From assembly GCA_947501275.1 (NCBI GenBank), contig CANMVD010000004.1, positions 248,001 through 312,000 on the forward strand: a stretch of 64,000 bases of DNA. Reading direction: 5' to 3'. Made by a program: the position numbers and the translations under genes. Below, piece after piece: positions 1-64,000 of this stretch (positions are counted from its first letter, which is position 1; every line of letters starts with the position of its first letter). Origin of the DNA: an uncultured Tateyamaria sp. GTDB taxonomy: Bacteria; Pseudomonadota; Alphaproteobacteria; Rhodobacterales; Rhodobacteraceae. Under the pieces are notes generated by a model. The model was given only the letters and a program-made list of their open reading frames with translations. It searched no databases and was not told the DNA's origin.

Positions 1-1
1 C

Positions 2-163
2 TACAACTATTCAGGCGACACACCACCTGAATTGACCTTCGACAAATCGGACGACGGCGCACCGGCGCTGCTGGCAGATGGTACGCCAGTTGCGATCTTT
101 GAAAACGCAGATGTATCGGAGCTGCAAGCCAACGCGCAAATCGGCTTTGTCTCGCTTGCCTGA
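2..163 (+). CDS. C-terminal end of an unknown protein (cut by window edge)
   Basis: An open frame enters from the left edge and stops with TGA at 161-163, giving 53 residues. The sequence is acidic and polar, with a stretch around YNYSGDTPPEL and an ending of IGFVSLA, and has no cysteines or obvious membrane segment. I do not recognise the family. The gene is convergent with the enoyl-CoA hydratase gene, and a perfect inverted repeat lies between the two. The call rests only on an open frame ending at a natural convergent junction, so it is moderately secure as a gene and silent on function. Confidence 0.5.
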   Translation, partial: YNYSGDTPPELTFDKSDDGAPALLADGTPVAIFENADVSELQANAQIGFVSLA

Positions 164-194
164 GCCCGTTCGGGTCAAGCAACGCTGGATGAAT

Positions 195-214
195 GGCGCA
201 CCGGATAGTGCGCC
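195..214. terminator. Hairpin between convergent genes
   Basis: Perfect 7-bp arms GGCGCAC (195-201) and GTGCGCC (208-214) flank a 6-base loop, between the stop at 163 and the convergent stop at 222. There is no T-run on either side, so this is a possible bidirectional terminator rather than a classical intrinsic one. Confidence 0.4.
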
Positions 215-221
215 AACCCCA

Positions 222-998
222 TTAGCGCCCCTCGAAACTCGGTTTGCGCTTTTCAACAAAGGCCAACACACCTTCACGGAAATCCCGGCTTTTGCCGCAA
301 GCGCCTTGTTCTGAGGCCTCGGTTGCAAGCTGAGTTTCCAGATCATTGTCCCACGACGCGCGGATCGCCTGTTTGGCCGCAACGAAAGCCCGTGTTGGAC
401 CGTTGGCAAGGTGCGCAGCCCGTGCGCGCCACTGCTCTTCGAATTGATCATCATCAACCGCTTCCCAGATCATACCCCAGGCATCGGCGTCCCGTGCGCT
501 GATCTTGTCGGCAAAGAGCGCAGCACCCATCGCCTTGGCCATCCCCATGGTGCGCGGCAACACGTAAGTGCCGCCAGCATCCGGAATAAGGCCAATGCGG
601 GTAAAGGCTTGCAGGAAAAACGCCCGTTCGGTCGCAATGACCACATCGCAGGCCAACGCAAGGTTTGCACCTGCCCCCGCCGCGGCCCCGTTGACGGCCG
701 CAATCGTCGGCACAGGGCATTCCGTGATGGCGCGCAACATCGGCGCATATTCGTCCCGCAATGTCCGTTCCAGATCAAGATCAGCGGCATTCGCACGGTC
801 ACCCAAATCTTGCCCAGAGCAAAAGGCGCGCCCTGCTCCTGTCAGCACGACAACCCGAGCCTCCTGCGCGCCTTCGCGTACAGCAACCTCAATTTCGGCG
901 CGCATTTGCGTCGTCAGGGCATTCATGACATCCGGACGGTTCAGCGTGATCAGTGCCACGCCATCCTCCAGCACATACGTTAGGGTCTGGTACTTCAT
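222..998 (-). CDS. paaG: Enoyl-CoA hydratase/isomerase family protein, PaaG-like
   Basis: A crotonase-fold protein of 258 residues. It shows GAGRAFCSGQDL and NGAAAGAGANLAL (oxyanion-hole regions) and IGLIPDAGGT, which carries the acidic residue expected in PaaG-type isomerases. The run resembles E. coli PaaG (ring-epoxyphenylacetyl-CoA isomerase of phenylacetate breakdown) closely, including the ending REGVLAFVEKR. The start at 998 is chosen over an upstream in-frame codon because AGGGAG sits about 8 bases before it. No other paa genes are in the window, so the substrate may be a different acyl-CoA. The family is sure; the exact substrate is inferred. Confidence 0.85.
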   Translation of the reverse strand: MKYQTLTYVLEDGVALITLNRPDVMNALTTQMRAEIEVAVREGAQEARVVVLTGAGRAFCSGQDLGDRANAADLDLERTLRDEYAPMLRAITECPVPTIAAVNGAAAGAGANLALACDVVIATERAFFLQAFTRIGLIPDAGGTYVLPRTMGMAKAMGAALFADKISARDADAWGMIWEAVDDDQFEEQWRARAAHLANGPTRAFVAAKQAIRASWDNDLETQLATEASEQGACGKSRDFREGVLAFVEKRKPSFEGR

Positions 999-1087
999 GT
1001 CCGGCTCTCCCTTGAGGGTACATGCCCCCAATATCAAACCGATCAGTTCACCAACACCCCCGACGCTCCGTCAGTGTAGAATAATTA

Positions 1088-1543
1088 TCAATCGTCTAGA
1101 ATTTCGCGCAAGCGGCGCTGCTCGTCGTCACTCAGTTCGGTTTCCGAAGCGCCGGATGCCACGCGACGGGTGCGCAAATAAGTGACCCCAACCCCAGCTG
1201 CCAACAGGAACATCAACGGACCAGCGGCCCATAACAGCCAGTTGGACCCGGATGCGCGCGGGTTCATCAGCACAAATTCACCGTAGCGTTCGACAAAAAA
1301 GTCAACGACCTGTGCGTGGGTTTGGCCTGACGCAATCTGTTCCCGGATCACGCGTCGGGTATCTACAGCCCATTGGGCGTTGGAGGACGCAACCGTTTCC
1401 GATTGGCACACCACGCAGCGCAGCGCATGATCAAGTTCGCGCGCCTTTGCTTCGAGAGCCGGGTCGTCCAGCATCTCGCTTGGATCCAGAGCCCATACCC
1501 CCTGTGCGAGGCATAGCCAGAGCAGGAGAGCACGCAGGATCAT
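1088..1543 (-). CDS. ccmH: Cytochrome c maturation protein CcmH
   Basis: A 151-residue membrane-anchored thiol oxidoreductase. It has an N-terminal signal or anchor, the family motif LRCVVCQ (redox CXXC) near residue 43, and a transmembrane helix around residues 104-124 followed by a short acidic tail. CcmH helps keep apocytochrome c cysteines reduced for heme ligation in the periplasm and works with CcmF. Its ATG overlaps the ccmF stop by 4 bases (ATGA), so the two are translationally coupled. Length and motif match the short alphaproteobacterial form, which lacks the C-terminal TPR domain found in enterobacterial CcmH. Confidence 0.95.
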   Translation of the reverse strand: MILRALLLWLCLAQGVWALDPSEMLDDPALEAKARELDHALRCVVCQSETVASSNAQWAVDTRRVIREQIASGQTHAQVVDFFVERYGEFVLMNPRASGSNWLLWAAGPLMFLLAAGVGVTYLRTRRVASGASETELSDDEQRRLREILDD

Positions 1544-3498
1544 TCCGCTGGTACCGCCTCGGTCTTGCGCGCGCCCGCAGCCACACGGAAACGTCGATCA
1601 CTCAGAGACAGCAAACCGCCCAAGGACATCAAGGCACAGCCAATCCAGATCCAATTGGTCAGCGGTTTGATGTATGTGCGCACGGCCCAGCCGCCGTCTT
1701 GCTGTGGATCACCAATGACCACGTAAACGTCCCGCGCCAGATTGTAATCAATCCCCGCTTCCGTGGTGGGCATCTGCGCAACAGGGTAGATCCGCTTTTC
1801 GGGGCGCAACTGGGCAATCTCGCGACCATCCTTGGCCAGCGTGATATGCCCCATGCTGGACAGATAGTTGGGCCCTTCGACGTCCTCGACCTTGTCCAGT
1901 GTTATGGTGTAGCCGCCGACCTCATAGGGCACTCCCAGTTGAGCGACGCGGATATCTTCGGACTGCCATGCGGTGATGCCGGCAACGCCCAGCATCGTGA
2001 TGCCTAGGCCACTATGCGCAACCATTTTGCCCCAATCTGCGCGCGGCAGCCGCAACAGCCGCGATGGCGTGAACCGCTGACCTGTGCGCGACGCCAAGTC
2101 CACCACTGCGCCCATGACCAGCCAGGCCCCAAGGAACGCGCCAACCGGCCCTGTCAGGCTCCGGCCTGTGTTCATTGCCCAAGCAAGGCCGCCCACTGCC
2201 AGCGCCAGCACAAAGGCGTAGCGCAAGGGGCGCATGGCACGGGCAATGTTGCCCCGTTTCCAAGGCATCATTGCCCCGACAGGCAGGATCAACCCCAGCA
2301 AGATCATGAATGGCGTAAAGGCCATGTTGAAAAACGGCGGGCCGACGCTCAATTTGCGATCAAAGAACATCTCGGCCACGAGCGGCCACATCGTGCCGAC
2401 GAAAACGACAAAGCAGCTGACAGCCAACAGCACGTTATTGGCCAGCAGCGCGCTTTCCCGGCTGACCATGGCAAAGACGCCGCGCGCCTCCATCGCCCCT
2501 GCCCGCATCGCAAACAGGATCAACGCGCCCCCCATGAAAAAGCCCATGATCATCAGGATGAAAACACCCCGTTCGGGATCATTGGCAAAGGCATGGACCG
2601 ACGTCAGCAAACCTGAGCGGACGATAAATGTGCCGATCAAAGAGAACCCGAAAGCGAGAATGGCCAGCAGGATGGTCCAGCTTTTCAGGGATTCACGCTT
2701 TTCCACAACGATAGCAGAATGCAGCAGTGCCGCCGCCAGCAACCACGGCATGAAAGATGCATTCTCCACCGGATCCCAGAACCAAAAGCCACCCCAGCCC
2801 AGTTCGTAATACGCCCACCAAGATCCCAAGGCGATCCCGATGGTCAGAAACACCCACGCCGCCAAGGTCCAAGGGCGCACCCAACGCCCCCACGCAGCGT
2901 CTACACGCCCCTCGATCAAGGCCGCCACGGCAAAGGAAAACGCCATGCTCAGCCCGACATAGCCCAGGTAAAGGAATGGCGGATGGAACGCCAAGCCAGG
3001 GTCCTGCAACAGCGGATTCAAATCCTGTCCGTCAAATGGCGGCGTCGCCAGTCGGACAAAGGGGTTGGACGTGAAAAGGATAAACGCCAGAAACGCCACG
3101 CCAATCGCGCCCTGTACTGCAAGAACCCGAGCACGCATGCTTGGTGGCAGATTGCCGCCGAACCACGCCGCCATTGCGCCAAACAAGGCCACAATCAACA
3201 CCCAAAGCAGCATGGACCCTTCATGATTGCCCCAAGTGCCCGAAATCTTGTAAATCAACGGCTTGGCGGAATGGCTGTTCAGCACGACGAGGCGCAAGGA
3301 AAAGTCAGACACCACAAAGGCCCACATCAGGGCCCCAAAGGCAAAGGCCACCAGAAAAAACTGTGTCGTCGCAGCGGGTTCGGCTACCGCCATCCAGCCA
3401 GAGTCGCGTCGCCATGCCCCCACAAGCGGCACAATTGCCTGCACAAGAGCGACGACAAAGGCGAGGATCAGGGCAAAGTGGCCAAGTTCTGTCAACAT
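1540..3498 (-). CDS. ccmF: Heme lyase subunit CcmF
   Basis: A large polytopic membrane protein of about 652 residues. The tryptophan-rich WWD domain of the heme-handling family is present (WGGFWFWDPVENASFMPW). CcmF ligates heme to apocytochrome c together with CcmH. The ATG at 3498 (MLTELGHFAL) is chosen because the longer reading begins at a TTG and adds a non-membrane leader; no strong Shine-Dalgarno sequence is visible at either. The gene lies after the GTA-type holin gene and overlaps ccmH by 4 bases. ccmA, B, C, D and G are not in this window. Confidence 0.95.
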   Translation of the reverse strand: MLTELGHFALILAFVVALVQAIVPLVGAWRRDSGWMAVAEPAATTQFFLVAFAFGALMWAFVVSDFSLRLVVLNSHSAKPLIYKISGTWGNHEGSMLLWVLIVALFGAMAAWFGGNLPPSMRARVLAVQGAIGVAFLAFILFTSNPFVRLATPPFDGQDLNPLLQDPGLAFHPPFLYLGYVGLSMAFSFAVAALIEGRVDAAWGRWVRPWTLAAWVFLTIGIALGSWWAYYELGWGGFWFWDPVENASFMPWLLAAALLHSAIVVEKRESLKSWTILLAILAFGFSLIGTFIVRSGLLTSVHAFANDPERGVFILMIMGFFMGGALILFAMRAGAMEARGVFAMVSRESALLANNVLLAVSCFVVFVGTMWPLVAEMFFDRKLSVGPPFFNMAFTPFMILLGLILPVGAMMPWKRGNIARAMRPLRYAFVLALAVGGLAWAMNTGRSLTGPVGAFLGAWLVMGAVVDLASRTGQRFTPSRLLRLPRADWGKMVAHSGLGITMLGVAGITAWQSEDIRVAQLGVPYEVGGYTITLDKVEDVEGPNYLSSMGHITLAKDGREIAQLRPEKRIYPVAQMPTTEAGIDYNLARDVYVVIGDPQQDGGWAVRTYIKPLTNWIWIGCALMSLGGLLSLSDRRFRVAAGARKTEAVPAE

Positions 3499-3622
3499 AG
3501 GTGAGGTTATATGCCGGACGTGCCTGATCGCCAATGGCCCGAACCCATTTGTCGCATCACGTCCGCGCCATAATGGCTGACCTGCGCACCCGCTTGCTCA
3601 AACGGGCACGCAATTGACAAGG

Positions 3623-4195
3623 TCAGGCAGTGCGGCGCCATTCGTCCAATGCCTGATTGGTGTCAGGTGTGACAGCCGCAACAGTCAAGGCCGCGTCTTC
3701 GCGCGTGTCCGCAACCCCGACCGAATTGAACCGCATCTCGCGCAAGGCCGCCACATTCTCCATCACTTGTGGGACATGGGACATAGTGGCCACGATTTCA
3801 CGCTGGAATTGCTGGGATTTCACCTGATGCCGCGCACCGAAGTAAAACGATACGATCACGCCCAGCAACCACCACAGCGGCTCAGGCACGAGTGCGATCC
3901 CCTGCATCCGTTCTGAAAACCACAGCGGCGAGACCATAGCCGACACAAACAAACCCAAGGTCCCCAAGGCGAGGGCCGGACGGGGCAAGCGATTTACCCC
4001 GTCCATGATCCGGTCAAAGCCTCCCTGTCGCGGAATGACAAATTCCTGACCGAATTCCTGCATGGCCGCGCTCTGCAGATCATGAGCGCGCATTGCTCCC
4101 GCCTCCCGGTTTTCCCGAAAAACCTCGACCGTGTCTTTGACTACATTTCGGTTGCCGCCAAACAGCATCCCGAAAAACCGCTCCATCAACCCCAT
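3623..4195 (-). CDS. GTA-type holin (3TM holin family)
   Basis: A 190-residue protein with an N-terminal amphipathic region (MERFFGMLFGG) and hydrophobic segments around residues 75-95 and 103-120, matching the remembered layout of the three-TM holin family tied to gene transfer agent release. Holins form inner-membrane lesions that let endolysin reach peptidoglycan. It starts inside the end of the endolysin gene (10-base overlap), as in a lysis cassette. In Rhodobacter capsulatus the GTA lysis genes are known to lie away from the GTA structural cluster, and this arrangement fits. An alternative ATG lies at 4186. The assignment is by pattern, not by search. Confidence 0.8.
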   Translation of the reverse strand: MGLMERFFGMLFGGNRNVVKDTVEVFRENREAGAMRAHDLQSAAMQEFGQEFVIPRQGGFDRIMDGVNRLPRPALALGTLGLFVSAMVSPLWFSERMQGIALVPEPLWWLLGVIVSFYFGARHQVKSQQFQREIVATMSHVPQVMENVAALREMRFNSVGVADTREDAALTVAAVTPDTNQALDEWRRTA

Positions 4196-4797
4196 GCCGC
4201 AACCCTTTGCTGAAACTGTGTTTTTGTCATGTGAAAGCGTGGAGCAATGAACTCTTCAGCGCGTTTGATCCAACCGCCTTTGCCACCTGCTCGGGTGCGC
4301 GCATATTTGCGACTTGCCGGTCGTCGATCCGCGATGCGGAAATAGTAGTTACGCCGCGCGATGCCATAAGCGTCCACCAGATGGTCGGGGGCGTCGGTAT
4401 GCGCATTACGTGCCGCCGCAATGGATTGCGGGCCCAAAACCCCATCCACGCTACAGGGATAACCCATTTGAGATAACAGGCGCTGCAATATCTTGACGGC
4501 GTTGCCCCCCGCATTGACATACATGTCGAACACAGTTGCATGCAGCGGGGACGGCAACTGCGCAATGCGAGGACGTTCAAAGTAGTGCTGAACAAAGATG
4601 TCGACGGCTTGCTGCCGACTCAATCGCTTTACGTCATCCGGGTCGATATCCCCATCACCATCCAGATCCAGCCCCAATCGACGCATGGTATGGATCGTGA
4701 CACCGAAATTCGTCGCACCCCCCGGGTCGTCAGGATCATTCACGTATCCGCCTTCGCGGGCCACAATCTCGACCGCGATGTCTTTGACCGTTTGCAT
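4186..4797 (-). CDS. GTA-type endolysin, holin-associated N-acetylmuramidase (GH108)
   Basis: A 203-residue peptidoglycan hydrolase. The GH108 signature with the catalytic glutamate is near the N-terminus (EGGYVNDPDDPGGATNFGVT), followed by a calcium-loop-like insert DLDGDGDIDPDD and a C-terminal peptidoglycan-binding region (VDGVLGPQS). There is no signal peptide, so release depends on the adjacent holin. The start at 4797 is supported by GGAGGG 7 bases upstream, whereas the next upstream ATG (4815) has none. An inverted repeat resembling a CtrA site lies 46 bases upstream. Its place between ccmE and ccmF recurs in Rhodobacteraceae as I recall it. Confidence 0.88.
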   Translation of the reverse strand: MQTVKDIAVEIVAREGGYVNDPDDPGGATNFGVTIHTMRRLGLDLDGDGDIDPDDVKRLSRQQAVDIFVQHYFERPRIAQLPSPLHATVFDMYVNAGGNAVKILQRLLSQMGYPCSVDGVLGPQSIAAARNAHTDAPDHLVDAYGIARRNYYFRIADRRPASRKYARTRAGGKGGWIKRAEEFIAPRFHMTKTQFQQRVAAWG

Positions 4798-4842
4798 GTG
4801 CAGGCCCTCCGCCATGTTGTGGCGCAGACCCTGATCATTTGA

Positions 4843-4860
4843 GGTTAATAGGAGTTAACC
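4843..4860. promoter_or_regulatory. CtrA-like inverted repeat upstream of the endolysin gene
   Basis: GGTTAA (4843-4848), six bases, then TTAACC (4855-4860): a perfect inverted repeat. It resembles the alphaproteobacterial CtrA box (TTAA, about 7 bases, TTAA), although the spacer here is 6. It lies in the 73-base gap between ccmE and the endolysin gene, 46 bases from the endolysin start. GTA lysis genes in Rhodobacter depend on CtrA, which makes the match meaningful, but binding is inferred. Confidence 0.5.
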
Positions 4861-4870
4861 GCTGCGCGCG

Positions 4871-5314
4871 CTAACCGTTGGGGTCTTTGTAGACACCTTG
4901 CTCTTTCAACGCGTCAACGACCTCTGCGGGCATGTACTGCTCATCATGTTTGGCAAGGATTTCAGTGGCTTCAAACGTGCCGTTGATGTAACGGCCCGTT
5001 CCCACCATGCCCTCGTTTTCGGTAAACAGATCCGGCAACACGCCAGTATAGACAACGGGCACGGTTGCCCCACCATCAGTCACGGAAAATCGGATCGATT
5101 CGCCTTGCCCGCGCACAATCGAGCCTTCCGCAACCAAACCGCCGATGCGAAACACTTCGTTTGGTCCCGGAGGTTCCGCAATGATCTGGCTGGGCGCGCG
5201 AAAGAAGTTGATCCCATCGCGCATCGCATAGCCGATCAAGGCTGTCGAAACCGTCAACGCCACAACCGCCAAAGCGATGATCTGTATACGGCGTTGTTTT
5301 TTCAGGCTTTTCAT
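4871..5314 (-). CDS. ccmE: Heme chaperone CcmE
   Basis: A 147-residue periplasmic, membrane-anchored protein with a short basic N-terminus, a single transmembrane helix (about residues 10-30) and a beta-barrel domain. The heme-binding histidine lies in LAKHDEQYMP near the C-terminus, the family hallmark. CcmE carries heme covalently from CcmC to CcmF. The ATG at 5314 (MKSLKKQRR) is used because the longer reading begins at a TTG. It follows argC with a 15-base gap on the same strand, and the GTA lysis pair sits between it and ccmF. Confidence 0.95.
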   Translation of the reverse strand: MKSLKKQRRIQIIALAVVALTVSTALIGYAMRDGINFFRAPSQIIAEPPGPNEVFRIGGLVAEGSIVRGQGESIRFSVTDGGATVPVVYTGVLPDLFTENEGMVGTGRYINGTFEATEILAKHDEQYMPAEVVDALKEQGVYKDPNG

Positions 5315-5329
5315 TCGACTATGCAAAAC

Positions 5330-6358
5330 TCATGGAAAGAGCGGAGCCATCATCAGCCCCTCGGTCTCAGGAATATCTAACATCAGATTGGCGTTTTGCA
5401 ACGCTTGGCCGGATGACCCTTTCGTCAGATTGTCCAGTGCAGCGACAACGATCACCCGCCCCGGCAAGCGATCCGCAACAACTCCGATATGGCAAAAATT
5501 CGACCCCCGCACGTGGCGTGTGCTGGGCGTTTCGCCTATTGGCAACACTTCGATAAACGGCTCATCTGCGTATGCTTTCATCAATGTCTCGTAAATCGCG
5601 TCGACATCGCCTTTGACATAGGCTGTGCCAAGAATACCCCGGTTTGCAGGGATCAGATGGGGCGTGAACTGAATATGTACATCCCGTCCGGCAACGGCGG
5701 AAAATTCTTGGTCAAACTCACCCAGATGCCGGTGCGTGCCACCAACCGCATAGGCGTGATAGCCTTCGGACAATTCTGCATGCAGCAGATTTTCCTTGAG
5801 CGCGCGACCGGCCCCGGACACGGCCGCCTTCAGATCCAGAATGATGTCATCCAGATCAATCACACTTGCCGCAATCAACGGCCGCAAGGCAAACTGCCCA
5901 GTCGCCGCATTGCACCCCGTGCCAGCAACCAAACGGGCCGCCCGGATGTCTTCACGATAAAATTCAGTCAGACCGTAAACGGCCTCGCCCTGCATTTCGA
6001 TCGCAGCGTGCGGATTGCCATACCATTTGGCATAGCTGTCGGGGTCGCGCAGCCGAAAATCCGCCGACAGGTCAATGATTTTCAGATCGCGCGGCAGACC
6101 GTTGATAACCTCTTGGCTGGTTTTGTGCGGCAAGGCACAGAAACACAGATCAATCCCGCTCCAATCAATCTGTTCAAACGACACCATTGTTGGCATGTCG
6201 AGATGGCGCAGGTGCGGATAGACTTGGGCCACAGTTTGCCCCGCTTTGGAAAAAGCGCCCAACGCCTTGATTTCAATGGAAGGATGTTCGGCAATCAGCC
6301 GAATGAGTTCCGCCCCGGTGTAACCAGAGGCGCCCAGAATAGCGATAGAATACGTCAT
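5330..6358 (-). CDS. argC: N-acetyl-gamma-glutamyl-phosphate reductase
   Basis: Arginine biosynthesis step 3: NADPH-dependent reduction of N-acetyl-glutamyl phosphate to the semialdehyde. The 342-residue protein opens with a dinucleotide-binding motif ([16 protein letters not shown]) and carries the catalytic cysteine in [13 protein letters not shown]. Length and motifs match the standard long bacterial ArgC. It is first of a leftward run into ccmE; no other arg genes are nearby. Confidence 0.97.
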
Positions 6359-6437
6359 GTCAGTCTTTTCACAGGATATGCCGACGATGTGCGTCAGACA
6401 GTGTGTTCAGGTGTTGGCAACGAAACGCGATGCCGGT

Positions 6438-7247
6438 TTATGCAGCTTCAAATGTGATTTGTCGTCGCAAAAACTGGGTGGCACGGGTGCTGACCGTTTT
6501 GGGATCACCAGACGTCAGAAACGCACCCTGGCCGCGCCCCATTTTGTCGGGATGGCGTTCGAGGTAATCGGCAAGGCTCTCGCCAACCAACATCGCTTGG
6601 GAAAACACGCGCACATCTGCGCCCAGTGCATCCTGAAACGTCTCTTGCATCAACGGATAGTGGGTACAGCCCAGAATTGCGGCCTGTGGTTTGGGCATTT
6701 TGCGCTTCAGCGCATCCACATGGCTGCGCACCAACGCCTCGGCAAGGATCATGTCGCCATCCTCGATGGCATCCACAACCCCGCCGCAGGCCTGCGCTTC
6801 GACATCTACGCCAATTGCGCGGAATGCCAGTTCGCGCTGAAACGCCCGGCTGGCAACGGTTGCAGGCGTGGCGAACAGGGCAACATGTTGCACGCCCACT
6901 TCGCGCGGCGGAGAGTTGTCACCCCATTGGCGTTCCGTAAGCGCCTCTATCAACGGAACAAAAACGCCGAGCACCCGCTTGCCTTCGGGAATCCACGCCT
7001 CTTGCATCTTGCGCAAAGCGGCGGCTGATGCCGTGTTGCATGCCAAAATGACCAAATCACAACCCGCATCAAACAATCGCTGCACAGATGCTGTTGTCTT
7101 GTCATAAATATCATCGGCTGTGCGCACGCCGTAAGGCGCGTTTGCGCTATCGGCCAGATAGACGAAATCCACGTCAGGAAGGCGCTTTTGCGCTGCGTCC
7201 AGAACGGTCAAGCCACCCAGACCGGAATCGAAAATACCAACTGCCAT
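6438..7247 (-). CDS. murI: Glutamate racemase
   Basis: Converts L- to D-glutamate for peptidoglycan. The 269-residue protein starts with the family motif [12 protein letters not shown] and has both catalytic cysteines, in ACNTAS and LGCTHYPL. The ATG at 7247 is chosen because it gives the canonical N-terminus and leaves a 7-base gap from the acyltransferase stop; AUAGGCG precedes it at a workable distance. The longer reading adds a basic leader unlike the family. Confidence 0.95.
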
Positions 7248-7254
7248 TTTGCGC

Positions 7255-8139
7255 CTATTGCGAACGGTGCCGCTCTTCGAATTCATACCCCAGATCAAAC
7301 ACTTTGACCGGGTTCGGGTTCAGCTCATACGTGGCTTTTCGCAAGAACTCCATCATCTGTTTGGAATCCTTGGCCATCGGGTCCAGAACGTCACGCTCAA
7401 TCGGTTCCCCAACGACGACGCGAACCGGGGTGTCGACGCGCTTTTTAAATTCTTTGATCAGCAAACCAAGGCGCAAGGTGTTGGACAGATGGCTTGCGAT
7501 CTGAAACAGGCGGCTTGTGTGGCCGTCGAAATACAATGGCACAACCGTCGCGTCCGATTTGGCGACCATGCGCGCCGTGAAACTGCGCCAACCCGGGTCC
7601 ATCGGCTTGGAAAACGGCTTGGCCGCCGTGCTGACCGTGCCGCCGGGAAAGACGCCAATCGCCCCGTCTACACCAAGATACCGTAGCGCCTCTTTGCGGG
7701 TGGCCACGTTCAGCGCCATCGCCTCGCGGGTGGCATCAAAACTGATCGGCAAGAGCACGCGGTTCAGCTCTTCGGCCTTTTTGAAGACCGAATTGGCCAT
7801 AATCCGAAAATCCCCGCGCACCTCGGACAAGATGTGCCCCATCATGAGGCCATCCAAAATACCGTAAGGGTGATTTGCAATCAAAATCAGTGGCTTATCA
7901 CGCGGGATATTGCTCAGCGATCCGCCGATCACATCCAGCGACAGACCATAGCGTTCTACCATGACTTCCCAGAAGTCACGGCCCGCACGCACTTCGTCTT
8001 CGTACCCTTCGGCCCTTTTTATCAGCCTCAACCGACCCGTCGTGTTCTCCAGAATGCGGATAACGGCCCGCCCCCCCTTCGTTTCAGCCGAGTGGGAGTA
8101 GGAAATCTCGCGTGCGATCTGGCGTTGACTGTCAGGCAT
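7255..8139 (-). CDS. Lysophospholipid acyltransferase family protein (PlsC-like)
   Basis: A 294-residue protein of the glycerolipid acyltransferase superfamily. The active-site block reads NHPYGILDG, so histidine and aspartate are separated by five residues instead of the usual four, as in an OlsA-like or hemolysin-associated subgroup. A glycine-rich [10 protein letters not shown] block serves substrate binding. Probable role: O-acylation of a lysolipid or lipoamino acid at the inner membrane face. Ornithine-lipid or sulfur-aminolipid synthesis, both known in roseobacters, are possible but unproven. The gene is probably co-transcribed with murI (7-base gap). Confidence 0.8.
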
Positions 8140-8238
8140 GACGTCTCGTTATGGCGTGGATCAAAAACCGGTATCTGAGCCTCTATCTAAGGGGGATAGG
8201 CCGGTCTGCATAGAGTTTATGATGATCACGCGACGCAA

Positions 8239-11200
8239 TTACTCAGCTGCGGCAGCTTGCTGAGGTCCTCCAGCCCGGATTACCGACAGCAATTCCTCTC
8301 GTCTTTTGGCAGCCTTGGCCTCGTTTGCCTGCTTGACCGGCCCAAAGCCGCGGATTTGTAGCGGCAGTTCGGCTAGGGCAACTATCGCATCCCGCGTGTT
8401 CGCGTCCAGCATGGGCAGAACCGCGGCCATGTCGGCTTCGTATTGCTTGATCAAAGCGCGCTCCATGCGCCGCTCCTCGGTCCGCCCGAAGGGATCAAGC
8501 GGTGTCCCGCGCAGCCCCTTCAATCTCGCCAGCAGACGGAAGTTACGCATCATGCCTGCCCCGTATTCCTTTTTGAGCGGGCGGCCGTCTGGCCCCTCTT
8601 TGGACAGCATGGGCGGTGCAAGGTGGAACTTCATGGTGAAATCGCCATCGAATTCAGCACGCGCCTTGGCCTCAGTCTCCAGATGCAGGCGGGCCACTTC
8701 ATATTCATCCTTATATGCCAGCAGCTTGTGATAGCCTCGGGCAACAGCCTCGCGCAGGGTTTCACCCTCGATGCGGTCCACCAGTTTGCGATAGCGTTTG
8801 GACAACCGCTTGCCTTGATATTTGACAAGGTGCTGCGCGCGGAACGCGATTTTCTCTTCCAAAGACTTGGGCATTTGCACAACTTTTGGCTCAGCTACCC
8901 GCGCAGCCTCCTGCGGGTGCAACACGGCCCAGCGCCCGATGTCAAAGGCGCGTTGGTTCTTTTCGACGGCAGCGCCGTTCAGATCAATGGCCGCCATGAT
9001 CGCCTCGAGGCTCAAAGGCAGCAGTCCGCGCTGCCAAGCAGCACCAAAAATCATCATGTTCGAAAAGATGCTGTCGCCCATCGTCGCCTTGGCAAGGTCA
9101 GAGGCGTCAAACAGATCAACCCGGTCACGCAAGCGCGCTTCAAGTGCCAATGATAGACGGTCGGTCGGCAGCGCAAATTCGGTATCTCTGGTAAAGTCCC
9201 CGGTAATGATCTCGTGGCTGTTCACCACAGCCCCGGTGCGCCCTGTTTGGGTCAATCCCAGTGTTTTGGCACCTGCACTGACCACCAGATCACCACCAAT
9301 CAATGCGTCGCATTCTCCTGTTGCCACGCGAATTGCACTGATGTCGCCGGGATCGTTGGCCAAGCGGCAGTGGATGTGCACAGCACCGCCCTTTTGCGCC
9401 AGCCCCGCCATCTCCATCATGCCCGCACCCTTGCCGTCGATATGTGCAGCCTGCGCCATGACCGCGCCGATGGTCACAACGCCTGTGCCACCAACGCCGG
9501 TGATCACGACGTTCCATGTATGTTTGATTTCAGGAATGGTGGGCATCGGCAGGTCGGGCAGATCCAATGAGGCTGTCGCCTGCTTTTTTACCTGTGCCCC
9601 TTCCAAGGTCACGAAGGACGGGCAAAACCCTTTGACGCAGGAAAAATCCTTGTTGCAGGACGATTGGTCGATCGCCCGCTTGCGCCCCAATTCGGTTTCT
9701 TTTGGAATGATCGAGACGCAGTTGGATTGCACACCGCAATCCCCGCACCCCTCACAGACATCCGTATTGATAAACACGCGCTTGTCGATATCGGGGAATG
9801 TCCCACGCTTGCGCCGACGTCTCTTTTCAGCCGCACAGGTCTGAACATAAACAATAATCGACACGCCTTCCAGCTTTGCAAAGTCCTGTTGGACAGTTTG
9901 CAAATTGGCTCGTTCGTGCACACCAACACCTGACGGGAAACGCGCGACATCCACGTCTTCCTTATCGTCGTAAACCACCGCGACGTTCTCGCAGCCCATG
10001 GCGCGGACCTCATTCACGATGCGATAAGGATCAAGATCACCATCGTTGCCCTGCCCACCTGTCATCGCCACAGCATCATTGAACAGGATCTTGTAGGTGA
10101 TGTTCGTTCCGGCGGCCAAGGCTGCCCGGATCGCCTGCACGCCTGAGTGGTTATATGTCCCGTCTCCGAGGTTCTGGAACACATGCGCCCGTGTCGAAAA
10201 CGGCGCCTCACCGATCCAGTTTGCACCTTCTGCGCCCATATGGGTGTAGCCCAGCGTTTCGCGGTCCATCCATTGCGCCATGAAGTGACAGCCAATGCCC
10301 GCATAGGCCCGAGACCCGTCTGGCACTTTTGTTGATGAGTTGTGTGGACAGCCCGAACAGAAATAAGGCAAGCGCGCTGCGATCTCTTCGGCATTGTCCG
10401 AGCGGCGCGCTTCATCCAGCGTCAGCAATCCGCCTTGGATACCATCCGTATTGCGCCCCTCATCAATCAGGATCTGGCCCAGCTTGGTCGCAATCTCGAC
10501 CGGGTCCAGAGCCCACTTGGCACTGAACAACTCGGCCCCCTCGCGCATCCCGCCATAAACGCGACGCCCCTGACGGTTGTCAAAGATCGCCTCTTTGATC
10601 TGCACCTCAAGCAGCTTGCGCTTTTCTTCCACAACGACAATCAGATCGAGGCCCTCGGCCCACTCATTGAACCCTTTCATATCCAGCGGCCAGGTCTGGC
10701 CCACCTTGTAGGTGGTCACACCCAAACGCTCCGCTTCCTCAGCGTCGATATTGAGCAGCGACAGCGCATGGACGAGATCAAGCCAGTTCTTGCCCGCCGC
10801 CACGAAACCGATCTTGGCCCCCGGTTTGCCCCACATGCGCCTGTCGATCCCGTTGGCATGGGCAAACGCCTCGGCCGCATGGCGTTTGTAGTCGATCAAC
10901 CGCGCTTCCTGGTCGATCCGGTCATCCACAAGGCGGATGTTCAACCCGCCTTCGGGCATGGCGAAATCGGGCTGAACAAACTTCAAACGATGTGGGTCGC
11001 CATCCACCACGGACGTCACTTCGACCGTGTCTTTCATTGTCTTCAATCCGACCCAAACCCCGGCAAATCGGCTAAGCGCGATGCCATACAGCCCGTAATC
11101 CAGGATCTCCTGCACGCCAGCAGGCGATACCACCGGCATATAGGCGTCGACCATCGCGAATTCGGACTGGTGCAGCACTGTCGAGGATTCACCTGTATGA

Positions 11201-11640
11201 TCATCCCCCATCGCCATGAGCACGCCACCGTTCAGCGACGTGCCCGCCATATTGGCGTGACGCATTACATCACCGGACCTGTCCACGCCCGGCCCCTTGC
11301 CGTACCACAGACCAAACACACCGTCATATTTGCCTTCGCCGCGCAGCTCGGCCTGTTGCGCACCCCAGAGGGCTGTCGCTGCAAGGTCTTCGTTCAAACC
11401 GGATTGAAAGGTCACATCTGCGGCGGCCAATTGCTTGAGCGCCCGCGTCATCTGCATGTCGACCGCCCCAAGGGGAGAGCCGCGATACCCCGTCACATAG
11501 CCTGCAGTGTTCAAACCAACGGCCACATCGCGGGCCTTCTGCATCAGCATCAGACGCACCAAAGCCTGCGTGCCATTCAGCAAGACCGGACTTTTGTCCA
11601 AATCATAACGATCGTTCAGAGAAATCTTCTGCGTGGTCAT
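8239..11640 (-). CDS. Indolepyruvate ferredoxin oxidoreductase, fused alpha-beta form
   Basis: A 1133-residue fusion that oxidatively decarboxylates arylpyruvates from aromatic amino acid breakdown to acyl-CoA, passing electrons to ferredoxin. The order is a PFOR-like pyrimidine-binding region, a thiamine diphosphate region with CSGCPHN near residue 430, a ferredoxin-type block with cysteine clusters CEGCGDCG and CNKDFSC near 625-660, then the gamma domain beginning GVGGTGVVTIG near 713, and a long C-terminal region. The start at 11640 follows a strong AAGGGAGG; an in-frame upstream start lacks this. An inverted repeat lies about 50 bases upstream. The fused architecture is common in alphaproteobacteria. 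Confidence 0.93.
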   Translation of the reverse strand: MTTQKISLNDRYDLDKSPVLLNGTQALVRLMLMQKARDVAVGLNTAGYVTGYRGSPLGAVDMQMTRALKQLAAADVTFQSGLNEDLAATALWGAQQAELRGEGKYDGVFGLWYGKGPGVDRSGDVMRHANMAGTSLNGGVLMAMGDDHTGESSTVLHQSEFAMVDAYMPVVSPAGVQEILDYGLYGIALSRFAGVWVGLKTMKDTVEVTSVVDGDPHRLKFVQPDFAMPEGGLNIRLVDDRIDQEARLIDYKRHAAEAFAHANGIDRRMWGKPGAKIGFVAAGKNWLDLVHALSLLNIDAEEAERLGVTTYKVGQTWPLDMKGFNEWAEGLDLIVVVEEKRKLLEVQIKEAIFDNRQGRRVYGGMREGAELFSAKWALDPVEIATKLGQILIDEGRNTDGIQGGLLTLDEARRSDNAEEIAARLPYFCSGCPHNSSTKVPDGSRAYAGIGCHFMAQWMDRETLGYTHMGAEGANWIGEAPFSTRAHVFQNLGDGTYNHSGVQAIRAALAAGTNITYKILFNDAVAMTGGQGNDGDLDPYRIVNEVRAMGCENVAVVYDDKEDVDVARFPSGVGVHERANLQTVQQDFAKLEGVSIIVYVQTCAAEKRRRRKRGTFPDIDKRVFINTDVCEGCGDCGVQSNCVSIIPKETELGRKRAIDQSSCNKDFSCVKGFCPSFVTLEGAQVKKQATASLDLPDLPMPTIPEIKHTWNVVITGVGGTGVVTIGAVMAQAAHIDGKGAGMMEMAGLAQKGGAVHIHCRLANDPGDISAIRVATGECDALIGGDLVVSAGAKTLGLTQTGRTGAVVNSHEIITGDFTRDTEFALPTDRLSLALEARLRDRVDLFDASDLAKATMGDSIFSNMMIFGAAWQRGLLPLSLEAIMAAIDLNGAAVEKNQRAFDIGRWAVLHPQEAARVAEPKVVQMPKSLEEKIAFRAQHLVKYQGKRLSKRYRKLVDRIEGETLREAVARGYHKLLAYKDEYEVARLHLETEAKARAEFDGDFTMKFHLAPPMLSKEGPDGRPLKKEYGAGMMRNFRLLARLKGLRGTPLDPFGRTEERRMERALIKQYEADMAAVLPMLDANTRDAIVALAELPLQIRGFGPVKQANEAKAAKRREELLSVIRAGGPQQAAAAE

Positions 11641-11690
11641 CTGACGGCCTCCCTTGCCACCTGAGTGTTGCACAGATTTTTTGGAAAAAT

Positions 11691-11709
11691 AGGTCAAATA
11701 TGCTGACCT
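11691..11709. promoter_or_regulatory. Inverted repeat upstream of the indolepyruvate oxidoreductase gene
   Basis: AGGTCA (11691-11696) and TGACCT (11704-11709) form perfect 6-bp arms with a 7-base spacer, about 50 bases upstream of the start at 11640 in a divergent promoter region. It is a candidate operator for a dimeric repressor; the regulator is unknown. Confidence 0.4.
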
Positions 11710-11856
11710 GTCAAAATATTTCCGATCACAGTTTGCTCAGGCCGGTCTGACAGTATGGAAAACCATACCCCCCTCAGAGCGAATAGAGACCGCCCCCGCC
11801 GGGTTACCCTCGTGAACCACACTTCACGATCCGCTCAAACCCACGGAGACATACAG

Positions 11857-12729
11857 ATGCCAGATACAGACCCCAAAGACGCAGATAGCAAAACCACCGG
11901 CGCCCCAAACACTGGCACTGACGACATTATGGACCTGTTTGCCGATGACCCTGAGTTTCAGGAGATCAGCGCCATGGGCAACGACAGAAAAAAGCTCCAG
12001 ATGGCAATCTACAAAAAGAACCGGGACAAGACCGCAGCGCAACTCGTAAAAACAGTCTACTACTCCAAGAGCATTTTCAGCAAAGAGTACGAGAACGATT
12101 GGATCCTTCCCGCTAACGGCGGCACCATGACCAAAACCTCATGCTTTAGTAAGCCCAAAGCACCGGGCCAATGGTACAAGACGGATTTGGCTGGGTATGG
12201 GTATCCCGGTTCGGTGCAGGGCTGGAAAATGCATGTCGGCTGCCACCCGCTGGATATGATCTCCTTTTTCGTAACTTTGGCGCCTGTGCTGAACAGGAAC
12301 AAAATTATGCACAAGTTCCTGAGCTTTGCCACGATGTACGGGCATGACGTTGGACATCAGGTCCAATACAAGCAAGGCGAAGGCAAGACCTGCGTCATTT
12401 ACCCGGATGACCCCAAACATCTGGTAGAAATCGTCAACATGGTGGACGCCGAGATTGTCCGCGCCAATGCAAAATACATGGCGGACACGTCTGGGCAGCT
12501 TGGACCCGCCTTTCGGCCCTACCCCGGCGGCGTGCCCGGCACGATGAGTGTGGGGCGCACCGGGTTTATCGGAGTGCGCTATGGTGGGTTCGTTGGCCCG
12601 TTGCCGGACAAAAGCAAGCTTTTCAACGCCCGCAAGTTCAAGGTGCAGGATGATACCAGAGGGGTGCACCCCTACCCCGACTTCATCACCACCGTTCCCT
12701 CGGAGATTTTGCAGATCAAGGGCCGCTGA
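11857..12729 (+). CDS. Stand-alone phospho-Ser/Thr lyase-like protein (LanKC/RamC N-terminal-like)
   Basis: A 290-residue soluble protein. Residues 1-45 are polar and acidic. Residues 78-245 carry, in order, ENDWILPANGG, GWKMHV (residues 122-127), MHKF (151-154), GKTCVIYPDD (176-185), a GPAFRPYPGG segment (216-225) and VRYGGF (240-245). I recall this series from the N-terminal lyase-like domain of class III lanthionine synthetases (RamC/LanKC), related to the OspF/SpvC phosphothreonine lyases. H126 and K153 fit the acid/base pair. No kinase, cyclase domain or precursor peptide is nearby. Start chosen at 11857 (GGAG before it). The fold is inferred; substrate unknown. Confidence 0.6.
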   Translation: MPDTDPKDADSKTTGAPNTGTDDIMDLFADDPEFQEISAMGNDRKKLQMAIYKKNRDKTAAQLVKTVYYSKSIFSKEYENDWILPANGGTMTKTSCFSKPKAPGQWYKTDLAGYGYPGSVQGWKMHVGCHPLDMISFFVTLAPVLNRNKIMHKFLSFATMYGHDVGHQVQYKQGEGKTCVIYPDDPKHLVEIVNMVDAEIVRANAKYMADTSGQLGPAFRPYPGGVPGTMSVGRTGFIGVRYGGFVGPLPDKSKLFNARKFKVQDDTRGVHPYPDFITTVPSEILQIKGR

Positions 12730-12820
12730 GGCGCGCCGACCGCAGGGTCACGCGTATATTTGTTGGATTGGACGGCGGATCGAGGTTGAGGCGGACGCGC
12801 ATTCGCGTAGAGTGCGCGCG

Positions 12821-13726
12821 ATGGATTGGGACAAGTTACGCATATTCCACGCAGTTGCCGACGCAGGCAGCCTGACCCACGCAGGGGACAGGCTGAACCT
12901 GAGCCAATCTGCTGTCTCGCGGCAAATCCGCGGGCTTGAGGAATCACTCAACGCGACTCTTTTTCACCGTCATGCGCGCGGTCTGATCCTGACCGAACAA
13001 GGCGAATTGCTGTTTGACGCGACAGTGGCGATGAACAAACGTCTTGATGCCGCCTCAGCGCGAATCCGCGACAGCGAAGAAGAAGTGTTCGGCGATTTGC
13101 GCGTCACAACCACTATCGGCTTTGGCACACTTTGGCTGGCCCCGCGTCTGGCCAAGCTCTATGACCAATACCCGGACTTGCGAGTGGACCTGATGCTGGA
13201 AGAACGCGTGCTTGACCTGCCCATGCGCGAAGCTGACGTGGCCATCCGGATGAAAGAGCCAAGCCAGGCCGACCTGATCCGCAAGCGGCTCATGACGGTA
13301 AAGATGCAGGTTTTTGCAACACAGGACTATCTTGACAGCAATGGGATGCCTGAAACTGCCGAAGACCTGTCCGAACACCGCCTCATCTGCCAGAATGTGA
13401 ACTCGGCTCAAGTCGGCGCCAGCGCCAGCCTTGTGCAAAACCTGCTGACCCATGATGTGAAGTCTCTGTTGACCGTGAACAACTACTTTGGTGTGCTTCA
13501 GGGCGTCTTGCAAAACCTTGGATTGGGTGTTTTGCCCGACTATGTGAGCCAGGACGAACCCCGTCTCGTGCGGGTGCTGCCGGATATTGAGTCGGCAGAC
13601 GTGCCTGTTTTTCTGGCGTATCCGGAAGAGTTGCGGCAGTCTCAGCGGATTGCCGCCTTCCGGGATTTCGTACAGGACGAAATTATTGCCTACCGTAAGG
13701 GCTTGAGAGACAAGCAAAACTCGTGA
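12821..13726 (+). CDS. LysR-family transcriptional regulator
   Basis: A 301-residue regulator with an N-terminal winged helix-turn-helix (AGSLTHAGDRLNLSQSAVSR, about residues 14-33) and a C-terminal periplasmic-binding-type effector domain. The ATG at 12821 gives the canonical N-terminus MDWDKLRIFHAV; the open frame extends 273 bases upstream into the preceding gene but that part is not protein-like. The downstream neighbour is a small-RNA candidate, so the target is not evident from context. A perfect palindrome at 13739-13755 just after the stop could be a binding site. Confidence 0.92.
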   Translation: MDWDKLRIFHAVADAGSLTHAGDRLNLSQSAVSRQIRGLEESLNATLFHRHARGLILTEQGELLFDATVAMNKRLDAASARIRDSEEEVFGDLRVTTTIGFGTLWLAPRLAKLYDQYPDLRVDLMLEERVLDLPMREADVAIRMKEPSQADLIRKRLMTVKMQVFATQDYLDSNGMPETAEDLSEHRLICQNVNSAQVGASASLVQNLLTHDVKSLLTVNNYFGVLQGVLQNLGLGVLPDYVSQDEPRLVRVLPDIESADVPVFLAYPEELRQSQRIAAFRDFVQDEIIAYRKGLRDKQNS

Positions 13727-13738
13727 AATTCGAGTAGC

Positions 13739-13755
13739 TATGCGAAAAACGCATA
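13739..13755. promoter_or_regulatory. Perfect inverted repeat after the LysR gene
   Basis: TATGCG (13739-13744), AAAAA, CGCATA (13750-13755). It lies 13 bases after the LysR stop and about 33 bases before the -35 of the small-RNA candidate. It could be a regulator site or a short hairpin without a T-run. Confidence 0.35.
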
Positions 13756-13821
13756 TCGGCTTTGCTCTGTAAATCGTTGCCTGCGTCTTGATTGGGCAAA
13801 TGTGCACAACTATTTCGCATC

Positions 13822-13897
13822 ATGAAGACACGACGCTCAGCGCGTCATCTTCACCTCCCTGTTGGACTTGGCCGAGCTCTGCTCGGCCATTTTTTTT
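13822..13897 (+). ncRNA. Candidate trans-acting small RNA with CCTCCC linker
   Basis: About 75 bases with the layout of a bacterial sRNA. A 5' hairpin has an outer stem TGAAGA/TCTTCA (13823-13828 with 13848-13853) and an inner stem GACGC/GCGTC (13832-13836 with 13842-13846). A single-stranded linker holds ACCTCCC (13853-13859), complementary to Shine-Dalgarno sequences. A strong intrinsic terminator follows. A plausible promoter lies upstream: TTGATT at 13788-13793, 17 bases, TATTTC at 13811-13816. No convincing protein is encoded. Anti-Shine-Dalgarno motifs like this occur in known alphaproteobacterial sRNA families. Ends are estimates. Confidence 0.6.
13870..13897 (+). terminator. Strong rho-independent terminator
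   Basis: A perfect 8-bp stem GGCCGAGC/GCTCGGCC (13870-13877 with 13881-13888), a 3-base loop, then one A and a run of eight T (13890-13897). It is the clearest intrinsic terminator I found in the window and ends the small-RNA candidate, not a protein gene. Confidence 0.9.
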
Positions 13898-14019
13898 GCG
13901 CAAAGCCCAAGCTGCGCAAACCACATCCCCCTCTGTCAAAGCCAAACGTGCCCTTGCCAAAAACAGGCATTCAGGCACAGGGTGCAAAAAACTGCTTAAG
14001 AAACGGGGGACAGTCTGCG

Positions 14020-16317
14020 ATGGCTTTGGGTCGACACACTTGGGGGCGCTTCAGTGTGCTGATCGCAGCGCTCTTACTTTGGCTTGTGCCCATGTTCGCG
14101 CAGGCACAATCGCTTGTGCCATCAACATCATCCGAACCTGCCCCGGTCACGCTTCCCGACCCACTCACAGAAGAAGCAGCAAATGCGTTGATGTCGCGGC
14201 TCAGCGATGCGGAGGTGCGTGCGCTGTTGCTTGAGCAGTTGAACGCACGGGCAACCGAGGCATCGGACACCACAGAAGGCGACGTACGAGCCTTTGTGCA
14301 CCACGCCACGACTGGCGCGTTTGAACAGATCACGATCGCCCTGCAACGATTACCCATCCTGTTCAGTGAACAGGCGCGCGCCTTCAACAATTTCGGCACA
14401 TTTGTGGGTACCAACGGGTTGATCTCGCTGGCAGGTTTTTTCGTGCTGGTCCTGATTGGGGCCTTTGCCATTGAACTCATTTTTCGCCGGGTCGTGCGCG
14501 GCTGGTTGGTGTTGCCACCGAAATCCGACGATCAAGTGGGCATACGCGCCGCGACAGTGCCCCTGGTTAAACGGCTCATAGGCGAAATCGGCGCAGTTGT
14601 CGTCTTCATGGTTGCAGCCAATCTGATCACACGGTTTGTTGTGCCTCCTTATTATCACCCGTTCATTTCGCTTGTCGGACCGTGGTTGATCGGCTTGCCG
14701 CGGATGACGATGGCTGTGGGTCGCTTTTTCATGGCGCCCAACGCACCGGATTACCGAATTGTCACGGCGTCGGATGCAACCGCCAAAGCCATCGTTTTTC
14801 ATATGTTCTGGCTGGGCATGGTGATTGGCTTTGGGCAGGTCATCGTGCCTTTCAACTTTGCCAATGGCGTGCCCATGGGAGAGACGCGCATCGGTGCGTG
14901 GATCAACTTTGTGGTGCACTTCTATGTCGCCGTCCTGTTCTGGCGCTACCGCTCGGAATCCGTTGAGATGATGCGCGGCGGGTATGCAGATCTTAGCCCC
15001 GCGGAAGAATGGATTGCACGCGCCTATCCCTATTTTGGGATCCTCGTCGCCTTTGTGACGTGGTGGGTGGTGAACATCGTCGTCAGCTATGGAAATTTCA
15101 ACCTGTTGAATGGTGTGCCGCAATACAAAACCATGGCCTTGCTGACCTTTGCCCCGGCCATGGACACAGCCATTCGCGGACTTGTACGCCATCTGGCACC
15201 GCCCATGACGGGTGAAGGGCCGGTTGCAGAGCGTGCGCATATCTCGACATTGCGCTCCTATATCCGGATCGGGCGCGTCGTGGTGTTTGGCATCGTACTG
15301 CTGGCTGTTGCCTCATTCTGGGGTATGACTGCGACGGGCCTTGCCACCGCAGGCGTGGGCGAACGCGTCGCTGCGGCCCTGATCGAATTCCTGATGATCC
15401 TGTCTGTGGGCTATCTGGTTTACGAAGTGGTCTCGCTTTTCATCAATCGCAAGCTCGCTGCCGAACAGACGGCGGCCGGGTACAACCCGGAGGAAGACGA
15501 GATCGGCGGCGAAGGCGGCGGCGCAGGTGGCTCGCGCCTGTCGACAGTGCTGCCGCTGATCCTCGGGATCAGCCGGGTTGCGATCATCGTGGTGTTCCTG
15601 TTGCTTGGCCTTGGCAATATTGGGGTCGATACGACGCCGCTTCTCGCAGGTGCCGGTATCGTAGGTCTGGCCATCGGCTTTGGCGCGCAAAAGCTGGTCA
15701 CCGATGTGGTGTCGGGGATGTTCTTTCTGATCGATGATGCCTTCCGCACCGGTGAATATGTCGAAGTCGAAGGGACAATGGGGACGGTCGAAAAAATCTC
15801 GATCCGCTCCATGCAACTGCGCCACCACAAGGGACCGGTGCACACCCTGCCCTATGGCGAGATTCCCAAGATCACCAATTTCTCGCGCGATTGGGTGATC
15901 ATGAAACTGCGCTTTACCGTGCCGTTTGGGACGGACCCCGAAAAGGTGCGCAAAATCTTCAAGAATATCGGCAAGGACATGATGCAGGTCGAGTTGTACA
16001 AGGATGACTTCCTGCAGCCGTTCAAATCGCAAGGCGTGTTCGAATTTGATGATGTAGGGATCGTCATCCGGGGCAAGTTCATGGCCAAGCCGGGCACCCA
16101 ATTCACGCTGCGCAAGGAAATCTACAATCGCGTCAACCAAGCGTTCGAGGAAAACGGCATCGAATTCGCCCGCCGTGAAGTGCGTGTTGCCATTCCCGGG
16201 CTCGACGACCACGAGGATCTGACCGAAGACCAGAAAACTGCCGTCGCCGCGGCAGCGACGCAAGCTGCACAAGAGATGGCCGAGCAAGGCCCCCCCACAG
16301 ACAAACCCGGCAACTAA
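14020..16317 (+). CDS. Large mechanosensitive ion channel (MscS family)
   Basis: A 765-residue inner-membrane protein with a signal peptide (cut near AQAQS), a periplasmic or extended N-terminal domain, multiple transmembrane helices, and a C-terminal MscS core. The pore helix and following barrel read GLAIGFGAQKLVTDVVSG, then IDDAFRTGEYVEVEG and LPYGEIPKITNFSRDW. It releases solutes on hypo-osmotic shock and is the MscK/YbdG-like long type. The ATG at 14020 is chosen because it begins a proper signal peptide; the open frame runs farther upstream through the small-RNA region, which is not protein-like. The C-terminus is alanine-rich and soluble. Confidence 0.9.
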   Translation: MALGRHTWGRFSVLIAALLLWLVPMFAQAQSLVPSTSSEPAPVTLPDPLTEEAANALMSRLSDAEVRALLLEQLNARATEASDTTEGDVRAFVHHATTGAFEQITIALQRLPILFSEQARAFNNFGTFVGTNGLISLAGFFVLVLIGAFAIELIFRRVVRGWLVLPPKSDDQVGIRAATVPLVKRLIGEIGAVVVFMVAANLITRFVVPPYYHPFISLVGPWLIGLPRMTMAVGRFFMAPNAPDYRIVTASDATAKAIVFHMFWLGMVIGFGQVIVPFNFANGVPMGETRIGAWINFVVHFYVAVLFWRYRSESVEMMRGGYADLSPAEEWIARAYPYFGILVAFVTWWVVNIVVSYGNFNLLNGVPQYKTMALLTFAPAMDTAIRGLVRHLAPPMTGEGPVAERAHISTLRSYIRIGRVVVFGIVLLAVASFWGMTATGLATAGVGERVAAALIEFLMILSVGYLVYEVVSLFINRKLAAEQTAAGYNPEEDEIGGEGGGAGGSRLSTVLPLILGISRVAIIVVFLLLGLGNIGVDTTPLLAGAGIVGLAIGFGAQKLVTDVVSGMFFLIDDAFRTGEYVEVEGTMGTVEKISIRSMQLRHHKGPVHTLPYGEIPKITNFSRDWVIMKLRFTVPFGTDPEKVRKIFKNIGKDMMQVELYKDDFLQPFKSQGVFEFDDVGIVIRGKFMAKPGTQFTLRKEIYNRVNQAFEENGIEFARREVRVAIPGLDDHEDLTEDQKTAVAAAATQAAQEMAEQGPPTDKPGN

Positions 16318-16398
16318 CCGCGCAAAACGTGGTCGCTAATACATCCACGCGTCGCCTCGCTGCGTAGACTTTTCACACCGCTGAAAAGGACCGTCGAC

Positions 16399-16797
16399 AT
16401 GGCATCACCGATCTGGACTATCACCGCAACAACCGTTGCGCTGGTTTTCACCGCCCCTCTCGCGATGGCTGAGCTGACAGTTGCTGACCGTCAGACCATC
16501 TCTACCCAGAATGGCCTGCGTGTTGTGTCTTCTGACGGCGCCGTCATAGGGCTGACGGACGGCGTGTCGTTTCAAAAGGATCGCACACGTCTCTACCTGC
16601 TTGCCCGCGGCGGGTCGATTTTCAGGATTGGTGGCGGCGGCAAGGACATCGTCGTGACAACCTATACCGACACGCTCAGCTTGCGCGGGTCTGATATTGT
16701 TCTGAATGCAGACAAGCAACGCGTGCGCAACAAAGCCAACGGATCCTTCACCGATGACAGCGCCCCGTTCGAAATCCTGTTGTTGGATCGGCGTTAA
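16399..16797 (+). CDS. Small secreted protein, PRC-barrel-like, paralogue 1
   Basis: A 132-residue protein with a signal peptide (cut near AMAEL) and a single beta-rich domain. The segment VVSSDGAVIGLTDG resembles a PRC-barrel repeat. It is clearly homologous to the next gene, sharing the ELT start of the mature protein, the SSDG..IGL block, a G-K-D-(I/V)-V block and a terminal RR. AAAAGGA precedes the start. The function is unknown; probably a periplasmic protein. The tandem arrangement suggests local duplication. Confidence 0.75.
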   Translation: MASPIWTITATTVALVFTAPLAMAELTVADRQTISTQNGLRVVSSDGAVIGLTDGVSFQKDRTRLYLLARGGSIFRIGGGGKDIVVTTYTDTLSLRGSDIVLNADKQRVRNKANGSFTDDSAPFEILLLDRR

Positions 16798-16889
16798 ACC
16801 GCCGATCGCGCGCAGGGCAATGTATGCGCATCCGACTAAAATTCCGACCCAAGGGGTTAACCGTTCATAGCAACCCGAAAGGACTTACC

Positions 16890-17282
16890 ATGTCACGAAC
16901 CCCATCCCTCCTCAAATCCGCAATGCTTGCTCTGCTTCTGGCAATCCCCGCCACCCAAGGCAGCGCAGAACTGACCAGCGCAGAATCGCTGCAGGTCGAA
17001 AAACTGCGCGGCGTGCAGGTCCTGTCGTCCGATGGCGGCATCGTCGGTCTGATTGAAGGCGCCTCCATCAGCCCATCCCGCGCAGCGCTGTTCCTGCGCT
17101 CGGCCAACGGATCGTTCCTGCGCTATCGCGGAAAGGATGTCGTTATTCTGACCCAAGCCAGCGAGATCAGCCTGCAAGGCAACAGCGTTGTTCTGAACTC
17201 GACCAGCCAGCGGATCAAGACGCGCGCCACCAAGTTCAAGGCCGACGACGATATGATCGAAATCAACCTGCCGCGCCGTTAA
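16890..17282 (+). CDS. Small secreted protein, PRC-barrel-like, paralogue 2
   Basis: A 130-residue paralogue of the gene before it. It has a signal peptide (cut near GSAEL), then VLSSDGGIVGLIEG and GKDVVILTQ and an ending of NLPRR. The ATG at 16890 follows AAAGGA at good distance and gives the same N-terminal layout as its neighbour; the longer open frame adds an unlikely basic leader. The two copies differ along their whole length, so the duplication is old. The function is unknown. Confidence 0.75.
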   Translation: MSRTPSLLKSAMLALLLAIPATQGSAELTSAESLQVEKLRGVQVLSSDGGIVGLIEGASISPSRAALFLRSANGSFLRYRGKDVVILTQASEISLQGNSVVLNSTSQRIKTRATKFKADDDMIEINLPRR

Positions 17283-17300
17283 ATCGCGCCACGATACACC

Positions 17301-17327
17301 GGTTGGTCGCCAGTTGAGGCGGCCAAC
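17301..17327. terminator. Hairpin between the secreted-protein pair and purL
   Basis: GGTTGGTCGCC (17301-17311) pairs with GGCGGCCAACC (17317-17327) in an 11-bp stem with one wobble pair, around a 5-base loop. No T-run follows, so it is only a possible terminator or processing hairpin. Confidence 0.35.
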
Positions 17328-17420
17328 CGCACCATGAAACGGTCACGCCCCCTTTTCCCCGCCCGCGCCCCCTTGTAAGAGAGCGCCAACATGACGCCAG
17401 TCGGGGGACAACGGGGCAGT

Positions 17421-19583
<2,163 letters not shown>

Positions 19584-19590
19584 AGCGTTT

Positions 19591-19611
19591 GCGTTCCGAC
19601 ACCCGGAACGC
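19591..19611. terminator. Hairpin between purL and the VWA gene
   Basis: Perfect 8-bp arms GCGTTCCG (19591-19598) and CGGAACGC (19604-19611) with a 5-base loop, in the short gap between two convergent genes. There is no T-run on either side. A possible bidirectional terminator. Confidence 0.4.
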
Positions 19612-19646
19612 CGAAAATCAAAATGGCGTACGCCGCAAGGCGTTCC

Positions 19647-20897
19647 TTAGGATAACGCCCGCAACAGACGGTCCCGCTCGCCGACATCGTCACGGCGGGA
19701 GATGACCTGCGCCAGATCCTCGAGTGACGCGATAGAGTGGCCTGCACGAAAGCTGTCCACATGAGGCAGCATGGCGGCGATACCGCGCGCACGCGGCGCA
19801 AATTCCTCCCATCGCAACAGCGGGTTAATCCATATTACGCGCGTCGCAGACAGATGCAGGCGTTGCATTTGCCGCGCCAGCGCATCCGGGTCGTCACGAT
19901 CCAGACCGTCGGTAATCAACAGCACCACCGCCCCCTGCCCTAACACGCGGCGCGACCAGTCGCGGTTGAACGTCTCCAGACACGCCCCGATCCGTGTACC
20001 ACCTTCCCAATCCTGCGCCTCAGCACCAGCCGCTTTCAACGCTGCATCCACGTCACGGGTTTCCAGATGCCGCGAGATGTTGGTCAGGCGCGTGCCGAAG
20101 GTGAAAGCGTGAACCTTGGCCCATCCGGCCCCCTTGGCATTCGCCACCGCATGGAGAAAATGCAGCACCACGCGGCTGTACTGGCTCATGGAACCGGAGA
20201 TATCGCACAAGGTCACAAGGTTGGGGTAGCGCAGCTTTGGTCTTTTGCGGGCGACATCCTGCATTTCCCCGCCCCGACGCATAGCAAGGCGCAAGGTGCG
20301 GGCCGCATCGATGCGTCCAGCGCGCGCGCCATGCGTGCGGCGCGACTGGATCGGGTCAATCGGCAACGACATACGGGCAAGCATGGCCTTGGCCTGCGCC
20401 ATTTCCGCCGTGCTCATTTGCTCAAAATCGAGGGTCTTCAACTGCTCTTCGCGCGACATGGTCAGCGACGCATCAATCTCGATCTCGGTGCCGCCCTCCT
20501 CATCTTCCGGCAGATCAACCTCGGGGCCCGCCCCGTCCAGCAACGCCTCTGCCGCGCGCTTTTCGGCGGCATGGCCGCCCCGTTCCTCCTGGACGCCGCG
20601 TACAGCCGGCAACATCGCGGCCATCATGTGCTCCAGATACCGCGGATCGCGCCAATAAAGCCGAAAGATCTGGGCAAATACTGTCCGGTGCTCTGGTTTG
20701 GAGACAAAACAGGCGTGCAGCGTCCAATAAAAATCGCGCTTTTCCGTGAACCCCGCCGCACTGACCGCATTGATTGCGTCAATCAGACGGCCCGGCCCGA
20801 TGGGCAAACCCGCCCGACGCAAGGCCCGCGCGAAATGGGTGATGTTGCCCGCGAGTTTCGGATCATCCGGCAGTTCCAGAGGGATGTATTCAGGCAT
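19647..20897 (-). CDS. VWA domain-containing CoxE-like protein
   Basis: A 416-residue cytoplasmic protein. The N-terminal half is helical. The C-terminal half is a von Willebrand factor A domain with the metal-site motif DISGSMSQYSR and a later LLITDGLDRDD. CoxE-type VWA proteins work with MoxR AAA ATPases as chaperone-like complexes that mature or insert metals into partner enzymes. The ATG at 20897 overlaps the kinase gene by 8 bases and has GAGG before it. It is the last gene of the MoxR / kinase / VWA operon; no CO dehydrogenase genes are nearby, so the client is unknown. Confidence 0.88.
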   Translation of the reverse strand: MPEYIPLELPDDPKLAGNITHFARALRRAGLPIGPGRLIDAINAVSAAGFTEKRDFYWTLHACFVSKPEHRTVFAQIFRLYWRDPRYLEHMMAAMLPAVRGVQEERGGHAAEKRAAEALLDGAGPEVDLPEDEEGGTEIEIDASLTMSREEQLKTLDFEQMSTAEMAQAKAMLARMSLPIDPIQSRRTHGARAGRIDAARTLRLAMRRGGEMQDVARKRPKLRYPNLVTLCDISGSMSQYSRVVLHFLHAVANAKGAGWAKVHAFTFGTRLTNISRHLETRDVDAALKAAGAEAQDWEGGTRIGACLETFNRDWSRRVLGQGAVVLLITDGLDRDDPDALARQMQRLHLSATRVIWINPLLRWEEFAPRARGIAAMLPHVDSFRAGHSIASLEDLAQVISRRDDVGERDRLLRALS

Positions 20898-21435
20898 GTT
20901 GCGCCTCGACAGCGGTGCAGATTTCAACGGCGGCGTCTTGCGCGGACAGGTCTGTGACGTCGATGACATGGGCACCTTTGGGCAGGAACAGCGTATCGCG
21001 TGCGCGAATGTCGCGCAGCACAGCCGCATCCGTCAGCTTGTCACTGCCCGTCCGCTCCGGGCAGACCAGGCGTCGGGCGTTTTCCTCGACCGACAGATCA
21101 AGCGCAAACACGTGCAATTCCGCGCCCCTGTCCCGCGCCAGATCCAGCGTCGGTTGAAACAGGGGAACCGCCGCCGGTTCATCAGCGAGGGCATCCGTCA
21201 GAACGATTGGCACCTCAGGCGACAAGCGCCGCGCATGGGCAAGGATCAGGCTGCGCACTTCTTCACGCATGGCCACGCTCTGGGGCGTGTCGCGGGCATA
21301 GATCGCGCGGGCGGCATCCAGCATCAAATGATTGTGGATCAGCCGCCCGCCCAAGCGATCTGCAACACAGCGCCCCACGGTCTTCTTGCCCGCACCCGGC
21401 CAACCTCCGATATGAATGACAGGCGCAATTTTCAT
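20890..21435 (-). CDS. Small P-loop ATPase/kinase
   Basis: A 181-residue nucleotide-binding protein with a Walker A motif GGWPGAGKKT at the N-terminus. It looks like a zeta-toxin/gluconokinase-type AAA_33 or AAA_17 kinase: IHNHLMLDAARAI follows the P-loop and a helical lid contains arginines. The substrate is unknown. The gene is wedged between MoxR and CoxE-like genes (4-base gap and 8-base overlap), so it is likely part of the same unit. The start at 21435 gives the usual short lead to the P-loop, though its Shine-Dalgarno sequence is weak; an ATG at 21471 is the alternative. Confidence 0.75.
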   Translation of the reverse strand: MKIAPVIHIGGWPGAGKKTVGRCVADRLGGRLIHNHLMLDAARAIYARDTPQSVAMREEVRSLILAHARRLSPEVPIVLTDALADEPAAVPLFQPTLDLARDRGAELHVFALDLSVEENARRLVCPERTGSDKLTDAAVLRDIRARDTLFLPKGAHVIDVTDLSAQDAAVEICTAVEAQHA

Positions 21436-21439
21436 CCAA

Positions 21440-22348
21440 TCAGGCAGGCTCCAACGACGCCTTGGCCTCATCCAGCAAGCGTTTCGCCTCCGAGCCCTGC
21501 AATTTCTGAATGTCGTCCTGATATTTCAGCACCGCGCCCAGCGTGTCTGCGATGACTTCGGGGCTGAGTGTCAAAACATCCAGCGCAAGCAAGCACTTGG
21601 CCCAGTCTATGGTTTCCGCCACGCCGGGTTTCTTGAACAGATCCTCGGTGCGCAGACGTTGGACAAACGCCACAACTTCGCGGCTGAGGGCTTCGGCAGC
21701 CTCAGGCGCGCGGGCGGTGAGAATGTCCATCTCGCGATCAAAGTCGGGGTAGTCGACCCAGTGATACAAACAGCGCCGTTTGAGCGCGTCATGCACTTCG
21801 CGGGTTCGGTTCGACGTCAGGATTACGATGGGCGGTTCGGGCGCTTTGATTGTCCCGAGCTCGGGAATCGTGACCTGGAAATCGCTGAGCGCCTCGAGCA
21901 GAAATGCCTCAAACGGCTCATCGGTGCGGTCAAGTTCGTCGATCAATAACACAGGCGCCCCGTTCGCATCCGGGCGCATCGCATCCAATAGCGGGCGTTC
22001 GATCAGGAATTCGTCTGAAAACAGTTCGGTTTGCAGGACCTTGCGGTCTGCACCTCCGGCCGCTTCAGCGGTGCGAATGGCCACCATCTGCGCTGGAAAA
22101 TTCCACTCATAGACAGCCGATGATGCATCCAGGCCCTCATAGCATTGCAATCGGATCAAACGACGCCCCATCGAGGCTGCAAGCGCCTTAGCAATCTCGG
22201 TTTTGCCGACACCCGCCTCGCCTTCCAGAAACAGCGGGCGCCCCAAGCGCAAGCTCAGAAACACCACCGTTCCCAATGCGCGGTCGCAAACATACCCTTG
22301 CTCGCCGAGCATCGCCTGCACGGCGTCTATCGTCTCAATGTGATGCAT
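21440..22348 (-). CDS. MoxR-type AAA ATPase (CoxD-like)
   Basis: A 302-residue AAA+ ATPase with Walker A GEAGVGKTEIAK, Walker B LLIDELDRTDEPFE and sensor region VILTSNRTREVHDALKRRC. MoxR ATPases pair with VWA proteins to activate enzymes. The ATG at 22348 is preceded by GGGAGG at 5 bases, which settles the start against a longer frame. It is first of a three-gene leftward operon and divergent from the glycosyltransferase operon. Confidence 0.92.
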   Translation of the reverse strand: MHHIETIDAVQAMLGEQGYVCDRALGTVVFLSLRLGRPLFLEGEAGVGKTEIAKALAASMGRRLIRLQCYEGLDASSAVYEWNFPAQMVAIRTAEAAGGADRKVLQTELFSDEFLIERPLLDAMRPDANGAPVLLIDELDRTDEPFEAFLLEALSDFQVTIPELGTIKAPEPPIVILTSNRTREVHDALKRRCLYHWVDYPDFDREMDILTARAPEAAEALSREVVAFVQRLRTEDLFKKPGVAETIDWAKCLLALDVLTLSPEVIADTLGAVLKYQDDIQKLQGSEAKRLLDEAKASLEPA

Positions 22349-22580
22349 TCGCGCCTCCCTCGCCTCCAACCTGCATCGCGCGACGCCGCCGTCAACCCCC
22401 GCATCGTTGACGCGATTCGTCGCAAATGCCATGATGGAGCGAGCAAAATACGAAGACATGGGCACCCGTGTTAACGTCAGAAAAAGAGGTCACAAGGCAT
22501 CAATGCACTTGGACCCAACCGAGGCGGCGGACAATGAGAACGCGCACAATCGCACTGAAACACCGCAAAAAGGTGGACGT

Positions 22581-23612
22581 ATGATGCGTATTACAGCGGT
22601 GACATGCGTTAAAAACGAAGGTCCGTTTCTGTTGGAATGGATCGCGTTCAACCGGCTGATCGGCGTAACGGATCATTTGTTTTATTCCAATGACTGCAGC
22701 GATGGCACCGATGATTTGCTGGATGCACTGGCGGATCGTGGCCTGTGTGAACACCTGCCCAACCCCGCTGAGGGACGCAATTATCAAATGGAAGCGCTGA
22801 AGGATGCGCGCAGCCGAGATTGCGTGACCCAGGCCGATTGGGTCTGGATCGCGGATGTCGACGAGTTCCTCAATATTCACGTCGGAGATCACACAATCCC
22901 GGCACTGATCGAGGCCTGCGGCGACCCCCAAGCGATCAGTTTAACCTTCCAGTTTTTTGCCAATGACGGCGTGGAGGCGTTTGTAGATCGCCCGGTGATC
23001 GAGCAATTCACCCGCAGTCACAATCCGGATCTGTGGTGTGGTGAGGCCGCGATCGAGGTCAAGTCCCTCGTTCGTCACGACTTTCCGCTGAAATACTACG
23101 GCGCGCACCGGCCCTTCCAAAAACCCAAACAGCGCCCGGTCTGGACGGATGGCTCTGGGCGCAAGGTGCCGCACAAGTTTCTTGTCGCGGCCAATCCACG
23201 CCGCATCCGCCGCTTTCCCGCCGGGGGCGCGCGCGTGCATGCCACGCTCAACCATTATGCGTTGCGCAGCCTCGACAGTTATCTGGTCAAAAATGACCGC
23301 GGCGACGTGAACCGCGAAAACCGCGCCTTTGACGACACCTATTGGCGCGAGCGCAATGATCCGGCGTGGCAAGACACGTCCATCCTGCGCTACGCCCCCC
23401 AGCTCAAGGCGGCATTGGCCGAATTGAAAAAAGACAAAAAAATCATGGCACTGCATGAAGCAGCCGTTCAGGCGCATATCGCCAAACGGGATGAACTGCT
23501 GGCCCGGCCGGAGTATCGCGAGATGCAGGAACACCTGCGCGCCGCATCTACCCTGCCGCCACAGGAAGAAGCGATGCTGCGCGACCTTGGCCTGTTGGAA
23601 GACGCGGTATGA
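22581..23612 (+). CDS. Glycosyltransferase family 2 protein (DVDEF type)
   Basis: A 343-residue cytoplasmic glycosyltransferase of the Glyco_tranf_2_4 group. Motifs are AVTCVKNEGPFLLEWIAFNR at the N-terminus, NDCSDGTDDLLD for nucleotide-sugar binding and the metal-binding DVDEFLN near residue 95. AAAGGTGG lies just upstream of two adjacent ATG codons (22581, 22584). It opens a five-gene operon with 4-base overlaps, and is clearly related to the C-terminal half of the third gene and to the fifth gene. The likely role is building a surface polysaccharide or glycoconjugate; donor and acceptor are unknown. Confidence 0.88.
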   Translation: MMRITAVTCVKNEGPFLLEWIAFNRLIGVTDHLFYSNDCSDGTDDLLDALADRGLCEHLPNPAEGRNYQMEALKDARSRDCVTQADWVWIADVDEFLNIHVGDHTIPALIEACGDPQAISLTFQFFANDGVEAFVDRPVIEQFTRSHNPDLWCGEAAIEVKSLVRHDFPLKYYGAHRPFQKPKQRPVWTDGSGRKVPHKFLVAANPRRIRRFPAGGARVHATLNHYALRSLDSYLVKNDRGDVNRENRAFDDTYWRERNDPAWQDTSILRYAPQLKAALAELKKDKKIMALHEAAVQAHIAKRDELLARPEYREMQEHLRAASTLPPQEEAMLRDLGLLEDAV

Positions 23613-24235
23613 GCCTGCGTGTCGTCAACCTCGGATTGCCCAAGACCGGGACAACAACGCTGGCACGGGCCTTGCGGCGGGCCGGATTGCGGGTTGCGGA
23701 TCATCGCATTCGCTCCAAACAAACCAAAAACGAAGATCTGCACGGCGCATATGTGGCTGACCTGCTTTATCGCGGGCTGTATGAAACAGGCGATCCGTGG
23801 ACCCATTTGAGCGTGTTCAATGCAATCAGTGAAATGAGCGTGTTGCGCGACGGGCGGTCGATCTGGCCGCAAATGGACTTCGCCATCATCGACGCCATTC
23901 GCAAACACCACCCAGGCGTTAAATTTGTGGCCTCAAGCCGTGATCCGTTTGCGCTGTCACAGTCGATGCTGGCCTGGTCCGATCTGGGCACGACACGGTT
24001 GCCGGGGTCTTCTGTACCCGGCCTGCCACAAGGTTACGGCGAAACCAGTGCCGAACGGATGCAATGGATCGAAGGGCACTACGCCCATCTGCGCGCCATA
24101 TTCGCAGGTGACGACAATTTTCTGGAATACGATGTGGCCGACCCCGCCGCGCGTGACTTGATCTCGGGTTTTCTGGAGATGCCGGTGAACTGGTGGGGCA
24201 AGACCAATGTTAACAAGTTGAATGAGGTTGCGTGA
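23609..24235 (+). CDS. Sulfotransferase family protein
   Basis: A 208-residue PAPS-dependent sulfotransferase. The 5'-phosphosulfate loop is near the N-terminus (NLGLPKTGTTTLARAL) and the 3'-phosphate motif reads VASSRDPFALSQS. Many marine bacteria sulfate their surface glycans, and the position after a glycosyltransferase with a 4-base overlap suggests that role. The length is at the short end for the family. It overlaps the next gene by 4 bases (ATGA). Confidence 0.85.
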   Translation: MSLRVVNLGLPKTGTTTLARALRRAGLRVADHRIRSKQTKNEDLHGAYVADLLYRGLYETGDPWTHLSVFNAISEMSVLRDGRSIWPQMDFAIIDAIRKHHPGVKFVASSRDPFALSQSMLAWSDLGTTRLPGSSVPGLPQGYGETSAERMQWIEGHYAHLRAIFAGDDNFLEYDVADPAARDLISGFLEMPVNWWGKTNVNKLNEVA

Positions 24236-26598
24236 TGCAAATCCACCTGCATATCGGGCTGGAACAAGTGGGCGCAGATCGCCTTCAGGACGTGCTTGCA
24301 TCCAAGCGCGACCAAATGATCAGCAAAGGCGTGCTTTATGCACGCAGCCCCGGCAACAAGAACCACACGCGCCTCTATATGGCGGTGACGGACCCTGAGC
24401 ACATTGACCCATTGCGGTTCAATCGCGGCTACATCACCAGCGATAAACAGCAGGTTCTGCGTGATGCGCTGGCCGACGATCTGGCGCGCGAAGTGGCACA
24501 GCACACGCCCGACCACCTCATCTTGTCCGCTTCGCAACTGGGCGTCTCTCTGGCCTCCAAATCCGAACTTGAGCGACTCAAGGCGCTGCTGACGCCGCTG
24601 TCTGCGGACATCCGCATCATTGCGCATGTCGATGAACAGGCGCGCGTGCTGGTGCGCCATTACGCCGAACAGATCCTCGAAGGGCGCGGCGTGTCGCTCG
24701 AACTTGAACTGGGACTGGCGGGCACACAAAACTGGTGGCAGGACGCATTGGCGGCCGCACCTTCCATCAACCCGGCAGCAGGGGTCTTCCTTGAAAATCA
24801 AGGGGCTCCGTTCTGGCTCGATTACGCTGCGCTGGAACGGCACTGGAACAGCGTCTTTGGGCAAGGCGCGTTAACCTTTCGCGCCTATGATCCAGACATG
24901 TTCGCATCCGAGGCCGTGACCGAGGAAATCCGCACAGCGTTCCAGATTAACACAGCCATTGGCAAAGCCACGCCAGCGCAGCCGCCCGAAATCCCGAACG
25001 CTGCATGGATGGCGCGCGGTCGACAACTCAACGCGCTGATCCTGCGGGTGCTTGCCAGCGGGCAACGCATCCTGCCTCGGCAATTGTGGCGCTCTTTCGT
25101 GAACGACATCAGGGTTGAGGGGGATGCAATTGATCCTGCAAACCTGTCGGCGATCTCAAAAACCTTTTCGACACAGAACAAGGCCCTGACAACGGCACAT
25201 GATCTGCCCAAGGACACTCTCAAAGCGGCGCGTGCCAAGAAAGCGTGGAGCGAAGCCGACCCGGCATTCGGGTTCCGTGCCTCGCAATATCTGCTGGGTT
25301 TCATGTGGCGCATCGACAAGGCCACGAAAGAGGCGCGCAAGGACAAGACCCCGGATCTGGCCCGCGTCAATGGTACAGCGACCAAAGCCCCTGCCCTCAG
25401 CAAAAGCGTCGGGCTGAGTGACACGGCGCGCAAATTGATGCCGCCGCTGGCCGTTCAGAACTTTGAAAAACTGCGCAGTTCTCCCTTTGCGCCCCACAAT
25501 CGTCTGGGTGCCGTCAACGAAGAAGAACTCGCTGCCGCCTATTCCGTCTTGCCGCCGCGCATCTTGCCAAAGAATTCGACCGGAAATGTCATCGTGGGCT
25601 GCATGAAAAATGAAGCGCCTTACATCATCGAATGGGTGGCCTATCACCGCGCCATGGGGGTCGACAATTTCCTGATTTACACCAATGGCTGCGAGGACGG
25701 GACCACCGAAATCCTTGACCGTCTTCAAGAGATGGGCGTGCTTGAGCACCGCAACAACGACAACTGGAAGGGCAATTCGCCCCAGCAGTTTGCGTTGAAC
25801 TCCTCGCTCGACGAACCGGTGATCAAGAATGCCGACTGGATCATCCACATTGACGTGGATGAATTCATGAATGTACGGACCGGCAATGGCACTTTGCAGG
25901 ACTTCTTTGACGTTGTGCCGGATGCTACCAATGTCGCGATGACGTGGCGGCTTTTTGGGCACAACGGGGTCACCGATCTGGCAGATGAATTTGTCATTGA
26001 CCAGTTTGACCATTGCGCCCCGAAATTCTGCCCCAAGCCGCACACGGTCTGGGGGTTCAAGACCATGTTCAAGAACATTGGCGCCTATGAAAAGATAAGC
26101 TGCCACCGCCCCAACAAGCTCAAGCCCGGGAAAAAATCCAAAGTGCGTTGGGTGAATGGTTCCGGCAAGGACATGACCAAGGAAGCCGCTGAAAACGGGT
26201 GGAGAAGTTCGAAAAAGTCAATTGGCTACGACCTGCTTCAACTCAATCACTATGCATTGCGCTCCGCCGAAAGTTTCTTGATCAAACGCCAGCGCGGACG
26301 CGCGTTGCACGTCGACCGCTCAATCGGGATCAACTACTGGATCCGCATGGACTGGTCCGACTACCGCGACATCACGATCAAGCGAAACCTGCCGCGTTTG
26401 CGCGTCGCCTATGACGCATTGATGCAAGATGACGTTTTGCGTGGCTGGCATGAAAAAGGACTGGCCTGGCATCGCGCCAAGGCAGACGAACTGCACGCAA
26501 ATCCCGAATTCAAAGACCTGTATGAACAGGCGCTCCAGGTCAAGCTGACCGAAACGGAACGCGTCGCATACGCCTTGGCCCTAGACATGGAGAGCTGA
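24232..26598 (+). CDS. Sulfotransferase-like / glycosyltransferase family 2 fusion
   Basis: A 788-residue two-part protein. The N-terminal region opens like a sulfotransferase (HLHIGLEQVG) but the P-loop lysine and threonines of the KTGTT signature are absent, so sulfate transfer is doubtful. The C-terminal region from about residue 450 is a full DVDEF-type glycosyltransferase: VGCMKNEAPYIIEWVAYHR, NGCEDGTTEILD and DVDEFMN near 540. It lies inside the five-gene operon, overlapping the sulfotransferase gene by 4 bases and 1 base short of the methyltransferase gene. The fusion implies that the two activities act on one acceptor, or that the N-terminal part binds it. Confidence 0.85.
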   Translation: MMQIHLHIGLEQVGADRLQDVLASKRDQMISKGVLYARSPGNKNHTRLYMAVTDPEHIDPLRFNRGYITSDKQQVLRDALADDLAREVAQHTPDHLILSASQLGVSLASKSELERLKALLTPLSADIRIIAHVDEQARVLVRHYAEQILEGRGVSLELELGLAGTQNWWQDALAAAPSINPAAGVFLENQGAPFWLDYAALERHWNSVFGQGALTFRAYDPDMFASEAVTEEIRTAFQINTAIGKATPAQPPEIPNAAWMARGRQLNALILRVLASGQRILPRQLWRSFVNDIRVEGDAIDPANLSAISKTFSTQNKALTTAHDLPKDTLKAARAKKAWSEADPAFGFRASQYLLGFMWRIDKATKEARKDKTPDLARVNGTATKAPALSKSVGLSDTARKLMPPLAVQNFEKLRSSPFAPHNRLGAVNEEELAAAYSVLPPRILPKNSTGNVIVGCMKNEAPYIIEWVAYHRAMGVDNFLIYTNGCEDGTTEILDRLQEMGVLEHRNNDNWKGNSPQQFALNSSLDEPVIKNADWIIHIDVDEFMNVRTGNGTLQDFFDVVPDATNVAMTWRLFGHNGVTDLADEFVIDQFDHCAPKFCPKPHTVWGFKTMFKNIGAYEKISCHRPNKLKPGKKSKVRWVNGSGKDMTKEAAENGWRSSKKSIGYDLLQLNHYALRSAESFLIKRQRGRALHVDRSIGINYWIRMDWSDYRDITIKRNLPRLRVAYDALMQDDVLRGWHEKGLAWHRAKADELHANPEFKDLYEQALQVKLTETERVAYALALDMES

Positions 26599-26599
26599 C

Positions 26600-27286
26600 A
26601 TGGACGGCAGCACAACCATTGATCCTGACGGATACATCAAATCACGTGGACTGAAGTTCCCAAAAGACGGCAACTATCTGACCGGCAAGGTCCGTGGCCT
26701 GTTGCGCGAAGGGGATTACGAGCGTGACATGGCCGCTGCGGCCCTCAAGGCCACACGAGAGGGTGACACGGTGCTGGATCTGGGCTGCGGCCTGGGTTTT
26801 GTCACCGGTATCTTGGCGCGACGACGCAAGGTTGCCGCGATCCACGGCTATGAGGGCAACCCACGCCTGCTGACCTACGCCGAGGCGATGTTGGCCACCA
26901 ATGGTATCGACACGGTCACCTTGAGCCATGGCGTGCTGGGCGCTCGCAAAACCACAGTACCTTTTTTTGTCCGCACGCCGTTTGCTGCCTCTTCACTCTA
27001 CGCCAATGATGATCCGGGCGACGAAATCACCATCGACATGCTGAACGCCAAAACCGTTGTGACCGCCACCAAACCCACGGTGGTGCTGTGCGATATCGAA
27101 GGTGGCGAAGCAGACCTGCTGGCCGCACTCCCCCTCAAAGGTGTGCGTACGCTGATTGTCAAACTGCACCCCAGTCATATCGGTCACGCCGGGGTGCAAT
27201 CCGTCTTTGAACACACATCCAAGGCAAATCTTGCCTACGCACCTGCCCTCAGCACCGGTCGCATCGTCGGATTTTCGGCCGCGTGA
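26600..27286 (+). CDS. FkbM-family methyltransferase
   Basis: A 228-residue SAM-dependent methyltransferase with motif I VLDLGCGLGFVTG and the FkbM-characteristic CDIEGGEADLL. FkbM enzymes O-methylate sugars or polyketides, so capping or modifying a glycan hydroxyl fits the neighbours. The gene lies 1 base after the fusion gene and overlaps the next glycosyltransferase (GTGA), showing tight coupling. Confidence 0.88.
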   Translation: MDGSTTIDPDGYIKSRGLKFPKDGNYLTGKVRGLLREGDYERDMAAAALKATREGDTVLDLGCGLGFVTGILARRRKVAAIHGYEGNPRLLTYAEAMLATNGIDTVTLSHGVLGARKTTVPFFVRTPFAASSLYANDDPGDEITIDMLNAKTVVTATKPTVVLCDIEGGEADLLAALPLKGVRTLIVKLHPSHIGHAGVQSVFEHTSKANLAYAPALSTGRIVGFSAA

Positions 27287-28323
27287 CCCATCTGGCGCTC
27301 CTGACGGTACGGAACGAGGCCGCGTTTCTGCTGGAATGGCTGGCGCACCACCGTGCCGTAGGTTTCGACGATTTTCTCGTCTTTTCAAATGATTGCGAAG
27401 ATGGAACAGACGTGATGCTGGACCGTCTCGCAGATCTGGGTTGGCTGACGCACGTGCGCAATAAAGGCCCCTATGACAAGGGCGGCATTCAATTCACGGC
27501 GTTGAAACAGGCGGCCAAGATGGCGCAGGTTAAAAACGCCGCGTGGATCTTGCCGCTGGATGTAGACGAATTCGTCAACATCCACACCGGCGACGGCACG
27601 CTCAATGCGCTGCATGAGGCTCTGCCTGATGCAACGGCTATCACCCTGACGTGGCGGTTGTTTGGCAACAACGGACAGGTGCGTTTTGTCGACCAACCGG
27701 TTACGCAAACCTTCACCCAAGCTGCCCCCGAAGTTCTGAACTGGCCGTGGCGCGCTTCGATGTTCAAAACCCTCTACCGCAATGACGGAACATACCGCAA
27801 ACCCGGCGTGCACCGGCCCCGCGACATCAACGAAGACAAGCTGGACCAAGCCCGCTGGTTTGACAGCCACGGGCGCGAACTGGATGCGCAATTCAAAACG
27901 CGGCGCATTTTCTCGACCTATGGGCACGAGAACTTTGGACTGGCGCAACTCAACCACTATCCGCTTGGGGCCATGGAAAGCTATGTGTTGAAGGCAGATC
28001 GCGGACGGGCGGTGCATTCCGAGGATATGCTGGGACTGGATTACTGGGTCGAGCGCAATTTCAGCACGGACAGGGATGACAGCATATCGCGCTACAGCGC
28101 CGCAACCCAATCCATTCTGGCCGAATTGCGCGCCGATCCCACCTTGGGTGCGCTGCACACGCAGGCCGTAGAATGGCGCAAATCCCGCTTTGAGGCGCTC
28201 ATGGAGCAAGAGCCGTTTCGCGCCTTGTTCGGACGGCTTTTGATGACCCCACCCAGCCGGCCCGTCCCGGTCAAGGCAGCCCAATTCATGGTGCGCTACG
28301 CCAATATGGCGCGGAATCGTTAA
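27283..28323 (+). CDS. Glycosyltransferase family 2 protein (DVDEF type), GTG start
   Basis: A 346-residue glycosyltransferase beginning with GTG in a GTGA overlap with the methyltransferase. Motifs are LLTVRNEAAFLLEWLAHHR, NDCEDGTDVML and DVDEFVN. It is a paralogue of the first gene of the operon and of the C-terminal part of the fusion. As the last member of the operon it gives three related transferase domains in one transcript, suggesting stepwise addition of sugars to one glycan. Confidence 0.88.
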   Translation: MTHLALLTVRNEAAFLLEWLAHHRAVGFDDFLVFSNDCEDGTDVMLDRLADLGWLTHVRNKGPYDKGGIQFTALKQAAKMAQVKNAAWILPLDVDEFVNIHTGDGTLNALHEALPDATAITLTWRLFGNNGQVRFVDQPVTQTFTQAAPEVLNWPWRASMFKTLYRNDGTYRKPGVHRPRDINEDKLDQARWFDSHGRELDAQFKTRRIFSTYGHENFGLAQLNHYPLGAMESYVLKADRGRAVHSEDMLGLDYWVERNFSTDRDDSISRYSAATQSILAELRADPTLGALHTQAVEWRKSRFEALMEQEPFRALFGRLLMTPPSRPVPVKAAQFMVRYANMARNR

Positions 28324-28423
28324 AAGTTATGGCAACAATGGCCTAAATTCTCCCTATTTTGGCCCAGAATCGTGACTAATTCAGGAACCAGCCCACACCA
28401 AAAGCGGGCATGAGGATCTTGAG

Positions 28424-29383
28424 ATGCAGGACACGAAGATTGAATTCGACCCCGATGTCGCCGATCTGCCCAAAGGCGGTTGGCTGACCAAGGTTGCCGA
28501 AGTGGCTGAAGTCCATGGGTTTTTCAAACCTTTGGGCAAACGGCATTTTGCGGCACACATTGAGGGCAGTGACACGCTGATCGTCACGTTTGAAACGATC
28601 CAGGGGATGCGGGCGCTGTCGGACACTGCAGAACCGCAAGGCTGGGCCATGGTCAGGGAAAAAGGATGGTCGCACCTCTGTGTCGCCTCGGATGGGGATA
28701 CATGGTTCCGGGATCGCAACATCTATGGGCTGTTTGACAAGCTGATTGATGACGGTTTTTTCGACGACTATGACAATATCCTGTTTTACGGCGCAGGCCC
28801 CTGTGGCTATGCGGCGGCGGCGTATTCCGTGGCGGCCCCGGGTGCGCGCGTGGTTGCCATCCAACCCCAGGCCACGCTTGATCCGCGTGTGACGGAGTGG
28901 GACGACCGCTTTACCGATATGCGGCGGATCGATTTCACCTCGCGCTACGGCTACGCGCCGGACATGCTGGACGCGTGCGATCATGCATTTGTGCTTTATG
29001 ACCCGGCCGAAATGCTGGACGCGATGCATGCGGCCCTGTTCACCCGCGCAGGCGTCACCAAATTGCGCTTGCGCCATATGGGCGACGCAATTCAGGGCGA
29101 CCTGATGGAGATGAAAGTGCTGATGCCACTTCTGGTGCAAGCCGCCGAGGGCACACTCAGCGAAGAAAGTTTTGCCACTGCGTATCGCGCGCGACGGACA
29201 TACCCAGCCTATCTGCGGCGTGTTCTGGCCGCTGTCGATGCGCAAGAGCGTGACGATCTCAGCTATATGCTGGCGCGCAACGTGACATCTCGCATGAAAG
29301 CGCCCCGTTTCCAGCGCCGCCTCGGCGAACTGGACGCCAAACGCAAGCGCTCTGATGCACAGGACGACACAGCCGCCCTTTAA
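28424..29383 (+). CDS. Conserved protein, degenerate alpha/beta-hydrolase-like
   Basis: A 319-residue soluble protein. I recall relatives in Rhodobacteraceae carrying the database label phosphoadenosine phosphosulfate reductase, but I see no PP-loop or ECGLH-type cysteine motif to support it. The central segment [15 protein letters not shown] matches the nucleophile elbow of alpha/beta hydrolases (G-x-S-x-G-G-Y) with the serine replaced by glycine, so it may be a non-catalytic relative. The C-terminal third is helical and basic. It follows the glycan operon after a 100-base gap and may be co-regulated. Function unknown. Confidence 0.8.
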
Positions 29384-29412
29384 CGCCGCCAAGGCCCGTG
29401 CTAACGGGCGGC

Positions 29413-30444
29413 ATGACCTCTTTGACCATTTCCCGCCCCGATGACTGGCACCTGCACTTGCGCGACGGCGCGATGATGCGTGCCGTTTTGCCATGGAGCG
29501 CGCGCGACTTTGCCCGCGCCATCATCATGCCTAATCTGGTGCCCCCCGTGGTGACCAGCGCACAGGCCGCCGCCTATCGCGACCAGATCCTTGACGCATT
29601 GCCCCAAGGGGCTGCGTTCGAGCCGCTGATGACACTGTACCTCACCGAAGACACCGACCCGGATGATGTCGAAGCCGCCCATGCCAGCGGTCTGGTCCGG
29701 GCGGTCAAACTCTACCCTGCCGGGGCCACGACAAATTCCGCATCCGGCGTATCAGATTTTGAGAAAATTCGCGCCACGCTGGATCGGATGGCCAAAATCG
29801 GCCTACCGCTTTGCGTGCATGGAGAGGTCACAGATCCCGACATCGACATTTTTGACCGCGAGGCGGTGTTCATCGACCGCGTACTAGACCCGATCCGGAC
29901 ATCGACGCCGGGCCTCAAGGTTGTGATGGAACATATCACGACATCCAACGCCGTGGATTACGCGCGCGCGCAGGACGATACACTCGGCGCCACAATCACG
30001 ACGCACCACCTCGTGATCAACCGCAACCACATCCTCGCCGGCGGGATCAAGCCCCACTACTACTGCTTGCCCGTCGCCAAACGCGAAAGTCACCGCCTTG
30101 CCCTGCGCGCGGCAGCGACCAGCGGCGACGCGCGCTTCTTCCTTGGCACCGACAGTGCGCCACACACGGATGCAAACAAATTGCTGCCCTGCGGATGTGC
30201 CGGGTGTTTCACAGCGCCCAACACAATGGCAATCCTCGCCCACGTGTTCGAAGAAGACGGCGCGCTCGACAGTCTCGAGGCGTTCACATCCCGAAACGGC
30301 CCCGGTTTTTATGGCCTGCCCGTCAACGCAGACACGCTCACCCTGACAAAACAGCCCGGCCAGTGGCCCACGCATGTCGACACCGATGATGGTCCCGTCA
30401 CCGTCTTCGACCCCGGCTTTGATCTGCAGTGGTCCGTCGCATAA
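29413..30444 (+). CDS. pyrC: Dihydroorotase
   Basis: Cyclises carbamoyl-aspartate to dihydroorotate in pyrimidine synthesis. The 343-residue class II enzyme shows the first zinc ligands in [10 protein letters not shown], the carboxylated lysine in [14 protein letters not shown], later histidines in HGEVTD and ITTHHL, and the catalytic aspartate in GTDSAPH. The start at 29413 is the first ATG in frame and gives the usual N-terminus. It is followed by pyrE, separated by a repeat element. Confidence 0.96.
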
Positions 30445-30446
30445 CA

Positions 30447-30486
30447 TCTCTGTTCCAAAAAAATCCCCGCCGGAGGCTCCCACACC
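30447..30486 (-). repeat. Short interspersed repeat, copy 1 (pyrC-pyrE gap)
   Basis: The + strand reads CTGTTCC, a run of A, then TCCCCGCCGGAGGCTCC. Near-identical copies lie at 45134-45170 and, diverged, at 35907-35946; a reverse-oriented relative lies at 33045-33104. Strand is given so that the 33045 copy is plus. Confidence 0.65.
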
Positions 30487-30520
30487 AAGCCAAAAGCGCA
30501 TCGCCCCGAAAGCACACACC

Positions 30521-31195
30521 ATGATCCCAACCAGCTACCCCACCCCCCAGGAAATGGCCCGTCTCACAGCCCGGATGCTTCTGGAAATCAAGGCTGTCCA
30601 CTTCAACGCGGCCGAGCCTTTTACGCTGGCCTCCGGCCTGCCAAGCCCGACCTATATCGATTGCCGCAAACTGATCTCCTATCCGCGCATCCGTTCCACA
30701 TTGATGGATTTTCTTACCGTCACCGTTATGCGCAATGCCGGGTTTGAGGCGTTTGACAATGTCGCCGGCGGTGAAACGGCCGGTATCCCGTTTGGCGCAA
30801 TGGTGGCCGAACGCATGGCGCTGCCAATGTCATATGTACGCAAAAAACCCAAAGGGTACGGGCGCAACGCAAGGATCGAAGGCGAGATGTCCGAAGGCCA
30901 GCGCGTTTTGCTGGTTGAGGATCTGACAACCGACGGCGGTTCAAAGCTCAGCTTTGTGGACGCAATCCGCGAAACCGGCGCCACCTGCGGGCATACGGCT
31001 GTCATCTTCTACTACGGGATCTTCCCGGAAACGGAAAAGACGCTGGGCGATCACGGGGTCACGCTGCATCATCTGTGCACATGGTGGGATGTGCTTGCCG
31101 AAGCCCGCGAAAGCGGTGCCTTTGACGACGCAACCCTCGAAGGGGTCGAGGCATTCCTCAAAGACCCCCGCGGCTGGCAGGCAGCGCGCTCCTGA
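30521..31195 (+). CDS. pyrE: Orotate phosphoribosyltransferase
   Basis: Joins orotate to PRPP to give OMP, directly downstream of pyrC in the pathway. The 224-residue protein carries the PRPP-binding motif [14 protein letters not shown] and an upstream [11 protein letters not shown]-like loop (here [11 protein letters not shown]). The ATG at 30521 follows a repeat element and gives a typical N-terminus; the longer frame reads through that repeat. The Shine-Dalgarno sequence is weak. Confidence 0.95.
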
Positions 31196-31536
31196 ACACC
31201 TACCACGCCACACTGCGCAATTACTGAGACGGAATGCGAAGCACGTGTGGATATCCTGTGGGCCGTTCAAAGGAATCTGTGGAGAACAGACTGTGGAAGG
31301 TCTGTGCAAAACACGATTCGAGCCGCCCCGATCTGATTTGGTGAGGTGACGCAATTCCGCATGTAGGCATAACGCCAAAATGTGATACTATATATGGACA
31401 GTAGTTTTCGACTGGACAGGGATATCCACACGGATGTCCCCAGTTTTTTCCAACTAGTGCCTTGGCGGTGGGTGTGACACGAGGCTGATCACCGGTGGGG
31501 GCCGGAAAAGTACAAGAATCAACACGGGGCGGGGCT
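31196..31536 (+). promoter_or_regulatory. pyrE-dnaB intergenic region with DnaA-box-like sites
   Basis: A 341-base gap without a plausible gene. It holds four sequences close to the DnaA box: TGTGGATAT (31246-31254), TGTGGAGAA (31278-31286), TGTGGAAGG (31292-31300) and, in the other orientation, ATATCCACA (31422-31430). Two or three match the 9-base consensus at eight positions. A TA-rich stretch near 31385-31398 could be part of the dnaB promoter. No hairpin with a T-run was seen. Confidence 0.45.
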
Positions 31537-33027
31537 ATGAACGAGATCGCGGCAATAAATCCAACGGGCATCGCCGTACAGGACGCCGAAACGATGCCGC
31601 ACTCGACTGAGGCGGAGCAACAGCTGTTGGGCGCAATCCTGACCAACAACGACGTCTACGACCGCGTTGCCTCGATCATCAACCCAACCCATTTCTACGA
31701 CCCAGTGCACGCGCGCATCTTTGAAATCGCCGCTGCCCGGATTGCCAAAAACAACCTCGCCAGCCCCGTCACCCTCAAGGCCTTCATGGAAGATGACGAG
31801 GGCCTGAAGGAACTCGGTGGCCCGGCCTATCTCGCCCGTCTTGCAGGCGCGGCAATCAGCGCCTTTGCGGTGCGTGACTATGCGCAAATGATCTATGATC
31901 TGGCCGTGCGGCGCGACCTGATCCAACTGGGGCGCGACATCTCGGCCAAGGCTCAGAAGGTCGATGTCGCCTCCGAGCCCAAGGAACAGATTGTTGAAGC
32001 CGAACAGGCCCTTTACAAGCTGGCCGAGCAAGGCACATCCGAGGGCGGTTTCCAAAGCTTTCTCAAAGCGGTAACAGACGCAGTTAATGTTGCCAACGCC
32101 GCTTATCAACGCGAAGGTGGTCTGGCCGGCGTGTCCACAGGTCTGATAGATATGGACAAGAAGCTGGGCGGGCTGCACTCATCTGACCTGCTGATCCTCG
32201 CCGGCCGCCCATCCATGGGGAAAACCTCGCTGGCGACCAACATCGCTTTCAACATCGCCAAAGCCTACAAACGAGGTATAAAGCCTGACGGCACCGAAGG
32301 CACAATTGAGGGCGGCGTGGTCGGGTTCTACTCGCTTGAGATGAGCGCCGAGCAGCTGGCCGCGCGGATCCTTTCGGAAGCCTCCGAAGTGCCCAGCGAA
32401 CAGATCCGGCGCGGCGACATGACCGAATCCGAATTCCGCCGCTTTGTGGACGCCGCCAAACAGCTCGAAGCCTGTCCGCTTTATATCGATGACACCGCCG
32501 CAATTCCGATTGCACAACTCGCTGCCCGTGCCCGCCGCCTGAAACGGACCCACGGGCTGGACCTGCTGATCGTGGACTATCTGCAGCTGGTGCGCGGCAG
32601 TTCCGACAATCGAGTGCAGGAAATCGGCGAGATTTCCATGGGCCTCAAAGCCATCGCCAAAGAGCTCGCCATCCCGGTCCTCGCCCTGTCTCAGCTTTCG
32701 CGTCAGGTGGAAAACCGAGAAGACAAGCGCCCACAACTCAGCGATTTGCGCGAATCGGGCTCGATCGAACAGGACGCAGACGTCGTGATGTTCGTGTTTC
32801 GCGAGGAATACTACAAAGAGCGTGAAAAACCCGGTGATCATGATCTTGAGGGCATGGCAAAGTGGCAGGAAGAGATGGAACGCCTGCACGGGCGTGCCGA
32901 GGTCATCATTGGCAAGCAGCGTCACGGCCCGATTGGCACTGTCGATCTGAGCTTTGAAGGGCGCTTTACCCGGTTTGGCAATCTGGTGCAGCCGTGGCAG
33001 CAAGTTGGTGGCGATCAGGAGTTCTGA
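31537..33027 (+). CDS. dnaB: Replicative DNA helicase DnaB
   Basis: The hexameric helicase that unwinds DNA at the replication fork. The 496-residue protein has the N-terminal domain (TEAEQQLLGAIL) and the RecA-like domain with Walker A AGRPSMGKTS, Walker B LLIVDYLQLV and the ending motif KQRHGPIGTVDLSFEG. No intein is present. The ATG at 31537 gives the common MNEI..TMPHSTEAEQ start. It lies downstream of a cluster of DnaA-box-like sites. Confidence 0.97.
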   Translation: MNEIAAINPTGIAVQDAETMPHSTEAEQQLLGAILTNNDVYDRVASIINPTHFYDPVHARIFEIAAARIAKNNLASPVTLKAFMEDDEGLKELGGPAYLARLAGAAISAFAVRDYAQMIYDLAVRRDLIQLGRDISAKAQKVDVASEPKEQIVEAEQALYKLAEQGTSEGGFQSFLKAVTDAVNVANAAYQREGGLAGVSTGLIDMDKKLGGLHSSDLLILAGRPSMGKTSLATNIAFNIAKAYKRGIKPDGTEGTIEGGVVGFYSLEMSAEQLAARILSEASEVPSEQIRRGDMTESEFRRFVDAAKQLEACPLYIDDTAAIPIAQLAARARRLKRTHGLDLLIVDYLQLVRGSSDNRVQEIGEISMGLKAIAKELAIPVLALSQLSRQVENREDKRPQLSDLRESGSIEQDADVVMFVFREEYYKEREKPGDHDLEGMAKWQEEMERLHGRAEVIIGKQRHGPIGTVDLSFEGRFTRFGNLVQPWQQVGGDQEF

Positions 33028-33044
33028 TCTGAGTGTCGCGCGCG

Positions 33045-33104
33045 TGTTCGGGGCTCTGCCCCCGCCCTGCGGGCTCCCCCGTGGTATTTTTGGTCAGAAG
33101 AAAC
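33045..33104 (+). repeat. Interspersed repeat, reverse-oriented relative after dnaB
   Basis: A GC-rich stretch (GGGGCTCTGCCCC hairpin, then CTCCCCCGTGGTATTTTTGG and TCAGAAGAAA) that aligns with the reverse complement of the repeats at 30447 and 45134. It begins 17 bases after the dnaB stop, so the hairpin plus T-rich segment could also terminate dnaB. Confidence 0.55.
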
Positions 33105-33168
33105 TTATGGGGCGGACTTTGCGATAATTGATTGGACATGTGACAGCGCGGTGCCATTCCATGGCGCC

Positions 33169-33957
33169 ATGCGTTACGTTTTGGTTTTTCTCTTCCTTTG
33201 CGCGTCGTCTGTGGTTGCCCAGACCCGGGAGGAAGTTGATGTCGAACTGTTCCTTGCCGTTGATGTGTCGCGTTCCATGCAGCCATTCGAGTTGGAGATT
33301 CAACGGCTTGGCTACGCGGCGGCGTTGACCAGCCCTGAGGTTCAAAATGCCATTGCCAACGGTTTGCTGGGCCGCATTGCCCTGACATATGTGGAATGGG
33401 CCGGAGCAGATGATCAGCGTGTCATTGTCCCTTGGACTATGGTGGCCTCTCCCGCAGACACAGAGGCAGTTGCCTCCCGGATCACCGCCAATTTTGACGA
33501 CAGCCTGCGGCGCACGTCCATTTCGGGCGCTTTGCGTTTTGCCGCAGCCTCGATTGCGGACAACCGCTTTGACGGTTTGCGTCACGTCATCGATGTATCT
33601 GGCGACGGGCCCAACAACATGGGTGCGCCAGTGACCAAACTTCGCGATCATGTGGTGGGCCAGGGCATCACCATCAACGGTCTGCCGCTGATGACCCAAG
33701 ACGACGATGCCACATCGCGCTGGAACATTCCTGATCTGGATGCCTACTACACAGCCTGCGTGATTGGCGGGCCGGGTGCATTTGTGGTTCCGGTCACCGA
33801 TTGGGCCGAATTTGAAGCCGCAGTGCGGCGCAAACTGGTGTTGGAAATCGCAAACCTCGCGCTGCCTCGTTTGTGGCAGGCACAGACCACGCGCTACAAT
33901 TGTCTGGTGGGCGAACAGATCTGGGAGCGCAATCGCGATCTGTTTGCCCTGCCCTGA
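33169..33957 (+). CDS. Secreted VWA-like protein, DUF1194 family
   Basis: A 262-residue exported protein. It has a signal peptide (cut near VVAQTRE), then a von Willebrand A-type fold with the metal-site motif [11 protein letters not shown], a later [11 protein letters not shown] and a conserved ending with a cysteine ([12 protein letters not shown]). DUF1194 proteins are typical of alphaproteobacteria; the function is unknown. The ATG at 33169 begins a clean signal peptide. It stands between dnaB and alr and is probably its own transcription unit. Confidence 0.88.
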
Positions 33958-34084
33958 CAGTTCCTGCGCGCATCTGTGTTGTTGCGTGCGATCACGCCAC
34001 AGTATGCATGTTTCTAAAAATGCAACACGCCCCGGCCATAGTTTCCCCTTTCACCACAATCCATTGGATGGCAAAAGCGCTGCC

Positions 34085-35119
34085 ATGACCTCGGCAACTC
34101 TCAATATCGATCTGACAGCAGTGGTGCGCAATTGGCAGGCCTTGAATGCTCTGACCGATTGCGAAACCGGTGCCGTGGTCAAGGCCAGCGGCTACGGGCT
34201 TGGCGCTGGTGTCGTGGCGCGCGCTCTTGCCCGCGCAGGTGCGCGGCATTTCTTTGTTGCGACGGCCCATGAGGGGGCGGAATTGCGCACCTCTATCGGG
34301 CACGGACAAGATATCTACGTGTTTTCCGGTCACATGGACGGTGACACTACGGCCATCGAGGAGGCCGGGCTGATCCCACTGCTCAATTCCGTCGACCAGA
34401 TGTTGCGCCAGGTCGAGGCGTTGCCAGGCGCTCCTTTCGGCATCCAACTTGATACGGGCATGAACCGGCTCGGCATGGAGCCCGCCGAGTGGTCTGCCGT
34501 GCGTGATATCGCAATTGCGCAAAAACCGGTGCTGTTAATGTCGCATCTGGCCTGCTCGGACACGCCGGATCATCCGATGAACGCGCAGCAACTTGCGCAG
34601 TTTCGTACCATGACTGACGGTGTCGATATCCCCCGCTCCCTTGCCGCAACAGGCGGAACGCTGCTGGGACCCGCCTATCACTTTGACCTCACACGACCCG
34701 GTGTTGGCCTCTATGGAGGGTTGCCTTTTGACGGGGCCGAAGCCGTTGTGACCCTCGACATGCCCGTGATCCAGATCCGAGATGTCGCTGTGGGCGAAAC
34801 TGTCGGCTACAGCAACACATGGACGGCGAAACGGCCCAGCCGTATCGCCACAGTGTCTGGCGGATATGCGGATGGGCTGATCCGCGCCATCGGAAATGGG
34901 GCAATCCTCTATAACGGCGATGTGGCCTGCCCGATTGTGGGACGCGTATCCATGGATTTGATCACCGCCGACGTAACCGATGCACACGGCATCCCCGAGG
35001 TTTTGCAACTGATTGGCCCCCATCAAGGTGTCGATGCGCTGGCAGATTTTGCGGACACAATTGGCTACGAGATCCTGACAGCTTTTGGCGGACGCTATCA
35101 CCGGACCTACACCGAATGA
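34085..35119 (+). CDS. alr: Alanine racemase
   Basis: A PLP enzyme interconverting L- and D-alanine for peptidoglycan. The 344-residue protein has the PLP lysine in [12 protein letters not shown] near the N-terminus, the RLGM segment, and the substrate-binding block [14 protein letters not shown]. The ATG at 34085 gives the normal start; the open frame continues upstream into the previous gene but that stretch is not family-like. It overlaps mlaE by 4 bases, an ordering I associate with Rhodobacteraceae. Confidence 0.94.
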
Positions 35120-35889
35120 GGTTTCTTGCTGCGATCGGACGAACGGTTCTGGGTATGCTCGGCGCGATCGGGCGCGTGACACTGTTTGCCGGCGAGACCA
35201 TTTCCCATCTGGCGCGGCCACCCTTCTATCCACGCGAACTGGCACAGGCACTGCTCAATATCGGATGGCTGTCCCTGCCTGTTGTAGGCCTGACCGCGAT
35301 CTTTACGGGTGGCGCGTTGGCACTGCAGATCTATGCAGGTGGTGCGCGTTTCAACGCCGAAGCCGTCGTGCCGCAAATCGTTGCCATCGGTATGGTGCGC
35401 GAATTGGGGCCGGTACTGGTGGGCCTGATGATTGCGGCCAGGGTCACCTCTTCGATTGCTGCCGAAATCGCGACAATGAAAGTGACCGAGCAGATTGACG
35501 CGCTTGTCACTCTTTCAACCCACCCGATGAAATACCTCACAGTACCGCGCGTGCTGGCCGCAACGCTGGTAGTGCCGCTGTTGGTGGGCGTTGGCGATAT
35601 CATCGGCATCTTCGGGGGCTATGCCGTTTCCACAGGCACATTGGGCTTCAACGCCGCCGCCTATATCCAGAATACAGTGGACTTCCTCGAACTGCGCGAC
35701 ATCACCTCGTCTCTCGCCAAAGGAGCCGTGTTCGGATTTCTCGCCGCCACGATGGGCTGCTATTTCGGCATGAATTCGGGCCGCGGTGCCCAAGGTGTGG
35801 GTCGCGCCACCAAAGGCTCGGTCGAAGCCGCTGCCGTACTTATCCTCGCTGCCAATTTCGTTCTGACAGGGGTGTTCTTTTCGCTATGA
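35116..35889 (+). CDS. mlaE: MlaE-type ABC transporter permease
   Basis: A 257-residue inner-membrane permease of the phospholipid-trafficking MlaFEDB system. It has five or so hydrophobic segments, the family stretch [20 protein letters not shown] and the coupling region [12 protein letters not shown]. It works with MlaF on ATP-driven lipid movement between the membranes. It is translationally coupled to alr (ATGA) and followed by mlaF after a diverged repeat copy. Confidence 0.93.
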
Positions 35890-35906
35890 CACGCGCCCTT
35901 TCCCGC

Positions 35907-35946
35907 TCTCTGTTCCCCCAAAATCTCCACCTGAGGGTCCCACACG
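35907..35946 (-). repeat. Interspersed repeat, copy 2, diverged (mlaE-mlaF gap)
   Basis: CTCTCTGTTCC, C/A-rich run, TCTCCACCTGAGGGTCCCACACG. Same order of blocks as copy 1 but several substitutions. It ends 20 bases before mlaF. Confidence 0.5.
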
Positions 35947-35965
35947 CACGAAACGGGACGCGGCC

Positions 35966-36715
35966 ATGATTACACTGGACGACGTACACAAGTCCTTTGG
36001 ACAAAATCAGGTCCTGCGCGGCGTGAACTTGCACGTGGCCAAAGGCACATCACTTGTGATCATCGGCGGTTCTGGCACTGGCAAATCGGTCGCCATCAAA
36101 TCCGTGCTGGGCCTGATCCCACCGGACAAGGGCACCATCACTGTCGACGGGCAGGACGTTACGAAAACCGGAGACCGGGATGCGTTTCTTGCGCGGTTCG
36201 GCATGTTGTTTCAGGGGGCCGCGCTGTTCGACAGCCTGCCGGTCTGGCAAAACGTCGCCTTTCGACTTCTGCGCGGCTCTCTGGCCAAGCCGAAAGACCA
36301 GGCGCGCGACATCGCCATCGACAAATTGCGCCGTGTCGGGCTCACGCCAGATGTGGCTGACCGCCTGCCCGCCGAACTCTCCGGAGGCATGCAAAAACGC
36401 GTCGGCCTGGCCCGCGCCATTGCGGCCGACCCCGAAATCATCTTCTTTGACGAACCCACGACGGGTCTGGATCCCATCATGGCAGGCGTCATCAACGATC
36501 TGATCCGCGAAATCGTGACCGAAATGGGGGCAACCACCATGACCATCACACATGACATGACATCAGTGCGCACGATTGCTGATACCGTGGCCATGCTGCA
36601 TGGCGGCAAAATCCGGTGGAGCGGCCCTGTGTCGGACATGGACGCCGCAGGTGACCCCTATGTCGATCAATTCATCAATGGACGCGCCACTGGCCCAATC
36701 GAAGCCGTCAGATAA
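35966..36715 (+). CDS. mlaF: MlaF-type ABC transporter ATPase
   Basis: A 249-residue ATPase with Walker A GGSGTGKSVAIK, the signature LSGGMQKRVGLARA and Walker B IIFFDEPTTGLDP. It powers the MlaE permease. No MCE-domain protein (mlaD) or STAS protein (mlaB) follows; instead a PqiA-like membrane protein comes next, after a palindromic repeat. Confidence 0.93.
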   Translation: MITLDDVHKSFGQNQVLRGVNLHVAKGTSLVIIGGSGTGKSVAIKSVLGLIPPDKGTITVDGQDVTKTGDRDAFLARFGMLFQGAALFDSLPVWQNVAFRLLRGSLAKPKDQARDIAIDKLRRVGLTPDVADRLPAELSGGMQKRVGLARAIAADPEIIFFDEPTTGLDPIMAGVINDLIREIVTEMGATTMTITHDMTSVRTIADTVAMLHGGKIRWSGPVSDMDAAGDPYVDQFINGRATGPIEAVR

Positions 36716-36716
36716 A

Positions 36717-36765
36717 GGGTCGGTGGGTGGGCGCATTTGCCGACAGGCAAACAGACCAGCCCGAC
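36717..36765. repeat. Nested palindromic element, copy 1 (mlaF-pqiA gap)
   Basis: GGGTCGGTGGGTGGGCGCA followed by TTTGCC, GACA, GGCAAA and CAGACCAGCCCGAC. The inner stem TTTGCC/GGCAAA is perfect and the outer GTCGG..CCGAC pairs loosely. A second copy is at 52825-52877. Confidence 0.6.
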
Positions 36766-36784
36766 GACACAAAGAAAGACAACC

Positions 36785-37228
36785 ATGCACCGCTGGATCA
36801 ACCTCTCCCTGCTTGTTCTCTACCCGGTGGCATGGTTTGCCCCACTGATGAAGGCCGGACTACTGCCGCTCTTCAATCTCAAGGAAATCTCGGTGATCAC
36901 CGGTCTGCAATCGCTTTGGGGCTCCGATGTATTCCTCGCACTTGTGGTTACGATCTTTGCGCTCTTTGCGCCCTATCTCAAAACGATTGGACTGGCCCTG
37001 ATGCACTGGCGACTGCTCAGCCCACGGGTGGCCCCGGCGCTCGCAATCATGGGCAAATTGGCCATGGCCGACATTTTCCTGATCGCGCTTTATATCACGC
37101 TGGCCAAGGGGATCGGGATCGGACGGCTGGAAACTGCATGGGGGCTTTATCTTTTCACCGCCTGCATCCTCGCATCCCTCTGGGTCAGCTGGGCCACGGA
37201 ACAATCCCGCAAGCGCACCACGGATTGA
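36785..37228 (+). CDS. PqiA-like membrane protein
   Basis: A 147-residue protein with four predicted transmembrane helices, resembling one half of paraquat-inducible protein A. PqiA-type proteins support MCE-protein lipid transport, so the position behind mlaE-mlaF is sensible. The ATG at 36785 gives the start MHRWINLSLLVL. A palindromic repeat fills the gap before it. Confidence 0.75.
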   Translation: MHRWINLSLLVLYPVAWFAPLMKAGLLPLFNLKEISVITGLQSLWGSDVFLALVVTIFALFAPYLKTIGLALMHWRLLSPRVAPALAIMGKLAMADIFLIALYITLAKGIGIGRLETAWGLYLFTACILASLWVSWATEQSRKRTTD

Positions 37229-37347
37229 TCCCAAAGCAGAAACAATGAGGATCACATAGGCGGCAATACGCCGAAAATTCCCTCGTAAATCCGGGCGTTA
37301 GCAGTATAAGTATAGCGTTAACTTTTTGTCTTCTGGGGGGAAGGCGC

Positions 37348-38109
37348 GTGACCAATTTAGTATCTGCCACACGGATTCTGCTGGCTGTTTTACAGCGTAT
37401 CTCTCTTGCCATCTTCGCCGCCTTGGCGCTCGTGCTTGTTGTCGCAACGGCTCTGGCGACCGCAGGCGTCTGGCCTTGGGTGGAACTCAACATCCTGTGG
37501 AACGGAGCGCCTGTACCACTGGCGGGGATCTACCTGCAAGTTGGGCTGACGATCTTTGCACTCACCCTATGTGTGTTCCTGCCTTCCAATCTGCGGATCA
37601 TGAAACTCGAAACCTCGCACCGCAAATTCGAGATTTCGGTGGATGACATCACCCAAGCCTACCACGCCGCCCACGCCGCCGACCGTGACAGCACGTTCCG
37701 CATTGGCGACGCGTTCGAGAATATGAAGGACCGGCTGGCCTATCTGCGTGACCACCCCGATCTCGGGATGCTGGAACCAGAGCTGTTGGAACTGGCGGCC
37801 AAGATGTCCCATATCAGCCGTGATCTGGCGCAGGCCTATTCCAGCACAAGGGTCGAACGCGCCCGCTCCTTCCTTGAGCAACGCCAATTCGAGGTCGACC
37901 AGTTCAACGACCGGCTTGATCAGGCCAAGGCAATCCACGGCGAATTCGCCACATGGATCAACCGCCTTGAGTTGGAAGAGAACGTGGCCCGCTCCAAACT
38001 CACTCAACTTTTGGACGAGATGGAGCGGCTTTTGCCCGAACTCAACACCGACACAGGTCCACAAGCCAATATGGCAACAATCACCCATCTGCCCGCGCGC
38101 GCCGAATAA
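37348..38109 (+). CDS. Conserved membrane protein with coiled coil, GTG start
   Basis: A 253-residue protein starting with GTG after GGGGGGAAGG. Two transmembrane helices (about residues 15-40 and 58-80) are followed by a long charged helical region rich in leucine, glutamate and arginine heptads, likely cytoplasmic. I recall relatives upstream of radA in other Rhodobacteraceae but not a function. No enzyme motif is visible. It is probably co-transcribed with radA (39-base gap). Confidence 0.75.
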   Translation: MTNLVSATRILLAVLQRISLAIFAALALVLVVATALATAGVWPWVELNILWNGAPVPLAGIYLQVGLTIFALTLCVFLPSNLRIMKLETSHRKFEISVDDITQAYHAAHAADRDSTFRIGDAFENMKDRLAYLRDHPDLGMLEPELLELAAKMSHISRDLAQAYSSTRVERARSFLEQRQFEVDQFNDRLDQAKAIHGEFATWINRLELEENVARSKLTQLLDEMERLLPELNTDTGPQANMATITHLPARAE

Positions 38110-38148
38110 GGCTTTACGCCGCTGCGCCGCGCTGGCACATCCCGTGCC

Positions 38149-39513
38149 ATGGCAAAATCAACCGCATCCTATTCATGTTCCGCTTGCGGTGCGTCCTTCA
38201 CCAAATGGTCCGGACGGTGCGACGGCTGTGGTGAATGGAATACAATCTCCGAAGATGTCGGCCTGTCCACAGGACCCGGCAAGGCCCTCGGCGCCAAGCG
38301 CGGCACAGGTGTTGTCCTGTCTGACCTCAGCGCCAAGGAAACACCGCCCCCCCGCACCCAATCCACTATGGCGGAATTTGACCGCGTGCTGGGTGGTGGC
38401 CTCGTGCCCGCCTCTGCCATCCTTGTGGGCGGTGATCCGGGCATCGGCAAATCCACTTTGTTGCTGCAAGCGGCCGCGCGCTTTGGGCAGGCTGGCGTCA
38501 AAACCATCTATGTGAGCGGAGAGGAAGCCAGCGCACAGGTCCGGATGCGCGCCCAGCGTCTCGGCCTTGGGGATGCGCCCGTCAAACTCGCCGCCGACAC
38601 CAACCTGCGCAATATCCTGACCACACTCGAGGCCGAAGCCCCCGGCCTTGCCATCATCGACTCGATCCAGACCATGTGGCTCGATACGGTCGACAGCGCG
38701 CCCGGCTCTGTGTCCCAAGTGCGCGCCGCTGCACATGAACTCACGACTTTTGCCAAACGCAAAGGGATCAGCGTGGTACTCGTTGGCCACGTCACCAAAG
38801 AAGGGCAAATCGCAGGCCCCCGCGTTGTCGAACACATGGTCGACACAGTGCTATACTTCGAGGGTGAGCGCGGGCACCAGTTCCGCATCCTGCGCGCGGT
38901 CAAGAACCGCTTTGGCCCTGCTGACGAAATCGGCGTCTTTGAAATGACGGGCCAGGGATTGGCCGAAGTCACAAACCCCTCAGCCCTGTTCCTGAGCGAG
39001 CGCGGACAACCTTCACCCGGCTCCGTCGTCTTTGCCGGGATCGAAGGCACCCGGCCAGTCCTGTGCGAACTGCAAGCCCTCGTCGCCCCCTCACCTCACT
39101 CGCAGCCCCGCCGCACAGTTGTGGGCTGGGACGGCGGACGCCTTGCCATGATCCTCGCCGTGCTCGAAGCGCGCTGTGGCATCCCCTTTGCCGGGCTCGA
39201 CGTCTACCTTAACGTGGCGGGGGGCATGAAAATCAACGAACCTGCCGCAGATCTGGCAGTGGCCGCGGCCCTGCTGAGTGCGCGCGAAGACGCCGCGCTG
39301 CCACCCGATACGGTTGTATTTGGCGAAATCAGCCTCTCTGGCGCGCTCAGACCAGCGCCTCAGACCGAAAACAGGTTGAAAGAAGCGCAAAAACTTGGTT
39401 TCACCTCGGCCATCGCTCCGAAAGGCGGAAAAGCCAGCGGAGTGTCGGCCATGACGCTTAATCAGATGAGCGATTTGACCGGATTTGTAGGCGAGGTGTT
39501 TGGCGCAGGCTGA
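38149..39513 (+). CDS. radA: DNA repair protein RadA
   Basis: A 454-residue RecA-like helicase that helps branch migration in recombination. It has an N-terminal zinc finger (CSACG and CDGCGEW), Walker A GDPGIGKSTLL near residue 100, the family motif KNRFGPADEIG and a C-terminal Lon-protease-like domain (GGMKINEPAADLAVA). All expected parts are intact. Confidence 0.97.
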   Translation: MAKSTASYSCSACGASFTKWSGRCDGCGEWNTISEDVGLSTGPGKALGAKRGTGVVLSDLSAKETPPPRTQSTMAEFDRVLGGGLVPASAILVGGDPGIGKSTLLLQAAARFGQAGVKTIYVSGEEASAQVRMRAQRLGLGDAPVKLAADTNLRNILTTLEAEAPGLAIIDSIQTMWLDTVDSAPGSVSQVRAAAHELTTFAKRKGISVVLVGHVTKEGQIAGPRVVEHMVDTVLYFEGERGHQFRILRAVKNRFGPADEIGVFEMTGQGLAEVTNPSALFLSERGQPSPGSVVFAGIEGTRPVLCELQALVAPSPHSQPRRTVVGWDGGRLAMILAVLEARCGIPFAGLDVYLNVAGGMKINEPAADLAVAAALLSAREDAALPPDTVVFGEISLSGALRPAPQTENRLKEAQKLGFTSAIAPKGGKASGVSAMTLNQMSDLTGFVGEVFGAG

Positions 39514-39539
39514 ACGCGAGCGGGCAGAAAGGCAGGACC

Positions 39540-40094
39540 ATGGAAGGGTTCACCATCATTGACGGCGTTGTCGCCGTGGTCATCATCCTGTCAGCACTGC
39601 TGGCCTATGGGCGCGGCTTTGTGCGAGAAGCCATGGCAATCGCGGGCTGGATTGCCGCTGCGGTGCTGGCCTTTCTCTTTGCGCCGCGCGTCGAACCGCT
39701 GGTACGCGAGATCCCGGTGGTCGGGGAATTCATCGCCGACAGTTGCGAATTGTCCATCATCGGCGCCTTCGCCATCGTCTTTGCAATCGCATTGATTGTC
39801 GTGTCGCTGTTCACGCCGCTCTTTTCTTCTCTTGTGCAACGCTCCGCCGTTGGCGGGATCGACCAGGGCCTCGGCTTTGTCTTTGGCGTTGCGCGCGGCA
39901 TTCTGCTCGTGGCGATTGCCTTCTTCGTTTACGACACGGTGATCACGGGTCAGGAATTCACCATTGTGGATGAAAGCCGCTCGGCCGCCGTGTTCGGCCG
40001 CTTTACCGGGCAGATCGAAGATCAAAACCCCGAAGAAGCCCTTGGGTGGATCACGCAGCAATATGAGGCACTGGTGGGCAACTGCGGCGGCTAA
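39540..40094 (+). CDS. cvpA: CvpA family membrane protein
   Basis: A 184-residue protein with four transmembrane helices and the family start DGVVAVVIILSALLAYGRGF. CvpA is needed for colicin V production in E. coli and lies upstream of purF there; the same pairing holds here, with a Hint gene inserted. Its cellular role is not settled. AGG precedes the start. Confidence 0.9.
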   Translation: MEGFTIIDGVVAVVIILSALLAYGRGFVREAMAIAGWIAAAVLAFLFAPRVEPLVREIPVVGEFIADSCELSIIGAFAIVFAIALIVVSLFTPLFSSLVQRSAVGGIDQGLGFVFGVARGILLVAIAFFVYDTVITGQEFTIVDESRSAAVFGRFTGQIEDQNPEEALGWITQQYEALVGNCGG

Positions 40095-40383
40095 TAACGC
40101 CGCCACAGCCCAACCAAACCGAGAATCAGGCATTGTGGTGTCATCTTCGCGTGCGACTCGCCCCAAATGGGCCGCGACTCTGCCATCTCAAACGCCACCT
40201 TGGTTACCCATATATTAAAGGCGTATCCGCTCCGTCACAGGCACGGGGCGCTGACCCCGCATTGGGTTGACGGACGAAACAATGCCCGGCTTTCGCCTTG
40301 GTTGTGTCAAAAAGGCGGCGGATTTGTGGAGCGTTATGGGTCTCAGCAACACAGACACTAACAAACCCTTTCGGAGACCCCAA

Positions 40384-40941
40384 ATGTTCCTCAATCACAC
40401 AACCGCCTTCAACACCTTTGCCCCTCTTGCCAACGTCCAGACAGGCGCCCTGTTCGGCGCAGCCACGCTGGTGGAAACCGAGACCGGGTGGCGGCGCGCA
40501 GATACGCTGATCGCTGGTGACACAGTGGCCACCCTGGATGGCGGCTTTTCCCAGATCGTCGAGGCCACCCAAAGTATACCAACGGCCATGGTGCGCCTTC
40601 CTGCCGGAACTCTGGGCGCATGCACGGACGTGCTCTTGCCCGCCGATGCCCGTCTTGGGTTCACGCCACCGGCGGCCTTTCACGACGCCCCCATTGTTTC
40701 GGTGCCGGTTCAGGCGCTGGTCGGATGGCAAGGTGTGCATCAGCACCCAACCGCACCCACACAAGCCGTCACCCTGACCCTCCAGCACGAAGAAATGGTC
40801 TATGCCCAGACCGGGTTGCTGGTGCATGCAGGTGCCAATGACAGCGACGGCTTCTTTGAAACGCTTAGCTATGGTGACACACGCGCGCTGTTGACGCGGA
40901 TCGAGGGTCGCATGATTGCACCAGATCGCGCGGCTGCATAA
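40384..40941 (+). CDS. Degenerate Hint-domain protein
   Basis: A 185-residue protein related to the Hint (hedgehog/intein) proteins of roseobacters. The block LFGAATLVETETGWRRADTL occupies the place of the usual C-F-x-x-G-T-L-I start but the catalytic cysteine is missing, and the later block reads LPADARLGF where a histidine would be. Self-cleavage is therefore unlikely. The start at 40384 follows CGGAGA. It sits between cvpA and purF after 289 bases in which I found no other gene. Function unknown. Confidence 0.7.
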   Translation: MFLNHTTAFNTFAPLANVQTGALFGAATLVETETGWRRADTLIAGDTVATLDGGFSQIVEATQSIPTAMVRLPAGTLGACTDVLLPADARLGFTPPAAFHDAPIVSVPVQALVGWQGVHQHPTAPTQAVTLTLQHEEMVYAQTGLLVHAGANDSDGFFETLSYGDTRALLTRIEGRMIAPDRAAA

Positions 40942-41025
40942 GGCCACGTGTGATCCTGTCGTGACAGCAGCGACAAGGCTTGCTACACCGCGCCTACCCT
41001 CTTTCTCAGGATTCGGAGCTGCCCT

Positions 41026-42507
41026 TTGTCCGAGATGGCCGACGACGCGATGATGCCCCCCGCGCACCCCTTCGATGACGACAAGCTCAAAGAAGAATGT
41101 GGAATATTTGGTGTCTGGGGGACGCTGGACGCTGCGAACTTTGTGGCCCTTGGCCTGCACGCCCTGCAACACCGAGGACAAGAAGCAGGCGGCATTGTCG
41201 CCTACGATCCAGAAAGCGGCTTCAACTCCGCTCGCCGCTTTGGATATGTCCGCGACAACTTCACGTCGCAAAAGGTGATGGAAACACTGCCCGGTTCTCT
41301 CTCTATCGGGCATGTCCGCTACTCAACCGCCGGGTCCAAAGGTCAAACAGCGATCCGCGACGTCCAACCCTTCTTTGGCGAATTTGCCATGGGCGGGGCA
41401 GCTATTGCCCACAACGGCAACATCACCAACGCCGACGCACTTCGCCGCGAACTGATTGAACGCGGCTCGATTTTCCAGTCCTCCTCGGACAGCGAATGTA
41501 TCATCCACCTGATGGCGCGGTCCCTCCAACGCAACATCCCCGAACGGATGGAAGATGCATTGCGCCGGGTCGAAGGCGCGTTCTCCGTCGTCGCCATGAC
41601 CCGCACGAAACTGATCGGCGTGCGCGATGCCCTCGGGGTACGCCCGCTGGTCTTGGGCAAATTGCCCGGCGGTCACGTCCTCAGCTCAGAAACCTGCGCG
41701 CTTGACATCATCGGTGCCGAATTTGTGCGCGAAATCCGCCCCGGCGAGATGGTCGTGATCACCGACAAAGGCATCGAAAGCCACTTCCCCTTCCGCCCGC
41801 AGCCCTCGCGCTTTTGTATCTTCGAACATGTTTATTTCTCGCGCCCCGACAGCATCCTTGGCGGGCGTTCGGTTTATGAAACCCGTGAAGCGATCGGTCG
41901 CGAACTGGCCAAGGAAAATCCCGTCGAGGCGGACCTTGTCTGCCCCGTGCCAGACAGCGGAACCCCGGCGGCTATAGGCTACAGTCTCGAATCCGGCATT
42001 CCCTATGCCATGGGTATCATCCGCAATCAGTACATGGGCCGCACCTTCATCGAGCCCACGGAAAGCATCCGAAATATGGGTGTGCGCCTGAAACTCAACG
42101 TGAACAGGGCGCTGATCAAAGGCAAACGGGTGATCCTTGTCGATGACAGCGTGGTGCGTGGCACAACCTCACGCAAAATCAAGGAAATGATTCTCGATGC
42201 AGGCGCGGCCGAAGTTCACTTCCGCATCGCATCGCCGCCCACGGCTTGGCCCTGTTTTTATGGGGTCGACACACCGCAACGCGAAAAGTTGCTCGCCGCC
42301 ACGATGAGCGAAGAGGAAATGACCCAACATCTCGGCGTCGACAGCCTCAAGTTCATTTCACTCGACGGACTGTACCGCGCGGTCGGCGAAGCCAATGGGC
42401 GTGACCCAAACCAGCCTCAATACTGTGATGCATGTTTCTCGGGCGAATACCCGGTCGAACCTGCGGATATGATCGAAAAAGGCTTTGAAATGAAGGCAGC
42501 GGAATGA
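41026..42507 (+). CDS. purF: Amidophosphoribosyltransferase
   Basis: First committed step of purine synthesis (PRPP plus glutamine). The 493-residue protein has the N-terminal nucleophile cysteine in KEECGIFGVWG (residue 25, exposed after propeptide cleavage), the glutaminase region TQPAIRDVQPFFG-like block, and the PRPP motif VILVDDSVVRGTTS. GGAG lies 7 bases before a TTG at 41026, so TTG is the best-supported start; the first ATG (41035) is 16 bases from it. Confidence 0.95.
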   Translation: MSEMADDAMMPPAHPFDDDKLKEECGIFGVWGTLDAANFVALGLHALQHRGQEAGGIVAYDPESGFNSARRFGYVRDNFTSQKVMETLPGSLSIGHVRYSTAGSKGQTAIRDVQPFFGEFAMGGAAIAHNGNITNADALRRELIERGSIFQSSSDSECIIHLMARSLQRNIPERMEDALRRVEGAFSVVAMTRTKLIGVRDALGVRPLVLGKLPGGHVLSSETCALDIIGAEFVREIRPGEMVVITDKGIESHFPFRPQPSRFCIFEHVYFSRPDSILGGRSVYETREAIGRELAKENPVEADLVCPVPDSGTPAAIGYSLESGIPYAMGIIRNQYMGRTFIEPTESIRNMGVRLKLNVNRALIKGKRVILVDDSVVRGTTSRKIKEMILDAGAAEVHFRIASPPTAWPCFYGVDTPQREKLLAATMSEEEMTQHLGVDSLKFISLDGLYRAVGEANGRDPNQPQYCDACFSGEYPVEPADMIEKGFEMKAAE

Positions 42508-42878
42508 CCCGGATCGCGCAGACATTATCATTGATCGCTACTTTGTCGTTGGCCGCTTGTGGTGCAGGTGTCGCCCCGATCCCCGTTGATGTGTCTGCGG
42601 CTGGCAAAAACCTTGGCGCTGCCGGGCAAACACCGCTGAACGTGCGCGCCACTCAAGGTGGGCGGGATGTCGCGGCAACGTGCACCGTCTCTTCGGTCGC
42701 CTTTTCGGCCACGCTGACAACCCCGGCTACTGTGCAACTTCCTGTTTTTGCAGGAGAGAATGTCACCGTGAGCGTGTCGTGCACCTTTGAGGGCGCTAGC
42801 GGATCGGTGCGTCAGACATGCTTGCGTCCAACTGCGGATGCGACCTGCACATATAACGACGCGGTGGTGCGGCTTTAG
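42504..42878 (+). CDS. Small lipoprotein of unknown function
   Basis: A 124-residue protein with a lipoprotein signal (LSLAAC lipobox, lipid on cysteine 19). The mature part is beta-rich with five further cysteines, probably disulfide-bonded. Its ATG overlaps the purF stop by 4 bases. I do not recognise the family. Confidence 0.75.
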   Translation: MTRIAQTLSLIATLSLAACGAGVAPIPVDVSAAGKNLGAAGQTPLNVRATQGGRDVAATCTVSSVAFSATLTTPATVQLPVFAGENVTVSVSCTFEGASGSVRQTCLRPTADATCTYNDAVVRL

Positions 42879-42905
42879 GCCTGCTGACAAGATCTGACGG
42901 GAAAG

Positions 42906-43337
42906 ATGGATACCTGTGGCGACATGGACCAATCCCTGATCACGGCCATTGCCCCGTGGCCGGATGCGGCCCAGCGACATTTCTCGATCGCACGCCAGCT
43001 TGTGTACGCGGTGGCCACTGACCAGAATATCGGCCCGCTTGAGGAAAGCCTGAAATGGGGCCAACCGGCATGGCGGCCCGCTAAGGCGCGCACAGGCTCC
43101 ACTCTGCGTCTGTATTGGAGCGCCTCTGACCCCAGGCACCTCGCTGCCTATGTCGATTGCAAAACGGACATCGCGGCGCAAATGGCCCTGCGCTTTGCGG
43201 ACCAATTCAACAATGACGGACGGCGCGCGCTTGCCTTTTCACTGGAAGAGGCGCTGCCCGAAGACGCATTTTGGCAACTCGCGCATCTCACTCTTTGCTA
43301 CCACCGTCTCAAACGGCGGGCCAATCCCGGCACGTGA
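42906..43337 (+). CDS. DUF1801 domain protein
   Basis: A 143-residue soluble protein. The block EESLKWGQPAWRP is typical of DUF1801 (YdhG-like) proteins, which adopt an SRPBCC-unlike small alpha/beta fold of unknown function. The ATG at 42906 lies 27 bases after the lipoprotein stop. Confidence 0.8.
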   Translation: MDTCGDMDQSLITAIAPWPDAAQRHFSIARQLVYAVATDQNIGPLEESLKWGQPAWRPAKARTGSTLRLYWSASDPRHLAAYVDCKTDIAAQMALRFADQFNNDGRRALAFSLEEALPEDAFWQLAHLTLCYHRLKRRANPGT

Positions 43338-43447
43338 CCCGACGGCAATGGGCAACAGCCCGCCGATGCGCAAAACGCCATATTTCAAGGGCGCACAGCC
43401 CGTGATAGCCGCCCGATCTCGCGCATGTTTCAGCAGATCGACAGGCC

Positions 43448-43738
43448 ATGACAGACACCACAAATGCCACCACCGCAGACCTCGCCACGCAGCGACAAAC
43501 CTTGCCGCTGCGAAAATTGCAACTGATCGGCATTGCAGGCAGCGAAGAGGCCCGGCGCGCCCTGTTGCGCACCCCCGCCGGTCAGATCCGCACCGTCGCC
43601 CCAGGCGACGACCTACCCCAAGGCACGGTGGTCGCGATCGGCCATGATCGCCTGATCCTGCAAAAGAACAGCGGCGAACGAGTTCTGGCCATGCCCGGCG
43701 ATGACTTGTTGCAGGCCGAAGACCGCTCCGCCGCCTAA
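43448..43738 (+). CDS. Small protein, PilP/GspC-like C-terminal segment
   Basis: A 96-residue soluble protein with a low-complexity threonine-rich start and a C-terminal segment (IRTVAPGDDLPQGTVVAIGHDRL, split here: IRTVAPGDDLPQ and GTVVAIGHD) that resembles the homology region of PilP or GspC. No membrane anchor is visible. The function is unknown. Confidence 0.6.
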   Translation: MTDTTNATTADLATQRQTLPLRKLQLIGIAGSEEARRALLRTPAGQIRTVAPGDDLPQGTVVAIGHDRLILQKNSGERVLAMPGDDLLQAEDRSAA

Positions 43739-43790
43739 GCGAGACACGCATCTGCTTGACGCGCGCCTGCGCGGGATGCATCACCCTGCC

Positions 43791-44435
43791 ATGACCGAGA
43801 AAACTGCCCTCATCACCGGTGCCTCGCGTGGCCTGGGTGCCGCTCTGGCCCTTGCCTTGGCGCCGACGCACCACATCATCGCCGTTGGGAAAACCACCGG
43901 CGCGCTCGAAGAACTCGACGACCGGATCAAAGCCGCAGGTGGTTCAGCAACGCTCGCGCCCATGGACATCACCACCGATGCCGCCATGCAGACGCTCTGC
44001 CGTGGCATCTATGATCGCTGGGGCAGACTTGATCTCTGGGCGCACGCTGCCATTCATGCAGCCCCTTTGGCCCCGGCACAAATGATCGACGCCAAGGACA
44101 TGGCCAAATCCACGGCCGCCAATGTCACGGCGACGGCCACGCTGATCACATACATCGCGCCGTTGCTTGGCTTGACGGGTGAGGCGATATTTTTTGATGA
44201 TCCGCGCGCTGGAACGCCGTTTTTTGGCAGCTACGGTGCAACAAAAGCGGCGCAAATCGCTTTGGCGCGCAGCTGGCAGGTGGAAACGGTCAAAACCGGC
44301 CCCAAGGTGCACATCCTCACGCCTGAACCCATGCCTACAGCGACGCGCGCACGCTTTTTCCCCGGCGAGGATCGCGGACAGCTCGCTGATCCAAACGCCG
44401 AGGCCAAACGCCTGCTTGCGCAACTCTCCTCTTGA
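43791..44435 (+). CDS. SDR-family oxidoreductase, catalytic serine not evident
   Basis: A 214-residue short-chain dehydrogenase/reductase with the nucleotide-binding motif ALITGASRGLGAALA and the catalytic YGATK. The serine normally about 13 residues before the tyrosine is replaced in the stretch FFDDPRAGTPFFGS, so activity may be altered or a nearby serine may substitute. The ATG at 43791 gives the usual start. The next gene begins 31 bases later. Confidence 0.85.
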   Translation: MTEKTALITGASRGLGAALALALAPTHHIIAVGKTTGALEELDDRIKAAGGSATLAPMDITTDAAMQTLCRGIYDRWGRLDLWAHAAIHAAPLAPAQMIDAKDMAKSTAANVTATATLITYIAPLLGLTGEAIFFDDPRAGTPFFGSYGATKAAQIALARSWQVETVKTGPKVHILTPEPMPTATRARFFPGEDRGQLADPNAEAKRLLAQLSS

Positions 44436-44466
44436 ACGCGCCGGCAATGCGTGGCCCACTCACTCC

Positions 44467-45114
44467 ATGCTGCGCCTCACACCAGACTTTGCCCGGCCCC
44501 GTCCACAGTCCAAGGCTTCGACACTCAGGTCGATCTACGATGCGGCGTCGACAGGATGGCAGGACGGCATCTCCAGGCTTGGATTTATCGAGGCATATGC
44601 GCACCTGATGCACGCCGCACCGCCACCGGGACCCGAGGCGCGGGTGATGGATGTCGGAACCGGGACAGGTGCGTTTGCACAATCGTGGGTCAACGCGCAT
44701 GGCGCGCCAAAGTCGCTCACGCTCACAGACATCTCGCCCGCGATGCTGGCTGCTGCGGCCAAACGCTTGCCACGCGCGCGTACCATTCCCACAGCACTCG
44801 GCGCTCCAATCCCGGACTTGCCCGCACAAGACGTGGTAATCTGCGCCCACGTGATCGAGCATCTGGACGATCCGAACATGGCGCTGAAATGGCTCTTTGA
44901 GCAACTCGTCCCCGGTGGCACACTCGTTCTGGCTTTGTCACGACCGCATTGGTGTACCGCATTGGTGCGTTGGCGGTGGGGTAATGCGGCCTACACGCCA
45001 GAGACCGCTCGCGGAATGTTGCAACAGGCCGGGTTCAACCAAATCAGTTCACACCCCTTTCCCGCAGGGCCGCCTGCACGGGTCTCATGCGGCTATATTG
45101 CCCGCCGCCCGTAA
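44467..45114 (+). CDS. Class I SAM-dependent methyltransferase
   Basis: A 215-residue methyltransferase with motif I VMDVGTGTGAFAQ, motif II DVVICAHVIEHLDD and a C-terminal substrate region. The group resembles small-molecule or quinone-type methyltransferases, but the substrate is unknown. ATG at 44467 is chosen as the first sensible start after the SDR stop; the open frame extends upstream inside the SDR. Confidence 0.8.
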   Translation: MLRLTPDFARPRPQSKASTLRSIYDAASTGWQDGISRLGFIEAYAHLMHAAPPPGPEARVMDVGTGTGAFAQSWVNAHGAPKSLTLTDISPAMLAAAAKRLPRARTIPTALGAPIPDLPAQDVVICAHVIEHLDDPNMALKWLFEQLVPGGTLVLALSRPHWCTALVRWRWGNAAYTPETARGMLQQAGFNQISSHPFPAGPPARVSCGYIARRP

Positions 45115-45133
45115 CTTGCGAGCAACAGCCCCT

Positions 45134-45170
45134 TCTCTGTTCCCAAAAAATCCCCGCCGGAGGCTTCTGC
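45134..45170 (-). repeat. Interspersed repeat, copy 3 (before surE)
   Basis: TCTGTTCCC, A-run, TCCCCGCCGGAGGCTTC. Almost identical to copy 1 at 30447 through the GCCGGAGGCT core. It lies between the methyltransferase stop and surE. Confidence 0.65.
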
Positions 45171-45222
45171 CCGTTGCCCCGCACACCACCCCTGCCCTAG
45201 TACAGGACAAAGGGGGCGACAT

Positions 45223-45996
45223 ATGCGCATTCTCATCACCAATGACGACGGAATTTCAGCACCCGGCCTGGCCGTGCTGGACAAGATCGCACGCAGTCTC
45301 AGCGACGATGTGTGGACGGTCGCGCCCGCGTTCGAGCAATCCGGCGTCGGGCACTGCATCAGCTATGCGCGTCCCTTCATGATCCAGAAGATCGGTGACA
45401 AACGCTTTGCCGTGGAAGGCTCGCCCGCCGATTGTGTGCTCGCCGGGCTGCACGACGTGCTCCCGGATCGGCCCGATCTGATCCTGTCTGGCGTGAACCG
45501 AGGCAACAACTCTGCCGAGAACACGCTTTATTCCGGCACGCTGGGTGCCGCGATCGAGGGTGCGTTGCAGGGCGTGCTGTCCATTGGGCTTTCGCAATAC
45601 TTCGGCCCCGGCAATCGCGATCTCGCGGACCCGTTCGAGGCCTCCGCCCAGCACGGCAAAGACGTGATTGAGCGGATTATCGCCGCCACGCCCAAGACAC
45701 AGGACGGCTACCAGCTGTTTTACAATGTGAACCTGCCCCCGGTTGCGGGCGCGGATGTCAAAGGCACCAAGCTCTGCCCCCAAGGGTTGCGACCCGGCGT
45801 TGGATTTCATACCGAAGCCACAACGTCCCCTTCAGGGCGGCAATTCTTGTGGATTCGGGGCGGCGACCAACAGGTCGAAACAGCCCCTGGCACGGATGCC
45901 GCCGTCAATCTGGGCGGATACATCTCGGTCACGCCGATGCGCGCGGATCTGACGGCCTATGACATGATTGATACGCTACCCGGCATCGCCACATGA
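45223..45996 (+). CDS. surE: 5'/3'-nucleotidase SurE
   Basis: A stationary-phase survival phosphatase acting on nucleoside monophosphates. The 257-residue protein has the metal-binding [10 protein letters not shown] at the N-terminus and the family motif [23 protein letters not shown] lies 7 bases upstream of the ATG. It overlaps pcm by 4 bases. Confidence 0.96.
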
Positions 45997-46652
45997 ACGA
46001 CGACAGCGCCCAAGACGATCTGGCCACACGGAAAATGCAGTTCCTCTATGCGCTGCGTTCTCGTGGCGTGACGGACCGTCGGGTGCTGCAAGCCATGGAA
46101 GAAATCGACCGTGGGCCCTTTGTGCGTGGGCTTTTTGCGGACCGCGCCTACGAAGACATGCCTTTGCCCATCGCCTGCGGGCAGACCATCAGCCAGCCAT
46201 CCGTTGTCGGGCTGATGACTCAGGCTCTGCAAATCACACCGCGCGACAAGGTACTCGAGATCGGCACCGGATCGGGCTATCAGGCCGCGATCCTCGCCAA
46301 ACTGGCGCGGCGGGTCTACACAATCGACCGCCACCGCCGGCTTGTGCACGAGGCCCGCGCCATCTTTGCCGAACTGGATTTGCACACGATCACGACCATC
46401 ACGGATGATGGCAGCCACGGGCTGCCCGATCAGGCCCCGTTTGATCGCATCATCGTCACCGCCGCAGCCGAAGATCCCCCCGGCCCACTTTTGGCGCAAC
46501 TCAAGGTCGGTGGCATAATGGTGCTGCCCGTGGGCCAATCGGACGCCGTGCAATCCCTGATCCGGGTGCGCAAACACGAAACGGGCCTCGAATATGATGA
46601 ATTGCGCGAGGTGCGCTTCGTGCCCCTGCTCGAGGGCTTGGGCAAAGAGTGA
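45993..46652 (+). CDS. pcm: Protein-L-isoaspartate O-methyltransferase
   Basis: Repairs isoaspartyl residues in damaged proteins. The 219-residue enzyme shows the family motif [16 protein letters not shown], then [15 protein letters not shown] and the post-II motif DRIIVTAAA. Coupled to surE by ATGA. The surE-pcm-nlpD order is the same as in enterobacteria. Confidence 0.96.
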
Positions 46653-46722
46653 AACTGGTGTAAAACACCGCCAAACCGAACAAGGTCTCCGCCACAGAGA
46701 GGCCCGGCAGAGGACAAAGCAG

Positions 46723-47925
46723 ATGACCCCGACGACGCATTCCACCCGGCGCATGCCGTTGATCCTTGCCACCTGCGGCTTGGCCGTGCTGGCCGCATGC
46801 GACGAACCGCTCGATTTTGATCTGCGCGGGATTGGAGGCGGCTTTACCACCGCGCAGGCAGCACAGAACGCGACTGAAAACCGCCCTCGCGCTGACAATC
46901 GCGGTGTGATCTCCTATCCCAACTATCAGGTGGCTGTGGCCAAACGCGGCGACACGCTTGCCGATGTGGCCAACCGCGTGGGCCTGCCAGCCAATGAGCT
47001 GGGCCAATTCAACGGTGTTGAAACCAACGTGCCCCTGCGTGAGGGCGAGATCATCGCGCTACCTCGACGCGTCAGTGAACCCTCGCCTGCCACCGGAGCT
47101 GTGACCACTGGGCCGATCCAACCCTCTGGTGTCGACGTCACGACATTGGCGGGCAGCGCAATTGATAACGCCGAGCCTACTCCTGTGACGGGCAGTACCC
47201 CGGTGGCCTTGCCCCAGACCGGACAGGAGCCCATCCGCCATCAGGTTGAACGTGGTGAAACGGCGTTCACCATCGCGCGCCTGTACCAGGTTCCGGTAAA
47301 GTCACTGGCCGAATGGAACGGGCTGGGTGCCGATTTTGCGGTACGTGACGGGCAATTCCTGTTGATCCCTGTGGCCCGTGTTGCCGCACCTGCGCGCGGC
47401 GCAGCGGCTGGCAGCGCCACAACCGCGCCCGGCCAAGGCAGCCCGACACCAACACCACCCAGTGCAACCCAAGCCCTGCCCCAGGACGACACCGGCCTGC
47501 CACAAGAAGCCGAAGAGATCGTGAACGCCCCCGCAGCCGATGTCGGCACCGTAGCGGCACCTAAGACAAGTTCAGAATTCTCCGTTCCGGTTGTGGGCAG
47601 CATTATCCGGCCCTACTCCAAAGGACGCAACGAAGGCATTGATATCAAAGCCGCACCAGGCACTCCGGTCAATGCAGCAGGCGCAGGCACCGTTGCCGCA
47701 ATCACCAAAAGCGCCGAAGGCATCCCCATTGTCGTGATCCGTCACGCAGGCAACCTGCTGACAGTCTATGCCAACGTGATCGACGTCAAAGTGGCCAAGG
47801 GGGACTCTGTCAGCAAGGGGCAAGCCATCGCCGCCCTGCGTGACAATGCCAACGACGCCTTTGTACATTTCGAGGTGCGTGACGGGTTCGACAGCGTCGA
47901 TCCCTCGCCGTTCCTCGAAGGCTAA
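46723..47925 (+). CDS. nlpD: NlpD-like lipoprotein, LysM plus degenerate LytM (M23) domain
   Basis: A 400-residue lipoprotein with lipobox LAAC, two LysM peptidoglycan-binding domains (YQVAVAKRGDTLADVA and RHQVERGETAFTIA), an alanine/proline-rich linker and a C-terminal M23 fold. The zinc ligands are lost: GRNEGID where active enzymes have a histidine, and FVHFEVR where they have HxH. It should therefore act like E. coli NlpD as an activator of cell-wall amidases in division. AGAGGA precedes the start. Confidence 0.92.
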   Translation: MTPTTHSTRRMPLILATCGLAVLAACDEPLDFDLRGIGGGFTTAQAAQNATENRPRADNRGVISYPNYQVAVAKRGDTLADVANRVGLPANELGQFNGVETNVPLREGEIIALPRRVSEPSPATGAVTTGPIQPSGVDVTTLAGSAIDNAEPTPVTGSTPVALPQTGQEPIRHQVERGETAFTIARLYQVPVKSLAEWNGLGADFAVRDGQFLLIPVARVAAPARGAAAGSATTAPGQGSPTPTPPSATQALPQDDTGLPQEAEEIVNAPAADVGTVAAPKTSSEFSVPVVGSIIRPYSKGRNEGIDIKAAPGTPVNAAGAGTVAAITKSAEGIPIVVIRHAGNLLTVYANVIDVKVAKGDSVSKGQAIAALRDNANDAFVHFEVRDGFDSVDPSPFLEG

Positions 47926-47971
47926 CGGCGCGTCACTCCAAAGGGTCGAACCTTAACAGAATAAGACACTC

Positions 47972-48010
47972 TTGCGGCGGATACCCGAAAAACGGGTAAA
48001 TCCGCCGCAA
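47972..48010. repeat. Large perfect-arm inverted repeat after nlpD
   Basis: TTGCGGCGGAT (47972-47982) pairs with ATCCGCCGCAA (48000-48010); inside it ACCCG (47983-47987) pairs with CGGGT (47993-47997) around AAAAA. There is a two-base bulge (AA). The T-run is weak (TTGTCTCAATATTT follows), so it may be a terminator for nlpD or a protein-binding site before the Hint gene. Confidence 0.7.
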
Positions 48011-48120
48011 TTGTCTCAATATTTCCCAGAATTTATCGCAAACGGCACCGTATCGCCCTCAGGTCGCCGCGTTGCTTGGGCAGAAACAATCCAACGAAAC
48101 AAGCTGGATTGGTTCACGCC

Positions 48121-49164
48121 ATGCCCGTCTTTTACGGATACACAAACGCGCTGCTCGGAACGCAAACGACCGTCAACGGAGCCGCGAACAACTATGCCTT
48201 CGCCCCAACGGGGACGTGGAGCTATTCCGGCAACACAACATATTTCGTCGTCGAGGAGAACGACGGCGCAACCGTGTTCAATGGCGATGGCGATGTAAAC
48301 GAATTTGTCGACCCCAACGAACGCTTTGGCGGCGCATGGGAACAGACGGCTGTTGTCGAAGGGACCGAACGGCAAATCATCTGGGATTACACCTTTACCG
48401 TCACAGATGGGACAACCACATGGCGCATCGGCGTCATTGATGTCGATCTCAACAATGACAACGATCTGAACGATGGTGCAGATGCGTCCGCCTCGGACGA
48501 AGACGGCTATTTCCTGGTCTTCCCCGACGGTATGCCCCCACCAGACACAGATCTCACCATCGGTGGTATCGTCGAAAACGACGACAGCACCCCGCATATC
48601 GGGCTTGGTGCATCCGTTGTGTGCTTTGCCGCGGGTACACTGATCGACACGCCAGACGGGCCGCGGGCCGTCGAAACACTTGCGCCCGATGATGTTGTGC
48701 TGACGGCCAGTGCCGGGGCACAACCGATCCGTTGGGCAGGTGCCACGACAGTGGTCGCGCAGCGTGATCTTGCCCCTATCGTGATTTCCAAAGGAACGCT
48801 CGGCAACGAACGCGATCTTGTAGTGTCACCCCAGCATTGTGTCTTGCTCAACGATTGGCGGGCCGAGTTGCTCTATGGGCAAGACGAGGTGCTGGTCAGG
48901 GCCGTTGATCTGCTGGGCATGGACGGTGTCTATCGCAAACCCGGCGGGTTGGTGACCTACTGCCACATCCTGCTCGACAACCACCACGTCGTTTGCGCAC
49001 ACGGGATCTGGAGCGAAACGCTTTATCCCGGATCTGTTACAATGGCGACGGTCGATCCAAGTGCCCAGGCCGAGATTGCAAAACTGTTTCCGGATCTGGC
49101 AGCCTATGGGCCCAAAGCGGCCCCCTGTCTGCGCCAATTTGAGGCACAGGTGCTGGCGGCTTAA
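48121..49164 (+). CDS. Hint-domain protein, active-site residues intact
   Basis: A 347-residue protein. The N-terminal half is beta-rich with calcium-type acidic runs (DVDLNNDNDLND). From about residue 175 a Hint domain begins at VCFAAGTLIDTPDG with the nucleophile cysteine, and the histidine block reads VSPQHCVLL. These features fit intein/hedgehog-like self-processing; no catalytic terminal asparagine is obvious. It probably belongs to the RTX-like secreted proteins of roseobacters, although no signal peptide is present. The gene overlaps the DUF815 gene by 4 bases at the 3' ends. Start 48121 chosen over an in-frame ATG at 48076 by fit to the beta-rich domain. Confidence 0.8.
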   Translation: MPVFYGYTNALLGTQTTVNGAANNYAFAPTGTWSYSGNTTYFVVEENDGATVFNGDGDVNEFVDPNERFGGAWEQTAVVEGTERQIIWDYTFTVTDGTTTWRIGVIDVDLNNDNDLNDGADASASDEDGYFLVFPDGMPPPDTDLTIGGIVENDDSTPHIGLGASVVCFAAGTLIDTPDGPRAVETLAPDDVVLTASAGAQPIRWAGATTVVAQRDLAPIVISKGTLGNERDLVVSPQHCVLLNDWRAELLYGQDEVLVRAVDLLGMDGVYRKPGGLVTYCHILLDNHHVVCAHGIWSETLYPGSVTMATVDPSAQAEIAKLFPDLAAYGPKAAPCLRQFEAQVLAA

Positions 49165-50003
49165 ACGCTGACGCCGCGACGTCCCGCCAAATCGCAGAAA
49201 TACTGCCATGCCACGCGGCCCGAGCGAGAGCCGCGCGTCGCCTGCCATTCAATGGCTTCAGCCCACAGCGTGTCCTCGTCAATATCGACACCATAGGCCG
49301 CACAATAGCCCCGGATCATCGCCAGATACTGATCCTGATCGCAGGCATGAAAGCCCAACCACAATCCAAATCGATCTGACAGGCTGACCTTCTCTTCGAC
49401 AGCTTCCGACGGATTGATGGCACTGCCACGCTCGTTTTCGATCATGTCGCGTGGCATGAGGTGGCGTCGGTTCGACGTCGCATAAAGGATCACGTTGTCC
49501 GGACGCCCCTCGATTCCGCCGTCCAGCACTGCCTTGAGGGATTTATAGTGCTGATCATCATGCGAGAAACTGAGGTCGTCGCAAAACAGCACAAACCGCT
49601 CGGCAGGTGCAGCGCGCAGCACGTTCAGCAATCGGCCAACCGTCGGCAAATCCTCACGGTGCAATTCCACAATTTTAAGGTGCGGAAACTCGACTTCAAG
49701 TGCGCCATGTATTGCCTTGACAAGGCTGGATTTTCCCATGCCTCGCGAACCCCACAACAGGGCATTGTTGGCCGGCAGGCCCTTGGCAAACTGACGGGTG
49801 TTGGCAAGCAACGTATCGCGCGAACGATCCACCCCCAACAGCAACTCCAAAGGCACACGGGACACATGCGGCACCGGCAACAAACTATCCGGGTCTGCCT
49901 GCCACACGAAGGCGGATGCAGATGCAAAATCCGGAACCGGCAAAGGCGCCGGAGACATCCGCTCAAGCGCCGCCGCGATACGGTCCATTGGGTCGTCTAT
50001 CAC
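49161..50003 (-). CDS. DUF815 family AAA ATPase, GTG start
   Basis: A 280-residue AAA+ ATPase with Walker A WGSRGMGKSSLVKA, Walker B VLFCDDLSFS and sensor YATSNRRHLMP. DUF815 proteins are found in many bacteria; their function is unknown. The start is GTG, overlapping the tatC stop (GTGA), so it is translated with the Tat operon. Its 3' end overlaps the convergent Hint gene. Confidence 0.88.
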   Translation of the reverse strand: MIDDPMDRIAAALERMSPAPLPVPDFASASAFVWQADPDSLLPVPHVSRVPLELLLGVDRSRDTLLANTRQFAKGLPANNALLWGSRGMGKSSLVKAIHGALEVEFPHLKIVELHREDLPTVGRLLNVLRAAPAERFVLFCDDLSFSHDDQHYKSLKAVLDGGIEGRPDNVILYATSNRRHLMPRDMIENERGSAINPSEAVEEKVSLSDRFGLWLGFHACDQDQYLAMIRGYCAAYGVDIDEDTLWAEAIEWQATRGSRSGRVAWQYFCDLAGRRGVSV

Positions 50004-50899
50004 TTCAGGTCATCCTCGGCGATGTCGCCCAAGTCATCTTCCTCATCGTCGAAATAGCCCTCTTCGCGCAGTTTCGCGTCGCGCTGCTTTTCCACGCGGC
50101 GCACAAGGAAAATGGAAATTTCGTACAACCCGTAGACGACGGTAAACAGGATCAACTGCGTGATGACATCCGGCGGCGTCACGACAGCTGCCAAGACCAG
50201 AATGCCCACCATCGCGTATTTGCGCACGTTGGCCAGACCCTCGGAGCTCACCAGCCCGGCCTTGCCCATCAGGGTCAGCAACACGGGCAACTGAAAGCAA
50301 AGACCAAAGGCCATGATGAATTTCAGCGTGATATCAAGGCTTTCGTTGACCTTGCCATTAAAGACGATGGTTGGCCCCGTCCCCGGCTCCGATGCAGTTC
50401 CCAGAATTGAGGCAAACATCGAAGACGCATCAGCAAAGCCCAGTAGGAAGCGCATCGCGAGCGGTGTCACCACAAACTGGGCAAAGCTCGCGCCCAGAAT
50501 GAACATCGCCGGTGACGCAATGAGAAAAGGCAGAAATGCGTTCTTTTCCTGCCGGTACAATCCCGGTGCCACAAAGCGCCACATCTGGAATCCGATCACC
50601 GGAAAGGCGATGCCAAAACCAAAGACCATGGACACACGAAACAGCGTAAACAGATATTCCTGAGGGCTGGTGTATTGGAAGGTGGGTGACGGATCACCCA
50701 ATGATCTCAATGTGTTCTCGATCGGTTCGAGCAGGAATTCAAGCACATGAGCTGCGATGAACTCGCCTTGAATAGGGATGAAAAAGATTGTGATCGCCGC
50801 GATAAAGGCCAGAACCGACCGGATCAGCCGCGTGCGCAACTCCGCCAGATGCTCGATCAACGGGGCTGCTGAATTGTCGATGTCTTCGCTCTGGCTCAT
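50000..50899 (-). CDS. tatC: Twin-arginine translocase subunit TatC
   Basis: Receptor for twin-arginine signal peptides, an inner-membrane protein of 299 residues with six transmembrane helices. The family start is [15 protein letters not shown], and the motif [15 protein letters not shown] is present. Long acidic C-terminal tail, which differs from E. coli TatC. It overlaps tatB (ATGA). Confidence 0.97.
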
Positions 50900-51378
50900 C
50901 CGCTCTCTTTCGGGCTTTGCGCCGCGCTTTCCGCCTCAAGGCGTTCGGCCGTCTTGAGGGCCTCTGCCGCCTCGCGGGCTTTGGCTTCGGCTTGCGAACG
51001 GGCTGTGGCGGCCTCGATTTTCTTGGACATGGCTTGGCGTTCGGCGGTCTGCTTTGCCTTTTCGGCGGCCATCTTGCCGGTCTCGCTGTTTGGATCGAGA
51101 TCGCTGAGCGAAGATGTCACATCCCGCGCCGCCTCCTTCACGCCATCCATGGCCGACCCGACTGGATTGGTCGCAGAGCGTATCGTCTGCTGCAGATCCC
51201 GCACACCGCTTTCATCCGCCGCCTGATTCATGGCCGAAGAAAACTCACGCGCCATGCCTTTCGCCTTGCCCACAAAGCGACCGACCTGGCGAAACACCAT
51301 AGGCAAGTCCTTGGGGCCAATCACGATCAGCGCCACAATCCCGATGACAAGAAGTTCGGCCAGACCAAGGTCGAACAT
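50896..51378 (-). CDS. tatB: Twin-arginine translocase subunit TatB
   Basis: A 160-residue protein with an N-terminal membrane helix ([21 protein letters not shown], cut: [16 protein letters not shown]), the GP hinge and an amphipathic helix, then a long alanine/lysine-rich coiled tail. TatB helps TatC recognise substrates. It starts three bases after the tatA stop. Confidence 0.95.
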
Positions 51379-51381
51379 TGC

Positions 51382-51612
51382 TTAGGCCTTGTCTTTGTCA
51401 GTCTCGACCGTCGTGTCGGGCGTGATATCCTTGGCCGCTTCGGCGTCTGCCGCCTCAAGCTCTTCCTTGCCCTCGTTCACACCTTTCTTGAACGACGTAA
51501 TGCCCTTGCCGACTTCGCCCATCAGGCTCGAAATTTTGCCACGGCCAAACAGAACCAACACCACAACCGCAATCAGCAGCAGGCCCGGCAGTCCGATATT
51601 TCCAATTCCCAT
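51382..51612 (-). CDS. tatA: Twin-arginine translocase subunit TatA
   Basis: A 76-residue pore-forming subunit with membrane helix (LPGLLLIAVVVLVLFG), the FGRGKISSLMGEVGKGI amphipathic helix and an acidic C-terminus. First gene of the tatABC-DUF815 operon; GGGAG precedes the ATG. Confidence 0.95.
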   Translation of the reverse strand: MGIGNIGLPGLLLIAVVVLVLFGRGKISSLMGEVGKGITSFKKGVNEGKEELEAADAEAAKDITPDTTVETDKDKA

Positions 51613-51754
51613 GTCATATCTCCCATATGAGGCGACGCGGATGTCACCCTGTCGAACGTTGTTCTATGCACCCAATGCGCAGCCGAGAAGTCATGGGCGC
51701 CCATTCCGCCAGGCGATGCGCAAAAAATCCGCAACTTTTTCGTCTGGCGCGCAT

Positions 51755-51780
51755 CCAACTGACAGGTTAGTGTCAGTTGG
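51755..51780. promoter_or_regulatory. Operator-like inverted repeat at the WYL regulator locus
   Basis: CCAACTGACA (51755-51764), six bases, TGTCAGTTGG (51771-51780): perfect 10-bp arms. A third half-site TGTCA follows at 51785-51789. It precedes the small ABM-like gene and the WYL regulator gene, about 45 bases from the first start. A similar CTGACA..TGTCAG pair lies at 61100-61116. Confidence 0.65.
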
Positions 51781-51823
51781 ACCCTGTCAAACCCGCCCCA
51801 TCAACACATGATGGGAGAAAATC

Positions 51824-52126
51824 ATGACAATGACTGCCGAAATCGTTACCTTCCGCCTCATCGAGGGATCAGACACAACAGCCTTTCGGCGCGCCGCGGC
51901 GGATATGGAACCGCTTTTGCGCGACGCGGGCGGCATGATCCGCCGCACTCTCAGCGTTGATGCTGACGGGCTGTGGACAGATCATATTCTGTGGTCCTCC
52001 ATGGACACCGCCCAAGCTGCGGCACAACAGATCATGGCCAACCCGGCCGCTGCCCCGTTCATGCAAATGATCGACGAACCTACCGCTCAGATGCGCCACG
52101 CAATGGTGCAGATCCAACAGGAGTGA
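51824..52126 (+). CDS. Small dimeric alpha/beta-barrel-like protein
   Basis: A 100-residue soluble protein, TAEIVTFRLIEGSDTTAFRRA at the start (here split: EIVTFRLIEG and DTTAFRRA). The pattern fits an antibiotic-biosynthesis-monooxygenase-like dimeric barrel, as expected for a gene paired with a WYL regulator. GGGAGAAA precedes the start. It is 1 base from the regulator gene. Function unknown. Confidence 0.7.
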   Translation: MTMTAEIVTFRLIEGSDTTAFRRAAADMEPLLRDAGGMIRRTLSVDADGLWTDHILWSSMDTAQAAAQQIMANPAAAPFMQMIDEPTAQMRHAMVQIQQE

Positions 52127-52127
52127 C

Positions 52128-52799
52128 ATGCGTCGCACCGACCGCCTCTTTGACATCATCCAGATCCTGCGCGACGGCAAATTGCACCGCGCGCAGGACA
52201 TCGCTGAGGCATGCGAGGTGTCGGTGCGCACCATTTACCGCGACATGGACACGTTGGTCGCTTCCGGCGTGCCCGTGTCAGGCGAGCGCGGCGTTGGCTA
52301 TATGATCACAGAAGCGATCAGCCTGCCGCCCCTCACCCTGACCACAGCCGAACTGGAGGCGATGAACCTCGGAATGGCCATCGTCGCCGAAGCTGCAGAT
52401 GACACCCTCAAGTCCGCCGCTGCCTCGCTGGCCGACAAGATCGATGCGGTCCTGCCCGAACGCACCATCGCCGAAGCAGACAAATGGAAGTTCGCGGTCT
52501 ATCCCTTTGCGGACGCTGTGCGCGGCTTTGGCCAGATGCCTACCTTGCGTGCCGCGATCCGTGCACGGCAAAAGCTGAAGATGACCTATCATTCCAAGGG
52601 AGACCGGATCACAACACGCACGATCCGCCCGTTGCATATGGAGTATTGGGGACGGGTCTGGACCCTGACCTGCTGGTGCGAACTGCGCAACGACTTCAGA
52701 GTGTTCCGCGTCGACCTCATTCAATCCGCCGAAGCGTTGCCGGAAATGTTCGTGGACGAGCCCGGAAAAACGCTCAGCGACTACGACCCAAATTTATGA
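52128..52799 (+). CDS. YafY-type HTH/WYL transcriptional regulator
   Basis: A 223-residue regulator. An N-terminal HTH (RAQDIAEACEVSVRTIYRDMD) is followed by a WYL-type ligand domain (MTYHSKGDRITTRTIRPLHM). The group usually binds an inverted repeat next to its own gene, and one is present at 51755. It follows the small barrel-like protein gene by one base (TGACATG), so the two form an operon likely to be autoregulated. Confidence 0.88.
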   Translation: MRRTDRLFDIIQILRDGKLHRAQDIAEACEVSVRTIYRDMDTLVASGVPVSGERGVGYMITEAISLPPLTLTTAELEAMNLGMAIVAEAADDTLKSAAASLADKIDAVLPERTIAEADKWKFAVYPFADAVRGFGQMPTLRAAIRARQKLKMTYHSKGDRITTRTIRPLHMEYWGRVWTLTCWCELRNDFRVFRVDLIQSAEALPEMFVDEPGKTLSDYDPNL

Positions 52800-52824
52800 A
52801 ACAATCCACGGTGTGTCAGGCCAT

Positions 52825-52877
52825 GGGTCGGTGGGCGGGCGCATTTGCCCATCGGGCAAACAGAGCCGCCCATCGAC
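52825..52877. repeat. Nested palindromic element, copy 2 (convergent junction)
   Basis: GTCGGTGGGCGG, GCGCA, TTTGCCC, ATC, GGGCAAA, CAGAG, CCGCCCATCGAC. Outer arms match at 11 of 12 positions and inner arms match perfectly. It lies between the WYL gene and the Lin0512 gene, reaching the latter's stop. Copy 1 is at 36717. A 13-base fragment (GGGTCGGTGGGCG) recurs at 56138. Confidence 0.65.
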
Positions 52878-53212
52878 TACCGTTTGGGCAGGAACACCTC
52901 AATCGCGGCCACAGCCATCACCGCCACATCACCCGCCACAGGGACATCCAAACCACCCTTCTCGGCCACAACCTCAACCGATCCGTAAGGCAGCAACCCG
53001 GCGATCACGTCCACATCCACCGCCTCGGGACGCGGCGCACCGATATGCACAACCACACGCATCGTGTCCCGGTCCACACCCAACGTGCCGAAGATGGGCA
53101 GGGACGCACCCTGCAACGCTTGCTCTACTGCGCGGCGCGCCGCCTTGGTGTCATCACAGCCATGCAGATCAACCCCTTGGGCCATCTCGATGATCAGGCG
53201 TTGCTCGCTCAT
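52877..53212 (-). CDS. Lin0512 family protein, paralogue 2
   Basis: A 111-residue protein of the Lin0512 family, matched by recalled pattern: LIIEMAQGVDLHG, then a block VVVHIGAPRPEAVD and LPYGSVEVVAEKGGLDV. It is homologous to the next gene upstream; the two overlap by 4 bases. The family has no established function. Members are small, likely oligomeric, cytoplasmic. Confidence 0.75.
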   Translation of the reverse strand: MSEQRLIIEMAQGVDLHGCDDTKAARRAVEQALQGASLPIFGTLGVDRDTMRVVVHIGAPRPEAVDVDVIAGLLPYGSVEVVAEKGGLDVPVAGDVAVMAVAAIEVFLPKR

Positions 53213-53550
53213 GCCGCACCCTCCACCGAAACAATCAACGCAGCCTGCGCCATGACAGTTGGATTGCCGACTCCCTCGGGGCGCACCACGTCCAGCCCCC
53301 CATGCTCCACAACAAAAGTAGTCGCTCCGTACGGAAACACCTCAGCCAGCACAGACGTGTCAACGAGGTCAGGTTGAGCGCAGCCAATGCGCACCTCAAT
53401 GCGCATGTCTTCCTTCTCAACCCCCATATATTCCGCCAAGTTGATCGAATTGCGCCACAAGGCGGCACGCACCGCGCGGGCCGCAGCCTCGGTGTAGCTG
53501 CCCCTGCGCAACGATGTGCCAAGGCCAAATTCCACTATCATCGGTCCCAT
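53209..53550 (-). CDS. Lin0512 family protein, paralogue 1
   Basis: A 113-residue paralogue: MIVEFGLGTSLRRGSY, then IEVRIGCAQPDLVD and FPYGATTFVVEHGGLDVV. The start at 53550 overlaps the ABC ATPase stop (TGATG). Together with its neighbour it looks like a heteromeric pair, each conserving a (P)YG..VVE.GGLDV block. Confidence 0.75.
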   Translation of the reverse strand: MGPMIVEFGLGTSLRRGSYTEAAARAVRAALWRNSINLAEYMGVEKEDMRIEVRIGCAQPDLVDTSVLAEVFPYGATTFVVEHGGLDVVRPEGVGNPTVMAQAALIVSVEGAA

Positions 53551-54641
53551 CAGCTCTCTCCTTCGGCGCCAAAGACAAAACACTTGTCCCGGCGAATACG
53601 CAGCCACATCACCGTATCGCGGGCCGGCAGAAACACCCCCGGTACGGTCGCCTTCATGACCGCACCATCATTCAGTCGAAACTCGACAAGGCTTTCATTG
53701 CCCAAAAACCGTGCCCGCACCACATGGGCCTGCGCAGCGGTACCTTCGGCTGGTGTCGGTGCGGGGCCAACGCCCGCGCGATCAAAATCAATCTTCACGT
53801 GCTGGGGGCGGAACACAATGTCGACTGCAGTGCCGTCCGTTACGCCGGGTGCCAAAAAACGACCGAAGGGCGTCATCGCCAGCGCCCCCTCAACACGGGC
53901 GCGCAGGCGATTGGCATCGGAGAAAAAAGCCACAGCAGCCCGATCCGCAGGGCGGGTATAGACATTGTAAGGCGCACCTTGCTGCACGATGCGACCATCG
54001 CGCATCAGTGCAATTTCGTCGGCCATCCGCATGGCCTCGTCAGGCTCATGGGTGACCAGCAAGACGGCCGTGTCTTCTTCTTTCAGAATGGCAAGTGTCT
54101 CATCGCGGATGCCATCGCGCAGGCGGTTATCAAGGCCGGAGAACGGCTCGTCCATCAGCATGATGCGTGGACGCGGGGCCAATGCGCGGGCCAAAGCGAC
54201 GCGTTGCTGCTCCCCTCCCGACAGCTGGTGAGGGTAAGCATCAATAAAGCGGCCCATGCGCACCCGTTCCAGCATCTCTTCGATGCGCGCGCGTTTCTCA
54301 GCACTTGTCCCGCGCAGGCCATAGGCGACATTGTCAGCCACGGACAGGTGCGGGAACAGGGCAAAATCCTGAAACATCAGGCCAATTTCGCGCCGCTCCG
54401 GGGGCACGCGAAAGCGTGTGTCGCAAATGAGGGAGCCATCGACGTATATCTCGCCCGTGTCCTGCATCTCGACACCGGCAATCATGCGCAAGGTCGTGGA
54501 TTTGCCGCAGCCCGAGGGACCAAGCAGGCAAGTCAATTGGCCGGGCAAGATCGACAGGCTCACGTCGTCCACAACCTTGCGCCCGGCAAAACTGCGCACA
54601 AGGTTGCGAATTTCCAGCCGCGGCGGAGTCACAGGGTCCAC
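53550..54641 (-). CDS. ABC transporter ATP-binding protein (FbpC/PotA-like), orphan
   Basis: A 363-residue ATPase with Walker A GPSGCGKSTT, signature LSGGEQQRVALARAL, Walker B IMLMDEPFSGLD and a C-terminal TOBE-type domain, as in iron, spermidine or thiamine importers. The start is GTG with AAAGG upstream. There is no permease or binding protein adjacent; instead it is coupled to the Lin0512 genes and downstream of a sodium symporter. The substrate is unknown. Confidence 0.88.
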   Translation of the reverse strand: MDPVTPPRLEIRNLVRSFAGRKVVDDVSLSILPGQLTCLLGPSGCGKSTTLRMIAGVEMQDTGEIYVDGSLICDTRFRVPPERREIGLMFQDFALFPHLSVADNVAYGLRGTSAEKRARIEEMLERVRMGRFIDAYPHQLSGGEQQRVALARALAPRPRIMLMDEPFSGLDNRLRDGIRDETLAILKEEDTAVLLVTHEPDEAMRMADEIALMRDGRIVQQGAPYNVYTRPADRAAVAFFSDANRLRARVEGALAMTPFGRFLAPGVTDGTAVDIVFRPQHVKIDFDRAGVGPAPTPAEGTAAQAHVVRARFLGNESLVEFRLNDGAVMKATVPGVFLPARDTVMWLRIRRDKCFVFGAEGES

Positions 54642-54699
54642 AGAGTCAGCCTTTTTCCGATCAGGACGATCGGTCCCAGATAAAAACAGTCAGGAACTA

Positions 54700-56055
54700 T
54701 CAGGGACGCCGCGCCCCCGCAAGGACCGCCGCAAACCCAACCAAAAGAACGGCAACACAAATCACCAGCAGCTGTTCGTACTTGTGACCGTCCGGCAGGA
54801 GGACCGCAAAACTTGGCCACGCACGCCCGAAATAGAGCAGTGCACCAAGGCCCGCCGCGCCAAAGGCCACAAGGTAGGACCACAACGCAACCCGCCTGCC
54901 CCACACCAGACCAACCAGCAGAACCGGGGTCAAAAACATGGACGCGGTGCCGCTGACGGCCACGGCATCAAACAGAGTCGCATTGCCCCACAAGGTCAGC
55001 GCCGCGCCCCCCGCCATGAACGCAACCATAACCAACCGCCCGCCCATCAGCGAGCGCGGCGCCCACGCCAGTTCCTCAACCACCAACCGCGCTGCCGAAG
55101 ACAGCGCGGAATCCAGTGTCGATACCGCAGAGACCAACAAGGACAACATCAACAGCGCAAACACCCAGAGCGGGAACATCTGCCCCCAAGTGCCAATCAA
55201 TTCCGCTTCGTACTCCGCCCCCACAAGGCTGGCCTGAATACCAAAAAACCCAAAGCCGATAATGCAAAGTGTCGACAGCCAGAAGGCATGGACAAAGGAC
55301 CGCCGTGTCGTGGCCTCATCCGCCAGAAATCCACGATCCATCATGACCGGATCGTGAGCCGGATAGGAAAACACCTGCAGCGCAGCCACCGCCAGCAACA
55401 CCCACCCATTGTAAGACCCCGCTGTTCCCGGCGCGCTCAATACAGCACCGAAAGAAAAACCGGGCGACAAAATCAGAAACAGAAAGGCCAAACCAAACAC
55501 GACGAGAAAGACAGCCATCTGGGCAACGTCCGTGCGTAGCGCGGCACTCAATCCGCCCCACGCCGAATAGGCCAACCCGACAACGGCAACGACCACGACC
55601 GCAACTGTCGCGCCGCCGCCCATGACAGCGCCAGCTATCAGCCCCACCACCAGCAAATTGGCAAACACTTCGGACAACAGGCGCAATGCTATGACCAGAT
55701 TATAGACAGACACACCCACAGCACCGAACCGCGCGCTCAGCCAATCCTGTACGGAGACTGCGCCACGCGCGCGCAGCCGCGAAACGATGAACCCGCCGCT
55801 TAAGAAACTCAGGTAATACGCGGCATATGCCAACGTGCCCGCAATCCCGTAGAAGTATCCCAGAATCGCAGCATTCATCAGGCTGCGTGCAAATATCCAT
55901 GTGGTCACCTGACTCAGCACAAGCACCCAAAGCCCTGGCGCCTGCCCCCCCAAACGGCCCGCGAAAAAGCCCTCAACCGAGGCGCTGCGCGGAGCAGCCA
56001 GCAGACTTGCTGCAATCACTATGGCAAAGAGGATAATCAACAGGGTTGGGGTCAT
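54700..56055 (-). CDS. Sodium:solute symporter family protein
   Basis: A 451-residue inner-membrane protein with about 12-13 hydrophobic segments and the SSS-family stretch SYPAHDPVMMDRGFLADEA-like (here YPAHDPVMMDRGFLADEA). It imports a solute with sodium; the substrate is unknown. The gene is 58 bases upstream of the ABC ATPase on the same strand, so they may be one operon. Confidence 0.85.
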   Translation of the reverse strand: MTPTLLIILFAIVIAASLLAAPRSASVEGFFAGRLGGQAPGLWVLVLSQVTTWIFARSLMNAAILGYFYGIAGTLAYAAYYLSFLSGGFIVSRLRARGAVSVQDWLSARFGAVGVSVYNLVIALRLLSEVFANLLVVGLIAGAVMGGGATVAVVVVAVVGLAYSAWGGLSAALRTDVAQMAVFLVVFGLAFLFLILSPGFSFGAVLSAPGTAGSYNGWVLLAVAALQVFSYPAHDPVMMDRGFLADEATTRRSFVHAFWLSTLCIIGFGFFGIQASLVGAEYEAELIGTWGQMFPLWVFALLMLSLLVSAVSTLDSALSSAARLVVEELAWAPRSLMGGRLVMVAFMAGGAALTLWGNATLFDAVAVSGTASMFLTPVLLVGLVWGRRVALWSYLVAFGAAGLGALLYFGRAWPSFAVLLPDGHKYEQLLVICVAVLLVGFAAVLAGARRP

Positions 56056-56252
56056 TTCAGGCGCTCACTCAGAGGGATGTGGCGCATCGCTACCAGTGCG
56101 CAAACCGGCACACCAGCCACCCTACGCAGACGTGAACGGGTCGGTGGGCGCCTTCTTGTGCGGGGAAAATTCTCCTCAGTCAGGCGACGCGCCCGCCGCG
56201 CAGACAGGGCGGCGCACTTTGCAGCCGGGCAGATCAGAGCCACTCGGCAACT

Positions 56253-57377
56253 TTACACAATCTCAAATGCGGCCTCTGCCCGGTCCGCCCCGTTGACCTG
56301 CACAACCAAACCGTGCGCGCCCTTGTGCAATTCAAATGTGGTCGCATTGGCCTTGAGCTTGTGAACCTTCTTCAAAACCAGCGGCTTGTCGGCCGTAACC
56401 TGCCCGACTTTCAGCTTGAAGACCTTCTCCGCCGAACGCCCAGAAGGCCGTGCAAAACGAATGCGGTAATCCACCAAAACCGGGCAACTCTCTCCGGTTA
56501 ATGTCACTTCAAATGTCAGCGCGTCTCCCAATTGCACCGCTGGCGCGGCCACCGTAACTGACACATCCAGTGCTACATCGCCGCGATAGCCCAGCATCTC
56601 CATCGCGCCGGGATGACCGTCCTTGATCAACGTGCGCAGCGCATGACGGCGCATCCACGCGCGCTCCTTGGGGTTCTGACTGCCCTCAGCCTCCCATGCG
56701 GCAAGACGTTCCAGCACTGCGTCCGGATCTGTCTTGGCCACATCATTGAGATGATTGGCGACCGAGCGGGTGACAAATCGCGTTTCATCCGCTTGCAGTC
56801 GATCCAACAAGGGCAACGTCTGATCCAGATTCAGATCGACCTTGCGCGCCCACGGGAGCTTGGGGCGCATCCCTTCACTGACCAAGCGACGGACATGGTA
56901 ATTCTCGTCCCCCGCCCAATTGGCCAACCGGGCCAACGTCTTCTCGGGCCACCGGTTCAGAAAGGCGCGGATGTAAAATTCCATCGAAAAGCGCTGCGTG
57001 GCGGCATAGAGCAGATCCAAGGCCCGCTCGCGATGCTCTTCCAGCCCATGGCGCACCGCCAAAATCCCCGGAACGGCATGGATGAACCGACCAAAATCAT
57101 CGTCGCTCAAAGACGGATCAAGGCGCTGAGGCATCGCCGCCTCCAACTGATCCGCCATGGTGGGAAAATCGGGTGCAAGGTAGGGTTCAGCGCAATCCGC
57201 AAACCAGTCAAGGCACTCCATCAAGGACCGCTCGGCAATACCGGACAAGGCCTTGCGATGGAAGGCGTCGCGCTCAAATCCGGGAACGCCAGCGGCCAAC
57301 TCATCGGCCAAGTCACCTAAAGAACCTGCGTTAAACAGCTGATCTTTCAATGAAAACGTCGCAGGTGCCTTGGCCAT
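56253..57377 (-). CDS. AlkC-type DNA glycosylase with C-terminal Ig-like domain
   Basis: A 374-residue protein. Residues 1-265 are HEAT-like helical repeats with the AlkC block TRFVTRSVANHLNDVAK, which matches the alkylated-DNA glycosylases that do not flip the base. Residues about 270-374 are beta-rich, as in the immunoglobulin-like domain of AlkC, where it contributes to DNA binding. Expected role: removal of N3-alkylated bases such as 3-methylcytosine and 3-methyladenine. No ada or alkB is nearby. Confidence 0.8.
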   Translation of the reverse strand: MAKAPATFSLKDQLFNAGSLGDLADELAAGVPGFERDAFHRKALSGIAERSLMECLDWFADCAEPYLAPDFPTMADQLEAAMPQRLDPSLSDDDFGRFIHAVPGILAVRHGLEEHRERALDLLYAATQRFSMEFYIRAFLNRWPEKTLARLANWAGDENYHVRRLVSEGMRPKLPWARKVDLNLDQTLPLLDRLQADETRFVTRSVANHLNDVAKTDPDAVLERLAAWEAEGSQNPKERAWMRRHALRTLIKDGHPGAMEMLGYRGDVALDVSVTVAAPAVQLGDALTFEVTLTGESCPVLVDYRIRFARPSGRSAEKVFKLKVGQVTADKPLVLKKVHKLKANATTFELHKGAHGLVVQVNGADRAEAAFEIV

Positions 57378-57383
57378 ATCGAC

Positions 57384-58103
57384 TCACCCTCGCGCGCGTC
57401 GTCGCAGCCCGCAAAACGCCAGAACTCCAAAGCCCAACAGCGGCAGGGACGCAGGCAATGGCACAGGCGGCACATCAGACGCAAAGATCGCATCGACACC
57501 GCCGAGTCCAAAATCACTGATGGACGTGAATGACCCACGCGAGTTCGGATCATCCAGCAAACAATTCAGTACAGACGGATTGAAATTGCCCACGCCAATG
57601 ATGTGCAACTCAATGTCGTTGCTGATCAGACTGGATTCCAACGCGCATGGGTTTTGCGAACTCGCAGGCACGGGGTTGCCATCGGTGATCAGGAACATCA
57701 CCCGCCGATAATTTGGCAAGGTGGCGAGATTCGCGAACTGAGTGATGCCATCCTGCACCGCAGTCCTGGTATGCGTCGTTCCTTGATAATGGCGCAGATT
57801 GTCGATGTCGTTTGTGATGACGCTCCGGTCCTGATTGGCGACGAAACTCCGTTGAAACTTGATGCCATTGGAAAACACGTTCAAACCGATGATCGAGTTG
57901 TCCAGCGCCGGGCTGTTGACAATGGAATTGGTAAAGGTCTTGACCTGATCCCACCCGCTGGCGCCCAGCGACCCGCTGGAATCCAGCGAAAAATACACAT
58001 AGGCGTCGTCGTAAACAGTGGACGCCGTGGCCTTTTCGCCACTCCCTGCAAGTGTAGCCGCAGTGATTGTAGCCACAGCACATACGCGCGTGAAAAATGT
58101 CAT
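57384..58103 (-). CDS. Secreted VWA protein with VPLPA-CTERM surface-sorting signal
   Basis: A 239-residue protein with a signal peptide (cut near ATAST), a VWA domain starting at YFSLDSSGSL (metal-site DxSGS) with later FLITDGNPVPAS, and a C-terminal VPLPASLPLLGFGVLAF helix then a LRRRARG tail. That tail is the exosortase-type VPLPA-CTERM signal of Rhodobacterales. The exosortase is not in the window. ATG at 58103 is chosen; AGGA lies 7-8 bases upstream. Confidence 0.85.
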   Translation of the reverse strand: MTFFTRVCAVATITAATLAGSGEKATASTVYDDAYVYFSLDSSGSLGASGWDQVKTFTNSIVNSPALDNSIIGLNVFSNGIKFQRSFVANQDRSVITNDIDNLRHYQGTTHTRTAVQDGITQFANLATLPNYRRVMFLITDGNPVPASSQNPCALESSLISNDIELHIIGVGNFNPSVLNCLLDDPNSRGSFTSISDFGLGGVDAIFASDVPPVPLPASLPLLGFGVLAFCGLRRRARG

Positions 58104-58203
58104 TCGAACCATCCTGAAATCAGAAGACGTTAAACACAACCTATCAGCGAACCTTCGCCATTCAATCCCTTTTTGCGACACTCACCGGACAATCGCAGCC
58201 TGC

Positions 58204-58983
58204 CTAGATCGTCGCCACCGTCGCCCCGCCATCCAGCAGCAGATTCTGCCCCACAATGAAGCCTGCATGGGTCGAACAGAGGAACGCACAGGCCGCGCCG
58301 AACTCTTGGCGCGTGCCATAGCGCCCTGCGGGAATAGTTGCCGCTCGCTGCGCGCGGGCTTCTTCCAGCGTGATGCCTTGGGCCTCCACAACACCGCCAT
58401 CCAGCGCATCGGCACGGTCCGTTGCATGGATCCCCGGCAACAGGTTGTTGATGGTCACACCCGATCCCGCCACCTGACGCGATGTACCCGCCACATAGCC
58501 CGTCAAACCAGTGCGCGCCGCATTGGACAGCCCCAAAACGGGGATCGGTGCCTTGACCGATTGCGAAGTTATGTTGACCACCCGCCCCCAGCCGCGATCC
58601 ATCATCCCCGGCACAAGCGCTTTGATCATCGCAATGGGTGCCAGCATGTTGGAATCCAGAGCAGTGATGAAATCATCGCGGTCCCAGTCATGCCACATAC
58701 CGGGTGGCGGACCGCCCGCATTGTTGACCAGAATATCAATGTCGCCTGCCGCCTCGATCAGGGCCGCCTGCCCGTTCTGGGTCGACACGTCCGCCGCCAC
58801 CGTGACAACCTCAACCCCGTAAGCGGTCCGGATCGCCTCGGCTGAGGCCTCAAGCGTGTCTACACCGCGTCCGTTCATCACCAGATGTACACCCGCACCG
58901 GCCAGTGCCTCGGCGCAGCCCAAGCCCAACCCCTTCGAGGATGCACACACAACCGCCCGTTTTCCCGCAATTCCCAAATCCAT
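58204..58983 (-). CDS. Atypical SDR-family oxidoreductase
   Basis: A 259-residue short-chain dehydrogenase-like protein with CASSKGLGLGCAEAL as the nucleotide motif and NNAGGPPPG. The catalytic YxxxK is replaced by SNAAR (PVLGLSNAARTGL), with the catalytic serine region NITSQS retained. Many members of this subgroup share the change, so catalysis may work differently. GGAGGA precedes the start. It is divergent from the third Hint gene. Confidence 0.85.
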   Translation of the reverse strand: MDLGIAGKRAVVCASSKGLGLGCAEALAGAGVHLVMNGRGVDTLEASAEAIRTAYGVEVVTVAADVSTQNGQAALIEAAGDIDILVNNAGGPPPGMWHDWDRDDFITALDSNMLAPIAMIKALVPGMMDRGWGRVVNITSQSVKAPIPVLGLSNAARTGLTGYVAGTSRQVAGSGVTINNLLPGIHATDRADALDGGVVEAQGITLEEARAQRAATIPAGRYGTRQEFGAACAFLCSTHAGFIVGQNLLLDGGATVATI

Positions 58984-59118
58984 GATGTCCTCCGCATATC
59001 TGTTTAACCAAGAGGTAACGCCCCCCTCACAGATGCGCCAGCAAAAGACCGAAGCGTTGACCGATCCACGCCACAATTCTACGTTAAACCCTCTCGCATC
59101 CCACCAGCCCGAGCACCA

Positions 59119-60117
59119 ATGACCGACACGCCCACCACTCCAGCCCAAAGCCTTGCTGTTCTGCGCGCGCAAGACGTCTGCATCAGCGATGGTGCCAATA
59201 TGGGCGACGTGCTTTCGTTTGGGGCGGATCTGATGCTGGATGATGTTTATACGCTGGCGTCGGGTGCTGACACGCAGCGGCTGACTGTGCATACAGGGAC
59301 CTCACACCTGATCGTTGCCGAAAACAGTGCGCTTGGCCATGCCGGGGCAACCATCCATCTGGATTGCGCCATCACGCTGATGCCTCCAGACGGTCACGTC
59401 ACGGATGCTATTGTTTTGGTCGAAGTGGACGACAGCGGAGACATCAACGCGATCTATCTGTGCCCCTTGGCCGCGCTGACGCCCAAAACACCTTACGCAT
59501 TGGTGGGGGTGGACACAGACACAGTGCGCGAAAAATTCGCACAACTCGCCTGCGCCCGGTTCACACGTGGCACCCGGATTACCATGGCCTCGGGCGCGCA
59601 AGTCCCGATCGAAGACCTCAAGGTTGGAGACCGGGTTCTGACACGCAATGATGGCGTGCAGGCGGTCGGCTGGATTGGGCAATCCACTGTTCGCGCGGTC
59701 GGCGATTTTGCCCCGATCCGGATCAAGGCCGGCACGCTTAACAACGCCCACGATCTGATCGTTTCGCCCGATCACCGCCTGTTCATCTACCAGCGCACAG
59801 ACCAGTTGGGTGCAGGGCGTTCTGAACTGCTGGTCAAAGCCCGGCATCTCGTGAACGGAGACTCTGTGGTCATCCAAGACGGCGGCTTTGTGGACTATTT
59901 CGAACTGCTCTTTGACAGCCACCAGATCATCTATGCCGAAGGGATCGCGGCTGAATCCATGCTGATCGACACACGCACCCGTTCGGCCCTGCCCGACGAG
60001 ATCACTGCCGACCTGTCCCAGCACATCAACGAAGGGCTGTCGGGTCTGGACGTGACCGAAACGCTGTTGGACCGGCCCGATGCCGCAGAACTCCTGCGCA
60101 GGGCGTCGCTGCGTTAA
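59119..60117 (+). CDS. Hint-domain protein, shifted cysteine
   Basis: A 332-residue protein. The N-terminal half is beta-rich and acidic. The Hint block reads CARFTRGTRITMASG: the position usually held by cysteine in CFTRGT is arginine, with a cysteine two residues earlier. The histidine block VSPDHRLFI is intact. Autoprocessing is uncertain. No signal peptide. The 3' end overlaps the reverse-strand VPLPA-CTERM remnant by a few bases. Confidence 0.78.
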   Translation: MTDTPTTPAQSLAVLRAQDVCISDGANMGDVLSFGADLMLDDVYTLASGADTQRLTVHTGTSHLIVAENSALGHAGATIHLDCAITLMPPDGHVTDAIVLVEVDDSGDINAIYLCPLAALTPKTPYALVGVDTDTVREKFAQLACARFTRGTRITMASGAQVPIEDLKVGDRVLTRNDGVQAVGWIGQSTVRAVGDFAPIRIKAGTLNNAHDLIVSPDHRLFIYQRTDQLGAGRSELLVKARHLVNGDSVVIQDGGFVDYFELLFDSHQIIYAEGIAAESMLIDTRTRSALPDEITADLSQHINEGLSGLDVTETLLDRPDAAELLRRASLR

Positions 60118-60582
60118 AGCGGCACACAGCCAAAAGCCGCCCTGATGCGATCAGGACGGCGCCGTTTGAACCAAACCAGGCCTGCAAGTCCGCCCAACTG
60201 CAGCGGCATACCCGCAGGCACCGGCAGCGGGGTCGCATCAACCGAAAACACCATCATCAAAGATCGGGAACTGTCCATCGACGGGGGCCGAAATGCTCAG
60301 GAGTGACAGGTTGGAAAACCTGATCAAATCGACAACGTCGTCGTCAAACAACGCCAGCGTTGGCAACACTGAAATTGCGAAATCATTGTCAATAATGTTC
60401 ACCCGACCACTCAATGCAGTCATGGCGAACCCACTTTCGGAACAGGTGTCTCCGTTGGCCAGCGGGCTCACATCAACGTTCAATGCGACCCCGTTGAAGT
60501 TCTTCATGGCAGCCTCGCCAGCGCCGACCAGTCCAATTGACAACCCGATCACAACAGCAGTCTGCTCTTGGTTCTTCAGCAT
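60114..60582 (-). pseudogene. VPLPA-CTERM protein split by a single-base frameshift
   Basis: The frame from 60582 gives 114 residues: a hydrophobic leader (AVVIGLSIGLVGAG) and an acidic beta-rich stretch ending DDGVFG at TGA (60238-60240). In the next frame, 60239-60114, the translation continues TPLPVPAGMPLQLGGLAGLVWF then KRRR, a VPLPA-CTERM signal without its own start. Removing one T from the TTTT run near 60245 joins the two (DDGVSVDATPLP). It is either a disabled gene, a phase-variable one or a base error. Its extracellular role is unknown. Confidence 0.65.
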
Positions 60583-60685
60583 TTTTTTACAAATTTAGAC
60601 GCTTTGAAGGAGCGTTCGGGATCAGCACCTTACCGTCAAGAACCAAGCCCCGACCCCTTTTTTTCAATTTGATCACAGGTCGCAA

Positions 60686-61051
60686 TTAAGCGGCGTAAAA
60701 GAATTCTTCCCGCGTGATCTTACCCCCGGCCACGTGATACACGCCGACCTCTTTCATGTCGTCAATCGCACCCGTTTCCTTGTTCTTGGTCTTCATCTCA
60801 AAGATCACGGCAAAGCGGTCATCCCCGTGGGGCATTGGATCAGAGATTTCGCCGCCCAAGACCTCAAAGGTGTTGTCCCACCACTCATGTTTGCCTTTTA
60901 TCGCGTCCAGCCCTTCTGCTGCGCGCCCGTCTCCGAAATCAACGGGTTCGACCGAAACGGCATCCGGGGCATACAAGGCATCAAGGTTCGGCCCCGTATC
61001 TCCGCTGCGGCACCCGGCAACCAATGCGTCGGCAATTTCCTGAAGGGTCAT
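60686..61051 (-). CDS. SnoaL-like / NTF2-fold protein
   Basis: A 121-residue protein of the NTF2-like superfamily. The block WWDNTFEVLGGEISD and the pair DRFAVIFEMKTKNKETG (split) fit a SnoaL-like fold. Such small proteins often accompany YafY/WYL regulators. The start at 61051 follows AUAGGAG. An inverted repeat like that of the WYL locus lies about 50 bases upstream, so the regulator at 52128 may control it. Confidence 0.8.
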   Translation of the reverse strand: MTLQEIADALVAGCRSGDTGPNLDALYAPDAVSVEPVDFGDGRAAEGLDAIKGKHEWWDNTFEVLGGEISDPMPHGDDRFAVIFEMKTKNKETGAIDDMKEVGVYHVAGGKITREEFFYAA

Positions 61052-61099
61052 GATCTTTCTCCTATCTGGTGTTGATGCAAACAGATCTACCCGCACCCC

Positions 61100-61116
61100 C
61101 TGACAGTTTTTGTCAG
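61100..61116. promoter_or_regulatory. Operator-like repeat upstream of the SnoaL-like gene
   Basis: CTGACA (61100-61105), GTTTT, TGTCAG (61111-61116). The arms equal the inner part of the 51755-51780 repeat, but the spacer is 5 rather than 6 bases. It lies 50 bases upstream of the minus-strand start at 61051. Confidence 0.55.
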
Positions 61117-61256
61117 TACGCCCATGGCTCTGCATTTTGGCACACAGTATCGCCGCGCCGCGTGAGTACCTTGCCGTGACAGACTTGGTGCACTGGTTGA
61201 GTTCCCACGTTTTGGCACCGCTTGCCCCCTTCCTGCGGCCCCGATATACGGCCTGC

Positions 61257-62867
61257 ATGTTAGATAACCGCCCCGAATTGCCCCCCGAAATTGCCCGTCG
61301 CCGTACTTTTGCGATCATCTCGCACCCGGACGCGGGCAAGACGACACTGACCGAGAAGTTTCTGCTCTTTGGCGGCGCCATTCAGATGGCCGGACAGGTG
61401 CGGGCCAAGGGTGAGGCGCGGCGCACCCGATCCGACTTTATGGCGATGGAGAAAGACCGCGGAATCTCGGTGTCCGCCTCCGCCATGTCCTTTGATTTCT
61501 CGAACAGTATCAACACGTTCCGCTTCAATCTTGTGGACACGCCGGGGCACTCGGACTTTTCTGAGGACACCTATCGGACGCTCACAGCAGTGGACGCAGC
61601 CATCATGGTAATCGACGGAGCCAAAGGTGTCGAAAGCCAGACTCAAAAGCTGTTTGAAGTCTGTCGCCTGCGCGATCTGCCGATCCTGACCTTTTGTAAC
61701 AAGATGGACCGCGAAAGCCGCGATACATTTGAGATCATTGACGAAATTCAGGAAAACCTTGCCATTGACGTGACCCCGGCCAGTTGGCCCATTGGCGTCG
61801 GGCGCGATTTCATCGGCTGTTACGACATCCTGCGCGATCGCCTCGAACTGATGGATCGTGCTGACCGTAACAAGGTCGCGGAAAGCATTGAAATCAACGG
61901 CCTGGACGATCCAAAGCTCGCGGATCACGTGCCCGCCGCGCAATTGGAACAGCTCCGCGAAGAGCTGGAAATGGCGCGCGAACTGCTGCCACCGCTCGAC
62001 CCTGTGGCCATGCAGCAAGGTACATTGACCCCGATCTGGTTTGGCTCTGCAATTAACTCGTTCGGCGTCAAGGAACTGATGGAAGGGATCGCGACATACG
62101 GCCCCGAACCACAGATCCAATCCGCGCAGCCGCGCGAAATTCTGCCCGAGGAATCAAAGGTGTCAGGCTTTGTCTTTAAAGTTCAGGCCAACATGGATCC
62201 CAAACACCGGGACCGCGTCGCTTTTGTGCGTATGGCCTCTGGGCACTTCAAGCGCGGTATGAAACTGACCCATGTGCGCACCAAGAAACCCATGGCAATT
62301 TCCAACCCTGTGATGTTCCTCGCGTCTGATCGGGAACTGGCCGAAGAGGCCTGGGCCGGTGATATCATCGGCATCCCCAACCACGGCCAATTGCGCATTG
62401 GCGATACCTTGACCGAAGGAGAAGCGTTGCGTGTGACGGGTATCCCTTCCTTTGCCCCGGAACTGTTGCAGGGCGTCCGAGCCGGCGATCCCCTCAAGGC
62501 CAAGCATCTGGAAAAGGCGTTGATGCAATTCGCCGAAGAAGGCGCTGCCAAGGTCTTCAAACCGTCCATTGGGTCTGGGTTTGTTGTGGGCGTTGTCGGG
62601 CAGTTGCAATTTGAGGTACTCGCCAGCCGGATCGAGCTGGAATACGGGCTGCCCGTGCGGTTCGAACAGTCCCAATTCACCTCGGCCCGTTGGGTGAGCG
62701 GCGACAAGCAAGCCGTTGAGAAGTTTAGCGATTCCAACAAGCAACACATTGCGCACGACCACGATGGCGACATCGTGTACCTGACACGCCTGCAATGGGA
62801 CATTGACCGCGTCGAGCGGGACTACCCGGATGTGAAACTCACCGCGACCAAGGAAATGATGGTATAG
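61257..62867 (+). CDS. prfC: Peptide chain release factor 3
   Basis: A translational GTPase that recycles class I release factors. The 536-residue protein has the P-loop SHPDAGKTTLTEK, the switch/G2 region and DTPGHSDFSEDT, and NKMDRE. The ATG at 61257 (MLDNRPELPPEIARRRTFA, split) is the family start; the longer frame is not conserved-looking. Terminal KEMMV. Confidence 0.97.
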   Translation: MLDNRPELPPEIARRRTFAIISHPDAGKTTLTEKFLLFGGAIQMAGQVRAKGEARRTRSDFMAMEKDRGISVSASAMSFDFSNSINTFRFNLVDTPGHSDFSEDTYRTLTAVDAAIMVIDGAKGVESQTQKLFEVCRLRDLPILTFCNKMDRESRDTFEIIDEIQENLAIDVTPASWPIGVGRDFIGCYDILRDRLELMDRADRNKVAESIEINGLDDPKLADHVPAAQLEQLREELEMARELLPPLDPVAMQQGTLTPIWFGSAINSFGVKELMEGIATYGPEPQIQSAQPREILPEESKVSGFVFKVQANMDPKHRDRVAFVRMASGHFKRGMKLTHVRTKKPMAISNPVMFLASDRELAEEAWAGDIIGIPNHGQLRIGDTLTEGEALRVTGIPSFAPELLQGVRAGDPLKAKHLEKALMQFAEEGAAKVFKPSIGSGFVVGVVGQLQFEVLASRIELEYGLPVRFEQSQFTSARWVSGDKQAVEKFSDSNKQHIAHDHDGDIVYLTRLQWDIDRVERDYPDVKLTATKEMMV

Positions 62868-62874
62868 AGGGGCA

Positions 62875-63621
62875 ATGATGTTCCTCGAACCGACCCTCTA
62901 CCGCGGTGGCTATGCCAAGTTGATGAAGTATCTGGAACGGCGTCAAAGACCCTTCCACGATGCCGACAAGATCCTGCCCCCCCGCGACGTCAATCTGCGC
63001 AGGCTCTACCGTAAAACCGTGCCCAAGACGACCCAATCCATCGAAGATCTGCCGCGCTATGACGCACAACGCAAATGGTTGGAACTGCAGATCGAGTTTG
63101 AAGGCCAGTCAGAACTTTTTCGCCTTCATGCGATGGTGATTGCAATGTCACGGCGTACGGATCCTCCTGCGGATGCCCTGCCCCTTTTCTTTCGCATCTG
63201 GAACGAACAGGGCCCGCTGATGGCCAAGAAACTCTCGACACGCTGGTTGATTTCCGCAGCCACGACATTCGCTGATTGCGGTCAGAATGGTGATCAGCGC
63301 GCACTTGGGATGGGTCTGTCGTTGCTATTTGATCTGATCAAACTGCATGACAGCGAACGGCGCAATGCAGGGCTGAGCGGCGACACACCCGCCCCCTTTG
63401 TACGCCCCAAGGACCGTCCTCCCCTCGCCTATGACATGGCAGCCTATTCTTTTGAAAAGGGCGATCTGGATAAGGTCATGTTGGCCCGTCTGTGGCAATT
63501 GTCCGAACGTGATGCGACCATTGCGCCGCTGGCCGTTGCCATGTTGCGTATGGTCATGGTGGATCATCGCAGTATTTTCGGGCGCGCACAGGCGCTCAAA
63601 CCGCCAAAGCAACCAAAGTAG
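62875..63621 (+). CDS. Conserved protein of unknown function
   Basis: A 248-residue helical, basic protein starting at ATG-ATG after GAGGGG. No motif is recognised: the middle has RLHAMVIAMSRR and the end has QALKPPKQPK. It lies 7 bases after prfC and 12 bases before a glycosyltransferase, so it may belong to a surface-glycan locus that runs off the window. Confidence 0.75.
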   Translation: MMFLEPTLYRGGYAKLMKYLERRQRPFHDADKILPPRDVNLRRLYRKTVPKTTQSIEDLPRYDAQRKWLELQIEFEGQSELFRLHAMVIAMSRRTDPPADALPLFFRIWNEQGPLMAKKLSTRWLISAATTFADCGQNGDQRALGMGLSLLFDLIKLHDSERRNAGLSGDTPAPFVRPKDRPPLAYDMAAYSFEKGDLDKVMLARLWQLSERDATIAPLAVAMLRMVMVDHRSIFGRAQALKPPKQPK

Positions 63622-63633
63622 GAAGGGGCAATT

Positions 63634-64000
63634 GTGACTGTCCGCTGGGGCATATCTTCAACCATACTGGCCCCTACGCCCCAGATCTTACGCTTTGCAG
63701 CCTATCATTTGGAGCAGGGCGCGCACCGGCTTTACATCTACCTCGATGCACCAACGCCAGAGGCGTTCAACCATTTGAAGGCGCATCCGAAAATCCGTGT
63801 GCGCACCTGTGACAGTGCCTATTGGAACCAGCGCGGCGGGCGTCCGGACAAGCATCAGGTACGCCAATCCACCAACGCCACACATGCCTATAACCGCAAA
63901 CCCGAGGTGGATTGGTTGATCCACATGGACGTGGACGAGTTTCTGGTACCTCAGTTGTTGTCCGTTGATGACGTGCTTGCCCGATTGGGCGACAACACTG
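63634..64000 (+). CDS. Glycosyltransferase family 2 protein (DVDEF type), N-terminal part
   Basis: GTG start at 63634 after GGAAGGGG. The 122 visible residues include an N-terminal alpha/beta segment (WGISSTILAPTPQILRF), HLEQGAHRLYIYLD and the metal-binding DVDEFLV at about residue 104. It is related to the three transferases at 22581-28323. It continues past the right edge. Confidence 0.8.
   Translation, partial: MTVRWGISSTILAPTPQILRFAAYHLEQGAHRLYIYLDAPTPEAFNHLKAHPKIRVRTCDSAYWNQRGGRPDKHQVRQSTNATHAYNRKPEVDWLIHMDVDEFLVPQLLSVDDVLARLGDNT

What the first reader, a model, noticed from the sequence alone, without database searches (positions are those of the whole stretch)
11857..12729. Orphan LanKC/OspF-like phospho-Ser/Thr lyase in a roseobacter
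The ordered motifs GWKMHV, MHKF, GKTCVIYPDD, GPAFRPYPGG and VRYGGF match my recollection of the lyase-like N-terminal domain of class III lanthipeptide synthetases, itself related to type III effector phosphothreonine lyases. In known cases a kinase and cyclase are fused or adjacent. Here there is neither, nor any evident precursor peptide. It could be a stand-alone modifier of phosphoproteins, a piece of a split RiPP pathway, or a domain with a new function.
Basis: partly seen in the sequence, partly recalled or inferred. Interest (0 to 1): 0.68.

Follow-up and report, generated by a model that had tools for sequence, protein, structure and literature searches.

The report
Lone LanKC-type phosphoprotein lyase gene
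A marine bacterium carries, as a single gene with no obvious partners, an enzyme domain best known as one part of large peptide-antibiotic factories; its active site looks intact, so it probably strips phosphate irreversibly from some protein, and which protein that is can be tested.

Summary
Window 11857-12729 (+) encodes a 290-residue protein ending in a LanKC/RamC-type phospho-Ser/Thr lyase domain: Pfam RamC_N, E 1.4e-10, over cut-off. The predicted fold matches the ThurKC lyase domain (Z 15.0) and OspF/SpvC/VirA (Z about 10), also when LanKC sequences are kept out of the alignment. Six site residues (K124, H126, K153, K177, Y182, R241) are invariant in 35 of 35 aligned rows. The genome has no LanC match and no kinase was found beside the gene, so it is not a lanthipeptide synthetase. 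2 of 20 genus genomes carry it, both between iorAB and lysR, where the other 18 have 165-187 bp. The carriers are not sisters; the gene looks to be under purifying selection. Stand-alone relatives (Caulobacter, Paracaedibacteraceae, Competibacteraceae and others) fall apart from fused LanKC in a tree with long branches. Most likely it beta-eliminates phosphate from a phosphoprotein; activity and substrate are untested. The two carriers alone in the genus share one T6SS lineage with a PpkA-like kinase: a two-genome, after-the-fact lead.

The parts
11857..12729 (+). stand-alone LanKC/RamC-type phospho-Ser/Thr lyase gene, 290 aa plus stop
11857..12156 (+). N-terminal extension (residues 1-100): polar start, helices of low confidence, 62% identical between the two genus copies against 80% for residues 101-290; no family match
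12226..12234 (+). K124 and H126 (GWKMHV); K124 aligns with ThurKC K65, and the motif with SpvC K104/H106
   Evidence: SpvC/VenL residue pairs from PMC2843593 passages
12313..12315 (+). K153, invariant; taken here as the catalytic base (counterpart of SpvC K136), an assignment by inference
   Evidence: PMC2843593 aligned SpvC K136 with another VenL residue (R83), see the Against line
12385..12402 (+). K177 (ThurKC K117) to Y182
12577..12579 (+). R241 (ThurKC R163, counterpart of a phosphate-binding SpvC arginine)
12658..12660 (+). R268 (ThurKC R191); R in 25 of 35 rows
11845..11849 (+). GGAGA, likely ribosome binding site, also present in the orthologue
11810..11829 (.). inverted repeat TCGTGAA-N6-TTCACGA upstream of the start, kept with one change in its arms in the other carrier; possible operator or hairpin
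11641..12820 (.). 1180-bp interval between the start codons of iorAB and lysR that holds the gene; in 18 of 20 genus genomes it is 165-187 bp and has no match to the gene

Best explanation
It is a stand-alone phospho-Ser/Thr lyase of the LanKC/RamC type. A lysine (K153 most likely) would take the alpha proton of a phosphothreonine or phosphoserine, H126 would protonate the leaving phosphate, and K124, K177, R241 and R268 would hold the phosphate and backbone, leaving dehydrobutyrine or dehydroalanine: an irreversible removal of phosphate. It works in trans on a protein phosphorylated by some other kinase, not on a lanthipeptide precursor. Shown here: homology, predicted fold, conserved site, lone gene, no LanC match in the genome, low dN/dS. 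Inferred: activity, which lysine is the base, cytoplasmic site (no signal peptide seen by eye), kind of substrate.
For: RamC_N over cut-off. Foldseek: 11 rows at E up to 0.001, all LanKC; the first 14 rows are LanKC, then OspF, VirA, SpvC and HopA1 at E 0.02-0.3 with prob 0.54-0.99. VIA: ThurKC Z 15.0, rmsd 2.9, 173 residues; OspF/SpvC/VirA 9.9-10.8. Model built without LanKC sequences: ThurKC Z 12.0, OspF/SpvC/VirA 8.5-9.1, best unrelated row 6.7. Six site residues invariant in 35 of 35 rows. No LANC_like match in the genome; neighbours of ordinary kinds; one-gene insertion at a constant site; dN/dS about 0.1. The five stand-alone loci whose surroundings I looked at (G056, G371, Caulobacter, two Competibacteraceae) share no neighbour that I could see.
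Against: No activity was tested, and I saw no assay of a member of this branch in print. R268 is R in 25 of 35 rows only. The base assignment is unsure: PMC2843593 (passages) aligned SpvC K136 with VenL R83, three residues on from the position that the invariant lysine would have; that later work favours the lysine is recall. The weak relatives P0006 and P0007, left out of the 35 rows, differ: P0007 has Q for K153, R for K177 and neither Y182 nor R241, so the wider family may hold non-enzymes. An APH-type kinase gene lies beside P0006 and P0007 and about 4.9 kb from the Caulobacter gene, so not every relative is far from a kinase.
Confidence: 0.72

Rival explanations
1. It is an effector exported by a secretion system (T6SS the likeliest here) that eliminates phosphate from phosphoproteins of a neighbouring or eukaryotic cell, as OspF and SpvC do through the type III system.
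For: OspF/SpvC fold. The two carriers share one T6SS lineage (TssK 93% identical) while the other 13 TssK copies of the genus are 26-34% identical to it. Two related stand-alone proteins, 62% identical to each other, one of them from a Paracaedibacteraceae MAG, begin with what looks by eye like a signal peptide; a Paracaedibacter-like bacterium is known as an endosymbiont of a protist (title of PMC8163844 in the listing).
Against: Gene and T6SS are on different contigs (C4, C13); no VgrG or PAAR gene among the neighbours checked; no signal peptide by eye; the association rests on two genomes and was noticed after the hits were seen; T6SS presence as such is not associated (13 of 20).
Confidence: 0.2
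2. It is the lyase of a split RiPP (peptide) pathway whose kinase and precursor lie elsewhere in the genome.
For: Class V lanthipeptide clusters have separate kinase (PF01636, APH type) and lyase proteins (PMC10604976 passages). The domain is nearest to LanKC. APH-type genes lie beside two weak relatives and about 4.9 kb from the Caulobacter gene.
Against: No LANC_like match in the genome; one-gene insertion, no evident precursor ORF of 20 aa or more in it; no transporter or protease among the neighbours checked. Cyclases of other kinds and APH genes elsewhere in the genome were not searched for.
Confidence: 0.09
3. It binds phosphoproteins without catalysis, or does another reaction on the same fold.
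For: eIF4E shares the fold without the activity (PMC4159009 passages), and eIF4E structures appear in the list. One weak relative has lost site residues.
Against: All six site residues kept in 35 of 35 rows, in an alignment whose mean column identity is 17%.
Confidence: 0.08

Closest known systems
N-terminal lyase domain of class III/IV lanthipeptide synthetases (LanKC/RamC, LanL/VenL; ThurKC structures 8sam, 8sao, 8sap)
   Same: Pfam RamC_N; fold, Z 15.0; counterparts of ThurKC K65, K117, R163 and R191 all present
   Different: no kinase domain, no cyclase domain, no LanC match in the genome; 100-residue N-terminal extension; H152 before K153 in 8 of 9 stand-alone rows, where 25 of 26 LanKC rows have F and one W
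OspF/SpvC/VirA type III phosphothreonine lyases (Pfam PF03536)
   Same: fold, Z about 10; K and H of the GWKxH motif as in SpvC (PMC2843593 passages); one catalytic domain acting in trans (inferred here)
   Different: no PF03536 match at E up to 1; no type III gene among the neighbours checked; a Tateyamaria-type marine bacterium
HopA1 effectors and HopA1-type LanY of class V lanthipeptides (LxmY) (PF17914)
   Same: lyase as a separate protein; weaker fold match, Z 6.1-8.3
   Different: no PF17914 match at E up to 1; no LanK-like partner beside it
BLES03-like proteins (predicted phosphothreonine lyases, PMC4159009)
   Same: predicted stand-alone lyases outside known synthetases
   Different: another sequence family; not compared directly here

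Membership tests
RamC_N / LanKC-type lyase domain | profile match over Pfam's cut-off | tested here: met
   41.4 bits, cut-off 27; profile positions 20-114 of 191
RamC_N / LanKC-type lyase domain | site residues K124, H126, K153, K177, Y182, R241 | tested here: met
   35 of 35 rows; two weak relatives left out of the rows
RamC_N / LanKC-type lyase domain | fold | tested here: met
   predicted models
Class III/IV lanthipeptide synthetase | lyase, kinase and LanC-like cyclase on one chain | tested here: not met
   290 aa with RamC_N alone; NCBIfam LanKC 30.1 bits, cut-off 575
Class III/IV lanthipeptide synthetase | LanC-like cyclase in the genome | tested here: not met
   0 matches of PF05147
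OspF/SpvC phosphothreonine lyase family | PF03536 sequence match | tested here: not met
   no match at E up to 1
OspF/SpvC phosphothreonine lyase family | fold | tested here: met
   Z 9.9-10.8 over 150-161 residues; Foldseek E only 0.02-0.2
OspF/SpvC phosphothreonine lyase family | secretion through a type III system into host cells | not tested
   no type III search was run
HopA1/LanY | PF17914 sequence match | tested here: not met
   no match at E up to 1
HopA1/LanY | fold | tested here: inconclusive
   Z 6.1-8.3, rmsd 3.4-4.4
phosphothreonine/serine lyase (enzyme activity) | beta-elimination of phosphate | not testable with these tools
   needs an assay
known anti-phage defence proteins | PADLOC model match | tested here: not met
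   0 families at E up to 0.1

The most novel reading that the evidence does not exclude
A branch of stand-alone LanKC-type lyases carries out irreversible phosphate elimination on bacterial phosphoproteins as part of ordinary signalling; in Tateyamaria it is tied to a T6SS with a PpkA-like kinase, either as a one-way off-switch of that phosphorylation pathway or as cargo. The LanKC lyase domain would then be one offshoot of an older family of free phosphoprotein lyases.
Probability: 0.12. Interest if true: 0.82.

Novelty: new variant of a known kind. Interest (0 to 1): 0.5.

Why it matters
Phosphate beta-elimination in bacteria is known to me from injected effectors and from peptide-antibiotic synthesis. 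A free LanKC-type lyase in a marine bacterium without a LanC match would be a third use: editing of proteins in or by that bacterium, leaving dehydroamino acids that ordinary phosphoproteomics does not look for. It also bears on how LanKC/LanL was assembled: the proposal that LanL arose from stand-alone kinases, lyases and cyclases (abstract of PMC2843593) would have living candidates to test. The genus has one and the same site with and without the gene, so deletion and complementation are simple to design.

Tried and rejected
Mobile carriers: no relative found in viral contigs, phages or plasmids. PADLOC: none for four proteins, P0001 among them. PHROGs: only E 0.023 on 11 residues, taken as chance. 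phmmer of the single protein against the PDB: poliovirus receptor rows at E 0.96-1.7, then the synthetase-sized chain 9wj0 at E 1.8; nothing significant.

Regulon of the inverted repeat: in five genus genomes the pattern with up to 2 mismatches gave 10 matches against 4 for the control; the two without mismatch are those upstream of this gene in G000 and G014. The other 8 are too few above the control to claim a regulon. In the window, 5 matches with up to 3 mismatches against 5.9 expected.

T6SS presence as such is not associated: 13 of 20 genus genomes have TssK, both carriers among them; Ser/Thr kinases over the cut-off in 14 of 20. Only the T6SS lineage separates carriers from the rest: two of 20 against two of 20 has chance 1 in 190 for one trait named beforehand, and this one was not.

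Recent transfer between the carriers: not supported, since dS of the gene (1.64) is no lower than that of ior (1.38) or lysR (1.05), all near saturation. Ancestral with many losses, or old exchange at one site: not resolved.

First rpoB tree was wrong because half of the loci were on the other strand; discarded and redone.

Rows dropped: of the 29 long loci, three (L024, L028, L031) were left out of A3 for odd starts; others were trimmed. P0006 and P0007 were left out of A3 and the tree because they are weak as proteins (26.1 and 22.3 bits, cut-off 27; the first scored 27.4 as DNA). Surroundings of L018 and of G059 (P0005) were not looked at beyond the ORF lists. Tree branches among stand-alone rows are long, several joins are flagged as doubtful and the root is not known.

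Residue-level alignment to SpvC or OspF was not made; their counterparts come from papers.

Full report
What is there. The gene runs from ATG 11857 to 12729 on the + strand. Its protein has one Pfam match at E up to 1, RamC_N, E 1.4e-10, 41.4 bits against a cut-off of 27, over residues 105-202. The NCBIfam models of class III and IV synthetases match this part only, at 30.1 and 28.6 bits against cut-offs of 575 and 650. The rest of the domain, to about residue 289, shows in the alignment with LanKC proteins and in the model.

Fold. AlphaFold2 with 32 aligned rows gave mean pLDDT 64 and pTM 0.60, best in residues 121-160 and 181-240 by blocks. Foldseek's first 14 rows are LanKC structures (11 rows at E up to 0.001, all LanKC); OspF, VirA, SpvC and HopA1 follow at E 0.02-0.3 with two more LanKC rows among them. 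VIA-align: ThurKC Z 15.0 (rmsd 2.9, 173 residues), VirA/SpvC/OspF 9.9-10.8, HopA1 8.3, LxmY 6.1-7.0, then eIF4E from 5.8 down. Since 26 of the 32 rows were LanKC, I repeated it with six stand-alone rows only: a poorer model (pLDDT 52, pTM 0.51), yet ThurKC again first (Z 12.0), OspF/SpvC/VirA 8.5-9.1, best unrelated row 6.7. A sequence profile of those six rows matched 12 distinct PDB sequences at E 2.4e-14 to 5.5e-6: chains of ThurKC, PneKC, CuvL and SalKC (names), and 9wj0/9wop, named only as protein kinase domain-containing, 871 aa; the next row had E 0.64.

Active site. In alignment A3 (9 stand-alone rows, P0001 included, and 26 LanKC-sized rows) W106, G122, K124, H126, L145, K153, G176, K177, Y182 and R241 are invariant; R268 is R in 25 of 35. 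The HMMER alignment to ThurKC, matched to A3 by motif, puts ThurKC K65, H67, K94, K117, Y122, R163 and R191 opposite K124, H126, K153, K177, Y182, R241 and R268; the numbers are counted by me with an offset of 32, and K65, K117, R163 and R191 agree with PMC10604976 (passages). That paper reports no turnover for K65A and R163A. PMC2843593 (passages) gives SpvC K104 and Y158 as carbonyl hydrogen-bond donors, K136 as base and H106 as acid, and aligns them with VenL K51, Y108, R83 and H53. By spacing, the invariant lysine here would be VenL K80, not R83; I take it as the base, in part from recall of later VenL work. PMC4159009 (passages) found all seven SpvC site residues in LanL by structure-guided alignment. 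A small difference may mark the stand-alone branch: the residue before K153 is H in 8 of 9 stand-alone rows, F in 25 and W in 1 of 26 LanKC rows.

Context. Neighbours are argC, a MurI-type racemase, an acyltransferase, an indolepyruvate ferredoxin oxidoreductase-type gene (iorAB), then after the gene lysR, an MscS-type channel, two small secreted-looking paralogues without a Pfam match, and purL (gene names are mine, from domains and sequence). The genome has no LANC_like match. PF00069 kinases: one over the cut-off, one under it. The first sits in a T6SS cluster on contig C13 beside TssK (PF05936), an IcmF-type TssM and a PP2C phosphatase, hence 'PpkA-like'; TssL and TagF are named by eye.

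Distribution. Protein search: 2 of 20 genus genomes, 1 of 394 family genomes, the own one (nearly one genome a genus), 3 of 61 in a mixed set. RamC_N: 6 of 385 in the class, own included, 5 over the cut-off, and 1 of 398 in the phylum, the own one. A scan of the 84,980-species collection with two degenerate motifs gave 34 loci: five with a short stand-alone ORF (Tateyamaria; Caulobacter sp. CCUG 60055, 37% identical over 120-290; a Paracaedibacteraceae; two Competibacteraceae) and 29 with ORFs of 824 aa or more, taken as LanKC by size. That scan needs exact motif matches, so it undercounts. Three more stand-alone forms came from class genomes G056, G371 and G059, and two weak ones from G311 and G094.

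Partners in other genomes. Around the stand-alone genes of G056, G371, Caulobacter and the two Competibacteraceae I saw no shared neighbour. But an APH-type (PF01636) gene lies about 4.9 kb from the Caulobacter gene, and one beside each of the two weak relatives; class V kinases are of that family (PMC10604976 passages). This keeps a two-protein kinase-lyase pathway possible for some relatives.

The empty site. In 18 of 20 genus genomes the iorAB and lysR start codons lie 165-187 bp apart with no match to the gene; in G000 and G014 they lie 1180 and 1171 bp apart with the lyase gene between (values for loci on the other strand corrected by two bases from the printed ones). The stretch next to iorAB is alignable with the empty sites, the rest hardly; I saw no target-site repeat. 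The carriers are not sisters in a lysR+ior tree nor in an rpoB tree: well supported branches force two changes in both. The pair has 74% aa identity (lysR 91%, ior 86%), 80% in the domain and 62% in the first 100 residues; NG86 dN 0.17, dS 1.64.

Family tree. All nine stand-alone rows fall on one side of a branch (97/96; 98% of 200 bootstrap trees), with long branches, doubtful joins flagged, root unknown. The Tateyamaria pair and Caulobacter group together (100/99).

T6SS lead. TssK of G000 and G014 is 93% identical; the other 13 TssK copies (15 copies in 13 of 20 genomes) are 26-34% identical to that of G000. So lyase and this T6SS lineage occur in the same two non-sister genomes of 20. Chance is 1 in 190 for one trait named beforehand; it was not. 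[quoted passage not shown]

Print. PMC4159009 (passages) treats another stand-alone family (BLES03) and mentions lantipeptide clusters with stand-alone kinase and lyase. PMC13273362 (passages) offers the assay.

Judgement. It is a new variant of a known kind: the domain is known; its use as a lone gene in a genome without a LanC match is not described in what I could search. The mechanism by homology is strong; the biological role is open.

Noticed in passing
window 16399-17282: Two tandem small secreted-looking paralogues without a Pfam match; the corresponding place in G014 (L010 13474-14938) has three.
   Followed up: partly
L072 and L073 (G000 contig C13): T6SS cluster with a PP2C phosphatase and a Ser/Thr kinase, of a lineage shared only with G014 among the TssK copies of the genus. 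A 1949-aa ORF opposite the upstream part may be an antisense artefact.
   Followed up: partly
L004/L011 (G056, unnamed) and L018 (Paracaedibacteraceae MAG): Two stand-alone RamC_N proteins of 401 and 388 aa, 62% identical, with a signal-peptide-like start by eye; possible exported lyases.
   Followed up: partly
L008 and L009 (G311, G094): Weak RamC_N relatives beside an APH-type phosphotransferase gene in both genomes; P0007 has lost the catalytic lysine, tyrosine and arginine.
   Followed up: partly
L020 and L022: 165-aa minimal RamC_N proteins in two Competibacteraceae, GYKIHV motif, in different surroundings (acyl-CoA dehydrogenase; NADAR and HTH genes).
   Followed up: partly
L017, L033, L034, L037, L045, L026: LanKC-sized genes in five Massilia and one Hyunsoonleella, with Y instead of R at the R268 position.
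   Followed up: no
L019 3761-4924: APH-type kinase gene about 4.9 kb from the Caulobacter stand-alone lyase gene, with other genes between.
   Followed up: partly
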